In this document: positions 1 to 64,000 of the stretch, in pieces
How the letters are laid out: each line of letters opens with the position of its first letter
Position numbering within the stretch: the first letter of the stretch is position 1
Source of the DNA: Levilactobacillus brevis ATCC 14869 = DSM 20054
Lineage (GTDB): Bacteria > Bacillota > Bacilli > Lactobacillales > Lactobacillaceae
DNA: 64,000 bases
Assembly: GCF_001433855.1 (NCBI RefSeq)
Contig: NZ_AZCP01000001.1
Span: 219,722-283,721, forward strand
Direction: 5' to 3'
The notes under the pieces: model-generated
Databases searched by the model: none
Seen by the model: the letters and a program-made list of their open reading frames with translations, nothing else
What the model was told of the DNA's origin: nothing
Translations under genes and position numbers: made by a program

Positions 1-1656
1 TTAGCGGCAATCGGAACGGTGGCGGACTTAGTGCCATTGGTGGACGAGAATCGCGTGCTGGTTTATTTTGGCTTGCAACTACTTAAACAAGATGAGCGAC
101 CGGGCTTACTGGCCTTAATGCAAACGGCTGGAATTAAACCCGATGACTTGACGGAACAGTCTATCGGATTTGGGATCGCACCACGGCTGAATGCACTTGG
201 GCGGTTAGATGATGCCAGTCCGGCGGTGGAGTTATTGACAACCGTCGATGAAGCTAAGGCAGAAGAACTGGCCAAGATGACGGAGCAGAAGAATCGGCAA
301 CGCCAAGAGCTCGTCCAGTCGATTAGCACCGCGGCTTTACAACAAGCAGTGGATGCTGATCACCAGAACCGGGCCACGCTTGTCATTAGTGGTCATGATT
401 GGCATGAGGGCGTATTGGGAATTGTAGCCAGCAAAGTGGTTGAGGCAACGGGAAAACCGACCTTGGTTCTGAACATTCAAGCAGGTCGTGCCAAAGGGTC
501 TGGTCGAAGTGTGGAAGCCTTTAACTTATTTACGGCTTTAGATGGTCATAGAGACCTGATGACGGCCTTTGGTGGTCATCACATGGCCGTTGGCTTAACG
601 GTCCCTGAAGACCAATTGACAGCCTTAGCCGATGCGTTAGATGATGAGGCTCAAACGCAAGCGCTCGCTCAAAGTGGCCCTAGCGAACTGCCGGTAGCCG
701 CGACGTTACCGGTTGCGGCCGTTACGCCATCCTTATATCAGGAGTTGGCGCAGCTGGCACCGTTTGGGACGGATAATCTACAGCCGTTATTTGCTTTTGA
801 ATCGGCGACGGTTACTCAAGTTAAGGTGATTGGTAAAGACCATAGTCATTTGAAATTTCAGTTACAAGAAGGACAACACCAATTGAATGCCATTCAATTT
901 GGCGCGGCAAAGTACGTTGATGATCTTACCGCAGCACCAGATGATGCGGCTGTTTTGGGGACGATTGAGGATAATGTTTGGCAGGGTCGCCATTCATTGC
1001 AGGTAATGGTCAAAGACCTCAAAACGAGTGTGGCGCCCATTCAAGATCAACGAACAACGACGTTGCATGCCCAAATGTTTACGACAGTGGGTGTCTACGT
1101 TTTCTTTCACCGCAATATCTATCAACAATTGCGGTCACAACTGCCGGAGCAGGCCACGGCAATCCTAGTTGATGGGACGACGCAGGCACCAGTAACGGCT
1201 GAACAGCGGGTATTTATCGTTGATTGCCCGGATATGACAGTCGACTTAACGAACGTGCTACAGCAATTACGACCAACTCAGCTGACGGTTTATCTCTATA
1301 AGAAAGAAAGTCTTTCGCAATTAGGGATGCCAACTCGCGCCCAGTATGCTAAACTATTTAAGTTCGTTGCAACCCATCAACAAGTTGATGTGGGGCATCA
1401 ACTGGCCCAATTGGCGACCTTTTTACAAATACCGAAAACCCAGTTGGTATTCATGATTCAAGTGTTCTTCGAGTGTGGCTTTATCACAATCGCACATGGA
1501 ATGATGAACGGTGTGGCAAACCCGGCGCATAAAGAGTTAACGACGGCACCGAGTTACCAACTACGACAACAACAAATGCAAACGGAAGCAGAACTCTTGC
1601 AGTGTCCAACCGCGGCTTTGTTGCAACGTCTACATGCCCCATTTGAACAAAAATAA
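1..1656 (+). CDS. recJ: Single-stranded-DNA-specific exonuclease RecJ (3' part)
   Basis: RecJ is a 5'-3' single-strand exonuclease of recombination and repair. The reading frame is open from base 1, so the gene starts upstream and its N-terminal DHH catalytic motifs are not visible. About 551 residues are seen. The DHHA1 domain is present, with [15 protein letters not shown] near window residue 130, GSGRS near 160 and [10 protein letters not shown] near 185. An OB-fold-like segment and a long C-terminal extension of the Firmicutes RecJ type follow. It ends 17 bp before apt, matching the usual recJ-apt pair. The identification is firm; only the start is missing. Confidence 0.93.
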
Positions 1657-1673
1657 AGGAGCTACTCAATCTT

Positions 1674-2192
1674 ATGGCAACTGATTTTACGAAATACATT
1701 GCAAGTGTTCCAGACTATCCTGAAAAGGGGATTATGTTCCGTGACATTTCACCACTGATGGCAGATGGTCAAGCCTTCCATGCGGCAACTGATGAGATTG
1801 TCGCTTACGCTAAGGATAAGGGCGTTGAAATGGTGGTTGGTCCAGAAGCCCGCGGTTTTATTGTGGGCTGTCCAGTGGCTTATGAAATGGGAATTGGTTT
1901 TGCACCAGCTCGTAAGGAAGGTAAACTTCCACGGGAAACGGTGAAAGCCAGCTACGATCTAGAATACGGGCAATCAGCCCTATATTTGCACAAGGATGCG
2001 ATTAAGCCAGGACAAAAAGTCTTGGTCACAGATGACCTGTTGGCCACTGGTGGGACAATTGGCGCAACTATTCAACTAGTTGAAGACCTCGGTGGTATCG
2101 TGGTTGGAACGGCCTTTTTGATTGAATTACAAGATCTTCATGGTCGTGACAAGTTAAAGGGTTATGATATTTTTAGTTTAATGCAGTACTAA
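1674..2192 (+). CDS. apt: Adenine phosphoribosyltransferase
   Basis: Apt converts adenine and PRPP to AMP in purine salvage. The 172-residue protein has the normal family length. The PRPP-binding loop [13 protein letters not shown] is seen near residues 120-132, and an N-terminal [15 protein letters not shown] segment is typical of Apt. An AAAGGAG ribosome binding site lies 12 bp before the ATG. It probably shares a transcript with recJ and is followed by a strong bidirectional terminator. Confidence 0.96.
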
Positions 2193-2194
2193 GT

Positions 2195-2242
2195 AAAAAA
2201 GCGCCAATCAACTTCCGATTAGGAAAGCTGATTGGCGCTTTT
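2195..2242. terminator. Bidirectional terminator, apt / uspA
   Basis: A perfect 10-bp stem (2201-2210 with 2229-2238) has an A-run before it and a T-run after it. It lies between convergent apt and the universal stress gene and can serve both strands. Confidence 0.9.
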
Positions 2243-2255
2243 GATTAACTTGAAA

Positions 2256-2711
2256 TTATTGGTCGTCTTCTTCGGGAACGTCATTGACAACAAAGACATT
2301 CGGCTCGGCGTGCTGAACAATATAGTTAGTGGTTGAACCAATCACTAACCGGGAGAAGGCGTTAGTCCCGGACTTACCAACAACGATTAAATCAATACCT
2401 AAATCAGCATCGTTGGCAATCTCCGTAATAATTTGTTTAGGAGCACCCTCCTTGAGGATCATGTCAGCATGAACCCCAGCGTTGTCAGCAACCTGTTTTG
2501 CCTTTTCCATCAATTCACGACCGTTTTGCCGCATTGAGGTAACCACTTCGGGATAACCCGCGCCTAATCCGCGGGAGGTAAACTGCGCAATATCAATGAC
2601 GTGTAAGATCGTAATAGTTGCGTGCCAGTCCTTGGCAAGTGAAACGGCTGTGTTTAAGGCTTCAGCAGCATTGCTGGAACCATCTAACGGAACGAGTAGT
2701 CGATTATACAT
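2256..2711 (-). CDS. Universal stress protein, UspA family
   Basis: This is a 151-residue single-domain UspA protein. The ATP-binding pattern G-2X-G-9X-G-S is visible in the segment GKSGTNAFSRLVIGS near the C-terminus, which suggests the ATP-binding subgroup. The N-terminus YNRLLVPLDGSS is typical. The ATG at 2711 is chosen because AGGAGG lies 8 bp upstream; an upstream TTG is too close to that site. The CsbD-like stress gene lies directly upstream on the same strand with 37 bp between them, so the two may be co-expressed under stress. Its physiological target cannot be told from the sequence. Confidence 0.92.
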   Translation of the reverse strand: MYNRLLVPLDGSSNAAEALNTAVSLAKDWHATITILHVIDIAQFTSRGLGAGYPEVVTSMRQNGRELMEKAKQVADNAGVHADMILKEGAPKQIITEIANDADLGIDLIVVGKSGTNAFSRLVIGSTTNYIVQHAEPNVFVVNDVPEEDDQ

Positions 2712-2748
2712 GGTCAAGACCTCCTTGTGGAATTCGGTGGGGGATGAG

Positions 2749-2961
2749 CTATTTTTTGGCGTTATCTAAATGTTCTTTGGCACTATCGGCAGCACCCTTT
2801 AAAGACTCTTTAGCTTGGGCAAATTTGTCTTTGGCCTTACCGGTTAATTGGTCGGCTTTGCCTTCGGTTTCCTTTTGCTTATCACCTGTGACTTTACCTG
2901 TGACCTCTTTAGCTTTACCTTGTAATTTATCCTTTGCTGCGTCGCCTTTAGTTGAACTCAT
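2749..2961 (-). CDS. CsbD-like general stress protein
   Basis: This is a 70-residue, highly charged, Lys/Asp/Ala-rich protein with the repeating GKAKEVTGKVTGDKQKE-type pattern of the CsbD family, whose members are stress-induced in Bacilli. The biochemical role of the family is unknown. An AGGAGG site precedes the ATG. It is followed by the uspA-type gene on the same strand. Confidence 0.88.
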   Translation of the reverse strand: MSSTKGDAAKDKLQGKAKEVTGKVTGDKQKETEGKADQLTGKAKDKFAQAKESLKGAADSAKEHLDNAKK

Positions 2962-3302
2962 AGATATGACCTCCTCTTAATTTACTAATCGTTTGGATTA
3001 GCTTATGAGTGTATTATGACAAAATTAATTCGATGTTTCAAGAAATATGCATGGCGAATAATTAACGGTAAGCAGAATAGCAAAAAACCGAGTGGATAGG
3101 GCCACTCGGTTTCAAAGGAGACAGTCCGTTGAGGAGGACGGAACTGAAAAAATGGTTACGTTCATCAACGACTAGCAAGTACTTTACAAAGGGGATAATA
3201 CTGGCAAACTAATTCTAATAATTAGTTTGTAGTTATATTATGCGACAAGTAGTTTTGCGTCGCAATTAATATGCTCAGTGTTAGAATTTAAAAAGGAGAG
3301 GG
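2962..3302. other. Intergenic region with hairpins upstream of the 3303 gene
   Basis: These 341 bases hold no gene. They contain a terminator-like hairpin (3082-3113), a perfect 10-bp inverted repeat (3205-3214 with 3220-3229, 5-bp spacer), and a 6-bp inverted repeat (3241-3246 with 3259-3264). The last two lie 40-100 bp ahead of the 3303 gene and could be an operator or leader hairpins. A promoter was not assigned with confidence. Confidence 0.5.
3082..3113. terminator. Terminator-like hairpin
   Basis: A 9-bp stem (3087-3095 with 3102-3110) has an A-run on the left and three T's on the right. The longer A-run favours termination on the minus strand, but no minus-strand gene ends here. It may be a relic or part of a leader. 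Confidence 0.5.
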
Positions 3303-3701
3303 ATGATAATCGTGGACTTTATTGATTTAACGCCGATACAACTACGGCATACCCCATTAGGGACGCGTGGACAGCTACCGATATTGCATAATTGGCAGTT
3401 GGATTGGCACAAATTGGCGGCTTTGATTCAGGATAATCAGTCGGTGATGGCAGTCGTACAGGCGGGATTAGCCGAAGATTGGTTGAATACGCAAGGGACA
3501 ATCTGGGATGAACAGATTGGTTATTATCGTTACCCCAATGATAACCGTGAACCGGATGACACGGTCTTTTGGGCGGCTTCCACTTGGGCTACTCCGGCCA
3601 TATTGGTCACCTTTCACAATGAGCTAACGCAGGCCTTTGCGTGTTATTGTCAGGGGCGAGACCCTGACTTTCATTATCTTGGAAGCCGGGGAATAGATTA
3701 G
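3303..3701 (+). CDS. Hypothetical protein, 132 aa
   Basis: No family is recognised. The protein is soluble, Trp-rich and lacks a signal peptide or membrane segment. Notable stretches are EQIGYYRYPNDN and FWAASTWATP in the C-terminal half. AAAAGGAGAG lies just before the ATG at 3303; a GTG at 3312 is an alternative start with longer spacing. The stop codon overlaps the stop of the convergent lipid kinase gene by 3 bases, so the two genes share their 3' ends with no terminator between them. Expression is supported only by the good ribosome binding site. Confidence 0.6.
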   Translation: MIIVDFIDLTPIQLRHTPLGTRGQLPILHNWQLDWHKLAALIQDNQSVMAVVQAGLAEDWLNTQGTIWDEQIGYYRYPNDNREPDDTVFWAASTWATPAILVTFHNELTQAFACYCQGRDPDFHYLGSRGID

Positions 3702-4588
3702 TTCGGGGTCATGACTTGAATGAAATCGGAGCGAATAGCGACTTTGATTGGCAACTTAACACTAGGGTCACCATCAATACGCGTGTGAAGTGGACGATGA
3801 GATAAGTTTTCAATGGTAAGCGATGTACTTTTGAAATAACTAACACCGCGAGCATTCTTGAATTTTCCAGCAATGAATAACCGGCCGTAGTTCATGAGCT
3901 TACGGGGGGTAAAGCGGCGAAGGACGAAGGTGTGTAGTAAATCATCGTCAAAGCTGGCTTCTTGGTTAAAGGAAATAAAACCACCAACGGAATTAGTCGT
4001 GGTTATCAGGATAACTTGTGCCCGTTGGACGTGGGTCTGATCGTTAACAGTTAGCCGAAATTTGTAAGAGCGATTAGTAACTAATTGTTTAAATCCCTTA
4101 AATAGATAGATCATGGGTCCCCAACGCTTTTTCTCAGATTGCTTGACGTTTTGAGCGGTTTCGGCTAATTTACCGATGGTGAGACTGCTAACAATTGCTT
4201 GGCCAGTATCGGGGAGATAACCTAGGTCAACTGGTCGAGCGGTCCCTGTTAGGATGGTATCAATTGCGGCATCGGCTTCTAGCGGAAGACCTAAGGCTTT
4301 AGCAAAGTTATTGACGGTGCCACCGGGGATGATGCCCAAGGTAGTCCCGACGTTGGCTTTTAAAAGGGCCGTACAGGTGGTGTTTAGGGTGCCATCACCA
4401 CCAATGGTGACGAGACAATCATAGTCTTTGGCGCGTTTTTGAATAGCCTGGAGGGCTTCTTGACGTGATTGTGTGGCTAATAGATCGGCATCCCCATGGG
4501 CGGTAGCCTGGCGTTGAAAATGATGGGCAATTTTTTCGTTATCATTGTTACCCGCACTGCCATTGTAAATGACAAGATATTTGGACAT
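3698..4588 (-). CDS. Diacylglycerol/lipid kinase family protein (DagK/YegS type)
   Basis: This is a 296-residue lipid kinase of the DAGK catalytic superfamily, probably phosphorylating diacylglycerol or a related lipid at the membrane face. The nucleotide-binding motif TIGGDGTLN and the following GIIPGGTVNNFAKAL are clear. The N-terminus KYLVIYNGSAGN matches the family. The ATG at 4588 is chosen because AGGAG sits 8 bp upstream; a GTG nine bases earlier overlaps that site. The substrate cannot be fixed from the sequence; diacylglycerol recycling from lipoteichoic acid synthesis is a reasonable guess. Confidence 0.88.
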   Translation of the reverse strand: MSKYLVIYNGSAGNNDNEKIAHHFQRQATAHGDADLLATQSRQEALQAIQKRAKDYDCLVTIGGDGTLNTTCTALLKANVGTTLGIIPGGTVNNFAKALGLPLEADAAIDTILTGTARPVDLGYLPDTGQAIVSSLTIGKLAETAQNVKQSEKKRWGPMIYLFKGFKQLVTNRSYKFRLTVNDQTHVQRAQVILITTTNSVGGFISFNQEASFDDDLLHTFVLRRFTPRKLMNYGRLFIAGKFKNARGVSYFKSTSLTIENLSHRPLHTRIDGDPSVKLPIKVAIRSDFIQVMTPN

Positions 4589-4750
4589 GAGGTTCACTCC
4601 TTCCGTTCAATTGTGCTGGATAGATGAGTTAATTGTAGGGATTTTTGTGATAGTGGTCAATGAATATACATAATAGGTGAGCGAATGTATCGCTTTTAAG
4701 TAAGGCTTGTTATATAGTTTTTATAAGAAATACATATGCTTGTTATGGTT

Positions 4751-4781
4751 TTGACTTTTGATACCGCTACACTTGTATCAA
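4751..4781 (+). promoter_or_regulatory. Inverted repeat / possible operator upstream of the TIR-like gene
   Basis: TTGATAC (4758-4764) and GTATCAA (4775-4781) form a perfect 7-bp inverted repeat with a 10-bp spacer, 25 bp before the TIR-like start. A TTGACT (4751-4756) directly precedes it and could be a -35 box, but the -10 match is weak. The layout suits a dimeric regulator site over the promoter. The regulator is not identifiable here. Confidence 0.45.
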
Positions 4782-4806
4782 GTTAATTAAGAAGGGAGTT
4801 TGGATA

Positions 4807-5205
4807 ATGAGCGATTTGTTTATTAGCTACCAGTCGGCAGACCCGTTAGCCCAATCATTCCAGGTCCAACTCCATGAATGGGCTGCGCAAAATTGGGCGT
4901 TTCCAACAGTGAGCTTTCATGAACAGGTGCCACCAGTCAAATTTCAGGGACGAGGGGCAGCAGCAATTCGGCGGCAGCTACGACGTGAGATTCGACAGAC
5001 CCATCAATTACTAATTGTGGTTAGTCGTGAAACTTGGCAATCGGAATGGACGGACTGGGAGATTGCGACGGCTCGTCAGGAAGATAAGCGCTTATTAGCG
5101 GCAAGGATGGATAGCACTAACATTTCTCCGCTGGGGTTAGTGGATGCCCAAGCGGTGTGGATTGATCCGTTTGATCCGGCCGTCTTGATTCAGGGAGGAA
5201 TTTAA
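4807..5205 (+). CDS. TIR-like domain protein (ThsB/DUF1863 type), orphan
   Basis: This 132-residue protein consists of one TIR-like domain. It has the N-terminal strand DLFISYQSAD, a central IRRQLRREIRQTHQLLIVVS segment, and the diagnostic TWQSEWTDWEIATA motif with Glu85 at the position of the conserved Glu of ThsB/DUF1863 domains. Relatives in Thoeris anti-phage systems make a cyclic ADP-ribose-type signal that triggers a partner effector; that function is inferred, not shown. No ThsA-like or other effector gene lies nearby. AAGGGAG precedes the ATG. It sits beside a tRNA gene, a common insertion neighbourhood. The fold is fairly sure, the role open. Confidence 0.75.
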   Translation: MSDLFISYQSADPLAQSFQVQLHEWAAQNWAFPTVSFHEQVPPVKFQGRGAAAIRRQLRREIRQTHQLLIVVSRETWQSEWTDWEIATARQEDKRLLAARMDSTNISPLGLVDAQAVWIDPFDPAVLIQGGI

Positions 5206-5214
5206 AATCTAGGC

Positions 5215-5242
5215 TTGCATTTATGGTCATTATTGGTAAAAT
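5215..5242 (+). promoter_or_regulatory. Promoter of tRNA-Ser
   Basis: TTGCAT (5215-5220) and TAAAAT (5237-5242), 16 bp apart, lie 17 bp upstream of the tRNA 5' end. Confidence 0.6.
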
Positions 5243-5258
5243 ATACTAGTAGTGACTT

Positions 5259-5345
5259 GGAGAGTTGGCAGAGTGGTAATGCACCGGACTCGAAATCCGG
5301 CGAACCGGCTAATACCGGCGCGCAGGTTCAAATCCTGTACTCTCC
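5259..5345 (+). tRNA. tRNA-Ser (CGA anticodon)
   Basis: This is a class II tRNA with a perfect 7-bp acceptor stem (GGAGAGT with ACTCTCC). The anticodon loop is CTCGAAA (5289-5295), giving anticodon CGA for UCG codons. A long variable arm with a CCGG/CCGG stem follows, then a T-arm with loop TTCAAAT. No CCA is encoded. The base after the acceptor stem is T, whereas bacterial tRNA-Ser normally has G73. An oligo-T run follows at once. Confidence 0.93.
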
Positions 5346-5371
5346 TTTTTAAACCGCGTAAGAAGTATAAT

Positions 5372-5421
5372 AAAAAATAGGAATCCCGTTAAATCAAAGT
5401 TTAGCGAGGTTCCTATTTTTT
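5372..5421. terminator. Terminator downstream of tRNA-Ser
   Basis: A perfect 12-bp stem of an A-run plus TAGGAA (5372-5383) pairs with TTCCTA plus a T-run (5410-5421). Confidence 0.85.
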
Positions 5422-5731
5422 ATAACTCGTTAAAAAGTAGGAGAAAATATATGAATTGAGAACGTTTTTAGAACACTCTTACTTGGTCACTTAATAGCTC
5501 CTAAAAATTATCCATTAGCGGTAATAAATGGATACACGAGATAATAATCGTTCAGAAGATTACTGTTCTTTAACGTAGCCTACATCCTACACTCATCAGA
5601 TATGAACGACATTGTTGCATCGTCAAGGACTGATTATTGCAAATGTTATATCCAATATCTGAGAAATCATTGACAACAAAATCTATTTTAGGTATGTTTT
5701 AAATAGTAAATCTGTATACAGGGAGATAAGG
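5422..5731. other. Intergenic region upstream of the secreted protein gene
   Basis: About 310 AT-rich bases with no convincing coding frame. Apart from the promoter at 5670-5698, nothing is recognised. Confidence 0.6.
5670..5698 (+). promoter_or_regulatory. Sigma-A-type promoter of the 5732 gene
   Basis: TTGACA (5670-5675) and TATGTT (5693-5698) are separated by 17 bp. A GGGAG site follows just before the start codon at 5732. Confidence 0.7.
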
Positions 5732-6169
5732 ATGAATAAGATTACGAAGACTATTGTGTTGGTTTTAACAACTGCTCTGGCATTTTGCATGGTGACGGGT
5801 TATGTTGCTGAGGCCAGTAGTACGGTTCCTAAGTCACTTAGGCATGAGTGGTATCAGCCGCTAAAAAACGTTAAGGATCCAATGTTCATAAAATTAAAGA
5901 GCCATGCGATGGACTCTGGTAGCAAAGCCTTTCATCACAAAATTTCTGGGAAAGATTTACAAGTTATTAAGAAATCCAAGGGATGGTATCAGATCGGTTA
6001 TACAGGGAACAATAACCCTACTTACAAAGTAACTAGGCGGAAGGTTTCTGGAAAGAAACGAACAGTTCTGCTAAAGAAAAATAGTAGCCACTCTCATTAT
6101 GCAGATGTCTTTCTCATTGGTAAGAAAACCAAAATGAATTTAGGGGAGTCGTCAGTATATCTTGGTTAA
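5732..6169 (+). CDS. Secreted hypothetical protein, probably frameshifted at its 3' end
   Basis: The 145-residue frame starts with a clear signal peptide: MNKITKTIVL, a hydrophobic core to about residue 25, and a VAEASS cleavage-type site. The mature part is basic (Lys/Ser/His-rich), like many small lactobacillar exoproteins of unknown function. The frame ends after VYLG. Immediately beyond, the +1 frame stays open to 6236 and encodes a tail with LVKQYGYIWKWKK, similar in composition to the mature part, so one indel between about 6143 and 6165 probably truncated the gene. No function is assigned. Confidence 0.6.
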   Translation: MNKITKTIVLVLTTALAFCMVTGYVAEASSTVPKSLRHEWYQPLKNVKDPMFIKLKSHAMDSGSKAFHHKISGKDLQVIKKSKGWYQIGYTGNNNPTYKVTRRKVSGKKRTVLLKKNSSHSHYADVFLIGKKTKMNLGESSVYLG

Positions 6170-6320
6170 GCAGTACGGCTATATTTGGAAATGGAAGAAA
6201 GCAAAGTCTAATTTGAGTGTCAGGCTAGTCAATTAAATGTTCGAAACACACTGGAAATAGGTATTCAGGCAAGCAGCATCACCAAACCGCATTGTTTCAA
6301 CCCAGTATCACTAAATCCAG

Positions 6321-6368
6321 ATAACTAAAACCGGTCGCCAGCATCAACTAGCGACCGGTTTTAGTTAT
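6321..6368. terminator. Long bidirectional terminator
   Basis: A perfect 18-bp stem (6321-6338 with 6351-6368) separates the secreted protein gene and the convergent 68-residue gene. The stop codon of the latter (6365-6367) lies inside the stem. Confidence 0.88.
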
Positions 6369-6571
6369 TTAACGGGTGTTGCGTATAAGATATTGGTTGG
6401 ATTAATAACAACTGCCGTCCCATTCCAAGTAGTCCCTAACACAACGTCGGTTCGTTCAGCCGCCACACTTCGTAACGTCAAATGCTTCTCAGTATTGGCG
6501 AGGTAAACCGCAATCTTATCATTTTCTGTTGCTAATCGATAAAGCTCAGTTACCAGTGGATCTTTTTCCAT
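6365..6571 (-). CDS. Hypothetical protein, 68 aa
   Basis: A small soluble protein (N-terminus MEKDPLVTELYRLATENDK) with no recognised family. The C-terminal half (TDVVLGTTWNGTAVVINPT) looks like a compact beta segment. GGAGG lies 8-9 bp before the ATG. It has its own terminator overlap and lies downstream of ndk on the same strand, separated from it by the ndk terminator. It is probably real but of unknown role. Confidence 0.65.
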   Translation of the reverse strand: MEKDPLVTELYRLATENDKIAVYLANTEKHLTLRSVAAERTDVVLGTTWNGTAVVINPTNILYATPVK

Positions 6572-6616
6572 TATATCAGGCCTCCATTTTTAATAAGTAT
6601 ACACTTTTGGCATATT

Positions 6617-6640
6617 AAAAAACGGCCAAAGATGGCCGTC
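6617..6640 (-). terminator. Terminator of ndk
   Basis: ACGGCCA (6622-6628) pairs with TGGCCGT (6633-6639). On the minus strand the stem is followed by a T-run, immediately after the ndk stop. Confidence 0.88.
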
Positions 6641-6651
6641 GATATTTGAGT

Positions 6652-7116
6652 TTATTTTTTAGAAGGAGAGGCTTGTTGGTGCGCTTCCACTGCTAACTCA
6701 GGGAACCAGATTGCAATTTCGTGGTGCGCGTTTTCGCGACTGTCTGACGTATGCACGATATTTCTTAAAATACCATCAGGATAGGCATGAGCAAAGTCAC
6801 CCCGAATCGTGCCTGGCTGGGCATCATTCGGCCGAGTTTTTCCAGCCAGATTATGCACAGTTTTGACCACATCAGTTCCTGTTACAATGATAGCAACCAG
6901 GGGACCTTCTTGCATATATGTCTGAATTTCATGAAAATAAGGCTTTTCAACTTGCTCACGGTAATGACGTTTGAGTTGATCAGTTGTTGCTGTGACCACC
7001 TTTAATGCCGTTATTTGATAGCGCTTACTTTCTAACCGTGAAATAATCTGACCGATATGACCTTCAGCGACACCATCTGGTTTTACCAAGACTAACGTTT
7101 TTTCTGAATTTGCCAT
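6652..7116 (-). CDS. ndk: Nucleoside-diphosphate kinase
   Basis: Ndk balances nucleoside triphosphates by phosphotransfer through a catalytic His. The 154-residue protein has the usual length. KTLVLVKPDGV at the N-terminus, TRPNDAQPGTIRGDFA in the middle and RNIVHTSDSRENAHHEI with the catalytic His in N-x-x-H-x-SDS are all present. The ATG at 7116 is supported by AAGGAGG about 8 bp upstream; in-frame codons further upstream would place the start before that site. Ndk is not universal in lactobacilli, so its presence is of some interest. Confidence 0.95.
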   Translation of the reverse strand: MANSEKTLVLVKPDGVAEGHIGQIISRLESKRYQITALKVVTATTDQLKRHYREQVEKPYFHEIQTYMQEGPLVAIIVTGTDVVKTVHNLAGKTRPNDAQPGTIRGDFAHAYPDGILRNIVHTSDSRENAHHEIAIWFPELAVEAHQQASPSKK

Positions 7117-7224
7117 AATGACGACCTCCTTGTAATTGGGCAAGTGTTGATTCATTGCTCATGGTATAACAAGTTGCTATCTTGAATTGTAGGAGATTCT
7201 GTGATGAACGTCAACTAGATCATT

Positions 7225-7251
7225 AAAAAAGCGCTCGGAAAAACCAAGCGC
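7225..7251 (-). terminator. Terminator of the PspC-domain gene
   Basis: GCGCTCGG (7231-7238) pairs with CCAAGCGC (7244-7251) with one mismatch. The A-run at 7225-7230 is a T-run on the minus strand. Confidence 0.8.
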
Positions 7252-7258
7252 TTCAAGA

Positions 7259-7441
7259 TTAAGCCGGGTCGCCCATTACCATCCACAAGATTAAATAAGC
7301 GATAACTGCTGGAAATGGGGTTAACGCTAAAATAACAAACAGGACGCGAGTAGCGGTTACATTCCAATTGAATTCGGCTGCCAATCCGCCAAGGACACCG
7401 GCGAATACACGATCCGTTGCTGAACGATGAATTTTTTTCAT
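7259..7441 (-). CDS. PspC-domain small membrane protein
   Basis: A 60-residue protein with the PspC signature: basic N-terminus KKIHRSATDRVFAGVLGGLA, then a hydrophobic segment rich in V/L/I ending LILWMVMGDPA. PspC domains act in envelope stress sensing, including the phage shock response in enterobacteria and LiaR-controlled genes in Firmicutes; the role here is inferred from family only. AGGAGG precedes the ATG. It lies 12 bp downstream of the histidine phosphatase gene on the same strand and is probably co-transcribed with it. Confidence 0.88.
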   Translation of the reverse strand: MKKIHRSATDRVFAGVLGGLAAEFNWNVTATRVLFVILALTPFPAVIAYLILWMVMGDPA

Positions 7442-7453
7442 GTAGCTTACCTC

Positions 7454-8116
7454 CTAAGATTGAAAATCAATTTTATTGAAGAAGTCAACGTGAATATTAT
7501 CGTCGGTAATTTCTAATTTGGTGATGCTACCGTTAATTGTTGCAACACCTTCGTCTAGTTCTGGTGCGTATCGATCAATGATTGAGCGAATGGTCATACC
7601 ATGGGAGACAACCAAAACTTGGTCACCATCTTTTGAATTAGCCCGTAGCTTATCGAACCCACGATCTAATCGTTGCCAAAACATCTCATTGCTCTCAGCT
7701 TCACCGTATAGGTCAGCTTGGTGAATTAAGTCCCGTGCTTTTTCTAAGCCATAAGTTCCCAGCACAGCGGATTCAGAAGTTAACTGTACCTGAGCACCCA
7801 CGAACTGCCACATCTGGTTTAGATCATTACCTTCAAAATACCCATGACACTGCTCCCGAAATTCAGGGTACTGGTAAGAGACGATATTCATATTTTCTGG
7901 ATTTTGTTGTAGGGCGATATGTGCAGTTTCAATTGCACGACCTGAATCGCTACTATAGGCTGCAGCAAAGGGGATGTTTTTTAGCTGCTCACCGGCCCGC
8001 TTGGCATCAGCCCGTCCCTTCTCAGTTAATGGGGAATCAATCCAACCTTGGACCTTATTATAATGATTCAACATGGTTTGCCCGTGGCGGACAAAGTATG
8101 CTGTAATTTTCTTCAT
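7454..8116 (-). CDS. Histidine phosphatase (phosphoglycerate mutase-like) family protein
   Basis: A 220-residue member of the histidine phosphatase superfamily. The phosphohistidine motif YFVRHGQTMLN is at the N-terminus, followed by AYSSDSGRAIETA and the second catalytic His in VLVVSHGMTI. These are shared by cofactor-dependent phosphoglycerate mutases and by many phosphatases. The sequence lacks the full glycolytic GpmA pattern, so a broad-range phosphatase is more likely. AAGGAG is present 9 bp before the ATG. Confidence 0.88.
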   Translation of the reverse strand: MKKITAYFVRHGQTMLNHYNKVQGWIDSPLTEKGRADAKRAGEQLKNIPFAAAYSSDSGRAIETAHIALQQNPENMNIVSYQYPEFREQCHGYFEGNDLNQMWQFVGAQVQLTSESAVLGTYGLEKARDLIHQADLYGEAESNEMFWQRLDRGFDKLRANSKDGDQVLVVSHGMTIRSIIDRYAPELDEGVATINGSITKLEITDDNIHVDFFNKIDFQS

Positions 8117-8276
8117 GACGTGGCACTCCTTTATAAACGACGTAAGTGGTTACACCTTTAGTATAGCAATGCTGATAAGCTAACGCGACCATTTTGTCGC
8201 GGAGATTTAACCCGCAAGTATTTTTTTCTGCGAGAAGTGGGTAAACATGCTATTGTATGGGAAGGAGGCGAGGGTC

Positions 8277-9158
8277 ATGAGTACTGAAAGTCGTTATCGT
8301 TATACGGGTGAACCGCTTGAAGATCTGAGTAAGTGGGCAACGCGGGCAGCTCGGGTTCCCGAACAGGCCGTTATTGATGATGCGTTAGCTGCTAATGTGG
8401 CAACGCTAAGTGATTTGCAAAGCCGGCTATACGCGCAAAAAGAAACAGGTGTTATCGTTATCTTACAAGGCATGGACACGGCAGGAAAGGATGGACTGAT
8501 TCGCCACGTGCTGAGTGGGCTTAATCCGGCAGGGACGAGCGTGGTTAGCTTTAAACAGCCAACTAATCGTCAATTGAGTCATGACTTCCTATGGCGGGTT
8601 AATCGCGAATTACCCGAACGAGGTGAGATTCGAATTTTTAACCGGTCTCAATACGAAGATGTTTTAATCAGCCGGGTGCACCCAGAGATGCTGCTAACGC
8701 AACATATTCCTGGCGTGACGACCCTAGCAGATGTGGGTGATGCTTTTTTTGACCGTCGCTATCGTGACTTGCGTCATTTTGAAACGTATTTACGGCATCA
8801 AGGTTTTGTGACAATCAAGTTTTTCCTACACCTTTCACGCGATGAACAAACGCGGCGCTTTGAACGACGGATTGAGATTCCAAGTAAAAATTGGAAATTT
8901 TCTCCCAGTGATATGCAGGAACGTGCTTTTTGGAATGATTATCAAGTTGCCTATACCAAGATGCTGACAAATACGGCCACCAAAAAAGATCCATGGTATA
9001 TCATTCCCGCAGATGATAAGGGGGTCGCTCGGTTAATTGTTTCAAACATTTTAGTCAAGCGTCTTCAAGATTTACGACCGACCTATCCCCAGGTGACACC
9101 AGAAACGCAAGCTCAGCTACGGCAGACATTAGCAAAATTAAAAAGCAACGAATTGTAA
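8277..9158 (+). CDS. ppk2: Polyphosphate kinase 2 family protein
   Basis: PPK2 enzymes use polyphosphate to phosphorylate nucleoside mono- or diphosphates. This 293-residue single-domain protein has the Walker A-like GMDTAGKDG, the RIFNRSQYEDVL Walker B region and the lid segment RRFERRIEIPSKNWKFS. The ATG at 8277 is chosen because GGAGG lies about 8 bp upstream; in-frame upstream codons precede that site. Class I (NDP-forming) or class III cannot be decided by eye. It stands alone, divergent from the histidine phosphatase gene. Confidence 0.9.
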   Translation: MSTESRYRYTGEPLEDLSKWATRAARVPEQAVIDDALAANVATLSDLQSRLYAQKETGVIVILQGMDTAGKDGLIRHVLSGLNPAGTSVVSFKQPTNRQLSHDFLWRVNRELPERGEIRIFNRSQYEDVLISRVHPEMLLTQHIPGVTTLADVGDAFFDRRYRDLRHFETYLRHQGFVTIKFFLHLSRDEQTRRFERRIEIPSKNWKFSPSDMQERAFWNDYQVAYTKMLTNTATKKDPWYIIPADDKGVARLIVSNILVKRLQDLRPTYPQVTPETQAQLRQTLAKLKSNEL

Positions 9159-9208
9159 CTAACAAAAAGCCTTATATGTGACTCTAAGGTGAAATCTAAA
9201 TGTTTAAA

Positions 9209-9223
9209 ATTGTATAATACAAT
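9209..9223. promoter_or_regulatory. Palindrome in the mvaS upstream region
   Basis: ATTGTAT (9209-9215) and ATACAAT (9217-9223) form a 7-bp inverted repeat around one base and contain a TATAAT at 9213-9218. It lies about 80 bp before mvaS and could be a -10 box within an operator. No -35 was assigned. Confidence 0.35.
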
Positions 9224-9303
9224 CTTGAAAAAGTTGTCGACCGAGCTTAAAAAATGCTACAGTAGGGCGAGTAACTTTGAACGTTCGAGGAGGCAGTCAC
9301 ATC

Positions 9304-10473
9304 ATGACCGTGAAGGTAGGCATTGACAAAATTGGATTTTACACACCGAATCTGTATCTGGATATGGTGGACTTGGCGCATGCTAGAGGAGCAGACCCGG
9401 CAAAGTATCAAGTAGGAATCGGTCAATCAAAACAGGCGGTGATTCCGCCAACCCAGGATGTCGTCACCATGGCGGCCAATGCGGCTGCTCAAATTTTGAC
9501 ACCAACAATCAAAGCGCAGATTGCTATGGTCTTGTTTGGAACAGAATCTGGGATTGATAACTCCAAGGCGACTGCCGTTTATTTGGCCCACCTACTAGAA
9601 CTTTCACCGCAAACGCGGGCGGTCGAACTTAAGCAAGCCTGTTATGGTGCTACTGCTGGGTTGCAGTTAGCGGCTGACTACGTTCGGGTTCATCCGCAAG
9701 CGAAGGTGTTGGTCATCGGTGCGGACATTGCGCGATACGGGTTGCGGACCGCCGGTGAGGTGACCCAAGGCGGTGGTGCCGTGGCAATGTTGGTAGCGGC
9801 TAACCCTCAGATTTTAGAATTAGAGGCCACGAGCAGTTATCATACGGCTGATGTCATGGATTTTTGGCGGCCAACTTATCGTACCGAAGCTTTGGTGGAT
9901 GGTAAGTATTCAACGAATGTCTATCTTGATTTTTTTGCGGCCGTTTGGGCAGATTATCAACGACAGACCAAATTAACAATTGCGGACTTTGCGGCATTTG
10001 CATTCCATTTACCATTTACCAAAATGGGGCGTAAGGGATTACGGCAAATTTTGCCAACGGCCACACCTGAGCATCAAGCCCAGTTAACAGCCGCCTTTGA
10101 AGCCAGTCAAGCGGATAATCGGGATGTGGGTAACCTGTATACGGGTTCGTTATACTTAAGCTTTTTATCACTATTACGGCATGGTCATTTACAAGCAGGA
10201 CAACGTATTGGCTTCTTTAGTTATGGGTCAGGGGCCGAGGGAGAATTCTTTAGTGGCCTTATCCAACCCAATTATCGTCAAGGGTTTGACGATGCTGCAC
10301 TAACGGATCTGTTGGCTAACCGGCGAGCCGTTTCAGTAGCCGAGTATGAACAACTTTATAATCAGCAATTGAGTTCTGACGGCCAAGACGTGCAATTGGC
10401 AGTAGGACGAGAACAAGCGCCTTATTATTTAGCTGGTCGTCAACACGAGCAGCGGGTATATCGACGCCAATAA
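9304..10473 (+). CDS. mvaS: Hydroxymethylglutaryl-CoA synthase
   Basis: MvaS condenses acetyl-CoA and acetoacetyl-CoA to HMG-CoA in the mevalonate route to isoprenoids, which feeds UppS encoded later in this window. The 389-residue protein has the catalytic Cys113 in VELKQACYGATAGL, the general base Glu near 81 in FGTESGID, and the His-containing FHLPFTKMGRKGL. The ATG at 9304 follows GAGGAGG; an in-frame TTG upstream lies before that site and is rejected. The gene is monocistronic, with a terminator right after it. Confidence 0.95.
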   Translation: MTVKVGIDKIGFYTPNLYLDMVDLAHARGADPAKYQVGIGQSKQAVIPPTQDVVTMAANAAAQILTPTIKAQIAMVLFGTESGIDNSKATAVYLAHLLELSPQTRAVELKQACYGATAGLQLAADYVRVHPQAKVLVIGADIARYGLRTAGEVTQGGGAVAMLVAANPQILELEATSSYHTADVMDFWRPTYRTEALVDGKYSTNVYLDFFAAVWADYQRQTKLTIADFAAFAFHLPFTKMGRKGLRQILPTATPEHQAQLTAAFEASQADNRDVGNLYTGSLYLSFLSLLRHGHLQAGQRIGFFSYGSGAEGEFFSGLIQPNYRQGFDDAALTDLLANRRAVSVAEYEQLYNQQLSSDGQDVQLAVGREQAPYYLAGRQHEQRVYRRQ

Positions 10474-10477
10474 CACT

Positions 10478-10509
10478 AAAAAAGGCCAGAATGTATTCTG
10501 GCCTTTTTT
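10478..10509. terminator. Bidirectional terminator, mvaS / 10508 gene
   Basis: A perfect 15-bp stem (10478-10492 with 10495-10509), made of an A-run, GGCCAGAAT and its complement. It reaches the first bases of the convergent gene's stop. Confidence 0.88.
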
Positions 10510-11098
10510 ATGACTCAAATTTATTCTTAGTGACAAATCCATCTTTGTAAACCAGTACCGGAGATTGGTGACCAACGCGAATGACAAAGGTATATCCACG
10601 ACCCAAAGCCTGTTTAAGTGATTGACTGGTCTTAGCAAAATTGTTGGTGAACTTAGGCCATTTGGCTGCCTTGGCTTGGCTGGGATCCTGATTGAGTGCA
10701 GCAATTGTTTTCTTAAGACTTTGACTGGTGACCGTCAGGGTGTAAGTCTTACTTTGAGCATCAAATGAGACCGATCCAAGTTTTGTCAGTGATTTAATAA
10801 GTTGTTGCTTAACCTTCTGCTCATTAGTTTTTTGGGTTGTTGCTTTAGTCGTACTTGAACTAGTCGAAAATGTCTGTGAGCTGGATGTGAGTGACACTTT
10901 TTTAGCCGCTTCAGTTGTTTGATGGCTGGGGTGGGACCAGTAAGGCAAGTTCCAAATTGCTAATACTGTCCCACACAGGGCAAGAAGTAAAATAAGACTC
11001 GATCCAATCTTCGAGTCGCCGCGTTGAGCAGCTGTCAATAAAGAAAATAGGGCGATAAGACTAATCAGTGCCCCAAATATAGCAAAACCAAGAATCAT
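10508..11098 (-). CDS. Hypothetical membrane-anchored protein with Ser/Thr-rich linker
   Basis: 196 residues. The N-terminus has two membrane segments (about residues 4-22 and 36-52), then a Ser/Thr/Lys-rich linker (about 65-100), then a C-terminal domain of about 95 residues with no recognised family. This is the architecture of a surface-exposed domain tethered by a flexible linker. The ATG at 11098 is preferred because GGAGAGG lies 8 bp upstream; a GTG nine bases earlier overlaps that site. No operon partner. Confidence 0.65.
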   Translation of the reverse strand: MILGFAIFGALISLIALFSLLTAAQRGDSKIGSSLILLLALCGTVLAIWNLPYWSHPSHQTTEAAKKVSLTSSSQTFSTSSSTTKATTQKTNEQKVKQQLIKSLTKLGSVSFDAQSKTYTLTVTSQSLKKTIAALNQDPSQAKAAKWPKFTNNFAKTSQSLKQALGRGYTFVIRVGHQSPVLVYKDGFVTKNKFES

Positions 11099-11324
11099 AT
11101 TTGGCACCTCTCCGTGTGTAAGATGAGCTTAGTATAGCATGAAACAATTATAGAATAAAAGGCAATTCTGGTGTGCTTGTTTATTTATAGCGACATTTTT
11201 AACGATATTGAGCGGAGAAAAGGACCCTAAGTGAATTATAACCGAATATTAATTGAATTGGTGTCGCCAAGAGTTCACTTTTAAGGTATAATACCAATTA
11301 TTCCAGAGAAATGAGGAGATTAGT

Positions 11325-11765
11325 GTGACCAACGTTTACTTAGCAGGACCTTTTTTTGATGATGAGCAAATTTCTCGAATTGAGCGTGCCGAGAAGGCTT
11401 TAGCCGCCAACCCACAGGTTAATCGTGTCTTTAGTCCACGATTAAGTGAGATCGCCGGACTGACCATGGGGACGCCAGAATGGGCCACGCAGACTTTCCA
11501 AATGGATGTTCACCAGATTGATGAAGCTGATGTTGTGGTGGCATTGGTTGATTTTGTGGATGACCAAGTAGATTCGGGTACGGCCTTTGAAATTGGCTAT
11601 GCTTTTCATAGTGACAAACCAATCATTGTGTTACATGAGAAAGACACCATCTTGAATTTGATGTTAGCGGAAGGGTTACATGCCTATCTGCAGAAAGCAG
11701 AAAGTTTGGCCGCATACGACTTTACGAACCTCCCCGAGAGTCATTATCACGGAAAAGTCTTTTAG
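11325..11765 (+). CDS. ntd: Nucleoside 2-deoxyribosyltransferase
   Basis: This enzyme transfers 2-deoxyribose between nucleobases in deoxynucleoside salvage, an activity typical of lactobacilli. The 146-residue protein has the family marks: N-terminal NVYLAGPFF, an MDVHQIDEADVVVALVD segment with the conserved Asp cluster, and DSGTAFEIGYAF with the catalytic Glu. The GTG at 11325 follows GAGGAG. A TATAAT at 11287-11292 is a probable -10 box; the -35 is weak. It stands alone and ends at a bidirectional terminator. Confidence 0.92.
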   Translation: MTNVYLAGPFFDDEQISRIERAEKALAANPQVNRVFSPRLSEIAGLTMGTPEWATQTFQMDVHQIDEADVVVALVDFVDDQVDSGTAFEIGYAFHSDKPIIVLHEKDTILNLMLAEGLHAYLQKAESLAAYDFTNLPESHYHGKVF

Positions 11766-11770
11766 ACGAC

Positions 11771-11807
11771 AAAAAAGCATTTGGCCAACTGCCAAATGCT
11801 TTTTTTA
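11771..11807. terminator. Bidirectional terminator, ntd / lexA
   Basis: A stem GCATTTGGC (11777-11785) with GCCAAATGC (11791-11799) is flanked by an A6 run and a T7 run, between convergent genes. Confidence 0.9.
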
Positions 11808-12434
11808 ATGAACATCATCGCGGAACAGCCCGACCACTTTGCCGAGAATACTAACTTGATTTAAAATAATGGGTGCCATCGTATCATTTTCGGGTTGTAA
11901 TCGAAAATGGTCAGCTTCTTTGAAGAATCGTTTGCAAGTTGCTTCATTTTCTTCCGTCATGGCAATGACGATATCACCATTGTCGGCGGACTGTTGTCGG
12001 CGAACAATCACCTGATCGCCATTCAAGATACCAATGTTGATCATACTTTCGCCACGAATTGTCAACATGAACAATTGATCATCGTCATTTTCAAATTCAG
12101 GGGGAACTGGGAAATAGTCGGTGGCCTCCTGCACAGCCAAGATCGGTTCACCGGCTGTGACAGTTCCTAGGACAGGGATTTTGGTTTGTTCTTCATGAAC
12201 ACCCAATTCTTCAAGACCAGCGGAAGTGACTTCTAATGCCCGTGGTTTGGTTGGATCTTTGGTGATAAATCCCTTTTTTTCTAGACGGGCGATATGACCG
12301 TGAACCGTTGAGGTTGAGGAGAGCGCCACGGCTTCACCGATTTCCCGAACAGTCGGCGGATACCCTTTCTCGTTAACTCGTTCCCAAATGAAGCGAAGAA
12401 CGGCGATTTGTTTACTTTCAGAAGCTTTGCTCAT
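11805..12434 (-). CDS. lexA: LexA repressor / SOS regulator
   Basis: LexA represses DNA-damage genes and cleaves itself on RecA stimulation. The 209-residue protein has an N-terminal winged helix ([21 protein letters not shown]), the cleavage site Ala-Gly in VTAGEP, the catalytic Ser in GESMINIGI, and the catalytic Lys in EATCKRF. The ATG at 12434 is chosen on the GAGGTGG site upstream. It is transcribed divergently from ynzC, and a LexA box overlaps its own -35, so autoregulation is expected. Confidence 0.96.
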
Positions 12435-12478
12435 CGTTACTGCCACCTCGTTCGTCATTTGTAGTATAGTTTAAGTTG

Positions 12479-12518
12479 ATTGTAGCATAGCCATCGTCGT
12501 TTTTCAAACAGATGTTCG
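12479..12518 (-). promoter_or_regulatory. lexA promoter with LexA box
   Basis: On the minus strand TTGAAA (12502-12507) and TACAAT (12479-12484) are 17 bp apart. A LexA box, CAAACAGATGTTCG on the plus strand (12505-12518), overlaps the -35. It differs from the Gram-positive consensus CGAAC-N4-GTTCG at one position. Confidence 0.8.
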
Positions 12519-12528
12519 GCTTAATTGG

Positions 12529-12557
12529 TTGAATTTTTGGGGTGACCCTGATATGAT
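12529..12557 (+). promoter_or_regulatory. ynzC promoter
   Basis: TTGAAT (12529-12534) and TATGAT (12552-12557) are separated by 17 bp. The LexA box ends 10 bp upstream, close enough to affect this promoter as well as lexA. Confidence 0.65.
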
Positions 12558-12617
12558 GGGGCATGGCTAAATTTGAAGTATTGAAATATAAAAAAGATGA
12601 AGTTAGGGGGACTGTTC

Positions 12618-12866
12618 ATGGCAGAACCAACAATGGATAGTTTATTAGCACGAATTAATGAACTGGCACATAAAAATAAAACGGATGGCTTAACGGATGA
12701 AGAAACGGCTGAGCGTGACCATTTACGTAAGCAATATCTCAAACTCTTTCGGGAGAGCTTCCGGAGCCAAGTTGAGATGATGCAGGTTTACGACAAGGCT
12801 GGGAAAGAAGTCACCCCAGAAAAAGTTCGTCAAATCCAACGTGATAAAGGGTTACGAGACGATTAA
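12618..12866 (+). CDS. ynzC: DUF896 family protein (YnzC-like)
   Basis: An 82-residue helical protein with the DUF896 pattern LLARINELAHKNKTDGLTDEE and a conserved LRKQYLK...FR stretch. In Bacillus subtilis ynzC lies in the LexA-controlled yneA operon next to lexA, and the divergent lexA neighbour and LexA box here agree with that. The ATG at 12618 is favoured by AGGGGG 8-9 bp upstream rather than an ATG 21 bases earlier. Its molecular role is not established. No yneA (LysM division inhibitor) is seen between it and lexA. Confidence 0.88.
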   Translation: MAEPTMDSLLARINELAHKNKTDGLTDEETAERDHLRKQYLKLFRESFRSQVEMMQVYDKAGKEVTPEKVRQIQRDKGLRDD

Positions 12867-12872
12867 CCTGAT

Positions 12873-12904
12873 GAGCGAGTCGCTTTTCTAGGATTCGCTC
12901 TTTT
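12873..12904 (+). terminator. Terminator of ynzC
   Basis: GAGCGA (12873-12878) pairs with TCGCTC (12895-12900), followed by a T-run. A short stem, so only moderate confidence. Confidence 0.6.
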
Positions 12905-12965
12905 ATTTTGCTTTAAGTTTGTGTAAAATTAAGCTTGAATGTCTTTAACAAAGGAGGGGAACAAA

Positions 12966-13190
12966 TTGGCAACTTGGATTTGGATTCTAATTGTGATTGT
13001 CGTAGGCTTAGCTTGTGCAGCTGGTGGCTTCTACGGCGCTCGGAAGTACATGGAAAACTATTTGAAAGATAATCCGCCGATTAATGAAGATCAATTACGT
13101 GCGATGATGTTACAGATGGGGCAAAAACCATCCCAACGGAAATTACACCAAATGATGGCCGCAATGCAGCAAAATGCGCGGAAAAAATAA
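12966..13190 (+). CDS. yneF: UPF0154 membrane protein (YneF-like)
   Basis: A 74-residue protein with one N-terminal membrane segment ([19 protein letters not shown]) and the UPF0154 hallmark [18 protein letters not shown]. Function unknown in all species. The start is the TTG at 12966, because AGGAGGGG lies 7-8 bp upstream; an in-frame ATG at 12939 precedes that site. yneF also lies near ynzC and lexA in Bacillus, so the neighbourhood is conserved. Confidence 0.9.
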
Positions 13191-13201
13191 CGGTTAATCT
13201 C

Positions 13202-13236
13202 GACTCGTTTCCCATTTGTGGGAGACGAGTCTTTTT
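13202..13236 (+). terminator. Terminator of yneF
   Basis: A 13-bp stem starting GACTCGT (from 13202) with a TTTG loop and ending ACGAGTC, followed by T5. Confidence 0.9.
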
Positions 13237-13281
13237 ATTTGTATTTTAAAAATAGTTCGGTAGAATGGTAAAGTCTGTGCT

Positions 13282-13302
13282 ATATTTTAATCATATTTTA
13301 AT
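13282..13302. repeat. 10-bp tandem direct repeat upstream of the ABC exporter
   Basis: ATATTTTAAT occurs at 13282-13291 and again at 13293-13302, directly ahead of the ribosome binding site of the exporter gene. It could be a regulator site or chance in AT-rich sequence. Confidence 0.35.
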
Positions 13303-13321
13303 TTTTTAAGGAGGGTTGTTC

Positions 13322-15082
13322 GTGAGTATTTTTCGAAAACTAGCTTGGTACTTTCGTTTGGAATGGCGACGGTATCTGATCGGTATTATTGGATTGCTGT
13401 TAACGGCAATTGTGGCCATTATTCCGCCACGGATTATTGGGAATATGGTAGACGGCATTCACGGGCAGACCATGACAGGTCGACTGTTGGCACTGGATCT
13501 GATGTGGGTGACGGTTGCGGCGGTAGTCCAGTACGGAACGCGTTATATTTGGCGCAATGCCATTTGGGGTGGTGCGGCTCACTTGGAACAACTGTTGAGA
13601 AATCAGCTGTTTAGCCACTTTATGCAGATGGATCGGGTCTTTTATCAGAAGTATCGAACCGGTGATTTGATGGCACATGCGACCAATGATCTGGAAGCCA
13701 TTCAACGGGTAGCTGGCGGTGGAATTTTACAATTTGCCGATGCCATCATTACGGGTGGGACCACCTTGATTGCGATGATGGCACTGGTCAACTGGCGTTT
13801 GACCCTCCTGGCTATTTTGCCATTTCCGCTTTTGGCGCTTGTTTCTTGGTACCTCGGGCAAAAGATTCATCGGGCCTTTGGCGAATCTCAAGCGGCTTTT
13901 TCACGGCTAAATAATAAGGCACAAGAAAGTATTAGTGGGATTAAAGTCATCAAAGCACTAGGCCAAGATGACGCGGATGTGGCTGATTTTGACCAGCAAG
14001 TTGCTCATACAATTAATATTAATCGACGGGTCAATCGGTTGGACTCTTTGTTTGATCCGGCAATCACCTTGATTATCTCAATCTCTTACGTGGCAACAAT
14101 CGTATTAGGTGGGCTCTTTGTGACCCATCAGGTGATTACCATTGGTAATTTGGTGTCATTTATTAGTTATTTGGCAATGATGGTGTGGCCAATGTTTGCG
14201 GTCGGCATGCTCTTTAACACGATGGAACGTGGGAATGCAAGCTACGATCGGGTGATGGAGTTGTTGGATCAGAAAACTCATATTATCGATCAAACAAATG
14301 GGCTTCAACAGCGGCCTAAGGGAACTTTAGCGTATCACGTTGCCCAATTTGACTATCCGGACGATGCGGGTGCTAGTCTGCAGCAGGTTGATTTCACGTT
14401 ACCAGCAGGTCACACGTTGGGAATTGTCGGCCGGGTTGGGGCTGGTAAGTCGACAATAATGAAATTGATTTTACGTGAGTTTGACAATTATCAAGGTCAG
14501 ATCATGTTTGGTGGTCATGATATTAAGGACTATGCGTTAGATAGTTATTTACCTGCAATTGGGTATGTCCCACAAGAAAGTTTTTTATTTTCGACCAACA
14601 TTTTTGAAAATATTCGCTTTGCCCGACCAACCGCAACGAAAGCTGAAGTTGAAGCCGCTGCTGCCAAAAGCGATTTAGCTGGACAGATTGCTAAGCTTCC
14701 GGCGGGCTATGCGACGGAAGTTGGCTAAGAGGGTATTTCGCTATCTGGCGGACAGCGTCAGCGATTGGCGATTGCCCGAGCGTTACTGATTAATCCAGAA
14801 TTGCTGATTTTGGATGATGCCTTATCTGCCGTGGATGCAGAAACGGAAGCTGAAATCTTGGCTAACTTGAAGCAAGAGCGGGCGAACAAAACGACAATTA
14901 TCTCTGCTCATCGGTTAAGTTCGGTGATGAATGCCGATGAAATTCTAGTGCTGGGCCACGGTCAAGTGATTGAACGAGGCACCCATGATGAATTAATGGG
15001 GACACATGGTTGGTACCAGCAAATGTTTGAACGGCAACAGTTAGAAACACAAGTGCAAGGAGGGGTGACAGATGGCCGATAA
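13322..15082 (+). pseudogene. ABC exporter subunit (YheI/LmrC-like), interrupted by an in-frame stop
   Basis: A half-transporter of a heterodimeric multidrug-type exporter: six membrane segments (about residues 1-310), then a nucleotide-binding domain with Walker A GRVGAGKST. Codon 469 is TAA (14726-14728), directly before SLSGGQRQR and Walker B LLILDDALSAVD, which continue in the same frame to 15082. The position normally encodes a charged residue (VGE-type). Walker B ends in Asp, not Glu, as in the degenerate site of such heterodimers. GTG at 13322 follows AAGGAGGG. Without readthrough the product lacks its signature motif. The partner gene overlaps its 3' end. Confidence 0.88.
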
Positions 15083-16865
15083 ACCACATGAATCAGCGTG
15101 GGCACGTAGTATGTCTACTAAAGAACAGCTAGGCGTTATTAAACGGTTATTTAAGTTTGCCGCGCCTTACAAGTGGTTCTTCATTGGGTCAATCATTCTA
15201 TCAGCTGTGATCAGTGCTGTTAACGTCTTTTTGCCATGGTTATTACAAGTTTACATGGACCGTTATTTGCGGACGAGTCAGGCATCGTTGGCCATTATGT
15301 GGATGTTTGCGGGACTCTACCTTTTAGGGATGATCACGAAAGCTATCTTTCAGTTCTGGCAAAATTATACCAGCACCATGGGAGCTGAGTATATGTTGGA
15401 AAATGTCCGGCGTCGGTTATTTAATAATCTCCATGCTAAAGGTATGCGATACTTTGATCAAACGCCGGGGGGGTCAATTTTGTCACGACTCATGAATGAC
15501 ACGATGACCTTTGCCAATTTTTGGGCGCTGTTCAATACCCTTGTTTTGGCGCTATTTGCGGTCATTTCATCATTTATTGCTATGTACGTGACGGACGTCA
15601 CGGTGGCGTTGTGGACGCTAGTCTTGGTGCCATTTTTGGCCTTGACTATTTGGTATTATCAGCGCTTTAGTTCACGGGTTTACCGGCGAATGCGGGAACG
15701 CCTCAGTGAATTAAATACGAAACTGGCTGAAGCAATTACAGGAATCACGGTCATTCAAGAATTTCGACAGGAACGACGGACAGCAACAAACTTCGAGAAG
15801 ACCAACGCTGCCTATTATGGTACGCGGCGGGCAATGATTCGGACAAATTCCTTATTATTGAGCCCAATTATTAATCTCTTTTATGCCTTGGGGACGGTTA
15901 TTGTCCTGAGTCTCTTTGGGATTCGCGGCTTACATGAGGTTGTGGCGGCTGGTGTTATTTACGCCTTCATTACGTATTTAAATAACTTTTACAGTCCCAT
16001 GAGTAACATGATGGACAATCTTAGTGATTTTCAAAATGGGATGGTGGCTGGTTCCCGGGTGTTACGAATCTTAGATGATCAGACGCTAGCACCACAGCAA
16101 CACCCAGTAGCGGATGCTAAGATTACTCGGGGCAAGATAGAATTTCGGCACGTGACGTTTGCTTACGATGCCGAGCATCCCGTCTTACGAGACGTATCAT
16201 TTGTGGCCGAACCAGGTCAAACGGTGGCCTTGGTCGGGCAAACCGGTTCTGGTAAAACATCAACGATTAATGTATTGATGCGTTTCTATGAATTTCAAGG
16301 TGGTCAGGTCTTAATTGATGACCGCGATATTCGGGACTATCCAGCCGAGGAGTTACGCGCCAAAATGGGATTGGTTTTACAAGAACCTCAGTTATTCTAT
16401 GGTGATATTCAAACCAATATTCGGATGTTTAATCCGGCCATCTCTGATGAGCAAGTGCAACGAGCCGCTCACTTTGTTCAAGCAGATGAGTTCATTGAAC
16501 AACTGCCACAAGGCTACGCAACGCCAGTGTTGGAACGGGGAACGGAATATTCGGCTGGTCAACGCCAGTTAATTACGTTTGCGCGAACAGTGGTGACGGA
16601 CCCCAAAATTCTAATTTTGGATGAGGCAACGGCTAATGTGGATACCGAAACAGAAACGATGATTCAGACTGGCTTGGATCGGATTCAAGAAAATCGAACG
16701 ACCATTGCGATTGCACATCGGCTATCGACCATTCAAAATGCCGATCTCATTTTGGTTTTGAATCAAGGAAAAATTGTTGAACGGGGCACTAATGACGACT
16801 TGATGCAGCAGCATGGTTATTACTATGATATGATTCAACTACAAAATTCCGCTCACGTTGAGTAA
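15072..16865 (+). CDS. ABC exporter subunit (YheH/LmrD-like)
   Basis: The intact 597-residue partner of the exporter. It has a six-helix membrane domain (about residues 30-325), then Walker A GQTGSGKTST, signature YSAGQRQL and Walker B ILILDEATANVD with the catalytic Glu. The altered signature (SAGQ for SGGQ) paired with a canonical Walker B fits the usual asymmetry of heterodimeric exporters, where one ATP site is degenerate. Its ATG overlaps the end of the upstream subunit by 11 bases, so translation is coupled; the nonsense codon upstream could lower its expression through polarity. Substrate unknown; multidrug or lipid export is typical of relatives. Confidence 0.92.
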   Translation: MADKPHESAWARSMSTKEQLGVIKRLFKFAAPYKWFFIGSIILSAVISAVNVFLPWLLQVYMDRYLRTSQASLAIMWMFAGLYLLGMITKAIFQFWQNYTSTMGAEYMLENVRRRLFNNLHAKGMRYFDQTPGGSILSRLMNDTMTFANFWALFNTLVLALFAVISSFIAMYVTDVTVALWTLVLVPFLALTIWYYQRFSSRVYRRMRERLSELNTKLAEAITGITVIQEFRQERRTATNFEKTNAAYYGTRRAMIRTNSLLLSPIINLFYALGTVIVLSLFGIRGLHEVVAAGVIYAFITYLNNFYSPMSNMMDNLSDFQNGMVAGSRVLRILDDQTLAPQQHPVADAKITRGKIEFRHVTFAYDAEHPVLRDVSFVAEPGQTVALVGQTGSGKTSTINVLMRFYEFQGGQVLIDDRDIRDYPAEELRAKMGLVLQEPQLFYGDIQTNIRMFNPAISDEQVQRAAHFVQADEFIEQLPQGYATPVLERGTEYSAGQRQLITFARTVVTDPKILILDEATANVDTETETMIQTGLDRIQENRTTIAIAHRLSTIQNADLILVLNQGKIVERGTNDDLMQQHGYYYDMIQLQNSAHVE

Positions 16866-16879
16866 GTGGGGATTTACAA

Positions 16880-16926
16880 AAAAATCGGCTCGTTCAGAAG
16901 TTATTTCTGAGCGGACCGATTTTTAT
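16880..16926. terminator. Bidirectional terminator, ABC exporter / plsC
   Basis: AAAAATCGG (16880-16888) pairs with CCGATTTTT (16916-16924), extended inward by about nine further pairs with wobbles. Confidence 0.85.
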
Positions 16927-17568
16927 TTAATCTGTATGCGCGTCTTTTTTCTCAGTGACGTCAACGTAATGAAAAGTTGGGTCAATTTCACGATCTAATT
17001 GGTCAAAGGCAGCTTGCATTTGTTGTTCAATCTGTGCTTGGCCTTCTTCATTAAGCTTCAGTTTGCGATCAATCGCAATTGGTTTGCCAAATGCGATGGT
17101 CACGGGCTTGCGGGTAAATAATTGCTTGAACGTGAGGGGGCCCTGATACACAGCGGGAACCAGGGGAACGCCAGCCATCTTAGCAATAACGGCCGCGCCA
17201 CCCTTTAATTCATTTGAGTGACGAGATCCCGAAGGAAACATAATTAGGGATAGATCACCTTGGCGCAGAATGCGCACAGGTGTTTTGATGGCAGAAGGCC
17301 CCGGATGGTCACGATTTACTGGAAAACCATTGACATGTTTCAACAACCATCGGAAAATGGGGTTTTGAAATAATTCTTCTTTAGCCATAAAACTAAATTT
17401 ACGGGGATAGGCCGCCATGGCAAAGTAGACTGGATCAAACCAAGTCCGGTGAGGACCAACGAGAACGTAAGGCCCTTCAGGTAGGTTATCTTGATTAACG
17501 TAGCGTGCGCGCCCGTTAACGAGGTACAAGATGGTACAAACAACCCCGCGTAAAAAACGATAAAACAT
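16927..17568 (-). CDS. plsC: 1-acyl-sn-glycerol-3-phosphate acyltransferase (PlsC family)
   Basis: PlsC adds the second acyl chain to make phosphatidic acid, the precursor used by CdsA encoded later in the window. The 213-residue protein has the catalytic HX4D box HRTWFD near residue 40 and the FPSGSRHS glycerophosphate-binding motif near 110, with a hydrophobic N-terminus. The ATG at 17568 is selected because AGGAG lies 8 bp upstream. Several PlsC paralogs occur in lactobacilli, so exact substrate preference is open. Confidence 0.9.
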   Translation of the reverse strand: MFYRFLRGVVCTILYLVNGRARYVNQDNLPEGPYVLVGPHRTWFDPVYFAMAAYPRKFSFMAKEELFQNPIFRWLLKHVNGFPVNRDHPGPSAIKTPVRILRQGDLSLIMFPSGSRHSNELKGGAAVIAKMAGVPLVPAVYQGPLTFKQLFTRKPVTIAFGKPIAIDRKLKLNEEGQAQIEQQMQAAFDQLDREIDPTFHYVDVTEKKDAHTD

Positions 17569-17663
17569 GTGGTGCACTCCTCTCACATGGTACTATTTTA
17601 TCTAGTATGCAAAAAAAAACGGCTAGTTGCAAGTGATCTTATTGGGAAAAGGATGTGGTGGGG

Positions 17664-18410
17664 ATGCAATTAAACCCCGATGAACGAATCGATCAACTCT
17701 ATAGTCAAGATATTAAAATCATTCAAAGCCCAGAGGTATTTGCCTTTTCACTGGATGCGGTTTTGCTCGCGGACTTTGCGAAGTTACCGATCAGAGCCAC
17801 CAGTCAAACAGTTGATTTATGCGCTGGTAATGGGGCAGTCGGCTTATTCATGAGTCACCAAACGCACGGTCAGATTGCTGAAGTTGAAATTCAACCACGG
17901 TTAGCAGATATGGCACGGCGGAGCATTGAACTGAATCAACTGAGCGATCGTTTGAGCGTCTATGAAGGGGATTTAGCGGACGTTACGCAATGGATTCCCA
18001 AGGATTCAGTTGATGTTGTGACGTGTAATCCACCATACTTTGCGGATTTGCCGGATAGTCAAAAGAACCCGAATCAGTATTTGGCCATCGCCCGCCACGA
18101 GATTGCGACTGATTTAGCAACCGTTGTTGCGACAACGAGTGGGTTGTTAAAAATGACTGGCAAGGCCTACTTTGTGCATCGGCCGGATCGGTTGGGTCAG
18201 CTATTTCAATTGTTTTCTGAAAATCGGTTGGCACCGAAAAAAGTTCGGTTAGTTTATCCTAAACCGCACAAGGAAGCCAATATGGTATTGGTTGAAGCCA
18301 TTAAGGACGGTAAGACAGGTGGCTTACGGTTTATGGAACCACTGACGGTTTATGACGCACAGGGACATTACACACCTGAAGTGGAGGCGTTGCTGTATGG
18401 ACGAGCCTAA
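17664..18410 (+). CDS. tRNA1(Val) (adenine-N6)-methyltransferase family (TrmN6/YfiC-like)
   Basis: A 248-residue class I SAM-dependent methyltransferase. Motif I is [13 protein letters not shown] and the catalytic motif is CNPPYF, the N-P-P-Y form for N6 methylation of adenine. The N-terminal region with [17 protein letters not shown] is characteristic of the YfiC/TrmN6 group. The start is uncertain: ATG 17664 is preferred for spacing from AAAAGGA, but GTG codons at 17655 and 17658 are possible. It overlaps the GIY-YIG gene by 14 bp. Confidence 0.85.
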
Positions 18411-18666
18411 GCAGTATTATTTTTATGTTCTGTTATGTGCAGATCAGTCCTTATATGGTGGTTTTACCACTGATGTGGCGAAGCGTTTTGCCACGCATCT
18501 AGCGGGTAAAGGGGCTAAATATACTCGGGTTCATCGCCCGTTGAAGGTTCTGTATAGTGAGGCCTTCGATAATAAACATGATGCCTTACACGCTGAGTGG
18601 GCGTTTAAGCATCAAAGTCGACAAAAGAAGGTCACCTTCCTAGCCAATCATGGCGTAAGCATTTAA
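18397..18666 (+). CDS. GIY-YIG nuclease superfamily protein (YhbQ/YazA-like)
   Basis: An 89-residue single-domain GIY-YIG protein. The motif is seen as [18 protein letters not shown], followed by the conserved Arg and His in [18 protein letters not shown] and Glu in ALHAEWAFK. Small stand-alone members are thought to act in DNA repair, with no settled substrate. Its ATG lies inside the end of the methyltransferase gene with GTGGAGG about 9 bp upstream. The same methyltransferase-GIY-YIG pairing is seen in Bacillus (yabB-yazA), which supports co-translation. Confidence 0.9.
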
Positions 18667-18749
18667 CACGTCATATGGTATTGACTTATGTTAAACTAAC
18701 GGGTAGAACGTGGAACATGTTCAAAGATTAATTTGAGGAGGAACTTACT

Positions 18750-19748
18750 GTGAAAATTATTGCTTATGGCATTCGTGACGACGAACAACCTTACTTAGAA
18801 CAATGGTCTAAGGACCAAGGCATCGAAGTCAAAGCGGTTGCGGAACTGTTAGATGAACAGACCGTCGACTTGGCTAAAGGCTATGACGGGGCAGTAGTCT
18901 ACCAACAAAAGCCTTATACAGCGGCCGTGTTGGATCAATTGGCAGCTAACGGTGTGACGAACCTATCCCTACGGAACGTTGGGGTGGATAATGTGGATGC
19001 TGATGCGGTCAAACGAAATGGGTTCAAGGTGACCAACGTGCCAGCCTATTCACCGGCGGCAATTGCTGAATTAACGGTGACTCAGTTGATGCGGCTGTTG
19101 CGGCGGACACCCACATTTGACCGTAAACAGGCACAAGGAGATTTGACTTGGGCACCAGATATCGCCGATGAATTAAATCAGATGACGGTTGGTATTGTAG
19201 CTACGGGTCGAATTGGACGTGCGGCCATGCGTATTTACCAAGGCTTTGGTGCAAAAGTCATTGCTTACGATGTTTTCCACAATCCGGAATTAGAAAAGCA
19301 AGGCATTTATGTCGATACCTTGGATGAATTGTATGCCCAAGCCGATGTCATCTCCTTACATGCCCCTGCAACTAAGGATAATGACCATATGCTAGATGAT
19401 GCGGCCTTTGCTAAAATGAAGGATGGCGTGTGGATTTTGAACCCCGCCCGTGGTGCCTTAATTGATACCGATGCGTTAATTCGGGCCTTGGATAGTGGCA
19501 AGGTTGCGGGTGCGGCCCTTGATGTTTATGAGGACGAAGTGGGAATCTTTAACGCCGACTTTAAGAACTTTGATGCCATCCCAGATGAACGGCTCAAGAA
19601 TTTGATGAAGCGTGAAAATGTTTTAGTGACGCCGCACATTGCTTTTTATACCAAGACGGCGGTTAAGAACATGGTGCAATTTGCTTTAAATAACAATAAA
19701 CAATTGATTGAAACGGGTCAGGCTGAAAACGAAGTCTCGTTCGACTAA
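18750..19748 (+). CDS. ldhD: D-lactate dehydrogenase / D-2-hydroxyacid dehydrogenase
   Basis: This enzyme reduces pyruvate to D-lactate with NADH. At 332 residues it has exactly the usual length. Catalytic Arg lies in LNPARGALID, Glu in LDVYEDE and His in VTPHIAFYT; SLRNVGVDN is also typical. The nucleotide-binding loop reads VGIVATGRIG, so the first Gly of G-x-G-x-x-G is Ala. GTG start with GAGGAGG upstream; monocistronic, ending at a strong terminator. Whether it prefers pyruvate or a larger 2-ketoacid is uncertain given the altered loop. Confidence 0.88.
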   Translation: MKIIAYGIRDDEQPYLEQWSKDQGIEVKAVAELLDEQTVDLAKGYDGAVVYQQKPYTAAVLDQLAANGVTNLSLRNVGVDNVDADAVKRNGFKVTNVPAYSPAAIAELTVTQLMRLLRRTPTFDRKQAQGDLTWAPDIADELNQMTVGIVATGRIGRAAMRIYQGFGAKVIAYDVFHNPELEKQGIYVDTLDELYAQADVISLHAPATKDNDHMLDDAAFAKMKDGVWILNPARGALIDTDALIRALDSGKVAGAALDVYEDEVGIFNADFKNFDAIPDERLKNLMKRENVLVTPHIAFYTKTAVKNMVQFALNNNKQLIETGQAENEVSFD

Positions 19749-19757
19749 ATTACAACC

Positions 19758-19807
19758 AAAAAATCGGTACCTTCAGCGTTTGTTGCAACTGAAGGTACCG
19801 ATTTTTT
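19758..19807. terminator. Bidirectional terminator, ldhD / HAD gene
   Basis: A perfect 19-bp stem (19758-19776 with 19789-19807) with terminal A6/T6 runs. Confidence 0.92.
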
Positions 19808-19869
19808 GTTTTTATGATTAGATGTTGCGGCATAGACGATTATGCCATGTTCTGGCACATTCATCAGTT

Positions 19870-20589
19870 CTATGAGCATTCAGCCACGGCGGTAAGCGCC
19901 AGTAGAAGATCTTGAAGCTCAAGCGAATCGCCAACCGTTTGATCGGGAATCCAATCGCCGTCTGGCGTTTCTAAATTACGGTGGTTAAACCAAAAGGCAT
20001 GCCAACCAGCTTGCTTAGCACCCTTGACATCCATACCGTAACAATCGCCAACGTAGGCCACTTCACTGGCTCGTAAGTTGAGCCGATGATTCATGAGGGT
20101 GAAAATCTGTGGATCAGGTTTCGCCAGACCCACTTCCTCAGATGTGATAATTGCCTCGCGGTCAATCCATCGATGCATCTGTAACTGCATCACCTTGTCT
20201 AACTGGTGTTGCGTTTTACCATTGGTAATGATTCCCAATTGGAATTGATCTTTAAGCTGATCTAAGGCAGTTGGTAAGCCAGGGAATAATTGGATGCGCT
20301 GCAAGCCAGTTGCGTAGGCTCGTTCAAAATCAACCGCTGCTTCTGTACTGACAGGGGCTAATCCTTGCTGGTGTAACGCGTGATTGAGCCGCTTAACGGC
20401 CATTTCTTCATGAGACCAGTGACCAGCAGCTACTTTGGCGTAGACGCTAGCACTCTGGCAACGATAAGCTTGGAAAAGTTGATTAATATCAGCGTCAACC
20501 GTTGGCATAAGTGACTTTAAGGCTGCCGCAAACGGCGCCCGTTGATCATAGAGCGTGTCATCGACATCAAAGACGACCGCTTTTATCAT
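19870..20589 (-). CDS. HAD superfamily hydrolase (YjjG/YfnB-like)
   Basis: A 239-residue HAD phosphatase with the catalytic DxDxT motif FDVDDTLYD at the N-terminus. Motif II is GIITNGKT and the acidic motif is YVGDCYGMDVKGAKQAGW, with a helical cap domain between residues about 20 and 85. The arrangement resembles YjjG-type nucleotidases, which remove phosphate from non-canonical pyrimidine nucleotides, but the substrate is inferred. The ATG at 20589 follows GAGGAGG; upstream in-frame codons precede that site. Confidence 0.85.
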   Translation of the reverse strand: MIKAVVFDVDDTLYDQRAPFAAALKSLMPTVDADINQLFQAYRCQSASVYAKVAAGHWSHEEMAVKRLNHALHQQGLAPVSTEAAVDFERAYATGLQRIQLFPGLPTALDQLKDQFQLGIITNGKTQHQLDKVMQLQMHRWIDREAIITSEEVGLAKPDPQIFTLMNHRLNLRASEVAYVGDCYGMDVKGAKQAGWHAFWFNHRNLETPDGDWIPDQTVGDSLELQDLLLALTAVAECS

Positions 20590-20674
20590 TGCGTTTCCTC
20601 CTCGGTTAAATCCATAGCAGTTTACCACATTACCAGAAAAAAGCCAATTTAATGCAAAAAAGTGCGGATTTAGC

Positions 20675-20703
20675 TTGTGTTCGCTCCTGGCATTTTGTAT
20701 AAT
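20675..20703 (+). promoter_or_regulatory. rpsB promoter
   Basis: TTGTGT (20675-20680) and TATAAT (20698-20703) are 17 bp apart, upstream of a structured leader of about 115 bases. Confidence 0.7.
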
Positions 20704-20710
20704 AACTTTC

Positions 20711-20826
20711 GGTGCGTATGCGCCAATTCACACCTCGAGTGATGATTGAAGGGGTGCTCGCTTGCGAGTTCTTCGATCGTGCGATCTCGGGGGAGGAAAT
20801 CAAAAACTATTTGGAGGCATTTTATC
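20711..20826 (+). promoter_or_regulatory. Structured rpsB leader
   Basis: Several short perfect stems lie in this leader: GGTGC with GCGCC near 20711-20724, CTCGC with GCGAG (20757-20768) and GATCG with CGATC (20775-20786). Autoregulation of rpsB through its leader is known in enterobacteria; the same control by free S2 is only inferred here. Confidence 0.5.
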
Positions 20827-21630
20827 ATGGCTGTTATTTCAATGAAACAACTGCTCGAAGCCGGTGTCCACTTTGGTCACCAAACCCGTCGTTGGAACCC
20901 TAAGATGAAGCAATACATCTTTACGGAACGTAACGGTATCTACATCATCGACTTACAAAAGACGGTGAAGTTAATCGATGCTGCTTACAACTACATGAAG
21001 GACGAAGCTGCTAAGGGCGCCGTTGTTCTGTTTGTTGGGACAAAGAAGCAAGCACAAGACTCTATCGAAGAAGAAGCAACTCGTGCAGGTCAATACTACG
21101 TTAACCACCGTTGGTTAGGTGGGACTTTGACTAACTGGGAAACCATCCAAACTCGGATCAAGCGTCTGAAGAGCTTGAAGAAGATGGCAACTGATGGCAC
21201 GTTTGATGTTCTTCCTAAGAAGGAAGTTTCCTTGCTGAAGAAGTCTCAAGACAAGTTGGAACGCTTCTTGGGCGGTATCGAAGATATGCCTAAGTTACCT
21301 GACGTTATGTTTATCGTTGACCCTCGTAAGGAACAAATCGCTGTTCACGAAGCACAAAAGTTGAACATTCCGATTGTTGCGATGGTTGATACGAACACTG
21401 ACCCAGACGAAATTGACGTGGTTATCCCATCTAACGATGACGCTATCCGTGCCGTTCGTTTGATCACTTCAAAGATGGCTGATGCAATCGTTGAAGGCCG
21501 TCAGGGTGAAGACCAAGTTGACGAAAAGACCTTTGAAGGTCAAAAGTCTGAAGCCGCTGAAGGCGACAAGAAGACCGCTGACAACTCAATGGAAGATATC
21601 GTTAACGCGGTTGAAGGCGACAACAAGTAA
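20827..21630 (+). CDS. rpsB: 30S ribosomal protein S2
   Basis: S2 joins the 30S subunit late and is needed for mRNA binding through S1-type contacts. The 267-residue protein has typical blocks: [19 protein letters not shown] at the N-terminus, [17 protein letters not shown], and the [20 protein letters not shown] region. A Lys/Glu/Asp-rich tail of about 30 residues follows. The ATG at 20827 has AGGAGG upstream. A frame opening further 5' crosses the leader and is not used. Codon use is strongly biased, as expected for high expression. Confidence 0.97.
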
Positions 21631-21686
21631 TTAAATGCAAGGTGTCAGTACTGACACTTTCCAAATATAAGATTTAAAGCACCTTA

Positions 21687-21740
21687 GGCTGGCTTAATGT
21701 TTAGGACCGATAATGGCCTGAGATTGAGTCAGTCTTTTTT
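21687..21740 (+). terminator. rpsB-tsf intergenic terminator / attenuator
   Basis: GGCTGGCTT (21687-21695) pairs with GAGTCAGTC (21726-21734) with GU wobbles, enclosing a small inner stem, and is followed by T6. A separate 16-bp perfect palindrome lies at 21642-21657. Partial termination would let tsf be expressed below rpsB. Confidence 0.65.
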
Positions 21741-21779
21741 GATGTTTTAGACGAATCAATAAAAGGAGGCCATTACACT

Positions 21780-22664
21780 ATGGCAAGCAAAATCACGGCA
21801 GCACAAGTTAAGGAATTACGTGACAAAACTCAAGTTGGGATGATGGACGCAAAGAAGGCTTTGGTTGCTTCTGAAGGCGACATGGACAAAGCAATTGATT
21901 TCTTGCGTGAAAAAGGAATTGCTAAGGCCAAGAAGAAGAGCGGCAATGTTGCGGCTAACGGTTTGGCTCGAGTTAAAGAAGACGGTAACACAGCAGCTAT
22001 TATCGAAGTGAACTCAGAAACAGACTTCGTGGCAACTAACGATACGTTCAACGCCTTGGTTGATACGATTGCTGACACGATTGCTGAAAAGCAACCTGCT
22101 GACTTAGATGCTGCTTTGGCCTTGACGACGGCTGATGGGTCAACCATCAACGATGCTATTGTGAAGACGACACAAGTTACTAGTGAAAACGTGCAATTAC
22201 GTCGTTTTGCTGTTGTTAAGAAGACCGATGGCCAAGTATTCGGTTCATACTTGCACCAAGGTGGTCAAATCGCCGCTGTTGTTGTCTTAGATGGCGCTGA
22301 TGAAGCGACGGCTAAGGACGTTGCCATGCACGTTGCAGCTATCAACCCAGAATTTGTTTCTCGCGATGACATTCCAGCTGAACGGTTGGATCACGAACGT
22401 GAAGTATTGAAGCAAGAAGCTTTGAATGAAGGCAAGCCTGAAAAGATCGTCGAAAAGATGGTCGAAGGTCGCCTACACAAGTTCTTGTCAGAAATCAGCT
22501 TAGCTGACCAACCATTCGTTAAGGATGGCGATCAGACAGTGAGCCAATTTGTTGCTAGCAAGGGTGGTAAGTTAGTGACCTTTGTTCGTTACGAAGTTGG
22601 TGAAGGTATCGAAAAGCCAGTTGCTGACTTGGCAAAAGAAGTTCAAGACCAAATCAACGGCTAA
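21780..22664 (+). CDS. tsf: Elongation factor Ts
   Basis: EF-Ts exchanges GDP for GTP on EF-Tu. The 294-residue protein has the EF-Ts N-terminal UBA-like domain ([24 protein letters not shown]), followed by [14 protein letters not shown], which includes the TDFV contact region for EF-Tu. The dimerisation and core domains complete the normal length. AAAGGAGG is 8 bp upstream. It is separated from rpsB by the attenuator-like hairpin. Confidence 0.97.
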
Positions 22665-22672
22665 TTTGTCAG

Positions 22673-22710
22673 AAAAGCGTAGGTTTCCGTTGGGAAACTA
22701 CGCTTTTTTG
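22673..22710 (+). terminator. Terminator of tsf
   Basis: A stem of AAAAGCGTAG plus TTTCC on the left and its complement on the right, with one bulged base, followed by T6. Confidence 0.88.
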
Positions 22711-22777
22711 TTAGCAATTTGACAAAATAGGCGGTTTTCCTAACCCCTGACTATCACTAGCCCGGGGTTTATGATAG

Positions 22778-23533
<756 letters not shown>

Positions 23534-23535
23534 TA

Positions 23536-24093
23536 ATGGCTGATCAGATTATTGAAACAGCACAAGCAAAAATGACAAAGGCAGAAGAGGCCTTAAAGCG
23601 CGAATTGGGATCTATTCGGGCTGGTCGGGCTAACGCCAGCATCTTAAATCGGGTGATGGTTGAGTACTACGGTGCACAAACACCATTGAACCAAGTGGCC
23701 TCAATTACGATTCCGGAACCACGGATTTTAATGGTGACGCCTTATGACAAGTCAGCACTAGAAGACATTGAAAAGGGTATTTTGGAATCCGATGTGGGGA
23801 TTACACCAGCTAACGATGGGACGGCCATCCGACTCGTTGTCCCACAACTGACTGAGGAACGGCGTAAGGAAATTGCTAAGCAAGTTAAAGCTAAGGCAGA
23901 AGAAGGCAAGGTTGCCGTTCGAAACGTTCGTCGAGAAGCCATGGATAACATCAAAAAGGGTCACAAGAATGGTGACTATACGGATGATGACCTGCATAAC
24001 TTAGAAGACCAAGTTCAAAAAGTGACGGATAAGGCCATTAAAGGTGTAGATGCTATCGCGGCCGAGAAGGAACAAGAAGTGTTGACTGACTAA
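23536..24093 (+). CDS. frr: Ribosome recycling factor
   Basis: RRF splits the post-termination ribosome with EF-G. The 185-residue protein has the hallmark [18 protein letters not shown] near residue 20 and [22 protein letters not shown], followed by the long helical arm rich in Lys/Glu. It starts 2 bp after pyrH and is translationally coupled to it. Confidence 0.97.
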
Positions 24094-24119
24094 GCTCAAC
24101 TAGACAAGGAGTGCTGAAA

Positions 24120-24542
24120 ATGGCAGAAGACAAGCAAAACAACCAAGATAATATTGAAATTACCCCCGGTTCTAAAGAATTTGGCAAGATGGTTTTTCGG
24201 TTGAATAATCCAGTTAACGCTGAAAATGTCTCAATCTTGAACTATAATGGCGCTGAATTGGAAGAAATTCAAGAAGGCGTTTATGCGCAGCCAGCGTTCG
24301 TTAGCGATGATTTCAACCTCTTCTTTGTGGTAACACAATTGATCGGTGATGACTGGATCGTGGCGTTCTCAAAGGCCACGATTGAAAATGGTAATGAGAT
24401 TACCGATTTGTCGGACCCACTGCCAACGGGTGAAGGCTTGAACCTGTTGGGTCAAGTAAGTGCAGATGATGCCAACAACTTGTTGAGCTACTTCGGCACC
24501 TTGGCTGATGCGAAACGCGGCGAATGGCGGTTAATTGAGTAG
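24120..24542 (+). CDS. Hypothetical protein between frr and uppS
   Basis: 140 residues, acidic, soluble, no signal peptide or membrane segment. A compact alpha/beta region (GKMVFRLNNPVNAENVSI, then AFVSDDFNLFFVVTQLIGDDWIVAF) does not match a family I recognise. AAGGAG lies 8 bp before the ATG at 24120; an in-frame GTG nine bases earlier overlaps that site. It sits 26 bp after frr and before a terminator, so it is probably the last gene of the pyrH-frr transcript. Its position suggests a translation-linked role, but that is only inference. Confidence 0.7.
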   Translation: MAEDKQNNQDNIEITPGSKEFGKMVFRLNNPVNAENVSILNYNGAELEEIQEGVYAQPAFVSDDFNLFFVVTQLIGDDWIVAFSKATIENGNEITDLSDPLPTGEGLNLLGQVSADDANNLLSYFGTLADAKRGEWRLIE

Positions 24543-24575
24543 CCGTTCAAAAACTAAAGTTTTCGCTCAATTTGG

Positions 24576-24605
24576 GGGCCGGGATAGTTTCCCGGTCCTT
24601 TTTTT
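24576..24605 (+). terminator. Terminator upstream of uppS
   Basis: A 9-bp GC-rich stem (24576-24584 with 24590-24598) followed by T7, closing the pyrH-frr unit. Confidence 0.88.
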
Positions 24606-24644
24606 GTTATGATGAATGGTTGTAAAGACCAATGGAGGTGCGCC

Positions 24645-25433
24645 GTGTTTTCATTTTTTAGTAAAGATCAAACGACTGGCGAAGTCGCGGAACATCAATT
24701 AGACGAAGCCAACATTCCCGCCCACATTGCCATCATCATGGATGGTAATGGTCGGTGGGCTCAGCAACGGCATTTGCCCCGGATTGCCGGACACAAACAG
24801 GGGATGAATACTGTGAAGACGGTGGCGAAGGCTGCCAGTCACCTGGGCGTTAAGGTATTAACACTCTATGCGTTTTCAACCGAAAATTGGAAGCGACCCA
24901 ATGCAGAAGTGAATTACCTCATGAAATTACCAGTGGATTTCTTTGGGACGTTTGTGCCTGATTTGATTAAAAATAATATTCGCGTGAAGGTCATGGGCTA
25001 TACGGATCAATTACCGGCTGCGACACAAAAGGCGGTGGCTGATGCTATTGCAGATACGCGGCATTGTACAGGGATGGTTCTGAACTTTGCGCTAAATTAT
25101 GGTGGGCGAGCTGAATTGGTGACGGCGGTTCAACACGTTGCTCAGCAAGTTCAAAGTGGTCAACTAGATCCAGCAGAAATTGATGAGACAACGTTTGATC
25201 GACAATTGATGACGGCGGATTTAGGTGAACTTCGCGACCCGGATTTGTTGATCCGAACGAGTGGGGAGAAACGTTTGTCTAATTTCATGCTCTGGCAGGT
25301 CGCCTACAGCGAATTTGTCTTTATGCAGCAGCACTGGCCTGATTTTGATCAAACGGCCCTAGAAACGGCAATTTATGAGTATCAACAGCGACACCGGCGA
25401 TACGGTGGACTGACTCCTGACACGGAGAAATAA
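24645..25433 (+). CDS. uppS: Undecaprenyl diphosphate synthase (isoprenyl transferase)
   Basis: UppS builds the C55 carrier lipid for peptidoglycan and teichoic acids from isopentenyl diphosphate supplied by the mevalonate route (mvaS). The 262-residue protein has HIAIIMDGNGRWAQQR with the catalytic Asp, TLYAFSTENWKRP, and DLLIRTSGEKRLSNFMLWQ near the C-terminus. The GTG at 24645 is preferred since GGAGGTG lies 6-7 bp upstream; an ATG 36 bases earlier would add an odd Cys-rich leader. It begins the uppS-cdsA-rseP-proS-polC run. Confidence 0.95.
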   Translation: MFSFFSKDQTTGEVAEHQLDEANIPAHIAIIMDGNGRWAQQRHLPRIAGHKQGMNTVKTVAKAASHLGVKVLTLYAFSTENWKRPNAEVNYLMKLPVDFFGTFVPDLIKNNIRVKVMGYTDQLPAATQKAVADAIADTRHCTGMVLNFALNYGGRAELVTAVQHVAQQVQSGQLDPAEIDETTFDRQLMTADLGELRDPDLLIRTSGEKRLSNFMLWQVAYSEFVFMQQHWPDFDQTALETAIYEYQQRHRRYGGLTPDTEK

Positions 25434-25454
25434 TTTTATTGAGGAGTTTTTAAC

Positions 25455-26246
25455 ATGAGACAACGGGTTATTACGGCAGTTGTGGCGTTAATTATCTTTA
25501 TTCCGATTATCGTTGCGGGCGGTATTTGGGTAGACATTGCGGCATTTGCCTTAGGATTAGTGGCATTATCAGAAGTTTTGATTATGCGTAAGAAGTTATT
25601 GGTAAGCCCGGAAGCCATCATTTCCGGCATTGGTATTTTGGCAGTGATTGCGCCTCAGAGTTGGTGGGGTGAACTGCTACCAAGTTACTTGAAGCCTTGG
25701 TATATTGTTTATTTATTTATCTTATTGCTCCTGATGCGAACGGTGGTATCGCGAAATCGCTTCTCCTTTGACGATGCTGGTGTGATTACATTAAGTATGC
25801 TTTACATTGGGGTCGGTTTTCATTTCTTTATTGCCGCCCGGGCGATTAGCTTGGTAGCTCTGTTATACGCGCTGTTCATCGTGTGGACGACAGATTCTGG
25901 TGCCTACATGATTGGCCGGAAGTTAGGTAAACATAAATTAGCGCCGCACATTAGTCCTAATAAGACGTGGGAAGGTTCCATTGGTGGGTCACTAGTGGCC
26001 ACGATTGTGGGGAGCGTGTTTTGGTATTTCTTCCCAATTGGGCACTTTAGCCTAGGGATTATGATTATTTTGACGCTGATCTTTTCTGTGGTTGGTCAAT
26101 TTGGCGACTTGGTTGAATCGGCACTTAAACGGTACTACGGTGTGAAAGATTCTGGGAAGATTTTGCCCGGTCACGGTGGTATCTTAGATCGGTTTGATAG
26201 CCTCTTACTGGTATTACCGGTTATCCATTTGTTTGGATTGATTTAG
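25455..26246 (+). CDS. cdsA: Phosphatidate cytidylyltransferase
   Basis: CdsA makes CDP-diacylglycerol from phosphatidic acid for phospholipid synthesis. The 263-residue integral membrane protein has about seven to eight hydrophobic segments, a conserved SPNKTWEGSIGG block, and the family signature KRYYGVKDSGKILPGHGG with FDS close to the C-terminus. GAGGAG precedes the ATG. It follows uppS by 21 bp, as in most Firmicutes. Confidence 0.96.
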   Translation: MRQRVITAVVALIIFIPIIVAGGIWVDIAAFALGLVALSEVLIMRKKLLVSPEAIISGIGILAVIAPQSWWGELLPSYLKPWYIVYLFILLLLMRTVVSRNRFSFDDAGVITLSMLYIGVGFHFFIAARAISLVALLYALFIVWTTDSGAYMIGRKLGKHKLAPHISPNKTWEGSIGGSLVATIVGSVFWYFFPIGHFSLGIMIILTLIFSVVGQFGDLVESALKRYYGVKDSGKILPGHGGILDRFDSLLLVLPVIHLFGLI

Positions 26247-26341
26247 CGCGGCTGCTGACTTGCGTCGTCTGGGGTCCTAGGGTATGCTAGGGAGCAGATA
26301 AAAAGCGCAGGCTACTCACGACTGAAGAAGGGACGACATCT

Positions 26342-29364
<3,023 letters not shown>

Positions 29365-29402
29365 CTGTTAATGTCGTTTAGCAATTATGAGTTGTGGATA
29401 TG

Positions 29403-29434
29403 AGAGGTCGGGACAAACGTCCTGGCCTCTTTTA
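29403..29434 (+). terminator. Terminator-like hairpin between proS and polC
   Basis: A 12-bp stem (29403-29414 with 29419-29430, loop AAAC) ends in TTTT. It may only attenuate, since polC starts 23 bp later with no clear own promoter. Confidence 0.75.
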
Positions 29435-29456
29435 GCCAGACGAAAGGAGTTTAATT

Positions 29457-32400
29457 GTGGACGAAGATCGCCATGCTTTATTTGAAAAGCTACTACAACA
29501 ATTAGATTTGACTAGTGAAGCCGATCAGCCTTACTTCCAAACGGCCACGGTGGATCGTTTAACCGTACATGAACAATCGCGTCGCTGGCAATTTTTATTG
29601 AAATTACCAAGCATGTTGCCTTTTACGGCGTTTGTAGACTTTCACAATCATTTACAGGTCGCTTTCCGGGAAATTGCGACGGTTGAGGCGACCATTGAAG
29701 TGGACCAGCCAGAGTTAACCAACCGGTTACTGGGTGACTACTGGGAGTGGATCGTTAAGAATAGTGGACTGACCAGTAATTTGATTCAGGAGCTTTGTCA
29801 GTCGCAAGTACCAGAGTTAGATGAGAACAATCGGGTCTTACTCTATGCCCAAAATGAAGTGGTTAAAGACTTCTTGAGCAATCAGGCACTAGGGCCGATT
29901 GAATCGGCTTACCGTCGTGCGGGATTTCCGAAGTTCAATATTCATGTGATGATTGACGAATCTAAATCTCAGGCCAAAATTGATGAATTCAAAGCGCGGC
30001 AAGAAAAGACGGATGCGCAACTGGCGCAACAGGCCGCTGCGGCGATTGAAAAGGCTAACCAGAAACGCCAATCACAAGGGGATACGCCAGCTGCTGAAGG
30101 GCCAACCCAGATTGGTAAGGCCATTAAGGGGGATCAGCCAGTCACTAAGATGATTGACATCACCCAAGAAGAACGGTCAGTCGTTGTGGAAGGCTATGTT
30201 TTTGAAAAAGAAGTTCGGAAGCTACGCTCGGGACGCCAGCTATTGACACTAAAAATTACTGACTACACCTCGTCTTTTGCGGTGAAAAAGTTCTCGCGTG
30301 GGGCTGAGGATGAGGCGCAATTTGCCGGTGTTGAAGAAGGTAGTTGGGTCAAAGTCCGGGGGAACGTTCAGGAAGACACGTATATGCATGATTTAGCGTT
30401 AAATGCCTATGATATCAATCAGGTGAAACATGCTAGTCGGCAAGACACGGCACCCGAAGGAGAAAAACGGGTGGAACTGCATTTGCATACCAGCATGAGC
30501 CAAATGGATGCGACGAATCCCATTGGCGATTACGTCAAGCAAGCTAAAAAGTGGGGAATGCCGGCACTGGCAATCACGGACCATGCCGATGTTCAAGGGT
30601 TCCCAGCGGCGTTTAATTCGGCGGCTAAGGCCGGTATTAAAATGCTTTATGGGGTCGAAGCCAACTTGGTGGATGACGGTGTACCTATCGGGTATAACAG
30701 TGCGCACGTTCCCTTAGATGGGGCGACCTATGTGGTCTTTGACGTGGAAACGACCGGGTTATCTGCCATTTATGACAAAGTGATTGAATTATCAGCGGTC
30801 AAAATGGAGCATCAAAACGTGGTTGATCAGTTCGAAGAATTCATTGACCCGGGCTTCCCACTGTCGGAACAGACGACCAACTTAACGAGTATCACCGATG
30901 ATATGGTGGCCGGGTCCAAATCTGAAGAAGAGGTCTTCAAACTTTTCCGTGAGTTCTGTGGTGATGCAATTATCGTTGGGCATAACGTCACGTTTGACGT
31001 GGGGTTCATGAATACCGGGTACCAACGTCACGGAATGGCAGAGATTAGCAACCCAATCATTGATACCTTAACGTTGGCACGTTTCTTGTACCCAACGTTA
31101 AAGAGTTATCGACTAAATACATTGGCTAAACGTTTCCATGTCAGCTTGGAGCACCATCACCGGGCCGTGTATGATGCGGAATCCACTGGACATTTGAATT
31201 ATCTATTCTTAAAGGATGCCGAGGACCGTTATGACATTCAATATCATGACCAGTTAAACGATCATATGACTGATAATGATGCTTATAAGCATGCCCGACC
31301 GAATCACGCGATTCTGTTAGCTAAGACCCAAGCGGGGCTTAAAAACATGTTTAAATTGGTGTCGGCTTCTAACGTTGACTACTATTATCGGGTGCCACGG
31401 GTCCCTCGCAGTGTTCTAGAGGAGTATCGAGAGGGAATCATCGTTGGTTCCGCCTGTTCGTCGGGAGAAGTCTTTACGGCGATGATGCAAAAAGGTCAAG
31501 TAGAAGCGGCCGCTAAAGCTAAATTCTACGATTACCTTGAGGTTCAGCCCTCAGCTGCCTATCAACCGTTGATTGAGTCAGGACTTATCGCCGATCGGGA
31601 AAATATGGAAGAAATCGTGCGTAACATGGTGAAACTTGGTCATGATTTAAACAAACCGGTGGTTGCGACGGGGGATGTTCACTTCTTAAATCCCGATGAT
31701 TATATTTACCGTAAAATTCTGATTCATTCGCAAGGTGGCGCCAATCCATTGAATCGGCAAGAGTTGCCAGACGTCCATTTTATGACGACTGACGAGATGT
31801 TAACCGATTTTGCTTACTTGGGCGAAGAGACGGCTAAAGAAATTGTTGTAACCAATACGCAAAAGATTGCTGATGACATCGATGAAGTTCATCCGTTAAA
31901 AGATAAGCTGTACACACCGCGAATGGAAGGGGCCGAAGATGAAATTCGGCAACGGACGATGGATACGGCACACGCGATGTATGGCGATCCTTTACCCGAA
32001 CTGGTTCAGCATCGAGTGGACCGTGAACTTAAGTCAATTATTGGTAACGGGTTCTCTGTTATTTACCTGATTGCGCAACGGCTGGTAGCCAAGTCCAATA
32101 AGGATGGTTACTTAGTTGGGTCACGGGGGTCTGTGGGGTCCAGTCTGGTTGCGACGTTAACCGGAATTACTGAGGTCAATCCTTTACCGCCACATTATCG
32201 GTGTCCAAAGTGCCAGTATTCGCACTTCTATACCAAAGGGGAATATAGCTCAGGGTATGATTTGCCTGAAAAAGATTGTCCTGAATGTGGCACACTGATG
32301 ATTGGCGACGGCCATAACATTCCGTTTGAAACGTTCTTAGGTTTTAAGGGGAATAAGGTTCCGGATATTGATTTGAACTTCTCCGGGGACTATCAACCGA

Positions 32401-33794
32401 TTGCCCATAACTATACGAAAGTATTGTTTGGTGAAAAGAATGTGTACCGGGCCGGAACGATTGGTACCGTGGCCGACAAGACGGCTTACGGCTATGTGAA
32501 GGCTTATGAGCGAGATACTGAGCAAACCTTCCGCGGCGCTGAGATTGATCGGCTAGCCAAAGGGGCTACTGGGGTCAAACGAACGACTGGGCAACATCCA
32601 GCGGGGATTATTGTTGTGCCAGATTATATGGATATCTTTGATTTCACACCGATTCAGTACCCGGCTGACGACCAATCGGCAGCTTGGCAAACGACCCACT
32701 TTGATTTCCATTCGATCCATGATAATATTTTGAAAATCGATATTTTAGGGCATGATGATCCAACCATGATTCGGACCTTACAAGATCTTTCAGGTGTTGA
32801 TCCAACGACGATTCCCATGGATGATCCCGGTGTGATGGGGTTATTCTCCGGGACAGATTCGCTGGGGGTTACGCCGGAACAAATTCAATCGAAGACCGGA
32901 ACGTTAGGTGTTCCTGAATTTGGGACGCGGTTCGTGCGGGGGATGTTAGAGGAAACGCATCCCCAAAATTATTCGCAGCTACTGCAAATTTCCGGACTTT
33001 CTCACGGAACTGATGTGTGGTTAGGCAATGCTGAAGAGCTCATCAAGAACGGAACGGCAACGATTGCTAACGTGATTGGTTGTCGGGATAACATTATGAC
33101 CGACTTGATTAACTTCGGGTTGGATTCTGAAACGTCATTCCAAGTGATGGAACACGTGCGGAAGGGCCGGGGAATTCCCGACGAGTGGCAAGAAAAAATG
33201 AAAGCCACCGACTGTCCGGACTGGTACATTGATTCTTGTTTGAAGATCAAGTACATGTTCCCCCGGGCCCATGCGGCTGCTTACGTTTTGATGGCGTTGC
33301 GGGTGGCGTATTTCAAGGTCTATTTCCCAATTATCTATTACGCGGCTTACTTCTCTGTGCGGGCCGATGATTTTGATGTTGTGGCGATGTCGCAAGGAAA
33401 GACAGCTGTCAAAGCCGCCATGAAAGCGATCAACGATCAAGGGATGGACGCGTCTGCCAAAGATAAAAATCTGTTGACAGTACTGGAATTGGCTAATGAA
33501 ATGCTTGAGCGGGGCTTTAAGTTCAAGATGATTGATTTGGAAAAGTCCGACGCTGCTGATTGGATTATCGATGGGGATACGTTAATTGCACCGTTCAAAG
33601 CAGCACCTGGGTTAGGATTAAACGTGGCGAAGCAAATTGTGGCGGCGCGTAATGATCGGCCATTTATCTCTAAAGAAGATTTGGCCAAGCGGGGTAAGGT
33701 CTCAAAAACATTGATTGATTTTATGACAGAAAACGGTGTATTAGCCGGTTTGCCAGACGAAAATCAACTCAGCTTGTTTGATGACTTAATGTAA
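29457..33794 (+). CDS. polC: DNA polymerase III alpha subunit, PolC type
   Basis: The replicative polymerase of low-GC Gram-positives, 1445 residues. Order: N-terminal domain; OB fold (about 230-320); PHP domain starting [20 protein letters not shown]; a proofreading DEDDh exonuclease inserted in the PHP domain with [19 protein letters not shown] (about 420-590); the polymerase core with [18 protein letters not shown]; and the zinc-binding CPKCQY...CPECG pair. GTG start with AAAGGAG upstream. Length and all motifs are intact. Confidence 0.98.
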
Positions 33795-33857
33795 GGTAAC
33801 GGTATACTTGAAATTGGCTAACTGGCTGGATATTTTAATACCAGATAGTTAGAACGT

Positions 33858-33893
33858 AAAACCAGCCCAAGACCCACGTCTTGGGCTGGTTTT
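33858..33893 (+). terminator. Terminator of polC
   Basis: A perfect 16-bp stem (33858-33873 with 33878-33893) ending in TTTT. Confidence 0.93.
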
Positions 33894-33903
33894 AAAGATG
33901 CGT

Positions 33904-33940
33904 AGTAAGCGCTTACAAACCCGACAAAATATGGTATACT
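33904..33940 (+). promoter_or_regulatory. Promoter with cre-like palindrome
   Basis: TTACAA (33913-33918) and extended -10 TGG-TATACT (33932-33940) are spaced by 16 bp. The palindrome GTAAGCGCTTAC (33905-33916) overlaps the -35, and with flanks (33904-33917) it matches 13 of 14 positions of the CcpA cre consensus TGWAANCGNTNWCA. Confidence 0.65.
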
Positions 33941-33994
33941 TAGGCTGTGGAAATGAGAACCAGAAATAAACTCTAGCGAAAGCGGGTGTTCACC

Positions 33995-34270
33995 ATGTTA
34001 CGGCGGTTCGTACGGTTACCAGATGGGTGGATTTTTCTAGCAGGTTATTGTTTGATTGGTCTGGGCTACATTTTGTTTGGGACACTGGCCACGGTCGTAT
34101 CAGCACCGTTTTTGGCATTAGTCATTGCGTACTTTCTGGCGGCCTTTGTGTTAACCGTAATTAAGGCGATTAGTTTGCGAAATATGGCAACGACCCGGCT
34201 GAATTTTCTGGTTTTTGAATTTATCACAATTGTTGGTTTTATTTTACTCTTAGTGACTGCCGAGTCATAA
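33995..34270 (+). CDS. Small membrane protein, unknown
   Basis: 91 residues with three hydrophobic segments (about 14-30, 34-56 and 70-88) and a basic N-terminus. No family recognised. ATG 33995 is chosen over a GTG nine bases upstream; neither has a strong ribosome binding site. A good promoter overlapped by a cre-like site lies 55 bp upstream, so carbon-source control is possible. It precedes the rimP leader. Confidence 0.6.
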   Translation: MLRRFVRLPDGWIFLAGYCLIGLGYILFGTLATVVSAPFLALVIAYFLAAFVLTVIKAISLRNMATTRLNFLVFEFITIVGFILLLVTAES

Positions 34271-34282
34271 GTGGTCAAACAG

Positions 34283-34368
34283 TTGCAATCGCGGTGAAAC
34301 TGTAGTAGAGTGGTGTTTGTAGTTAAACTCGTTTTTAAATGAGTGAGCAGTCATTGCTCACTCTTTTT
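34283..34368 (+). promoter_or_regulatory. rimP-nusA operon promoter and leader attenuator
   Basis: TTGCAA (34283-34288) and TAGAGT (34306-34311), 17 bp apart, are a plausible promoter. A terminator-type hairpin (34341-34349 with 34355-34363, then T5) lies in the leader before rimP, which suggests attenuation by the nusA product or another factor; that control is inferred. Confidence 0.5.
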
Positions 34369-34396
34369 AATGGAAAAATGTAGGAGGCGGAATTCT

Positions 34397-34870
34397 TTGA
34401 GTACTGTCGTCGAGACCGTGACGGCCTTAGCCCAGCCGATTGTGGCGCAGCATCAGTTTGAATTAGTTGACGTTGAATTTGTCAAGGAAGGCAAGAGTTG
34501 GTACCTGCGGCTCTACATTGATAAACCCGGAGGCATTAATATCGAGGAATGTGCGTTGGTTAGTGATGAAGTGTCTGAGAAGATGGACGCTTTAGATCCT
34601 GATCCCATTCCTCAAGCTTATTTCTTAGAGGTTTCTTCACCCGGCGCAGAACGTCCTTTGAAGAAGCCAGCCGACTTTGAAAAGGCCGTGGGTGATTATA
34701 TTCACGTGTCGTTGTACCAAAAGATTGGTAACAGTAAAGTTTATGAAGGTACGTTGTTGTCATTAACAGCGGATAGCCTGGATTTAGAAGTGAATCTCAA
34801 AGGGCGCATCAAGACCTTAACGATTCCTCGCGATGCCGTTGCCCAAGCTCGGTTAGCCATCAAGTTCTAA
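34397..34870 (+). CDS. rimP: Ribosome maturation factor RimP
   Basis: RimP is needed for 30S maturation. The 157-residue protein has the family blocks [25 protein letters not shown] and [17 protein letters not shown], followed by a C-terminal SH3-like domain. The TTG at 34397 is chosen because AGGAGG lies 9 bp upstream. A longer frame to 34343 would run through the terminator hairpin and is rejected. First gene of the rimP-nusA-ylxR-ylxQ-infB-rbfA operon. Confidence 0.94.
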
Positions 34871-34893
34871 CTAAATAAGGAGCGAAACAGAAC

Positions 34894-36096
34894 ATGAGTA
34901 AAGAATTATTGGGTGCCTTAGATGTACTCGAAACGGAAAAAGGTATCGACAAGCAAGTTGTGATCGATGCTTTGGAAGCCGCATTAGTTTCTGCTTACAA
35001 GCGTAACTATGACCAGGCCCAAAATGTTGAGGTCGAATTCGATCAACGTAAGGGTGATATTCACGTTTATGCGGTCAAAAAAGTGGTCGATCAAGTATAT
35101 GACTCACGTTTGGAAGTTGGTTTAGACGAAGCTTTGACGATCAACAAGGGCTATGAATTGGGCGATGACATTAAGTTTGAAGTCACTCCCAAGAATTTTG
35201 GCCGAATTGCCGCTCAGACGGCTAAGCAAGTGATTTTACAACGGGTACGAGAAGCCGAACGTAATATCATTTACAATCAATACAGCCAATACGAAAATGA
35301 AATCGTCACTGGTGAGGTTGAACGTCAAGATTCACGGTTTGTCTATGTGAGTTTAGGCAAGGTTGAGGCCGTTATGGGTCGTCAGGATCAAATGCCTAAC
35401 GAAACCTATCGGATTCATGACCGGGTTAAAGTATACGTAACGCGGGTGGAAAATGCGACGAAGGGTCCCCAAGTCTTTGTTAGCCGAACTCACGCAGACT
35501 TGTTAAAGCGGTTGTTTGAACAAGAAGTTCCGGAAATTTATGACGGGACCGTTGAAATTATGGCTATTGCGCGTGAAGCTGGCGACAGAGCCAAGGTGGC
35601 AGTTCGTTCTAATAATCCAGATATTGACCCAGTGGGAACAAGTGTTGGTCCACGGGGGCAACGGGTTCAAACGATTGTTAATGAACTAGGCGGCGAAAAC
35701 ATGGACATTGTCGAGTGGACTGATGATGAAGCCAAGTTCATTGCCAATGCGTTGAATCCAGCGGAAGTTTTAGATGTGATCTTTGACCCGAACAACGAGC
35801 GTGCTTGTGAAGTCATCGTGCCAGATTACCAGTTGTCATTGGCGATTGGTAAACGGGGACAAAATGCCCGCTTGGCTGCTAAGTTAACCGGTTATAAGAT
35901 CGATATTAAATCAGAATCCGAAGCATCTGCTATAATGGAAGCTGACCAGGCTGCTGATGAAGCAACAACTGGTGCTACTGTTAGCGAGGAAGATGCCACT
36001 GAACCCGCAGAAACAGTTGCTGACGATACCACTAGCGAAGAAACGCCAGTCAATGATGCAACGACGGATGTGGCGAGTGACGAATCAGCTGAGTAG
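34894..36096 (+). CDS. nusA: Transcription termination/antitermination factor NusA
   Basis: NusA binds RNA polymerase and modulates pausing and termination. 400 residues: N-terminal domain with the RNAP contact region, S1 domain (about 130-200) starting IVTGEVERQDSRFVYVSLG, and two KH domains with SVGPRGQRVQTI and LAIGKRGQNARLAAKLTG. An acidic, Thr/Glu/Asp-rich tail of about 50 residues ends the protein, in place of the C-terminal acidic repeats of enterobacteria. AAGGAG upstream. Confidence 0.97.
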   Translation: MSKELLGALDVLETEKGIDKQVVIDALEAALVSAYKRNYDQAQNVEVEFDQRKGDIHVYAVKKVVDQVYDSRLEVGLDEALTINKGYELGDDIKFEVTPKNFGRIAAQTAKQVILQRVREAERNIIYNQYSQYENEIVTGEVERQDSRFVYVSLGKVEAVMGRQDQMPNETYRIHDRVKVYVTRVENATKGPQVFVSRTHADLLKRLFEQEVPEIYDGTVEIMAIAREAGDRAKVAVRSNNPDIDPVGTSVGPRGQRVQTIVNELGGENMDIVEWTDDEAKFIANALNPAEVLDVIFDPNNERACEVIVPDYQLSLAIGKRGQNARLAAKLTGYKIDIKSESEASAIMEADQAADEATTGATVSEEDATEPAETVADDTTSEETPVNDATTDVASDESAE

Positions 36097-36122
36097 CGAA
36101 CAGTCCAAGGAGGGTTAAGCCC

Positions 36123-36419
36123 ATGAAACAGCGAAAAATCCCGATGCGTAAAGACATCGTAACGGGTGAAATGGCACCCAAAAAGCAATTGGTTCGGGTT
36201 GTTCGGAACCAAGATCAAGAAGTCAGCATTGATCCGACTGGGAAGCAATCTGGCCGGGGAGCTTACATTAGCCTCGATGTTGAAATCGCAAAACGGGCTA
36301 AAAAGGAGCGGACTTTTGACCACGCTTTTAGTCTTAAAATCGATGATCAATTCTACGATGATTTAATAGCGTACGTTGATCATCAGCAAGCACGGCGGGA
36401 ATTATTTGACCATGACTAA
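36123..36419 (+). CDS. ylxR: YlxR family RNA-binding protein (DUF448)
   Basis: 98 residues with the YlxR pattern RKDIVTGEMAPKKQLVRVVR and SGRGAYI. The first motif residue is Asp where many members have Cys. Family members lie between nusA and infB and are thought to bind RNA; recent work links YlxR to RNase P and gene control, so the role is not settled. AGGAGG lies about 8 bp upstream. Its end overlaps ylxQ by 8 bp. Confidence 0.94.
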   Translation: MKQRKIPMRKDIVTGEMAPKKQLVRVVRNQDQEVSIDPTGKQSGRGAYISLDVEIAKRAKKERTFDHAFSLKIDDQFYDDLIAYVDHQQARRELFDHD

Positions 36420-36714
36420 TTCTGAACGTGCTTTACAATTATTAGGACTTGTCCGTCGAGCTGGTAAGTTAGTGACGGGTGAATCCTTTGTGTTAGCCGC
36501 TGTGCGGGACGGCTCGGCGAAGCTGGTCTTACTGGCTAGTGACGCGGGTCAAAGTAATCAAAAACAGTTCCGCGATAAAACAACGAGCTATCACGTTGAA
36601 TTGAATGAATCGTTTTCTAAGGACCAGTTGAGCACGGCAATTGGTGCCGCGCGCACGGTCATTGCCACTACCGACGCGGGATTTGCCCGGAAGTTACAAC
36701 AGTTACTCGCGTAG
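36412..36714 (+). CDS. ylxQ: L7Ae family ribosomal-type protein YlxQ
   Basis: 100 residues with the L7Ae/L30e fold pattern: ALQLLGLVRRAGKLVTGESFVLAAVRDG and VLLASDAGQSNQKQF, the kink-turn RNA-binding family. The exact RNA target is unknown. The ATG at 36412 overlaps ylxR by 8 bp; a frame opening earlier would overlap ylxR more and lacks a site. Confidence 0.93.
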   Translation: MTNSERALQLLGLVRRAGKLVTGESFVLAAVRDGSAKLVLLASDAGQSNQKQFRDKTTSYHVELNESFSKDQLSTAIGAARTVIATTDAGFARKLQQLLA

Positions 36715-36761
36715 CCGCCTGACGTTCTCGCGCTCGGTGAAAGATAAAGGAGTGTGAAGAT

Positions 36762-39104
36762 ATGGGGAAAAAGCGAATTTATGAACTCGCCAAAGAAATT
36801 AATGTCTCCAGTAAACAAATCATCGCAAAGGCTGAAGAAAAAGGCTTTCCGGTGAAAAATCACATGTCAACGCTCGGCGAGAACGAAGAACGTCAGTTAC
36901 GGGAGGCTTTTAAGCCACAGGCTAAGACCAGTCATGAACAATCGGCTGCGTCAGCACAACCGCAACGCAAGGCGCAACAGCCTCGGCGAGAAAAATCGCA
37001 AGGGACTGCGCGGACACAAACAACAGCACAAAAACCAGCAGGAAAACCTGCTAATCAAACACAACGTAACAACAATAATAAAAATAACGGCCAAACCGGG
37101 AATCGTCAGCATGAGCAACAACATTCCGGTACTGGCAGATTTGGTGGAAGCTTGAATAATAATACGAATAATAGCAACGGCCGGCGTAATAGCAACAATT
37201 CAAACAGTCGTGGTGGCCGTAATAGCCGCAATAACCGCAACAATCGCCGCCGTAATAATAACAATAATAACCGATACAAGAAGAACCAACGGATTAAAGA
37301 CACGAACCAGCATAAGGGTGCGCCAGAACGGAAGAATAAGGCATTACCAGAAGTCTTAGTTTATACTGACGGGATGAATGCCCAAGATTTAGCTAAGATT
37401 TTACACCGTTCTTCGGCTGAAATTGTTAAGAAGCTCTTTATGCTTGGCGTGATGGTTAATCAAAACCAATCCTTGGATAAGGACACGATTGAAATCTTAG
37501 CCGATGACTATGGCATTCAGGCGCAAGAAAAGGTTGAAGTTGACGTGACCGACATCGATAAGTTCTTCGATGCGGAAATGGCTAATAAAGACTTTGAAGC
37601 ACCACGAGCACCAGTTGTGACCATCATGGGACACGTTGACCATGGGAAGACAACGTTGTTGGATCACCTCCGGCACTCACACATCACGGATGGTGAAGCT
37701 GGTGGGATTACCCAGGCTATTGGGGCCTATCAAGTGCACTATAATGATAAGGTCATTACCTTCTTGGATACGCCAGGACATGCGGCCTTTACTGAAATGC
37801 GGGCACGTGGGGCTGAAATTACCGATATTACGGTCTTGGTTGTCGCTGCCGATGATGGTGTGATGCCACAGACTATCGAAGCCATTCACCATGCGAAAGC
37901 CGCAGGCACGCCAATTATTGTGGCGGTCAACAAGATTGATAAGCCAGGGGCTAACCCGAACCATGTGATGGAACAATTAACGGAATACGAATTGATTCCA
38001 GAAGACTGGGGTGGCGATACCATCTTTGTTGAAATCTCGGCGAAGTTTGGTAAGAACATCGACGAATTATTAGATATGATTCTGTTGCAGTCTGACGTGT
38101 TGGAATTAAAGGCTAACCCTAAGCAAAATGGGGTTGGGTCTGTGATCGAAGCCCGGTTGGATCAAGGTAAGGGGTCTGTTGCCACTCTGTTGGTTCAACA
38201 AGGAACCCTTCATGTTGGTGACCCCATTGTTGTCGGGAATACCTTTGGCCGTGTACGGACTATGGTTAACGAACGGGGTCGTCGGATTAAGGATGCTACG
38301 CCGTCAACACCCGTTGAAATTACCGGTTTGAATGACGTCCCAGAAGCTGGGGATCGCTTTGTCGTCTTTGATGATGAAAAGACGGCTCGGGCGGCTGGTG
38401 AAGAACGGGCCAAGGAAGCCTTGGTCAAAGAACGTCGGAACACGAGTCACGTCACGTTGGATAACCTCTTTGATTCCCTTAAGGAAGGTGAAATGAAAGA
38501 AGTTGACGTGATTATTAAGGCGGATGTTCAAGGTTCCGTTGAAGCCTTGGCTGGGAGCTTGAAGAAGATTGATGTATCCGGTGTTCGGGTCAACATCATT
38601 CATTCGGCCGTTGGGGCAATCAATGAAAGTGATGTCACTTTGGCAGAAGCTTCTGATGCCATCATTATTGGTTTTAACGTACGGCCAACACCACAGGCCC
38701 GGGCACAAGCTGATAGTGACAAAGTGGATATTCGCTTACACAACGTGATCTACAACGCTATTGATGAAATTGAAACGGCGATGAAAGGGTTACTTGAACC
38801 AACTTACGAAGAAGAAATTATCGGAGAAGTTGAAGTTAAGGATATCTTCCATGCGTCTAAGGTTGGTACCATTGTCGGTGGGATGGTAACGGAAGGTTAC
38901 GTGACCTCTGAAAGTGATGTACGCTTGATTCGTGATGGCGTTGTCATTTATGAAGGTAAGTTGGGTAGCCTGAAGCGTTTCAAAGATGATGTTAAGCAAG
39001 TGAAGATGGGTTATGAATTAGGTTTGACGATCGAGAACTATAACGATGTCAAGGTGGGCGACGTTATCGAAGCCTACGTGATGAAGGAAGTTCCGGTTAA
39101 ATAA
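36762..39104 (+). CDS. infB: Translation initiation factor IF-2
   Basis: IF-2 is the GTPase that places fMet-tRNA on the 30S subunit. 780 residues: an IF2_N helix domain, a long low-complexity linker (about 60-185) very rich in Asn, Arg, Gln and Ser, a second IF2_N domain, then the G domain with [27 protein letters not shown] and NKIDKP. Domains II, III and C2 complete it. AAAGGAG precedes the ATG. The linker has runs of up to six Asn and is the most repetitive coding stretch in the window. Confidence 0.97.
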
Positions 39105-39123
39105 AGTTCGGAGGCAACCAGCA

Positions 39124-39474
39124 ATGGCACAATATCGAGTTGGCCGGTTGGAACAAGAAATCCAACGGGAAGTTACGGATATTTTACTAAAGCGCGTCCG
39201 CGATCCACGGGTCGAAGGCGTGACCGTTACCGGTGTGGAAGTCACAGGTGACTTGCAACAGGCAACGATTTACTACAGCATTTTATCGGACAAAGCCTCT
39301 TCTGCTGAAAAAACGGCGGCAGGGTTAAAGAAGGCCACCGGATTGATTCGTTCTGAGTTGGGCTCACGGTTAAGTATCTACAAGACGCCTGAGTTGACGT
39401 TTGAACAGGATGGATCTGTTCGGTATGGTAGCCGGATCGATGAATTGTTGAATGATCTTCATCACCAAGACTAA
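39124..39474 (+). CDS. rbfA: Ribosome-binding factor A
   Basis: RbfA acts in late 30S assembly at the 16S 5' helix. 116 residues with N-terminal RVGRLEQEIQREVTDILLKRVRDPR, a KH-type fold, and GSRLSIYKTPELTFEQDGSV. It follows infB by 19 bp with GGAGG before the ATG. Last gene of the nusA operon, closed by a terminator. Confidence 0.96.
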   Translation: MAQYRVGRLEQEIQREVTDILLKRVRDPRVEGVTVTGVEVTGDLQQATIYYSILSDKASSAEKTAAGLKKATGLIRSELGSRLSIYKTPELTFEQDGSVRYGSRIDELLNDLHHQD

Positions 39475-39491
39475 TTGGTAATGGGAACATG

Positions 39492-39525
39492 AAGACGCTG
39501 ATCTAGCTGGATCAGCGTCTTTTTA
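39492..39525 (+). terminator. Terminator of the nusA-infB operon
   Basis: A perfect 12-bp stem AAGACGCTGATC (39492-39503) with its complement (39510-39521), followed by a T-run. Confidence 0.93.
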
Positions 39526-39554
39526 TAACGGTAAAGGTTTAGGAGGCGTCAAAA

Positions 39555-40466
39555 ATGAACGGGATTATTCCGTTGTACAAAGAGCGAGGACTTACCAGCT
39601 TCGATTGTGTCGCAAAATTGCGTCACATCTTGCAGACTAAAAAGGTTGGTCATAGTGGGACCCTCGATCCAAGTGTGGATGGGGTGTTGCCCATTTGCAT
39701 TGGTTCGGCAACGAAAGTGGTGCCGTATTTGATGGCGTCCGGTAAGGTGTATCGCGGGTCAGTCACACTAGGATTGGCCACGACAACTGAGGACTTGGAT
39801 GGTGACGTGATCGAGCGACAGCCACTTGAACGGCCGTTCACTGCTGATCAGGTGGCTGCGGCTGCCCAAGCACTGACGGGAACAATTCAACAAACACCGC
39901 CCATGTATTCTGCAGTGAAAGTGAATGGACGTAAATTGTACGAGTATGCGCGTGCTGGTGAAACGGTCGAGCGACCAACCCGTACGATTACGGTGGATCG
40001 ATTCGACCTGCAAGGCGCCGGAACCTTCGATGCAACAGCGGGGACCCAAACGATTGATTTTGAAATCGCCTGTTCTAAGGGGACCTATGTCCGGACACTA
40101 GCGGTGGACCTTGGCCAGCAATTAGGCGTGCCAGCCGTCATGGCTACTTTGACGCGTCTAAAAAGTGGTGGCTTTACTTTGTCACAGACGGTCACGTTGG
40201 CCGACGTTGAAGCCGCAATGGCTGATGACCAGATTGAACGTATTTTGCGGCCGATTGACTACGCCTTGCAAGACTATCCCCATGTTGCCCTTGATGAGCA
40301 CTTGTGGGCACTCGTGAAAAATGGGGTCTTTTTATCAGCGGCGGAGTTAAATCAGGCCACGGAACCAGAATTGGCCTTAACTTATCAAGGTGAAACCAAG
40401 TGTTTGTACCGCTGGTCAGATGAGAAAAAGCAGTATCGACCATTAAAAATGTTTGCGGTGAATTAA
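39555..40466 (+). CDS. truB: tRNA pseudouridine-55 synthase TruB
   Basis: TruB makes the universal pseudouridine 55 in the tRNA T-loop. 303 residues. The catalytic Asp38 is in VGHSGTLDPSVDGVLP, with VTLGLATTTEDLDGD and YSAVKVNGRKLYEYAR following and a C-terminal PUA-type region. AGGAGG precedes the ATG. Paired with ribF as usual in Bacilli. Confidence 0.97.
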   Translation: MNGIIPLYKERGLTSFDCVAKLRHILQTKKVGHSGTLDPSVDGVLPICIGSATKVVPYLMASGKVYRGSVTLGLATTTEDLDGDVIERQPLERPFTADQVAAAAQALTGTIQQTPPMYSAVKVNGRKLYEYARAGETVERPTRTITVDRFDLQGAGTFDATAGTQTIDFEIACSKGTYVRTLAVDLGQQLGVPAVMATLTRLKSGGFTLSQTVTLADVEAAMADDQIERILRPIDYALQDYPHVALDEHLWALVKNGVFLSAAELNQATEPELALTYQGETKCLYRWSDEKKQYRPLKMFAVN

Positions 40467-40486
40467 ACTGAGGAGAGAAATTCTTT

Positions 40487-41434
40487 ATGGACGTTATTCG
40501 TATACACCATCCCTTAGATGCCCGGCGGATTCCAGATGAACCTGTCGTATTGGCGATGGGCTTCTTTGATGGGGTTCACCGGGGGCATCAAGCGGTGATT
40601 GCGCGAGCCAAGGCGTTGGCGCAAGAAAGACAGGCTAAACTGGCAGTGTTAACTTACGATCATCATCCAGCCTTGGTCTATCGGCCATTGGAAGCAGATG
40701 ATCGAAAATATTTAAGTACCCCAACCAGAAAGCTCCAACAGTTGGAACGATTAGGGGTTGAACGGGTCTTTTTAGTGAACTATACGGGTGAATTCGCGTC
40801 GCAGTCGCCACAAGAGTTCGTTGATCATTATTTAGTGGCCTTCCATACGGTGGTTGCTGTCGCTGGTTTTGATCACACCTATGGTAAGAAAGATGTGGCG
40901 ACGATGGACCGCTTAGCTGATTATGCTAAGGGCCGTTTCACGGTCGAAACGGTGGCTCAAGAAGCCCAAGATCAGCAAAAAATAAGTTCAACGCGGATCA
41001 GGCAGGCAATGAAGCAAGGCGACATTGATCTGGCTAATCAGTTACTGGGTTATCCTTATCGTTCAACGGGCGTGGTCGTTCATGGCGAGGCGCGTGGCAG
41101 GACGATTGGCTATCCCACGGCTAATATTTTAACGCCAGAGAATCAATGGCTACCGGGAATTGGAATTTATACCGCACGGCTAAAGGTGGGCGCTATTTGG
41201 TACCCAGGGATGGTCTCAATTGGTCGCAACGTGACCTTTGGGGATGGTCGGCCGGTTACGGTAGAGATGAATCTGCTAGACTTTCAAGGGAACCTATATG
41301 GCGAACCAGTGGAAGTTGAGTGGCAGCATCGTTTACGCGGCGAAATAAAATTCGCTGATGCCGACGAGCTAGTTGACCAATTACAGCAAGACGAACGGGA
41401 AACGCGTGCGTATTTTCAGCGGTTAACGCAATAA
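40487..41434 (+). CDS. ribF: Bifunctional riboflavin kinase / FAD synthetase
   Basis: RibF converts riboflavin to FMN and FAD. 315 residues: an N-terminal nucleotidyltransferase domain with LAMGFFDGVHRGHQAVI and the KISSTRIRQAMKQGDI motif, then a C-terminal riboflavin kinase domain with GRTIGYPTANI. AGGAG precedes the ATG. It follows truB by 20 bp and is closed by a terminator. Confidence 0.96.
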   Translation: MDVIRIHHPLDARRIPDEPVVLAMGFFDGVHRGHQAVIARAKALAQERQAKLAVLTYDHHPALVYRPLEADDRKYLSTPTRKLQQLERLGVERVFLVNYTGEFASQSPQEFVDHYLVAFHTVVAVAGFDHTYGKKDVATMDRLADYAKGRFTVETVAQEAQDQQKISSTRIRQAMKQGDIDLANQLLGYPYRSTGVVVHGEARGRTIGYPTANILTPENQWLPGIGIYTARLKVGAIWYPGMVSIGRNVTFGDGRPVTVEMNLLDFQGNLYGEPVEVEWQHRLRGEIKFADADELVDQLQQDERETRAYFQRLTQ

Positions 41435-41442
41435 GCTTAGGT

Positions 41443-41472
41443 GGGTCTGGGACAAAAGTCTCAGACCCTTTT
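41443..41472 (+). terminator. Terminator of truB-ribF
   Basis: An 11-bp stem (41443-41453 with 41458-41468, loop AAAA) followed by TTTT. Confidence 0.9.
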
Positions 41473-41601
41473 GCGTTTTCAAATATCTGGTGGTGAATAG
41501 CTAAGTGCCTTTTGCCCTACGCTTATTTGTTATTGAATAACGGTTTTAACGAAGAAATTAGCACTTAATTACGTTGATTGCTAAAAATTCTGTTAGATTT
41601 C

Positions 41602-41668
41602 TTGACTTCAAAACGCGGTTTTGCTACATTATATATGTGTCTTAGCACTTGTATTGTTTGAGTGCTAA
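41602..41668 (+). promoter_or_regulatory. Heat-shock promoter with CIRCE operator
   Basis: TTGACT (41602-41607) and TACATT (41625-41630) are 17 bp apart. The CIRCE inverted repeat TTAGCACTT-N9-GAGTGCTAA follows at 41642-41668, with one base off the perfect TTAGCACTC half-site. HrcA binding here represses the operon. Confidence 0.93.
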
Positions 41669-41684
41669 AAAAGGGGTGATTGTG

Positions 41685-42722
41685 ATGCTTTCAGATAGAC
41701 AGATGATGATTCTGCGAGCGGTTGTCCGCGACTTTACGAACACGGGAGTGCCAGTTGGGTCAAAGGCATTAGCTAAGCAGTTACCCATCCACGTAAGCTC
41801 AGCAACGATTCGCAACGAGATGGCGGCCCTAGAAGAGCAAGGCCTCATAAAAAAGACCCACTCGTCTTCCGGACGGATTCCGTCGGTTGAGGGGTATCGC
41901 TATTACGTTGATCATTTAGTTAAGCCAGATCCTTTGCGACCCAACGATATTGATGTGATTCAGTCATCGTTAGGCGGCGATTTTCATAAAATTGATGAGA
42001 TCATTTCGCAGTCCGCGACAATCCTGTCGAACTTGACGAGCTATACGGCGTTCACGTTGAAGCCGGAGCTTAAGGATAGCCGTTTGAGTGGCTTTCGGTT
42101 AGTGCCATTGGGCAAGCGGCAAGTGATGGCTATCTTGGTTACCGATAGTGGTGATGTTGAGAACCAAACATTTGACGTGAGCGAAGCGGTATCGGGTGAT
42201 CAGCTTGAAGCCGTAGTACGTTTAATCAATGACCAGTTGGTCGGACTGACGTTACCGGAAGTCTTACAAAAGCTGCGAACGGATATCCCAATGAAAATTA
42301 CTAACTATATGCAAAGCCCCGCTGGTTTTCTCGATATTTTCGGGGATGTCTTGACCCGGGCCGCGCAAGAGCGATTTTATGTTGGTGGTCGACTGAATTT
42401 ATTGAATTTCTCGCAGGATAGTGACGTTGATTCACTAAAATCGTTGTATTCACTGATCGACAAGACCGATGATATTGCAAACGTGTTGGGTCAACCAAGT
42501 GATAATATTTCCGTACAGATTGGTAACGAGATGACGAATGATGCGCTACGCAATTTCAGTTTGATTACCGCCACCTATGACGTTGATCAACATGGTAAGG
42601 GCATGATTGCCATTCTCGGGCCAACGCGAATGCCATATTCGCGGATGTTGGGAATTGTTGGTGCGTTTCGTGAAGAACTCGCGAAAAAATTACTGGATTA
42701 TTACCGGTACTATGACGAGTAA
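41685..42722 (+). CDS. hrcA: Heat-inducible transcription repressor HrcA
   Basis: HrcA binds CIRCE and represses class I heat-shock genes; GroE helps it fold. 345 residues: N-terminal winged helix with [24 protein letters not shown] and [18 protein letters not shown], then the GAF-like core. The ATG at 41685 follows AAGGGGTGA, 6 bp away. A frame opening at 41649 would start inside the CIRCE element and is rejected. First gene of hrcA-grpE-dnaK-dnaJ. Confidence 0.97.
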
Positions 42723-42742
42723 AGAAAGGGAGGGTTTTTATC

Positions 42743-43327
42743 GTGGCTGAAGAACAACAACCATCCACAGATGATGAAACTGCGGCAAAGTCCGCCACAA
42801 CGAAGCAAGCGTCACCTAAAGCTGAGACAGATCAATCGGCAACTCAGCCGGTTGAAGACCAGCCAACCGCAACGCCTGAAGAAGTCGCTGCTTTAGAGAA
42901 AAAGGCAGCTGACTTTGAGGATAAGTACCTGCGGGCGGAAGCAGAGGTTCAAAATATGCAAGCACGCTTCCAAAAGGAACAGGCGACGTTGATCAAGTAT
43001 GATGGTCAACAACTGGCTAAGGACGTGCTCCCCGTCATTGATAATTTGGAACGGGCGTTAGCTGTTGAGGCGAGTGATGACGTTGCCGCACAGATCAAGA
43101 AGGGGGTTCAGATGACTTATGACCATCTGGAAGATGCCCTGAAGCGTAACCATGTGACGGAAATTGCGGCGTTAGGTCAGACCTTTGATCCAACGTTACA
43201 TCAAGCCGTTCAATCCGTTCCAGCAGAGGATGGTCAAGCTGCTGAAACCGTGGTGAATGTCCTACAAAAAGGCTACCAGCTAAAGGATCGGGTTTTACGG
43301 CCAGCCATGGTGGTTGTCGCACAATAA
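42743..43327 (+). CDS. grpE: Nucleotide exchange factor GrpE
   Basis: GrpE releases ADP from DnaK. 194 residues: a disordered, Thr/Glu/Gln-rich N-terminus of about 50 residues, a long coiled coil (about 50-100) with [21 protein letters not shown], and the beta domain near the end with [23 protein letters not shown] start at 42743 with GGGAGGG upstream. It lies 20 bp after hrcA. Confidence 0.97.
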
Positions 43328-43348
43328 CTTATTCAAACCAAAAACTAA

Positions 43349-45226
<1,878 letters not shown>

Positions 45227-45249
45227 AAGCCGATAAGATGCGGCTTGGC

Positions 45250-45283
45250 AAAAAGTCAGAGTCCGTGGGGCTTTGGCTTTTTG
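45250..45283 (+). terminator. Terminator/attenuator between dnaK and dnaJ
   Basis: A 12-bp stem (45250-45261 with 45271-45282, two wobble pairs), ending in a T-run. It should reduce dnaJ relative to dnaK. Confidence 0.75.
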
Positions 45284-45343
45284 TTTCGAGTATGCTATTC
45301 TTATGAGTAGCAAAAAACAGCGGTATGGATTGGGAGGAAAAAG

Positions 45344-46492
45344 ATGGCGCAAAGTGACTTATATGGCGTATTAGGTGTCGCAAAGGATGCCAGCCAAGAT
45401 GAAATCAAAAAAGCCTATCGGAAATTGTCAAAGAAGTATCATCCGGACTTAAACAAAGCCCCCGATGCGGCGGAAAAGTTCAAAGAAGTTCAGGACGCCT
45501 ATGACGTTTTGGGCGATGAACAAAAACGGGCCAACTATGATCAATACGGATCAGCAGATGGCGCGCAAGGTGGTTTTGGCGGCTTCGGCGGCGGTCAACA
45601 AGGTGGCTTCGGCGGCTTTGGTGGCGGCGGTGGTTTCGACGACATCTTCAACCAATTCTTTGGTGGTGGCGGTGGTCAACGAAATCCAAATGCGCCGCGG
45701 CCTGGTCGTGACTTGCAGTATCAGATGGATTTGACCTTTGAAGAAGCCATTTTTGGTAAGAAGACTAAAATTAAATATAACCGAGAAGCACAGTGTCACA
45801 CGTGTGGTGGCAATGGTGCTAAGCCAGGGACGTCACCCGTGACGTGTCACCAATGTGGTGGGTCAGGTTATGTGACGACCGAAACCAACACTCCATTAGG
45901 ACGGATGCGTAGCCAACAGCCATGTCCTGTTTGTCATGGAACGGGTCAAGAGATTAAAGAAAAGTGCCCAACCTGTGGCGGCTCCGGACATGAAGAGGAA
46001 CGGCATGAAGTTGAAGTCACGATTCCAGCCGGAGTGGATGATGGTCAACAAATGCGGCTGCAAGGTCAAGGTGAGGCTGGCCAAAATGGCGGTGGTTACG
46101 GTGATCTATTCATTATCTTCGAAGTTCAGCCAAGCAAGGATTTCCGGCGTGATGGCACAGAAATTTACTTTGACCAAGACATTTCGTTTGTCCAAGCAAC
46201 CTTGGGTGACGATGTGACAGTCAAGACGGTTCATGGTGACGTTAAGTTAAAGGTCCCCGCTGGGACTCAAGGCGGGACAACCTTCCGTCTTCGCGGTAAA
46301 GGGGCACCACGGCTGCGCGGTAACGGCAATGGTGATGAACATGTGACAATTAAGGTTGTGACGCCTAAAAACCTTAATAAAGGTCAACGTGATGCCTTAC
46401 GTGACTTTGCGAAGGCTAGTGGCGAAAGTGTCACAGGCAGTGGCAAAGGAAATTTATTTAACAAAATGCGCGACAAATTTAATGAAAACTAG
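45344..46492 (+). CDS. dnaJ: Chaperone DnaJ (Hsp40)
   Basis: 382 residues. J domain (1-70) with the HPD motif in [11 protein letters not shown]; a Gly/Phe-rich linker (about 75-115); four CxxCxGxG zinc motifs ([32 protein letters not shown]; about 145-215); and C-terminal substrate domains. It works with DnaK and GrpE. GGGAGG is upstream of the ATG. Confidence 0.97.
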
Positions 46493-46529
46493 GATTCGAG
46501 TTTTAGTGGGTTCGTAGTTGATATATCAA

Positions 46530-46559
46530 GGCTGCTGAGTATTTTCAGCAGCCTTTTTT
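46530..46559 (+). terminator. Terminator of dnaJ
   Basis: A perfect 9-bp stem GGCTGCTGA (46530-46538) with TCAGCAGCC (46545-46553), followed by T6. Confidence 0.93.
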
Positions 46560-46793
46560 GTGGCTAATAATTAAGGGGATAACTTAAGAATGAAAAGAAA
46601 GCGTTAAGGTTGAGTGGCGTTGTTTGCAATCATGTTTTGTCAATGATAATCTCAACTTATAGGGAATGTGGCGGGGGCCACAATTCTCCACTTGACTAAA
46701 ACGATTCGTCGGGGAATAATTAGTTCTAGTCGGGTTTGGACGGACGTCGGTTTCGGGGACGAATGAACCGGCAAACTTTGGGGGTGAATTTTC
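46560..46793 (+). promoter_or_regulatory. dlt operon upstream region
   Basis: 234 bases without a gene. A GATAAT at 46645-46650 is a possible -10 with imperfectly spaced TTGCAA or TTGTTT upstream. The following 140 bases can fold: GTGG with CCAC near 46670-46683, and ATTCGTC (46704-46710) with GACGAAT (46759-46765). A structured leader is likely but no known riboswitch class is recognised. Confidence 0.45.
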
Positions 46794-46943
46794 ATGAAAA
46801 CAAAGTGGCTGGCGATTTGGCATCAACCGGTCGTCGCATTTGTTGGCTGGACCATCTTCTATTTTGTTATCTTGATGGCACTGGTTTATTTATACGGTTA
46901 TAGTGGCTTAAATAATTCGACGTTTATTTACACCGAATTTTAG
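46794..46943 (+). CDS. dltX: Teichoic acid D-Ala incorporation-associated protein DltX
   Basis: A 49-residue membrane peptide starting MKTKWLAIWHQPVVAF, with one membrane segment (about residues 14-36) and the conserved C-terminal motif FIYTEF found in DltX. It lies directly upstream of dltA with a GGGGGTGA site before its ATG. DltX is part of the DltBCDX membrane machinery and is required for D-alanylation; its C-terminal motif contacts DltB/DltD in studied species. Confidence 0.93.
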   Translation: MKTKWLAIWHQPVVAFVGWTIFYFVILMALVYLYGYSGLNNSTFIYTEF

Positions 46944-46982
46944 GATAGCAATGACCGTGATACTTTTTGGGGGGGATAGACA

Positions 46983-48509
46983 ATGATTGATAATATGATT
47001 CAAGCAATGGATCACTGGGCCGTAACGGAACCAAATCGATTAGCTTATGATGATTTGGGACACACGAATACGTACGGAGAGTTAAAACAACGTTCTGACG
47101 CGTTAGCAGCGCATCTGGATCACATGCAGTTACCAGCTGGGTCGCCGATTATGGTTTTTGGTGGTCAGACCTTTGATATGATGGTGACCTTCCTAGGCGT
47201 TGTTAAGAGCGGTCACGCTTATGTACCAATTGATACACACTCGCCACTAGAGCGGGTAACCACGATTAACGAGATTGCCCAACCGGCAGCCGCAATTGGG
47301 GTTGCCGACTTGCCCACGACTTTAGGGAACACACCGATTATTACGGCAGCAGATCTGCAGCAGATTTGGGCAACACCAGTAGCTTATGACGTGACCCATG
47401 CCGTTCAGGGAGATGAGACGTATTACATCATCTTCACGTCGGGAACTACCGGAAAACCTAAGGGCGTTCAAATTTCGCATAATAACTTATTGAGTTACGT
47501 GAATTGGATGCTGAGTGATGATTTCGCGTTGCCCACAGCTGCTCGAACTTTATCACAAGCACCATATTCTTTTGACCTGTCTGTAATGGACTGGGGACCA
47601 ACATTGGCTTCTGGTGGTACGTTAGTGGCCCTACCTAAGACGGTGACGGATAATTTCAAACAGTTGTTTGAAACACTGCCTACTATGGATTTAAATGTTT
47701 GGGTCTCGACACCATCCTTTATGGATATTTGCTTACTTGAACCAACATTTGACGGGGAACATTATCCAGAACTGACGCGCTTCTTATTCTGTGGTGAAGA
47801 ACTGACTCATGCAACGGCTTCGGCATTGCATCAGCGGTTCCCAGCAGCACGAATTTTCAATACCTATGGCCCAACTGAAACTACGGTTGCGGTTACTCAG
47901 GTTGAAATTACGGCTCAACTGTTACAGGATTATCCACGATTACCAATTGGCTATGTCAAAGCAGACACAACCATTCAGGTTGTGGATGAGCAATTACAAC
48001 CTGTTCCAGCGGGTAGTGAAGGCGAATTGTTAATTAGTGGGCCGTCAATGTCCAAGGGTTACCTGAACAATCCAGAAAAGACGGCTAAGGCTTTTGTCAC
48101 GCTGAATGGTCATCAGGTGTATCGGTCAGGTGACTTAGGGGTGCAATTGCCTAACGGCTTGATCATGTACCGTGGCCGGACAGATTTTCAAATTAAACTT
48201 CACGGTTACCGCATCGAGTTAGAGGAAGTTAACCACTACCTGTCACAAGAGGACCACATTCAAGTAGGGGTTGCCGTTCCACGGTATGATCGCAACCACA
48301 AGGTCAGCCAACTGATTGCTTGGGTGGTGCCAAATGCGCAAACGTTTAGCAGTGAATTGGCTTTAACCAAGGCGATTAAGGACAATTTACAGGGCGGCGA
48401 CATGATGGAATATATGATTCCACAACGCTTTGTTTACAAGGATAGCTTACCGATGACCCCCAACGGCAAGGTTGATATTAAATCTATTATTGCTGAGGTT
48501 AATCAGTAA
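46983..48509 (+). CDS. dltA: D-alanine--[D-alanyl carrier protein] ligase DltA
   Basis: DltA activates D-Ala with ATP and loads it on DltC in the cytosol. 508 residues of the adenylating superfamily: P-loop IIFTSGTTGKPKGVQISH, FNTYGPTETTVAVTQ, and YRSGDLG with the hinge region RTDFQIKLHGYRIELEEV and the catalytic Lys near TPNGKVD at the C-terminus. GGGGGG-type site upstream. Its stop overlaps the dltB start by one base. Confidence 0.97.
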   Translation: MIDNMIQAMDHWAVTEPNRLAYDDLGHTNTYGELKQRSDALAAHLDHMQLPAGSPIMVFGGQTFDMMVTFLGVVKSGHAYVPIDTHSPLERVTTINEIAQPAAAIGVADLPTTLGNTPIITAADLQQIWATPVAYDVTHAVQGDETYYIIFTSGTTGKPKGVQISHNNLLSYVNWMLSDDFALPTAARTLSQAPYSFDLSVMDWGPTLASGGTLVALPKTVTDNFKQLFETLPTMDLNVWVSTPSFMDICLLEPTFDGEHYPELTRFLFCGEELTHATASALHQRFPAARIFNTYGPTETTVAVTQVEITAQLLQDYPRLPIGYVKADTTIQVVDEQLQPVPAGSEGELLISGPSMSKGYLNNPEKTAKAFVTLNGHQVYRSGDLGVQLPNGLIMYRGRTDFQIKLHGYRIELEEVNHYLSQEDHIQVGVAVPRYDRNHKVSQLIAWVVPNAQTFSSELALTKAIKDNLQGGDMMEYMIPQRFVYKDSLPMTPNGKVDIKSIIAEVNQ

Positions 48510-49717
48510 TGCTGTCATTTGAACCATACGGCAACCCAACTTATTTCGCCTTGTTGGGTGTGGCACTATTGCCGTTGATGATTGGTCTCTTGTACGGTAA
48601 GCGGTCGCGGCTATATGAGACACTCATTTCTATCTTCTTCTTAGTCCTGACCTTTGGTGGTCCGAAGTGGACCCAAGGAGTTGCCCTGATTGTTTACGTC
48701 TTGTATGAAGTGGCTTTGACCTGGGGGTACGCCGTTTATCGTAAACAGAAGAACTCTGGACCGGTTTTCTACCTGTTGGTCATTTTGGCTATTATCCCGT
48801 TGACGCTGGTAAAAGTTACGCCGGCGGTTGAGAATGGTCAGGGATCATTGATTGGATTTATGGGGATTAGCTACCTGACATTTCGGGCAGTTCAAACGAT
48901 TATGGAGACTCGCGATGGTAGCTTAAAGAACTACCAGGTTATGACTTTCCTACAGTTTATGCTGTTCTTCCCAACAATTTCTTCTGGGCCGATTGATCGT
49001 TATCGACGGTTTGAACACGATTATCGAACTGTACCAGATCGAGAAAAGTATTTAGGCATGGTCCAAAAGGGAATTCGTTACATTTTCGTGGGCTTCTTGT
49101 ATAAGTTTATTATCGCGTATTACTTGGGAACCCTGTTAATGCCCAAACTGTTACTCATGGCAATGCATTCACGAGGCGGCTTCTTGGATTTATCGTGGCC
49201 AGTCTTGGGATACATGTACGCGTGGAGTGCGGATCTATACTTTGATTTTGCCGGCTACTCACTGTTTGCTGTCGGCACCTCGTATATCATGGGGATTGAA
49301 ACACCGATGAACTTCAAACAGCCATGGCGTTCGCCAAACATCAAGGATTTCTGGAATCGGTGGCACATTACGCTATCATTTTGGTTCCGAGACTTTATCT
49401 ACATGCGCTTAGTCTTTTGGTTCATGAAGCATAAGGTGTTCAAGAGTCCAACGACGACGGCAAATGTTACGTATATTATTAACATGTTGGTCATGGGTTT
49501 TTGGCACGGTGTAACGTGGTACTACATTGCCTACGGGCTGTTCCATGGGTGTGCCTTAGTTATTAACGATGCCTGGTTACGGTACAAGAAGAAACATCGG
49601 GAGAGTATCCCGCATAATTGGTTGACGCAAGGATTTGCCATCTTTTTGACGGCTAATCTGGTCTGCTTTAGTTTCTTACTCTTTTCCGGGTTATTTAACA
49701 CATTGTGGTTTAAGTAA
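48509..49717 (+). CDS. dltB: D-alanyl transfer protein DltB (MBOAT family)
   Basis: A 402-residue multi-pass MBOAT acyltransferase that passes D-Ala from DltC to the outside. The conserved block FWNRWHITLSFWFRDFIY and the catalytic His in MGFWHGVTWYY are present, with about ten or more membrane segments. TAATG overlap with dltA indicates translational coupling. Confidence 0.97.
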   Translation: MLSFEPYGNPTYFALLGVALLPLMIGLLYGKRSRLYETLISIFFLVLTFGGPKWTQGVALIVYVLYEVALTWGYAVYRKQKNSGPVFYLLVILAIIPLTLVKVTPAVENGQGSLIGFMGISYLTFRAVQTIMETRDGSLKNYQVMTFLQFMLFFPTISSGPIDRYRRFEHDYRTVPDREKYLGMVQKGIRYIFVGFLYKFIIAYYLGTLLMPKLLLMAMHSRGGFLDLSWPVLGYMYAWSADLYFDFAGYSLFAVGTSYIMGIETPMNFKQPWRSPNIKDFWNRWHITLSFWFRDFIYMRLVFWFMKHKVFKSPTTTANVTYIINMLVMGFWHGVTWYYIAYGLFHGCALVINDAWLRYKKKHRESIPHNWLTQGFAIFLTANLVCFSFLLFSGLFNTLWFK

Positions 49718-49754
49718 AAATTAGAGAAACATATTTCAGAGGGGGATATATATT

Positions 49755-49988
49755 ATGGATATCAAAGCAAGTGTTTTAGCAATTTTAAACGATTTAACGG
49801 GGAACGATGTTAGTGGTGCTATGGACGACAATTTATTTGACAGTGGACTATTAGACTCAATGGGGTCCGTGCAACTGTTATTGCAATTACAAAGCGAATT
49901 AGGGATTGATGTGCCAGTTTCTGAATTTGAGCGGTCAGAGTGGGACACGCCCAACAAGATCATCGCGAAAGTCGAAAGTCTGGCCTAG
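49755..49988 (+). CDS. dltC: D-alanyl carrier protein DltC
   Basis: A 77-residue acyl carrier-type protein. The phosphopantetheine attachment Ser is in the motif [15 protein letters not shown] near residue 35. It carries D-Ala as a thioester between DltA and DltB. GAGGGGG precedes the ATG. Confidence 0.97.
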
Positions 49989-49991
49989 CCG

Positions 49992-51281
49992 ATGACCAAG
50001 CGACTACTACGGATCTTTGGTCCGTTAATTCTCGCGGCGATTTTAGTTTTTGCGGTGTTGGCAATGCCGATGAAGTTAGGTTTTAGCCATGTGAGTGCTG
50101 AGCGTGAACGTCAAGCAGCAGTTTCATTGTCGCCAAACGTCTTGCGTGGTAAGCATATCAAGCAGGAAGCCTTAAAAGACGGTTATGTGCCGTTCTTTGG
50201 CTCATCAGAATGGTCTCGAATTGACCCGATGCATCCGTCTGTGTTGGCCAAGAAGTATCACCGATCTTACCGACCGTTCTTGTTAGGGGCTCGTGGTTCG
50301 CAGTCATTAACCCAATACTTTGTGATGCAAAACATTCAAAACGAACTACGAAATAAAAAGGCGGTCTTTGTGATCTCGCCACAATGGTTCGTCAAGGATG
50401 GGACGCGAAAGGATGCCTTTGGGTTCTACTATTCACAGTTGCAGACGACTGAATGGTTGACGCATTTCCGACGGGATGCCATTGACCGGTACGCGGCTAA
50501 GCGCTTGTTACAAATGCCAGTGGCTAAGTCAGATCACTTTATCTATGCAGCCTTGCAACGAGTTGCGGCTGGTAAAAAGCTGACGGACTTCCAACGCTTC
50601 TATTTGCAAACCCGTAAAAATATGTTGACGCAAGAGGATCAATTCTTCTCTGGCATCGATTTACCGTCGCAGAATCTAAATCGGGTGAACCAACAAGCCA
50701 AGCAGTTACCCACTCATTATTCATACTCGGCGTTGGATTCACTTGGTGGACGATTAGGAAAAGCGGCTACTAATGATAATCACTTCCAGATTAGTAATAA
50801 GTTCTATCATCAAGGCCTGGAAAAGGAACTGAAGACGGGGCACTTGAAGAACTTCCAGAAACATCTGTCCTATACAGAATCACCTGAATTTGCAGATTTT
50901 CAATTATGTTTGGATCAGTTTGCCCGACTCAATACGAACGTGTTATTTATCATTCCACCAGTCAATGCGCGGTGGCAAAAGTACACGGGCTTGTCGGCGA
51001 CGATGCTCAAACAATTTGACCAAAAGATTCATTACCAGTTACAGTCACAAGGGTTCAACAATATTGTTGACTTGAGTGATAAGGGGAACGTCCCGTACTT
51101 TATGACGGATACGATTCACCTAGGCTGGCGTGGGTGGTTAGCAGTCGATCGGCGGGTTAACCCGTTCTTATCGAAACAGCAACCACAACCGCATTACACG
51201 ATGAATGACAAGTTTTATTCAACAACCTGGCAACAGTTACCACCAAGTCAGTTAGCACAATATCAACAAACGAATAAGTAA
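49992..51281 (+). CDS. dltD: D-alanyl-lipoteichoic acid transfer protein DltD
   Basis: DltD is the extracytoplasmic, membrane-anchored SGNH-like acyl-transfer partner that puts D-Ala on lipoteichoic acid. 429 residues: one N-terminal membrane anchor (about residues 8-28), nucleophile Ser in FFGSSEWSR, and the catalytic Asp/His pair in FMTDTIHLGWRGW near the C-terminus. It starts 3 bp after dltC. D-alanylation lowers negative charge and gives resistance to cationic peptides. Confidence 0.96.
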   Translation: MTKRLLRIFGPLILAAILVFAVLAMPMKLGFSHVSAERERQAAVSLSPNVLRGKHIKQEALKDGYVPFFGSSEWSRIDPMHPSVLAKKYHRSYRPFLLGARGSQSLTQYFVMQNIQNELRNKKAVFVISPQWFVKDGTRKDAFGFYYSQLQTTEWLTHFRRDAIDRYAAKRLLQMPVAKSDHFIYAALQRVAAGKKLTDFQRFYLQTRKNMLTQEDQFFSGIDLPSQNLNRVNQQAKQLPTHYSYSALDSLGGRLGKAATNDNHFQISNKFYHQGLEKELKTGHLKNFQKHLSYTESPEFADFQLCLDQFARLNTNVLFIIPPVNARWQKYTGLSATMLKQFDQKIHYQLQSQGFNNIVDLSDKGNVPYFMTDTIHLGWRGWLAVDRRVNPFLSKQQPQPHYTMNDKFYSTTWQQLPPSQLAQYQQTNK

Positions 51282-51289
51282 CTAACTAG

Positions 51290-51326
51290 CCGCTACGCCA
51301 CCACTATCTGATGACGTAGCGGTTTT
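51290..51326 (+). terminator. Terminator of the dlt operon
   Basis: An 8-bp stem CCGCTACG (51290-51297) with CGTAGCGG (51315-51322), followed by TTTT. Confidence 0.85.
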
Positions 51327-51415
51327 GCGTATGGTCAAATGGACGCCAGATTTTAGGTAAATGGCGCTAGTCAAAGGATTGGGGACACACATGGGTATCA
51401 AAAAAATAGAAATCT

Positions 51416-51424
51416 TGGTATAAT
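51416..51424 (+). promoter_or_regulatory. Extended -10 promoter of lepA
   Basis: TGG-TATAAT (51416-51424) lies 38 bp before lepA; no good -35 box, as is common for extended -10 promoters. Confidence 0.6.
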
Positions 51425-51461
51425 TGTCGAGACATGGCGTTTAAGAAAGTAGGAAATCAAC

Positions 51462-53294
51462 ATGGATCTTGAAAAATTAAAAAACCACCAAAAGTACATC
51501 CGGAATTTTTCCATCGTGGCGCATATTGACCATGGGAAATCGACATTAGCGGATCGGATTTTGGAATTAACAGATACAATCTCCAAACGCGATATGCAAG
51601 ATCAAGTGTTGGACGATATGGACCTCGAACGTGAACGCGGAATCACGATTAAGCTCAATGCGGTTGAGTTGACGTATCACGCTAAGGATGGACATGATTA
51701 CGAATTTCATTTAATCGACACACCGGGGCACGTGGACTTTTCTTATGAAGTGTCACGGAGCCTAGCAGCCTGTGAGGGTGCGGTATTAGTCGTTGATGCA
51801 GCGCAAGGGGTTGAAGCCCAAACGTTGGCTAACGTCTATTTAGCGCTTGACGATGACTTGGAAATTGTACCGGTCATCAATAAAATTGATTTACCCGCGG
51901 CCGATCCGGATAAGGTGAAGAATGAAATTGAAGAGGTGATCGGCTTAGATGCCTCCGATGCAGTTTTAGCGAGTGCCAAGCAGGGAATTGGGATTCCAGA
52001 ACTTTTGGAACAGATTGTGACGAAGATTCCAGCACCTGCGGGCGATTTAGCGGCACCATTGAAGGCGTTAGTATTTGATTCTGTTTATGATGATTATCGA
52101 GGAGTAGTGTTAAGCATCCGGCTGTTTGAAGGAACGGTCAAACCCGGAGATAAGATTCGGCTAATGAATAGTGGTAGTGAGTATGAAGTCACAGAGGTGG
52201 GCGTTAACTCACCTAAGCCAATTGCTCGAGACTACCTAATTGCCGGGGATGTTGGTTATATCACGGCTAGTATCAAGGACATTACGGATACACGAGTTGG
52301 GGATACGGTGACGAGTGCGGATCAGCCCGCGGATAAGGCACTCCCTGGGTACCGGGAAATGAGTCCCATGGTATATGCTGGTCTGTATCCTACTGACAAT
52401 GCGAAGCTCAATGATTTGCGTGAGGCATTGGAAAAGTTACAGTTAAATGATGCAGCATTAGAGTTTGAGCCTGAGTCATCACAGGCGTTAGGTTTTGGTT
52501 TTCGGTGTGGATTCTTGGGGATGCTCCATATGGACGTTATCCAAGAACGACTGGAACGAGAATTTAATTTAGACCTGATTACCACGGCGCCGTCGGTAAC
52601 GTACCATGCTTACCTAACCGATGGGACGATGAAAGAGGTTGAAAACCCTGCCGAAATGCCAGAGGCGTCCGCGATTAAACGAATTGAAGAGCCAATCGTC
52701 AAGGCGACAATCATGGCACCGAATGACTATGTTGGTGCGGTGATGGACCTGTGCCAACACCGACGGGGACAGTTCTTGACGATGGAGTACCTGGATGATT
52801 ATCGGGTGAATATTATCTATAACATGCCACTGTCGGAAATCATTTTTGATTTCTTTGATAAACTGAAATCCAATACGCGGGGGTATGCGTCATTAGATTA
52901 TGAAATGAACGGATATCAAGGCGCTGATTTGGTCAAGATTGATATCCTGTTGAATGGTGACAAGGTGGACGCATTGAGCTTCATTGCGCACCGGACGTTC
53001 GCACCAGCACGGGGCCGAGAGATTGCTTCACGGTTAAAGAAGATCATTCCTCGACAAAACTTTGAAATTCCAGTTCAAGCAGCCATTGGGGCTAAGATTA
53101 TTGCCCGGACGACGATTAAGGCTTATCGTAAGGACGTAACGGCTCATCTGTATGGTGGGGATCGTACGCGGCGAATGAAGTTGCTAGAAAAACAAAAAGC
53201 CGGTAAGAAACGAATGAAGGCAGTCGGGAAAGTGGATATTCCGCAAGAAGCGTTCATGGCTGTTTTACAAACCGACGAAGACGAAACTAAGTAA
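51462..53294 (+). CDS. lepA: Elongation factor 4 (LepA)
   Basis: EF4 is a ribosome-bound GTPase that helps back-translocation or initiation under stress. 610 residues, with G-domain motifs [23 protein letters not shown] and [10 protein letters not shown], and a C-terminal LepA domain with [21 protein letters not shown]. The last 51 bp (53244-53294) are duplicated in degenerate form at 57489-57539, marking the edge of an inserted island. The gene itself is intact. Confidence 0.97.
53244..53294 (+). repeat. lepA 3'-end direct repeat, left copy (putative att site)
   Basis: The terminal 51 bases of lepA. The right copy at 57489-57539 matches 43 of 51 bases, including a 16-base identical run. A tyrosine-integrase relic starts about 140 bp to the right. 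Confidence 0.65.
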
Positions 53295-53316
53295 GAAACG
53301 TTGTTATATCAATGCT

Positions 53317-53365
53317 AAGGTCTGGTTATGGTTGGTAAATTATCACCTGAAACCGGACCTTTTTC
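53317..53365 (+). terminator. Terminator of lepA
   Basis: An 11-bp stem AAGGTCTGGTT (53317-53327) with AACCGGACCTT (53351-53361), followed by T's. Confidence 0.85.
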
Positions 53366-53434
53366 TGTTTTCCCACATTCTTCCCACGACGGTTTCCACT
53401 TGTGGGAAGAATCACGCTTATTCTGGCATATTGA

Positions 53435-53536
53435 TTAGGCATTATGGGAAGTCTTCGAAAGTGTATTGTCAAAGATGTTAGCAGTCTCACGCTGCTTCTC
53501 CTTTGTTGCATGGACATAGGCATCCATAATTGAAAT
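53435..53536 (-). pseudogene. Tyrosine recombinase (phage-type integrase) C-terminal relic
   Basis: On the minus strand about 34 codons read ISIMDAYVHATKEKQRE followed by TANIFDNTLSKT and a stop at 53435-53437. This matches the end of phage and ICE integrases, in which MDxYxHxT carries the catalytic Tyr (codon at 53516-53518). Nothing upstream of the relic keeps integrase similarity, so most of the gene is gone. It lies next to the lepA 3' end, where an integrase gene is expected beside an attachment site. Confidence 0.65.
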
Positions 53537-53740
53537 ACACAAGCATATGCTCTTTGAGCGAGTTAAAGAAAAGCCCAGTTAAGAACTGAACTTGGTTACT
53601 ACTTGTTAGGTTCTTGAGGGTCTGCTGGGAATGAATAAAGGTATTTTTTTAGCATACTGTCTGCGCTGTTTACTTTTCCAAAAGTTAGTTTGTTTATGAG
53701 CATCCTGATCATTAATAAAAGGTGCTGATGGATTTAGAAT
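53537..53740. other. AT-rich spacer in the lepA island
   Basis: No coding frame is recognised. A small hairpin CAGTT-AAG-AACTG lies near 53577. Probably decayed sequence between the integrase and surface-protein relics. Confidence 0.45.
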
Positions 53741-54436
53741 GACGGTTCCAGTTATACTATCGGAAATAAAAAGTTATCTTACGATGTATCTTACAGTTCG
53801 GAACAAAATACTCTTGAATTCAAGCTTAATCAAGCAAAGTCGTCTCGGCAACTAAAACATGATGATATTGCGGGTAAGAGCATTAGAGTGGGAAATACCT
53901 ATCGCAATGTGACTGTGAGGGTAAATGATCCAAATGATATGAGTTATACAGAAAAATTTTATAGTGAATATCTTGAGAATCATCCTTATGAATTAAATTT
54001 ACCGTGGATAATTAGTATACGTAACTTGCCGACATTTCAAATTCAAGCTTTCGTCTCAAACGGCCAGCTCTTTGAACAGCAGTCTCTATCGATCTTTCCG
54101 TCTACAGTGATCTTTAACCAGATAATATTCGATTCAGGCCTAACATCAGACCCAACACCTAAACCAGATAATAAACCCTCTGTGAAGCCAACCTCCAGAA
54201 AAAAGGAACCCCTCAGAAGAGAATTACACGTAGGCAAGGAATTAAAAAATATCAGATGTTTAAAGAGGCTGTGTCTGTAAAGAGAAGCAGTCAGTTATCA
54301 ATAACTACAGATAAAAAACAAAGCAGCGAGAGCCATGATGCAATTGCCACAAACTAGTAACAGTACAGGATTAGCTGTAACTGTTTTGGGATTACTACTA
54401 CTCATAACAGCTCTGGTGATCAAAAAGAAAGGGTAA
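53741..54436 (+). pseudogene. LPXTG-anchored surface protein, 3' relic with frameshifts
   Basis: The frame from 53741 to 54280 encodes a soluble, Ser/Asn-rich region like extracellular domains of adhesins, then a Pro/Lys-rich wall-spanning stretch (DPTPKPDNKPSVKP). The frame is then lost, but the end of a cell-wall sorting signal is clear at 54344-54436: LPQTS, a hydrophobic segment TGLAVTVLGLLLLITALVI, and KKKG stop. No start codon or signal peptide remains and at least two frame changes separate the parts. A sortase substrate that has decayed. Confidence 0.7.
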
Positions 54437-54499
54437 ATCGGAGTTTTGTGTATGAGACTATTAAATTTTTGATTGGCAAAATTACATCAAAGATGTAAG

Positions 54500-54540
54500 A
54501 CAAAAAGCACTTACCTTGTAATGAGGCGAGTGCTTTTTGT
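54500..54540. terminator. Bidirectional terminator after the LPXTG relic
   Basis: A perfect 12-bp stem ACAAAAAGCACT (54500-54511) with AGTGCTTTTTGT (54529-54540). Confidence 0.8.
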
Positions 54541-54962
54541 ACAGCTAGCTATTATAATGAAATATAAAATTATTAGCCCTATATATTAGGAGCTATCGAT
54601 GTTTTTCACACCGTTTGCTGTGACAATTACACTTTTATTGTCTTTGTAGAGATTAATAAAGCTCGGTGTAATATCACCTAGAGAAAAATAGCCAAAAATT
54701 GTAATTTTGATGAAAAGAACAAAAGTAAGAAAAGCGTCAATCAAGTCACTCATCTCATAGCAAGGTGTGTGGCTTTTTGTTGAGATGTTGAGTTAAGGTA
54801 CACATAAATGTTACCATTATAGTAATTGATCCAAGTCTATCAATCAAAAAACTACTAGATATGAGTGCTTCCCCAAAAAGAAAAGTGCTCTATCTAGTGG
54901 CTTTTGTGTAAATAATCAATTTTTTCAAGTAAGCGTATAATGCTAAATATAGGAGAGGCAAA
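54541..54962. other. Gene-poor stretch in the lepA island
   Basis: 422 AT-rich bases. A 16-codon frame at 54599-54649 with AGGAG upstream encodes a hydrophobic peptide and stops; the same frame continues with further stops, so it looks like a small membrane-protein relic. An imperfect long hairpin spans about 54847-54912. No intact gene seen. Confidence 0.5.
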
Positions 54963-55172
54963 ATGAAAAAAACATGGATGATTGTTTCAATTGTAGAAAT
55001 TTTTGTTTTTGTATTGCTATCAATTTTTATTTTTACGAGAAAAGTAGATGGATCTGGGCTAGTTCAAACGCCAGAAGTTAAAATGATAACATGGTATGTT
55101 TTGGATGTTCCGTTTGTCCTTTTGGTAATTGTGCAAGTTGTTTGGGGGATCATCATTAAGAAACAAAGATAG
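54963..55172 (+). CDS. Small membrane protein, DUF3923-like
   Basis: 69 residues with two membrane segments (about 5-24 and 43-64) and the central motif TRKVDGSGLVQTPEVKMI, which resembles the DUF3923 family of small Firmicutes membrane proteins. Function unknown. AGGAGAGG lies 5-6 bp before the ATG. Base composition is AT-rich, as in the rest of the island. The family match is from memory of the pattern and needs a profile search. Confidence 0.65.
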   Translation: MKKTWMIVSIVEIFVFVLLSIFIFTRKVDGSGLVQTPEVKMITWYVLDVPFVLLVIVQVVWGIIIKKQR

Positions 55173-55214
55173 TTTGCCATAAAAAGTGCATTTCGAATGC
55201 ATCATCTAGGAACA

Positions 55215-55574
55215 CTAATTTACTGATGTTTTTGAAAAGCCATCCTTAAGCCAGCGAAGTATTAAAAGCACTAAAACAAACCAAGCACCAGAGAGATTAA
55301 AATGTGTAATACAAATTATACCAAAGATGGTTAAAGGCATTAGTACATATGTGACCACCGTCGGAGTTGTTCTATTCGATTCAGAAAGTGAGGGGTGCTT
55401 ATTTCTCAAAGGAACTTCTAATTTGATATAGTAAATGTAATATAAAATAGCTAAGATAATAGCATAACACACCAATATGTTAATAGAAGAAATATAAGAA
55501 GCTGTGCCAAAAAATAATGCAAGTGGCATCAATTCTGAAGAGTTTGTTAGCGCATACTTGTAATCAAATTTCAT
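55215..55574 (-). CDS. Hypothetical membrane protein, 119 aa
   Basis: Four hydrophobic segments (about 14-28, 30-50, 72-90 and 95-110) separated by short charged loops (KLEVPLRNKHPSLSESNRT). No family recognised. AGGGGGG is 7 bp before the ATG. It is convergent with the DUF3923-like gene and lies in the AT-rich island. Confidence 0.6.
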   Translation of the reverse strand: MKFDYKYALTNSSELMPLALFFGTASYISSINILVCYAIILAILYYIYYIKLEVPLRNKHPSLSESNRTTPTVVTYVLMPLTIFGIICITHFNLSGAWFVLVLLILRWLKDGFSKTSVN

Positions 55575-56180
55575 TATAATCCCCCCTAAACTAAGTATAG
55601 CATTCGAAGATAATTCTGAAGACTAAAAAAGAACAACACCACATTGAAATTGTCCTTATTTTAGGTATTGTTTGTCTTCACGAGTACCCACTATTTAGTC
55701 GCAAATCGGGTGGCCACTTTTCACCGACAAAACCAGTATAAATGATGGTTAGTTGAGTGTGCACCTGAATCCGCTTGATTAGTGATTCCAGATAGACAAG
55801 AGTGTCTGTTTCCATAGTATGTAGGGTGGGAGCTACTACATATATTAAGCGAATTGAACGTGTTAGAGTAACAGTTGAAAACCTTGTTAATTTGATAGTG
55901 TATGTACATACTGGACAACTGTTTAAAGTTAGCATTAACTAATACATTTATCGGCACTGCCTCTTTATCTAGACCTGTTTTGCCGTAAAGATTTAATCTC
56001 TGAATGTATTATCTGTGAACACTGTTTTAACAATGTCTAGAAACCAACAAGCTTTTAATAGAATCTTCTTGCCTTGAAATATATTCTGCTGATGAAACTA
56101 AATGAATTTGTCTTAAGAAATTATTTTGTACTAAATATAGTAAGCGTTAAAATTAAACCTAATATGATTTAGGGGGCTAT
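55575..56180. other. Long gene-poor stretch upstream of cfa
   Basis: 606 AT-rich bases. Short frames on both strands (about 55678-55935) lack ribosome binding sites and are probably relics. The final part, 56090-56170, is a likely promoter region for cfa, but no convincing -35/-10 pair was found. Confidence 0.5.
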
Positions 56181-57365
56181 ATGATGTTAGAAAAAATGGC
56201 ATACAAAGAACTATTGAGTCATGCGTTTGACATTCCTATTTCAGTTACTTATTGGGATGGTTCAATTGCCACATATGGTGAGGGAACTCCAAATATTGCA
56301 ATAACGTTTAAGAAAGAAATTTCGCTTAAATCAATGACATCTGAGCCAACTCTTGTGTTAGCAGAGGCTTATATGAATGGCGAAATTGAAATTGATGGCA
56401 GTATACAAGAATTAATTACATCTGCTTTTCGAACCGACCATAGTTTTTTAACCAACAATCCCTTCTTGAAACATTTACCAAGTATTTCTCACTCAGAAAA
56501 AAATAGCGAACGAGATATTCAGAAGCATTATGATATTGGGAATGAGTTTTATCGGTTATGGTTGGATAAAACCATGACTTACTCATGCGCTTATTTTGAA
56601 CATGATAACGATACTCTCGAAGAAGCACAATTAAATAAGGACCGACACATTATTCATAAGTTGAACCCTGAATCTGGGAAACGGTTGTTGGATATTGGCA
56701 GTGGATGGGGCACTTTACTATTTATGGCTGCTGAGGAATTTGGACTCAATGCGACGGGAGTAACCTTAAGTCAAGAGCAGTATGATTATACGCAGGAGCA
56801 AATTAAGGCTCGTCACCTTGAAAGCAAGGTTTCTGTGTTACTTGAAGATTATCGTGAAGTGGATGATAAGTATGATTACGTTACTTCCGTTGGAATGTTT
56901 GAGCATGTGGGGAAAGAAAATTTAGGACTATACTTTAATAAAGTTAAAGACTTGTTGAAGCCTAATGGGCGAGCTTTAATTCATGGAATTACAGGTCAGC
57001 ATGAAGGAGCCGGCGTTGACCCATTTTTGAATAAATACATCTTCCATGGTGGGTATATTCCCAATGTTGCCGAAAATTTACGGCACGTTATGAATTCAGG
57101 GTTACAATTGACAGATCTAGAAACTTTACGTCGGCACTATCAAAGAACATTGGAAATTTGGTATAGCAATTACAATGGTGTTATTGATCAAGTAAGAGAA
57201 AAGTATGGAGTCCCATTCTCTAGAATGTGGTCGCTATACCTCCAAGCTTGTGCAGGGGCATTTGAATCGGGAAACATTGATGTTATGCAATACTTACTTA
57301 CAAATGCTCCAAGTGGAACTGGCCTACCAATGACACGTCAATATGTTTATCAGAACGAAGTATAG
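56181..57365 (+). CDS. cfa: Cyclopropane-fatty-acyl-phospholipid synthase
   Basis: Cfa methylenates unsaturated acyl chains of membrane phospholipids with SAM, giving cyclopropane (lactobacillic) acids that protect against acid and stress. 394 residues: an N-terminal lipid-binding domain, then the methyltransferase with MTYSCAYF, SAM motif LLDIGSGWGTLLFMAA, GMFEHVGKENLGLYF, and FLNKYIFHGGYIPN. AGGGGG precedes the tandem ATG at 56181. It lies inside the lepA-flanked island and is more AT-rich than its core neighbours, so horizontal acquisition is inferred. Confidence 0.95.
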   Translation: MMLEKMAYKELLSHAFDIPISVTYWDGSIATYGEGTPNIAITFKKEISLKSMTSEPTLVLAEAYMNGEIEIDGSIQELITSAFRTDHSFLTNNPFLKHLPSISHSEKNSERDIQKHYDIGNEFYRLWLDKTMTYSCAYFEHDNDTLEEAQLNKDRHIIHKLNPESGKRLLDIGSGWGTLLFMAAEEFGLNATGVTLSQEQYDYTQEQIKARHLESKVSVLLEDYREVDDKYDYVTSVGMFEHVGKENLGLYFNKVKDLLKPNGRALIHGITGQHEGAGVDPFLNKYIFHGGYIPNVAENLRHVMNSGLQLTDLETLRRHYQRTLEIWYSNYNGVIDQVREKYGVPFSRMWSLYLQACAGAFESGNIDVMQYLLTNAPSGTGLPMTRQYVYQNEV

Positions 57366-57488
57366 TGAAATTGTTATTGATAAACCAATGGTGGCGATCT
57401 GAAACCGTAGGAATATAAACGCAGTATCGATAACACCTCCTTAGACTAGTTCAGACCAGTATGGAGTAGCAGGGAATTTATTAAGAAA
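57366..57488. other. Short intergenic segment after cfa
   Basis: 123 bases between cfa and the lepA-like repeat. A minus-strand AGGAGG-like site (57436-57442) has no gene after it. No terminator seen here. Confidence 0.4.
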
Positions 57489-57539
57489 CAGGAAGCACTC
57501 ATGGCCGTTTTATGAACCGACGAAGACGAAGCCAAGTAA
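57489..57539 (+). repeat. Degenerate lepA 3'-end repeat, right copy (putative att site)
   Basis: 43 of 51 bases match 53244-53294. In the lepA frame it reads QEALMAVL, a TGA stop in place of the CAA codon, then TDEDEAK and TAA. Several differences are at third codon positions, as if the copy came from a related lepA and then decayed. Confidence 0.65.
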
Positions 57540-57580
57540 TGGTACAGAATGGAATAGTGCTTTTAACAGAATTAGGTACC

Positions 57581-57635
57581 AATATAAAAGAGGTTCAGGT
57601 GCGTGTCCTCGACGCACCTGAACCTCTTTTATATT
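57581..57635. terminator. 24-bp perfect inverted repeat, probably a bidirectional terminator
   Basis: The left arm 57581-57604 and right arm 57612-57635 are perfectly complementary with a 7-base loop. The arms start with A-rich and end with T-rich sequence, as in terminators, between cfa and a convergent small gene. Its length is unusual. Confidence 0.7.
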
Positions 57636-57810
57636 AGCTCTATTATCTAGAATCAAAGCCAAGATAATAATTATAATTGCCCAGACAAAGCATCTGAGTT
57701 TATCATCACTCCATCCACCTTATTTGTGGATCGAGCCCGTCACTTGCTCTCCTTCATAAGTTCCTCATGACTAGGTAGTCAGCTTTTAATGTCATCAGGT
57801 CTGAACGTAT

Positions 57811-57854
57811 GCTTCTCCCCGGAGTCGAACCGAGAAAAAGTACCAGATAGAAGC
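57811..57854 (-). other. tRNA acceptor/T-arm-like fragment
   Basis: On the minus strand: GCTTCTA (57848-57854), about 13 bases, then a 5-bp stem CTCGG with CCGGG enclosing the loop TTCGACT, then GAGAAGC, which pairs with six bases of the first segment. This looks like a tRNA lacking D and anticodon arms, or an attachment-site copy of a tRNA 3' end. Confidence 0.4.
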
Positions 57855-57855
57855 T

Positions 57856-58107
57856 TTATTCAAAGTGGCACTTAGTGTACCCATGCTTTTTTGCCCAGCG
57901 CAATGTAACATGTTTCTTGTAGGAGGCACGTTTCAACCCGCGACAATGCTTGGAATAGTGATACTTCATACCATGTTTAGGCGCAATCCACACATAGGTG
58001 GTTTTTGCATGAGCAACGGTGGCATTCGGAACAACGGGGACTGTACCACCCATGAATAGGGTGAAGCTCAAAGCAATGATTGTGATGTTCTTTTTAATAT
58101 TTTTCAT
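57856..58107 (-). CDS. Small secreted protein with H-x4-C-x-G-L motif
   Basis: 83 residues. Signal peptide: basic KNIKKN, hydrophobic core to about residue 28, then VAHAKTT. The mature part has YHYSKHCRGLKRASYK and AKKHGYTKCH, a His/Cys pattern found in short C-terminal modules of Firmicutes exoproteins and possibly metal-binding. Function unknown. AGGAGG lies 7 bp before the ATG. It is a monocistronic minus-strand gene in the variable region behind lepA. Confidence 0.7.
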   Translation of the reverse strand: MKNIKKNITIIALSFTLFMGGTVPVVPNATVAHAKTTYVWIAPKHGMKYHYSKHCRGLKRASYKKHVTLRWAKKHGYTKCHFE

Positions 58108-58424
58108 AAAATCCTCCTGTATTTAGTTGTTGTGTGTATCTGAAATAGTCACGATCGATTAACTAATTTTTGACACGATTCACTTTGGGTAGACTAAAAA
58201 GATAAAATATGTATATAAAAAGTAAACGAAAAAAATATTTTGTGATCTTCAAATTAGGCAATATAACTATTCTATATTAAATTTATCGTTGAATGCAACT
58301 AGTGTTTTTAACCAATTCTTAAAAAATGCCGTATGATGTAAAGATGATTTCGTGAAATCAGTTAGAGAAGCATAAAAAGAGCCATTCAAGCGATGGCTTA
58401 AATGGCTTAAACAGAAATGTTTCA
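58108..58424. other. AT-rich intergenic region
   Basis: 317 bases with no coding frame. It holds the minus-strand terminator at 58372-58397 and a plus-strand TATGAT at 58332-58337 that could start a transcript antisense to the peptide gene at 58425. Confidence 0.4.
58372..58397 (-). terminator. Terminator of the 35-codon peptide gene
   Basis: Minus strand: AGCCAT and ATGGCT (58392-58397 with 58380-58385) form a 6-bp stem followed by a T5 run. Confidence 0.6.
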
Positions 58425-58532
58425 TTAACGCTGTTCTCGTCGAGAATTGTGGATACGTTGTAGAATCAAAACAATTGATAACACATTCATCAATAGGCTG
58501 GAGAAGTTTAAAAGACGGGTGAGTTTATTCAT
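58425..58532 (-). CDS. Undescribed 35-aa hydrophobic/basic peptide
   Basis: A short frame starting MNKLTRLLNFSSLLMNVL, with a hydrophobic helix (about 8-25) and a basic tail ending RREQR. AGGAGG lies 7 bp before the ATG and a terminator hairpin follows the stop within 30 bp, so it looks like a complete small transcription unit. Size and layout fit a membrane-acting type I toxin or a peptide signal, but no family is recognised. Confidence 0.5.
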   Translation of the reverse strand: MNKLTRLLNFSSLLMNVLSIVLILQRIHNSRREQR

Positions 58533-58603
58533 TGTTAAGACCTCCTGTATTTATACTAAAAGTGTACCGAAATCGATGAGCAATTGCGAATGTTGTGCTT
58601 GGG

Positions 58604-58966
58604 TTACTCTCGTTCAGCGTCTTCAGCCAATTCTAGCCAAATCGTCAGGGGTGAGGGGATATAGTCCGGCCAATTTTCCATTTTCTTGGCACAACGTTCC
58701 AAAAGGTGGCTCTTACCTTTAAGTGCCAAATCCTCAAAGATCGTCAGGGCCTGGGTATTATCTTCTAAGTCAACTTTGAGTGTCGCAGCATTGTGACGCC
58801 ATTCTTCAATTAAATCTTGATAAATGACGATGCGACGCGCCTGAAGAATGGTGTAATCAACGCCTTCAACGTGGAGCTGTTTAACAAAACGGTCATATTC
58901 ATTGAATACAGCTGTCTGAGCACGTTGCCAGTCAGTTTCTGTAAAATCACGTTCCTCTTCTTTCAT
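58604..58966 (-). CDS. Hypothetical protein, 120 aa
   Basis: A soluble, acidic, mostly helical protein (MKEEERDFTETDWQRAQ start; Trp-rich, e.g. ENWPDYIPSPLTIWLELAED). No signal peptide or membrane segment and no recognised family. GAGGTC lies ahead of the ATG. It sits between the variable region and mscL, reading in the same direction as mscL but separated from it by over 200 bp. Confidence 0.6.
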   Translation of the reverse strand: MKEEERDFTETDWQRAQTAVFNEYDRFVKQLHVEGVDYTILQARRIVIYQDLIEEWRHNAATLKVDLEDNTQALTIFEDLALKGKSHLLERCAKKMENWPDYIPSPLTIWLELAEDAERE

Positions 58967-59152
58967 TCTGATGACCTCTAATTCCCATCTCCAATAACAT
59001 GATTTGTTATTTAAGATATTCCTAATTTGTTAAAGCATCTTGTCACAGTATAGCATTTTCAAAGGGAATGGTAAGGGGAACTTTGTGGTGAGTGATGGCA
59101 AAAATTAATCAGTGCTAGTTTAATATGTCAAGAATTCAATAGCCATCACGTA

Positions 59153-59183
59153 AAAAAAGACGCTCCACCACCGGGAACGTCTC
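59153..59183 (-). terminator. Terminator of mscL
   Basis: Minus strand stem GACGTTCC with GGAGCGTC (one wobble), followed by a T7 run. Confidence 0.85.
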
Positions 59184-59187
59184 TGAA

Positions 59188-59571
59188 CTAATGTTCAGTT
59201 TTATCTTGTTTCAATAATTCCACAATTTCTTGCAAGTATTTTTCTTCTTGAGATGGGACGACTTCTTCAGGTTCTTCCGCCGGTTTGACGATTAGCTTAT
59301 TGATCAGTTTGATGAGTAGGAAAACAACGAACGCAATAATTAAGAAATTAATCACTGAGTTGATGAAGGCACCATAGCGGAAATGCGCGCTGCCCACGGT
59401 AAAGACCAAATTAGAAAAATCAATGCTGCCGACAAAGATCCCCAGTAATGGGTTAATGATGTTTGTGACTAAGGAATTAACAATGGCAGTAAACGCAGCC
59501 CCAACAATTACCCCAACAGCCAGATCCATGACATTGCCCCGGGCAATGAACTCTTTAAATTCTTTTAACAC
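59188..59571 (-). CDS. mscL: Large-conductance mechanosensitive channel MscL
   Basis: MscL opens under membrane tension to release solutes after osmotic downshock. 127 residues, normal length. N-terminal [29 protein letters not shown] is diagnostic, followed by a periplasmic loop and a second membrane segment (about 70-92) and a charged C-terminal helix. GTG start with AAGGAGG about 10 bp upstream. Confidence 0.97.
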
Positions 59572-59702
59572 AAGTATTATCCTCCTTAAGTAAAATATTA
59601 ACTATCCTCTATTCTCAACGATTTTCTTATAAAATGCAATCGAAACGCTAAAAACGGTTTTTGATTGTTATGTGGGTTTTACCAGCAGTGGGCCGGGGTT
59701 TA

Positions 59703-59910
59703 TGTTATAATGTAAGTGGTTTCAAATGCGGTAAAGGTGGCCTGAAATTTTTTCATAGATGGCCCAAGTATTCTGGGCATTTTGGTTGCAATCCAGTGAA
59801 AAATCCACTATTATTAGTCATTGATACATTTTAAAGTGTTTGGGCAACCGAAACGGCCTTAAAATGTTTTGAGAACCGAGTAGATTGTCATTAAATAGGA
59901 GGTGATTACC
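59703..59910 (+). promoter_or_regulatory. Extended -10 promoter and structured 200-nt leader
   Basis: TGT-TATAAT (59703-59711) is an extended -10. The leader that follows can form ACATTTTAA (59826-59834) with TTAAAATGT (59859-59867), followed by TTT, and smaller stems such as GCCCAAG with GGGC near 59763-59780. It precedes the 59911 gene. No known riboswitch or T-box motif is recognised. Confidence 0.5.
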
Positions 59911-60228
59911 ATGCTGAGTCGAACCAAGGAATTTTTACGACAACATAATTATCGCTATGAGAAGTCGTATATTCGGCCATTGATGGCGCCAGAGAGCGTC
60001 TACGTCTTTAAGTTCGGTCGCGATTCGCTCAATAACCGGGTAATCATTCGTTATGGTCATACGTGGACTGGGCGTCAGCGAATTAACGAGATTGATTTGC
60101 GATTGCACAAGCAAAAGCATCCACGTGTGTTTCAAAATGAGGCAGATATGCTAGATTATTTGGAAACACATCTTGCCCAACGGGAGCAGCGCAACGCTGG
60201 CCACACGACCGATGCTGAGAAGGTTTAA
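59911..60228 (+). CDS. Hypothetical protein, 105 aa
   Basis: A basic, soluble protein (MLSRTKEFLRQHNYRYEKSYI start; ends in a Gln/Arg/His-rich tail). No family recognised. AGGAGG lies about 8 bp before the ATG at 59911, which excludes an in-frame GTG inside that site. It has its own extended -10 promoter with a long leader, and a terminator follows before prmA. Confidence 0.65.
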   Translation: MLSRTKEFLRQHNYRYEKSYIRPLMAPESVYVFKFGRDSLNNRVIIRYGHTWTGRQRINEIDLRLHKQKHPRVFQNEADMLDYLETHLAQREQRNAGHTTDAEKV

Positions 60229-60260
60229 GCGGGTCGATTAATTCTTTAATGTTCAGTGGA

Positions 60261-60295
60261 AGCCGGTGACAATGTTGGTTGTCGCCGGCTTTTTC
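60261..60295 (+). terminator. Terminator between the 59911 gene and prmA
   Basis: A 12-bp stem AGCCGGTGACAA (60261-60272) with TTGTCGCCGGCT (60279-60290), followed by T5. Confidence 0.92.
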
Positions 60296-60330
60296 TCATT
60301 TAAATTTATTTTTCAAAGGAGCGCGTTTAC

Positions 60331-61281
60331 ATGCAATGGACGGAAGTCAGTGTAATGACAACTAATGAAGCGGTAGAAGCCGTTAGTAACATCTTACAAG
60401 AAGCCGGTGCTAGTGGCGTTAAGATTGATGATGCCGCAGACTATGCTAATTTAAAGCCAGGAAAATATGGTGAAATCGTTGATCTTGACAGTATCCCTCA
60501 TCGAACGAGTGGTGCCGAGATTAGTGCCTATTATCCCGAAACAATCTTCGTGCCAGAGATCTTACCAACGATTCGCCAACGCGTGCAGGAGTTAACTCAA
60601 TTTGGTTTAGACCCAATGCCGGGAACGGTGACCACGAAGGCAGTTGATGATGAGAGTTGGGCCACTGCTTGGCAAAAGTATTACCATCCGGTTCGGGTGA
60701 CCCGTTACTTAACCGTGACACCAAGCTGGGAGAAATATACCCCCGTCCAACCTAACGAACACGTCATTCGTTTAGATCCTGGAATGGCCTTTGGAACGGG
60801 AACCCATCCCACAACGCGACTCTCCATGACTGCTTTGGAAATGGTGGTTCGTGGTGGTGAAACGATGTATGACGTTGGAACTGGGTCCGGTGTTTTGAGC
60901 ATTGCCGCGAAGTATCTCGGCGTTGATCAGATTACAGCGTTTGATTTAGACGAAGTAGCGGTGCGTTCAGCCAAGGCCAACCTCGATTTAAATCCCATTG
61001 CGACTGATGTTGTGGCTAAGCCCAATGATTTGTTAAAGGGCATCCATCACCCGGTTGATTTAGTAGTGGCCAATATTCTAGCGGAAATCATCTTACCACT
61101 AGTTCCGCAGGCGTGGGAGAACTTGACGCCAGGTGGTTATTTCTTAACGTCAGGAATCATCGCCGACAAGTTAGCTGAAGTGGTTGCGGCCCAAGAAAAG
61201 CAAGGTTTTGTCATTGACAACATCTTACAGATGAAAGATTGGCGCGGCGTAATTGCTCATAAGCCAACGGAGGATGAATAG
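60331..61281 (+). CDS. prmA: Ribosomal protein L11 methyltransferase PrmA
   Basis: PrmA trimethylates L11. 316 residues: N-terminal substrate-recognition domain, then a SAM-dependent domain with [19 protein letters not shown], motif [17 protein letters not shown] and [20 protein letters not shown] lies about 9 bp before the ATG. Start of prmA-rsmE; the 2-bp gap to rsmE shows coupling. Confidence 0.96.
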
Positions 61282-61283
61282 GC

Positions 61284-62036
61284 ATGCAACGGTATTTTTT
61301 AGATGAAACGGGTGTTGATGGCACGAACTTGACGTTGCCAGCGGCCATCTATCATCATTGGGTAACGGTTCTCAGAGCTGAGGTCGGATCAGTGGCAGAA
61401 TTCGTGGACGACCAAGCCCAGCTTTTTCATGGACAATTGGTCACTGTGACGCCCGATCAGGCGACGGTGACGTTAACGGCAGTACCAACACCGGCCGTTG
61501 AACTCCCAGTTGAGGTAACCATTGCTTGCGGGTTACCAAAACAAGAAAAGGCAGAGTGGATTACCCAAAAGGCCACGGAATTAGGTGTGACCCACATCAT
61601 CTTCTTTGGGGCGGAATGGTCCGTTGCCAAGTGGTCAGCCAATAAGGTGCCCAAGAAATTAGCGCGGCTCACTAAGATTGCCCATAGTGCGGCCGAACAA
61701 GCGCATCGCTTGCGGCGACCAACGGTAAGTTATGCCCCTAACTTGGCCGCCGTACTGGCAACGTCGGCTGACGTTACCATTCTGGCCTATGAAGAGTCAG
61801 CTAAGCAAGGTGAGCAGGCCGCCTTAAATCAACAATTACAGCGACTGTATCCCCAGCAACACTTAATGGCCGTATTTGGTCCCGAGGGTGGGATCAGTCC
61901 AGCGGAAGTGACACGAGCTCAGGCGGCAGGAGCCGTTTTAGCGGGACTTGGTCCTCGAATCTTACGAACTGAAACGGCACCATTATATCTGTTATCTGCG
62001 GTCTCAGTGGTTTGTGAGCTGCAGCAACCGAGATAA
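61284..62036 (+). CDS. rsmE: 16S rRNA (uracil-1498-N3)-methyltransferase RsmE
   Basis: RsmE methylates U1498 of 16S rRNA. 250 residues of the SPOUT fold: a PUA-like N-terminal domain, KQEKAEWITQKATELGVTHI, and the C-terminal knot FGPEGGISPAEV with LGPRILRTETAP. It lies 2 bp after prmA; the pair is conserved in Firmicutes. Confidence 0.96.
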   Translation: MQRYFLDETGVDGTNLTLPAAIYHHWVTVLRAEVGSVAEFVDDQAQLFHGQLVTVTPDQATVTLTAVPTPAVELPVEVTIACGLPKQEKAEWITQKATELGVTHIIFFGAEWSVAKWSANKVPKKLARLTKIAHSAAEQAHRLRRPTVSYAPNLAAVLATSADVTILAYEESAKQGEQAALNQQLQRLYPQQHLMAVFGPEGGISPAEVTRAQAAGAVLAGLGPRILRTETAPLYLLSAVSVVCELQQPR

Positions 62037-62103
62037 GCAGATGAAATCTCTTTGAAAACATGCTAAAATAGTTGCAATTATTAAGAGAGCTAGGTGAAGT
62101 TGG

Positions 62104-62439
62104 ATGGCCTTTTGGGAAAAGATTGGTTGGCGTTATTGGGTGCTAGCGGTAATCGTGGGGATTGGGTTACCGGTAGGGAGTACCTTAATTGGGCTAAGTT
62201 CGGTTTGGCGATTTGGTGGCTTATTGTTACTAATCAATGGGGGATTAGCGATTGGTCTTGGTCGGCGAATTTACCAACATGCCCAGCCAGGCTGGTGGCT
62301 ATTGATTTGGCCACTGACGTATCTCGTTGGTGCAATTGGGTGGTTACCGCAGTATACGTGGTACCTCGCGATTGTCTATCTGTGTCTATCATACGTGAGT
62401 TATGGGTTAGCTCAGACGCACAAACAAATAAGATCATAA
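62104..62439 (+). CDS. Small membrane protein, unknown
   Basis: 111 residues with four hydrophobic segments (about 10-28, 32-48, 62-80 and 84-102) and no recognised family. The ATG at 62104 is chosen; an overlapping frame at 62094 gives an unnatural composition and is rejected. The ribosome binding site (TAGGTGA) is modest. It lies between rsmE and relA on the same strand, 28 bp ahead of relA. Confidence 0.65.
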
Positions 62440-62467
62440 TTTAAAAACTAAGGGTGGTGGCGTCCAT

Positions 62468-64000
62468 ATGACCAAAGAACGTGTCTGGACGGCTGATGAA
62501 GTCATTGCAAGAGTCGGTAAATACATGAATGCGCAGCATGTGGAAATGGTGGTTAAAGCCTGTCATTTTGCAACTGTGGCCCATCAAGACCAACATCGTC
62601 AATCGGGCGAACCCTATATCATGCATCCCATTCAAGTAGCCGGGATTTTAGCAGACCTAAATATGGACCCCGAAACGGTATCTGCCGGTTTTTTGCATGA
62701 CATTGTAGAAGACACGGGGGCCACTTTGGGGGATGTCCGCGAACTTTTTGGCGATGACGTCGCCTTGATTGTGGATGGCGTGACCAAACTTGGGAAGATT
62801 AAGTACAAATCCAATCGAGAACAACTAGCGGAAAATCACCGTAAGCTTCTATTGGCCATGTCCAAGGACATCCGGGTGATGATCGTTAAATTGGCGGATC
62901 GGTTGCATAATATGCGAACGCTAGAACATTTGCGGCCGGATAAGCAACGGCGGATTGCTAATGAAACGTTAGAAATCTATGCCCCACTGGCTGATCGTTT
63001 AGGGATTAGTACAATTAAGTGGGAACTAGAGGACGTCTCATTACGTTACTTGAACCCACAACAGTATTATCGGATTGTGCACCTGATGAATTCACGTCGT
63101 GATCAGCGGGAACAATATATCGCGGGCGCAATTAAAGATATCCAAGCATCTATCAGTGATCTAAAGATTGAACCAGAAATTTATGGGCGACCGAAGCATA
63201 TTTATTCCGTTTACCGTAAAATGAAGGACCAGCACAAACAGTTTAGTCAGATCTATGACTTACTCGCGATCCGAGTTATTGTTGACACGATTAAGGATTG
63301 TTATGCCGTTTTGGGAGCGATCCACTCACAATGGAAGCCAATGCCTGGTCGATTCAAGGACTACATTGCGATGCCTAAGGCCAACATGTATCAATCATTG
63401 CATACGACCGTTATCGGGCCAGAAGGCAAACCCTTAGAGGTTCAGATCCGGACGAAAGAAATGCATGCTGTGGCCGAATATGGGGTAGCTGCTCACTGGG
63501 CTTACAAGGAAGGCGTTAAGGATAAGGTTCAGACAACCAACACGGGTGACAAGCTGAACTTATTCAAGCACATTATCGAGCTTCAAGAAGATACGGATGA
63601 CGCTTCTGACTTTATGGATAGCGTTAAGGGCGAATTGTTTGGCGATCATGTCTATGCATTCACCCCTAAAGGCGACGTTTTAGAGTTACCTAAGGGCGCG
63701 GGGCCACTAGATATGGCGTATGCCATTCATACTGAAGTGGGCACCATACGACCGGTGCAACCATTAATGGCAAAATTGTGCCGTTGAATTACGAGATTAA
63801 GAACGGTGATATTGTCGACATTCGGACGTCTGCTAGTTCTTCCGGGCCGAGTCGAGATTGGATGAAATTGGTCTCGACTCGGCGGGCCCATAACAAGATC
63901 AAACAGTTCTTCCGGCAAAGTGATCGGGAAGAAAACATTGTTCAAGGGCAAGAGATGGTGGCTCGGCTCATTCATGAATTGGGGTATGATCCCAAGGCTT
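62468..64000 (+). CDS. relA: Bifunctional (p)ppGpp synthetase/hydrolase RelA/SpoT (Rel), frameshifted, 3' end cut by window
   Basis: The Rel stringent-response enzyme. The N-terminal half is intact: HD hydrolase with [10 protein letters not shown] near residue 75, synthetase with [10 protein letters not shown] and the [20 protein letters not shown] block. The TGS domain starts near residue 385 ([18 protein letters not shown]). At about 63743 the frame shifts by one base: the frame used so far stops at 63787, while the -1 frame continues as [17 protein letters not shown] and on to the window end. One A appears to be missing (GGCACCAT for GGCAACCAT). If real, Rel is cut to 439 residues without its C-terminal regulatory domains. 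Confidence 0.9.

Follow-up and report, generated by a model that had tools for sequence, protein, structure and literature searches.

A probable 35-codon gene for a single-helix membrane peptide, with probable homologues in the parabrevis group, in Levilactobacillus brevis

We analysed a 64,000-nt stretch of the Levilactobacillus brevis ATCC 14869 = DSM 20054 genome (hereafter the window) and found that a short minus-strand frame at positions 58425-58532 (start at 58532, stop codon at 58425-58427) is very probably a gene, because of its relatives more than because of its own signals. Its product is a peptide of 35 amino acids (aa), MNKLTRLLNFSSLLMNVLSIVLILQRIHNSRREQR, which is predicted to form a single membrane helix. 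A preliminary description of this DNA had proposed an undescribed peptide gene at this place. Synteny and purifying selection in relatives, together with the lack of a match to the window peptide over any cut-off in the family libraries (Pfam, NCBIfam and others), agree with that proposal. What the peptide does is less certain, and we tentatively favour a lineage-restricted, single-span small membrane protein, confined to some species of Levilactobacillus, that would act on a larger membrane protein by contact between helices.

The frame and its signals

The frame is preceded on its own strand by a Shine-Dalgarno (SD) sequence, AGGAGG, at 58541-58546. This ribosome binding site (RBS) had been reported at 7 nt from the ATG, whereas the spacing is 8 nt. 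Behind the frame, an intrinsic terminator (58375-58407, minus strand) was recovered both by terminator scan and by folding; its 12-bp stem (58407-58380) begins 17 nt after the peptide stop and runs into the T-run CTTTTTATGC, as the preliminary description had it. This stem is the sole terminator-like site on either strand of 57800-59100, and the 3' UTR of the peptide gene folds at -18.7 kcal/mol (z -4.5). The AlphaFold model, built on three sequences, consists of one helix covering residues 3-34 (mean pLDDT 88.7), in line with the hydrophobic helix proposed earlier; such a predicted single helix is as expected for a hydrophobic peptide of 35 aa. The gene occurs once in the 2.47-Mb genome, on a contig of 629 kb.

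We then compared these signals with chance expectation. Across the window, 15 ATG codons are preceded by a perfect AGGAGG at a distance of 5-11 nt; the 14 frames besides that of the peptide are 60-597 codons long. Markov sequence is expected to yield 3.15 such sites over the whole 64 kb, 0.65 of them with at least 30 codons. For the 13,019 intergenic bases, taken as those outside frames of at least 120 codons, the expectation is 0.10 SD-preceded ORFs of at least 30 codons, with at least one in 10% of 300 simulations. The codon usage of the peptide frame is marginal (P 0.054). By themselves, the SD and ORF signals are only moderate evidence for a gene.

Two further motifs of the preliminary description are present in the sequence but do not rise above chance. 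The first is the inverted repeat TTCTCG-T-CGAGAA (6-1-6, no strand) at 58434-58446, inside the coding region. Perfect 6-bp inverted repeats were found in 190 of 638 sampled 161-bp stretches when loops of up to 8 were allowed and in 62 of 638 with loops of at most 1, and the repeat has no counterpart in the L. parabrevis and L. fuyuanensis frames. The second is the plus-strand TATGAT at 58332-58337, part of a candidate antisense promoter, TTAACC-18-TATGAT (58308-58337, 9/12). We counted five promoter-like sites where shuffled sequence gave 3.6 +/- 1.8, which places this candidate at chance level.

A 16-bp palindrome, TGATTTCGTGAAATCA, lies at 58345-58360 in an A+T-rich gap (26.8% G+C, 58108-58379); it was rejected as a repeated operator because it has a single occurrence in the genome. 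A 19-mer at 58398-58416 is common to several genomes of the genus; in the two places read it overlaps no frame of at least 60 codons, and it was judged a coincidence.

Neighbourhood and relatives

On the minus strand, the gene order is mscL, a 120-aa gene, the peptide gene and a gene for an 83-aa secreted-type protein, with cfa beyond on the plus strand. The 120-aa gene (58604-58966, minus strand) lies 71 nt upstream of the peptide gene and has no family match over cut-off; it served as the synteny anchor and is a possible operon partner. The next gene upstream, mscL (59188-59571, minus strand), encodes a mechanosensitive channel (PF01741, 2.7e-42). A transcript shared with the 120-aa gene is possible because the strict scan found no terminator-like site between the two genes and the intrinsic terminator comes after the peptide. 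The 120-aa gene is present in all 35 genomes of the genus; of 29 loci with a relative of it, 28 are from Levilactobacillus or Lactobacillus sp. and one is from Secundilactobacillus.

Downstream of the 120-aa gene and in its orientation, 35-aa peptides are encoded in L. parabrevis (genome G008, locus L064; MIRKTTKCLNIISIILHLIAICVLLRTLHDERAED), L. fuyuanensis (G001, L065; MHKHTSKCLNIISIILHLVTICVLLRTLHHEREED) and an uncultured-Lactobacillus MAG (L063; MHKHTSKCLNIISIILHLATICVLLRTLHHEREED). The MAG locus, which is not a row of the profile, reached 77.7 bits in the profile search; it is nearly identical to that of L. fuyuanensis and adds little independence because it is so close. The RBS reads GGGGG in L. 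parabrevis and GGAGG in L. fuyuanensis and the MAG. All four loci have a hairpin behind the peptide stop (z -4.5, -5.0, -4.3 and -2.6), those of L. parabrevis and L. fuyuanensis having been overlooked by the terminator scan, which is strict. The gene arrangement is not tightly kept, since 730 nt including a 65-aa gene separate the 120-aa gene from the peptide in L. parabrevis and L. fuyuanensis. Between the window peptide and its relatives, the ends vary and the charge of the tail changes sign, but the core remains hydrophobic. The basic tail noted earlier therefore holds for the window peptide (net +3) but not for the L. parabrevis, L. fuyuanensis and MAG peptides (net -2; all hand counts).

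Genus-wide, a profile search matched 5 of 35 genomes at E <= 0.1, strongly in only three, all of which are rows of the search profile itself. Scanning 66 loci locally with the profile (8,212 segments; the named loci and those of the 35 genomes are overlapping sets) brought up no further relative. The window peptide alone, searched against 58 genomes, gave nine non-self places in 7 of the 57 genomes other than its own; the matches in L. parabrevis (E 0.014) and L. fuyuanensis (E 0.135) are weak alone and their place is syntenic. Among 350 genomes of the family, 57 matched profile A1 at E <= 0.1, strongly only in G000, G001, G008 and G023, which are rows of A1. Among 299 genomes of the class, four matched profile A3 at E <= 0.01, one being the genome of the window and the other three amounting to the chance expectation. 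The closest 120-aa genes to that of the window (88%) are those of lanxiensis, mulengensis, wangkuiensis and cerevisiae, and the profile searches found no peptide match in these four species.

Three candidates were not retained. The match in G023 (L004) scores 62 against the window peptide and 35 against the L. parabrevis peptide, adjoins a frame taken by eye for an integrase, and was set aside as not syntenic. Its E-value with A1 is circular because G023 is a row of that profile; with A3, from which it is absent as a row, it has an E-value of 0.009. A match in G011 (E 0.037) was dropped as partial and interrupted by an internal stop, and another weak match in G001 (C51), a second one in that genome, because it belongs to a 65-aa frame.

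The spot downstream of the 120-aa gene is variable, the small genes found there differing between genomes (loci L011-L047). It holds a 59-aa two-helix protein in L032, L033 and L035, secreted-type 117-aa proteins in L012 and L013, 65-68-aa genes in L028, L029, L043 and L044, and small proteins resembling the 83-aa protein in L038 and L043. In the window, the 83-aa protein (57856-58107, minus strand) ends in CRGL...WAKKHGYxxC and has two more copies in the genome, at C1:2512-2849 and C1:4271-4596 (74 and 73% DNA identity). Directly downstream of cfa, two exact 24-bp inverted copies (57581-57604 and 57612-57635) perhaps form a terminator.

The type I toxin-antitoxin reading

The preliminary description had seen here the layout of the TxpA/RatA type I pairs, with a possible antisense RNA overlapping that of the peptide gene at its 3' end. 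In such a system, the peptide would damage or depolarise the membrane and a cis-encoded antisense RNA from the plus strand would repress it. Passages of PMC8309996 describe TxpA/RatA and BsrG/SR4 of Bacillus and SprG1/SprF1 of Staphylococcus as short genes for short membrane peptides, which the present locus resembles. A type I toxin would be compatible with the size, the single helix, the charge of the tail, the strength of the SD and the terminator, and the 9/12 promoter-like site faces the 3' end of the peptide gene. However, the count of such sites is at chance level, and no plus-strand terminator was predicted in 57800-59100 by the scan, which is strict and missed hairpins in the relatives. 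Furthermore, Rfam gave no match, with none up to E 10 in 58000-59000. Room between the genes for a RatA-like RNA is not conserved either, because in L. parabrevis, L. fuyuanensis and the MAG a convergent protein frame reaches to within 46-51 nt of the peptide stop on its downstream side; this frame is alike in these three and in a hammesii locus (L059). Unlike the three known systems, the locus gives no sign of an antisense RNA or of conserved space for one and has no Rfam match, and the TxpA/RatA-type layout is not supported.

Other features bear on a type I toxin in general. The minimum-energy fold of the mRNA (z -2.4) has four of the six SD bases in pairs, as a toxin mRNA hiding its SD would, but in the centroid fold the number is only one. 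According to passages of PMC8309996, a positively charged C-terminal tail is usual, not universal, in type I toxins, and the tail of Fst also contains acidic residues; the basic tail of the window peptide is not conserved in its relatives. The gene is also single in its genome, and searches of 72,556 plasmid records and of phages with the window peptide gave nothing at E <= 10. In plasmids, neither the L. parabrevis peptide nor the DNA of 57600-58620 found a match. These observations weaken the toxin idea, and we regard a type I toxin as unlikely.

The Fst/Lpt toxins of lactic-acid bacteria include Lpt, a plasmid-borne peptide of 29 aa from L. rhamnosus (passages of PMC8309996; also PMC6811638). 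The window peptide resembles them in being short, in its one helix and charged tail, and in its occurrence in lactobacilli; in contrast, it is encoded by a single copy on the 629-kb contig, and it has no plasmid match and no Pfam or NCBIfam match. For Fst/Ldr toxins, these two libraries gave nothing up to E 10, a search in which the HMMER filters drop most weak matches. PADLOC gave no match for the window peptide. Several weak hits fell below cut-offs and were rejected: phrog_13707 for the window peptide (E 0.12), TMEM107, DUF6728 and CD225 (E 0.04-0.08) and TolA (E 0.19) for the L. parabrevis peptide, and CD225 for the L. fuyuanensis peptide (E 0.14).

Hol_Tox (PF16935) is a family of putative holin-like toxins. 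Its members are likewise short (about 28-39 aa in the peptides read), with one hydrophobic helix and a polar tail, but the window peptide lacks the Hol_Tox pattern SV..A..LM..FG. Membership was considered on account of weak matches at L003, L009 and L010, three of the nine non-self places mentioned above, which in single-sequence comparison score 63, 60 and 51 against the window peptide, similar to the syntenic relatives (64 and 56), and on account of an hhalign comparison of the two alignments (E 3.9e-4, probability 36%). It did not withstand a profile test with decoys: the profile of 30 Hol_Tox peptides gave the window peptide 6.0 bits, while decoy transmembrane (TM) segments and shuffles both reached up to 9.4. 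Moreover, two Levilactobacillus Hol_Tox peptides score 24 and 27 against the window peptide, which is background, and Pfam returned no Hol_Tox hit for it. Given the high single-sequence scores and the suggestive hhalign result, a distant kinship to Hol_Tox may exist, but membership by profile was not found. Hol_Tox peptides are frequent in Levilactobacillus, being over cut-off in 23 of 35 genomes, several on short contigs; the genome of the window has no Hol_Tox match at E <= 0.01.

Similarity, selection and a possible function

The frame in the window could also be a chance ORF or a decaying remnant that is no homologue of the parabrevis-group peptide. This explanation is favoured by an identity of only 29-32% between the window peptide and those of L. 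parabrevis and L. fuyuanensis, by the marginal codon usage, by the rate of comparable ORFs in the intergenic simulations and by the absence of the peptide from the nearest species. Conversely, the frame matches its relatives in SD, length, strand, place and terminator. The Smith-Waterman score is 64 against the L. parabrevis peptide, where the best of 218 TM-segment decoys reached 43. When the window peptide was shuffled 50,000 times with residue classes preserved, 3 shuffles attained the score observed with L. parabrevis, compared with 160 for L. fuyuanensis and 195 for the MAG. BLASTP aligned the L. parabrevis pair differently, in a shifted register, and 3 of 61 control queries scored at least 18 bits among the 66 loci, where the real best match has 18.0. 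The match convinces only when place, strand, length and signals are considered with it. A chance or remnant frame appears quite improbable.

Conservation of the frame at third codon positions in relatives had been set beforehand as a test, and the parabrevis group shows the corresponding pattern. L. parabrevis and L. fuyuanensis differ by 21 substitutions, distributed 9/3/9 over the codon positions (sd 10.5, nd 10.5, dS 0.65, dN 0.14, dN/dS about 0.22). At most eight amino-acid changes without a stop arose in 0.3% of random placements (P 0.003). The values are dS 0.75 and dN 0.16 between L. parabrevis and the MAG, and dS 0.14 and dN 0.01 between L. fuyuanensis and the MAG. Judged from these substitutions, the L. 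parabrevis/L. fuyuanensis peptide is under purifying selection, a result that covers only the parabrevis group.

A new, fast-evolving Levilactobacillus family of chromosomal membrane peptides, acting as type I-like toxins under a novel control, with a tail that flips its charge and a distant origin in Hol_Tox, would be a very unlikely further reading. A secreted or signalling peptide, such as a leaderless bacteriocin-like or pheromone precursor, would suit a short, hydrophobic, charged and lineage-restricted peptide with changing ends in a lactic-acid bacterium, but is highly improbable given the lack of a family match over cut-off, the unconserved net charge and the four neighbours scanned (cfa and mscL identified, the 83-aa and 120-aa genes without a family), among which no transporter or immunity gene was seen.

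We favour, tentatively, the small membrane protein that modulates a larger one, in view of the lack of a conserved antisense RNA, of a conserved tail charge and of a family match. The peptide could be translated from the end of a transcript that also carries the 120-aa gene, and would insert, as the model suggests, as one transmembrane helix with short charged ends. It may then contact a larger membrane protein helix to helix as a small accessory or modulator subunit; MscL is a candidate partner by position only. AcrZ, KdpF and MgtS are small membrane proteins with a single span, each of which modulates a larger membrane protein. The window peptide resembles them in size, in its one helix and in its short charged ends, a likeness of description. 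Small membrane proteins restricted to one lineage form a known class, of which this peptide would be an undescribed member; our literature search, which covered titles and abstract openings rather than the sequence itself in print, found none that names it.

These observations add another probable gene shorter than annotation normally reports, found through its position and the pattern of change in relatives, and indicate that a family of 35 residues, at about 30% identity, is within reach of a search guided by synteny to a conserved anchor. Should the peptide indeed act as a modulator of a membrane protein, or prove toxic, the regulators of food lactobacilli would gain a lineage-restricted member.
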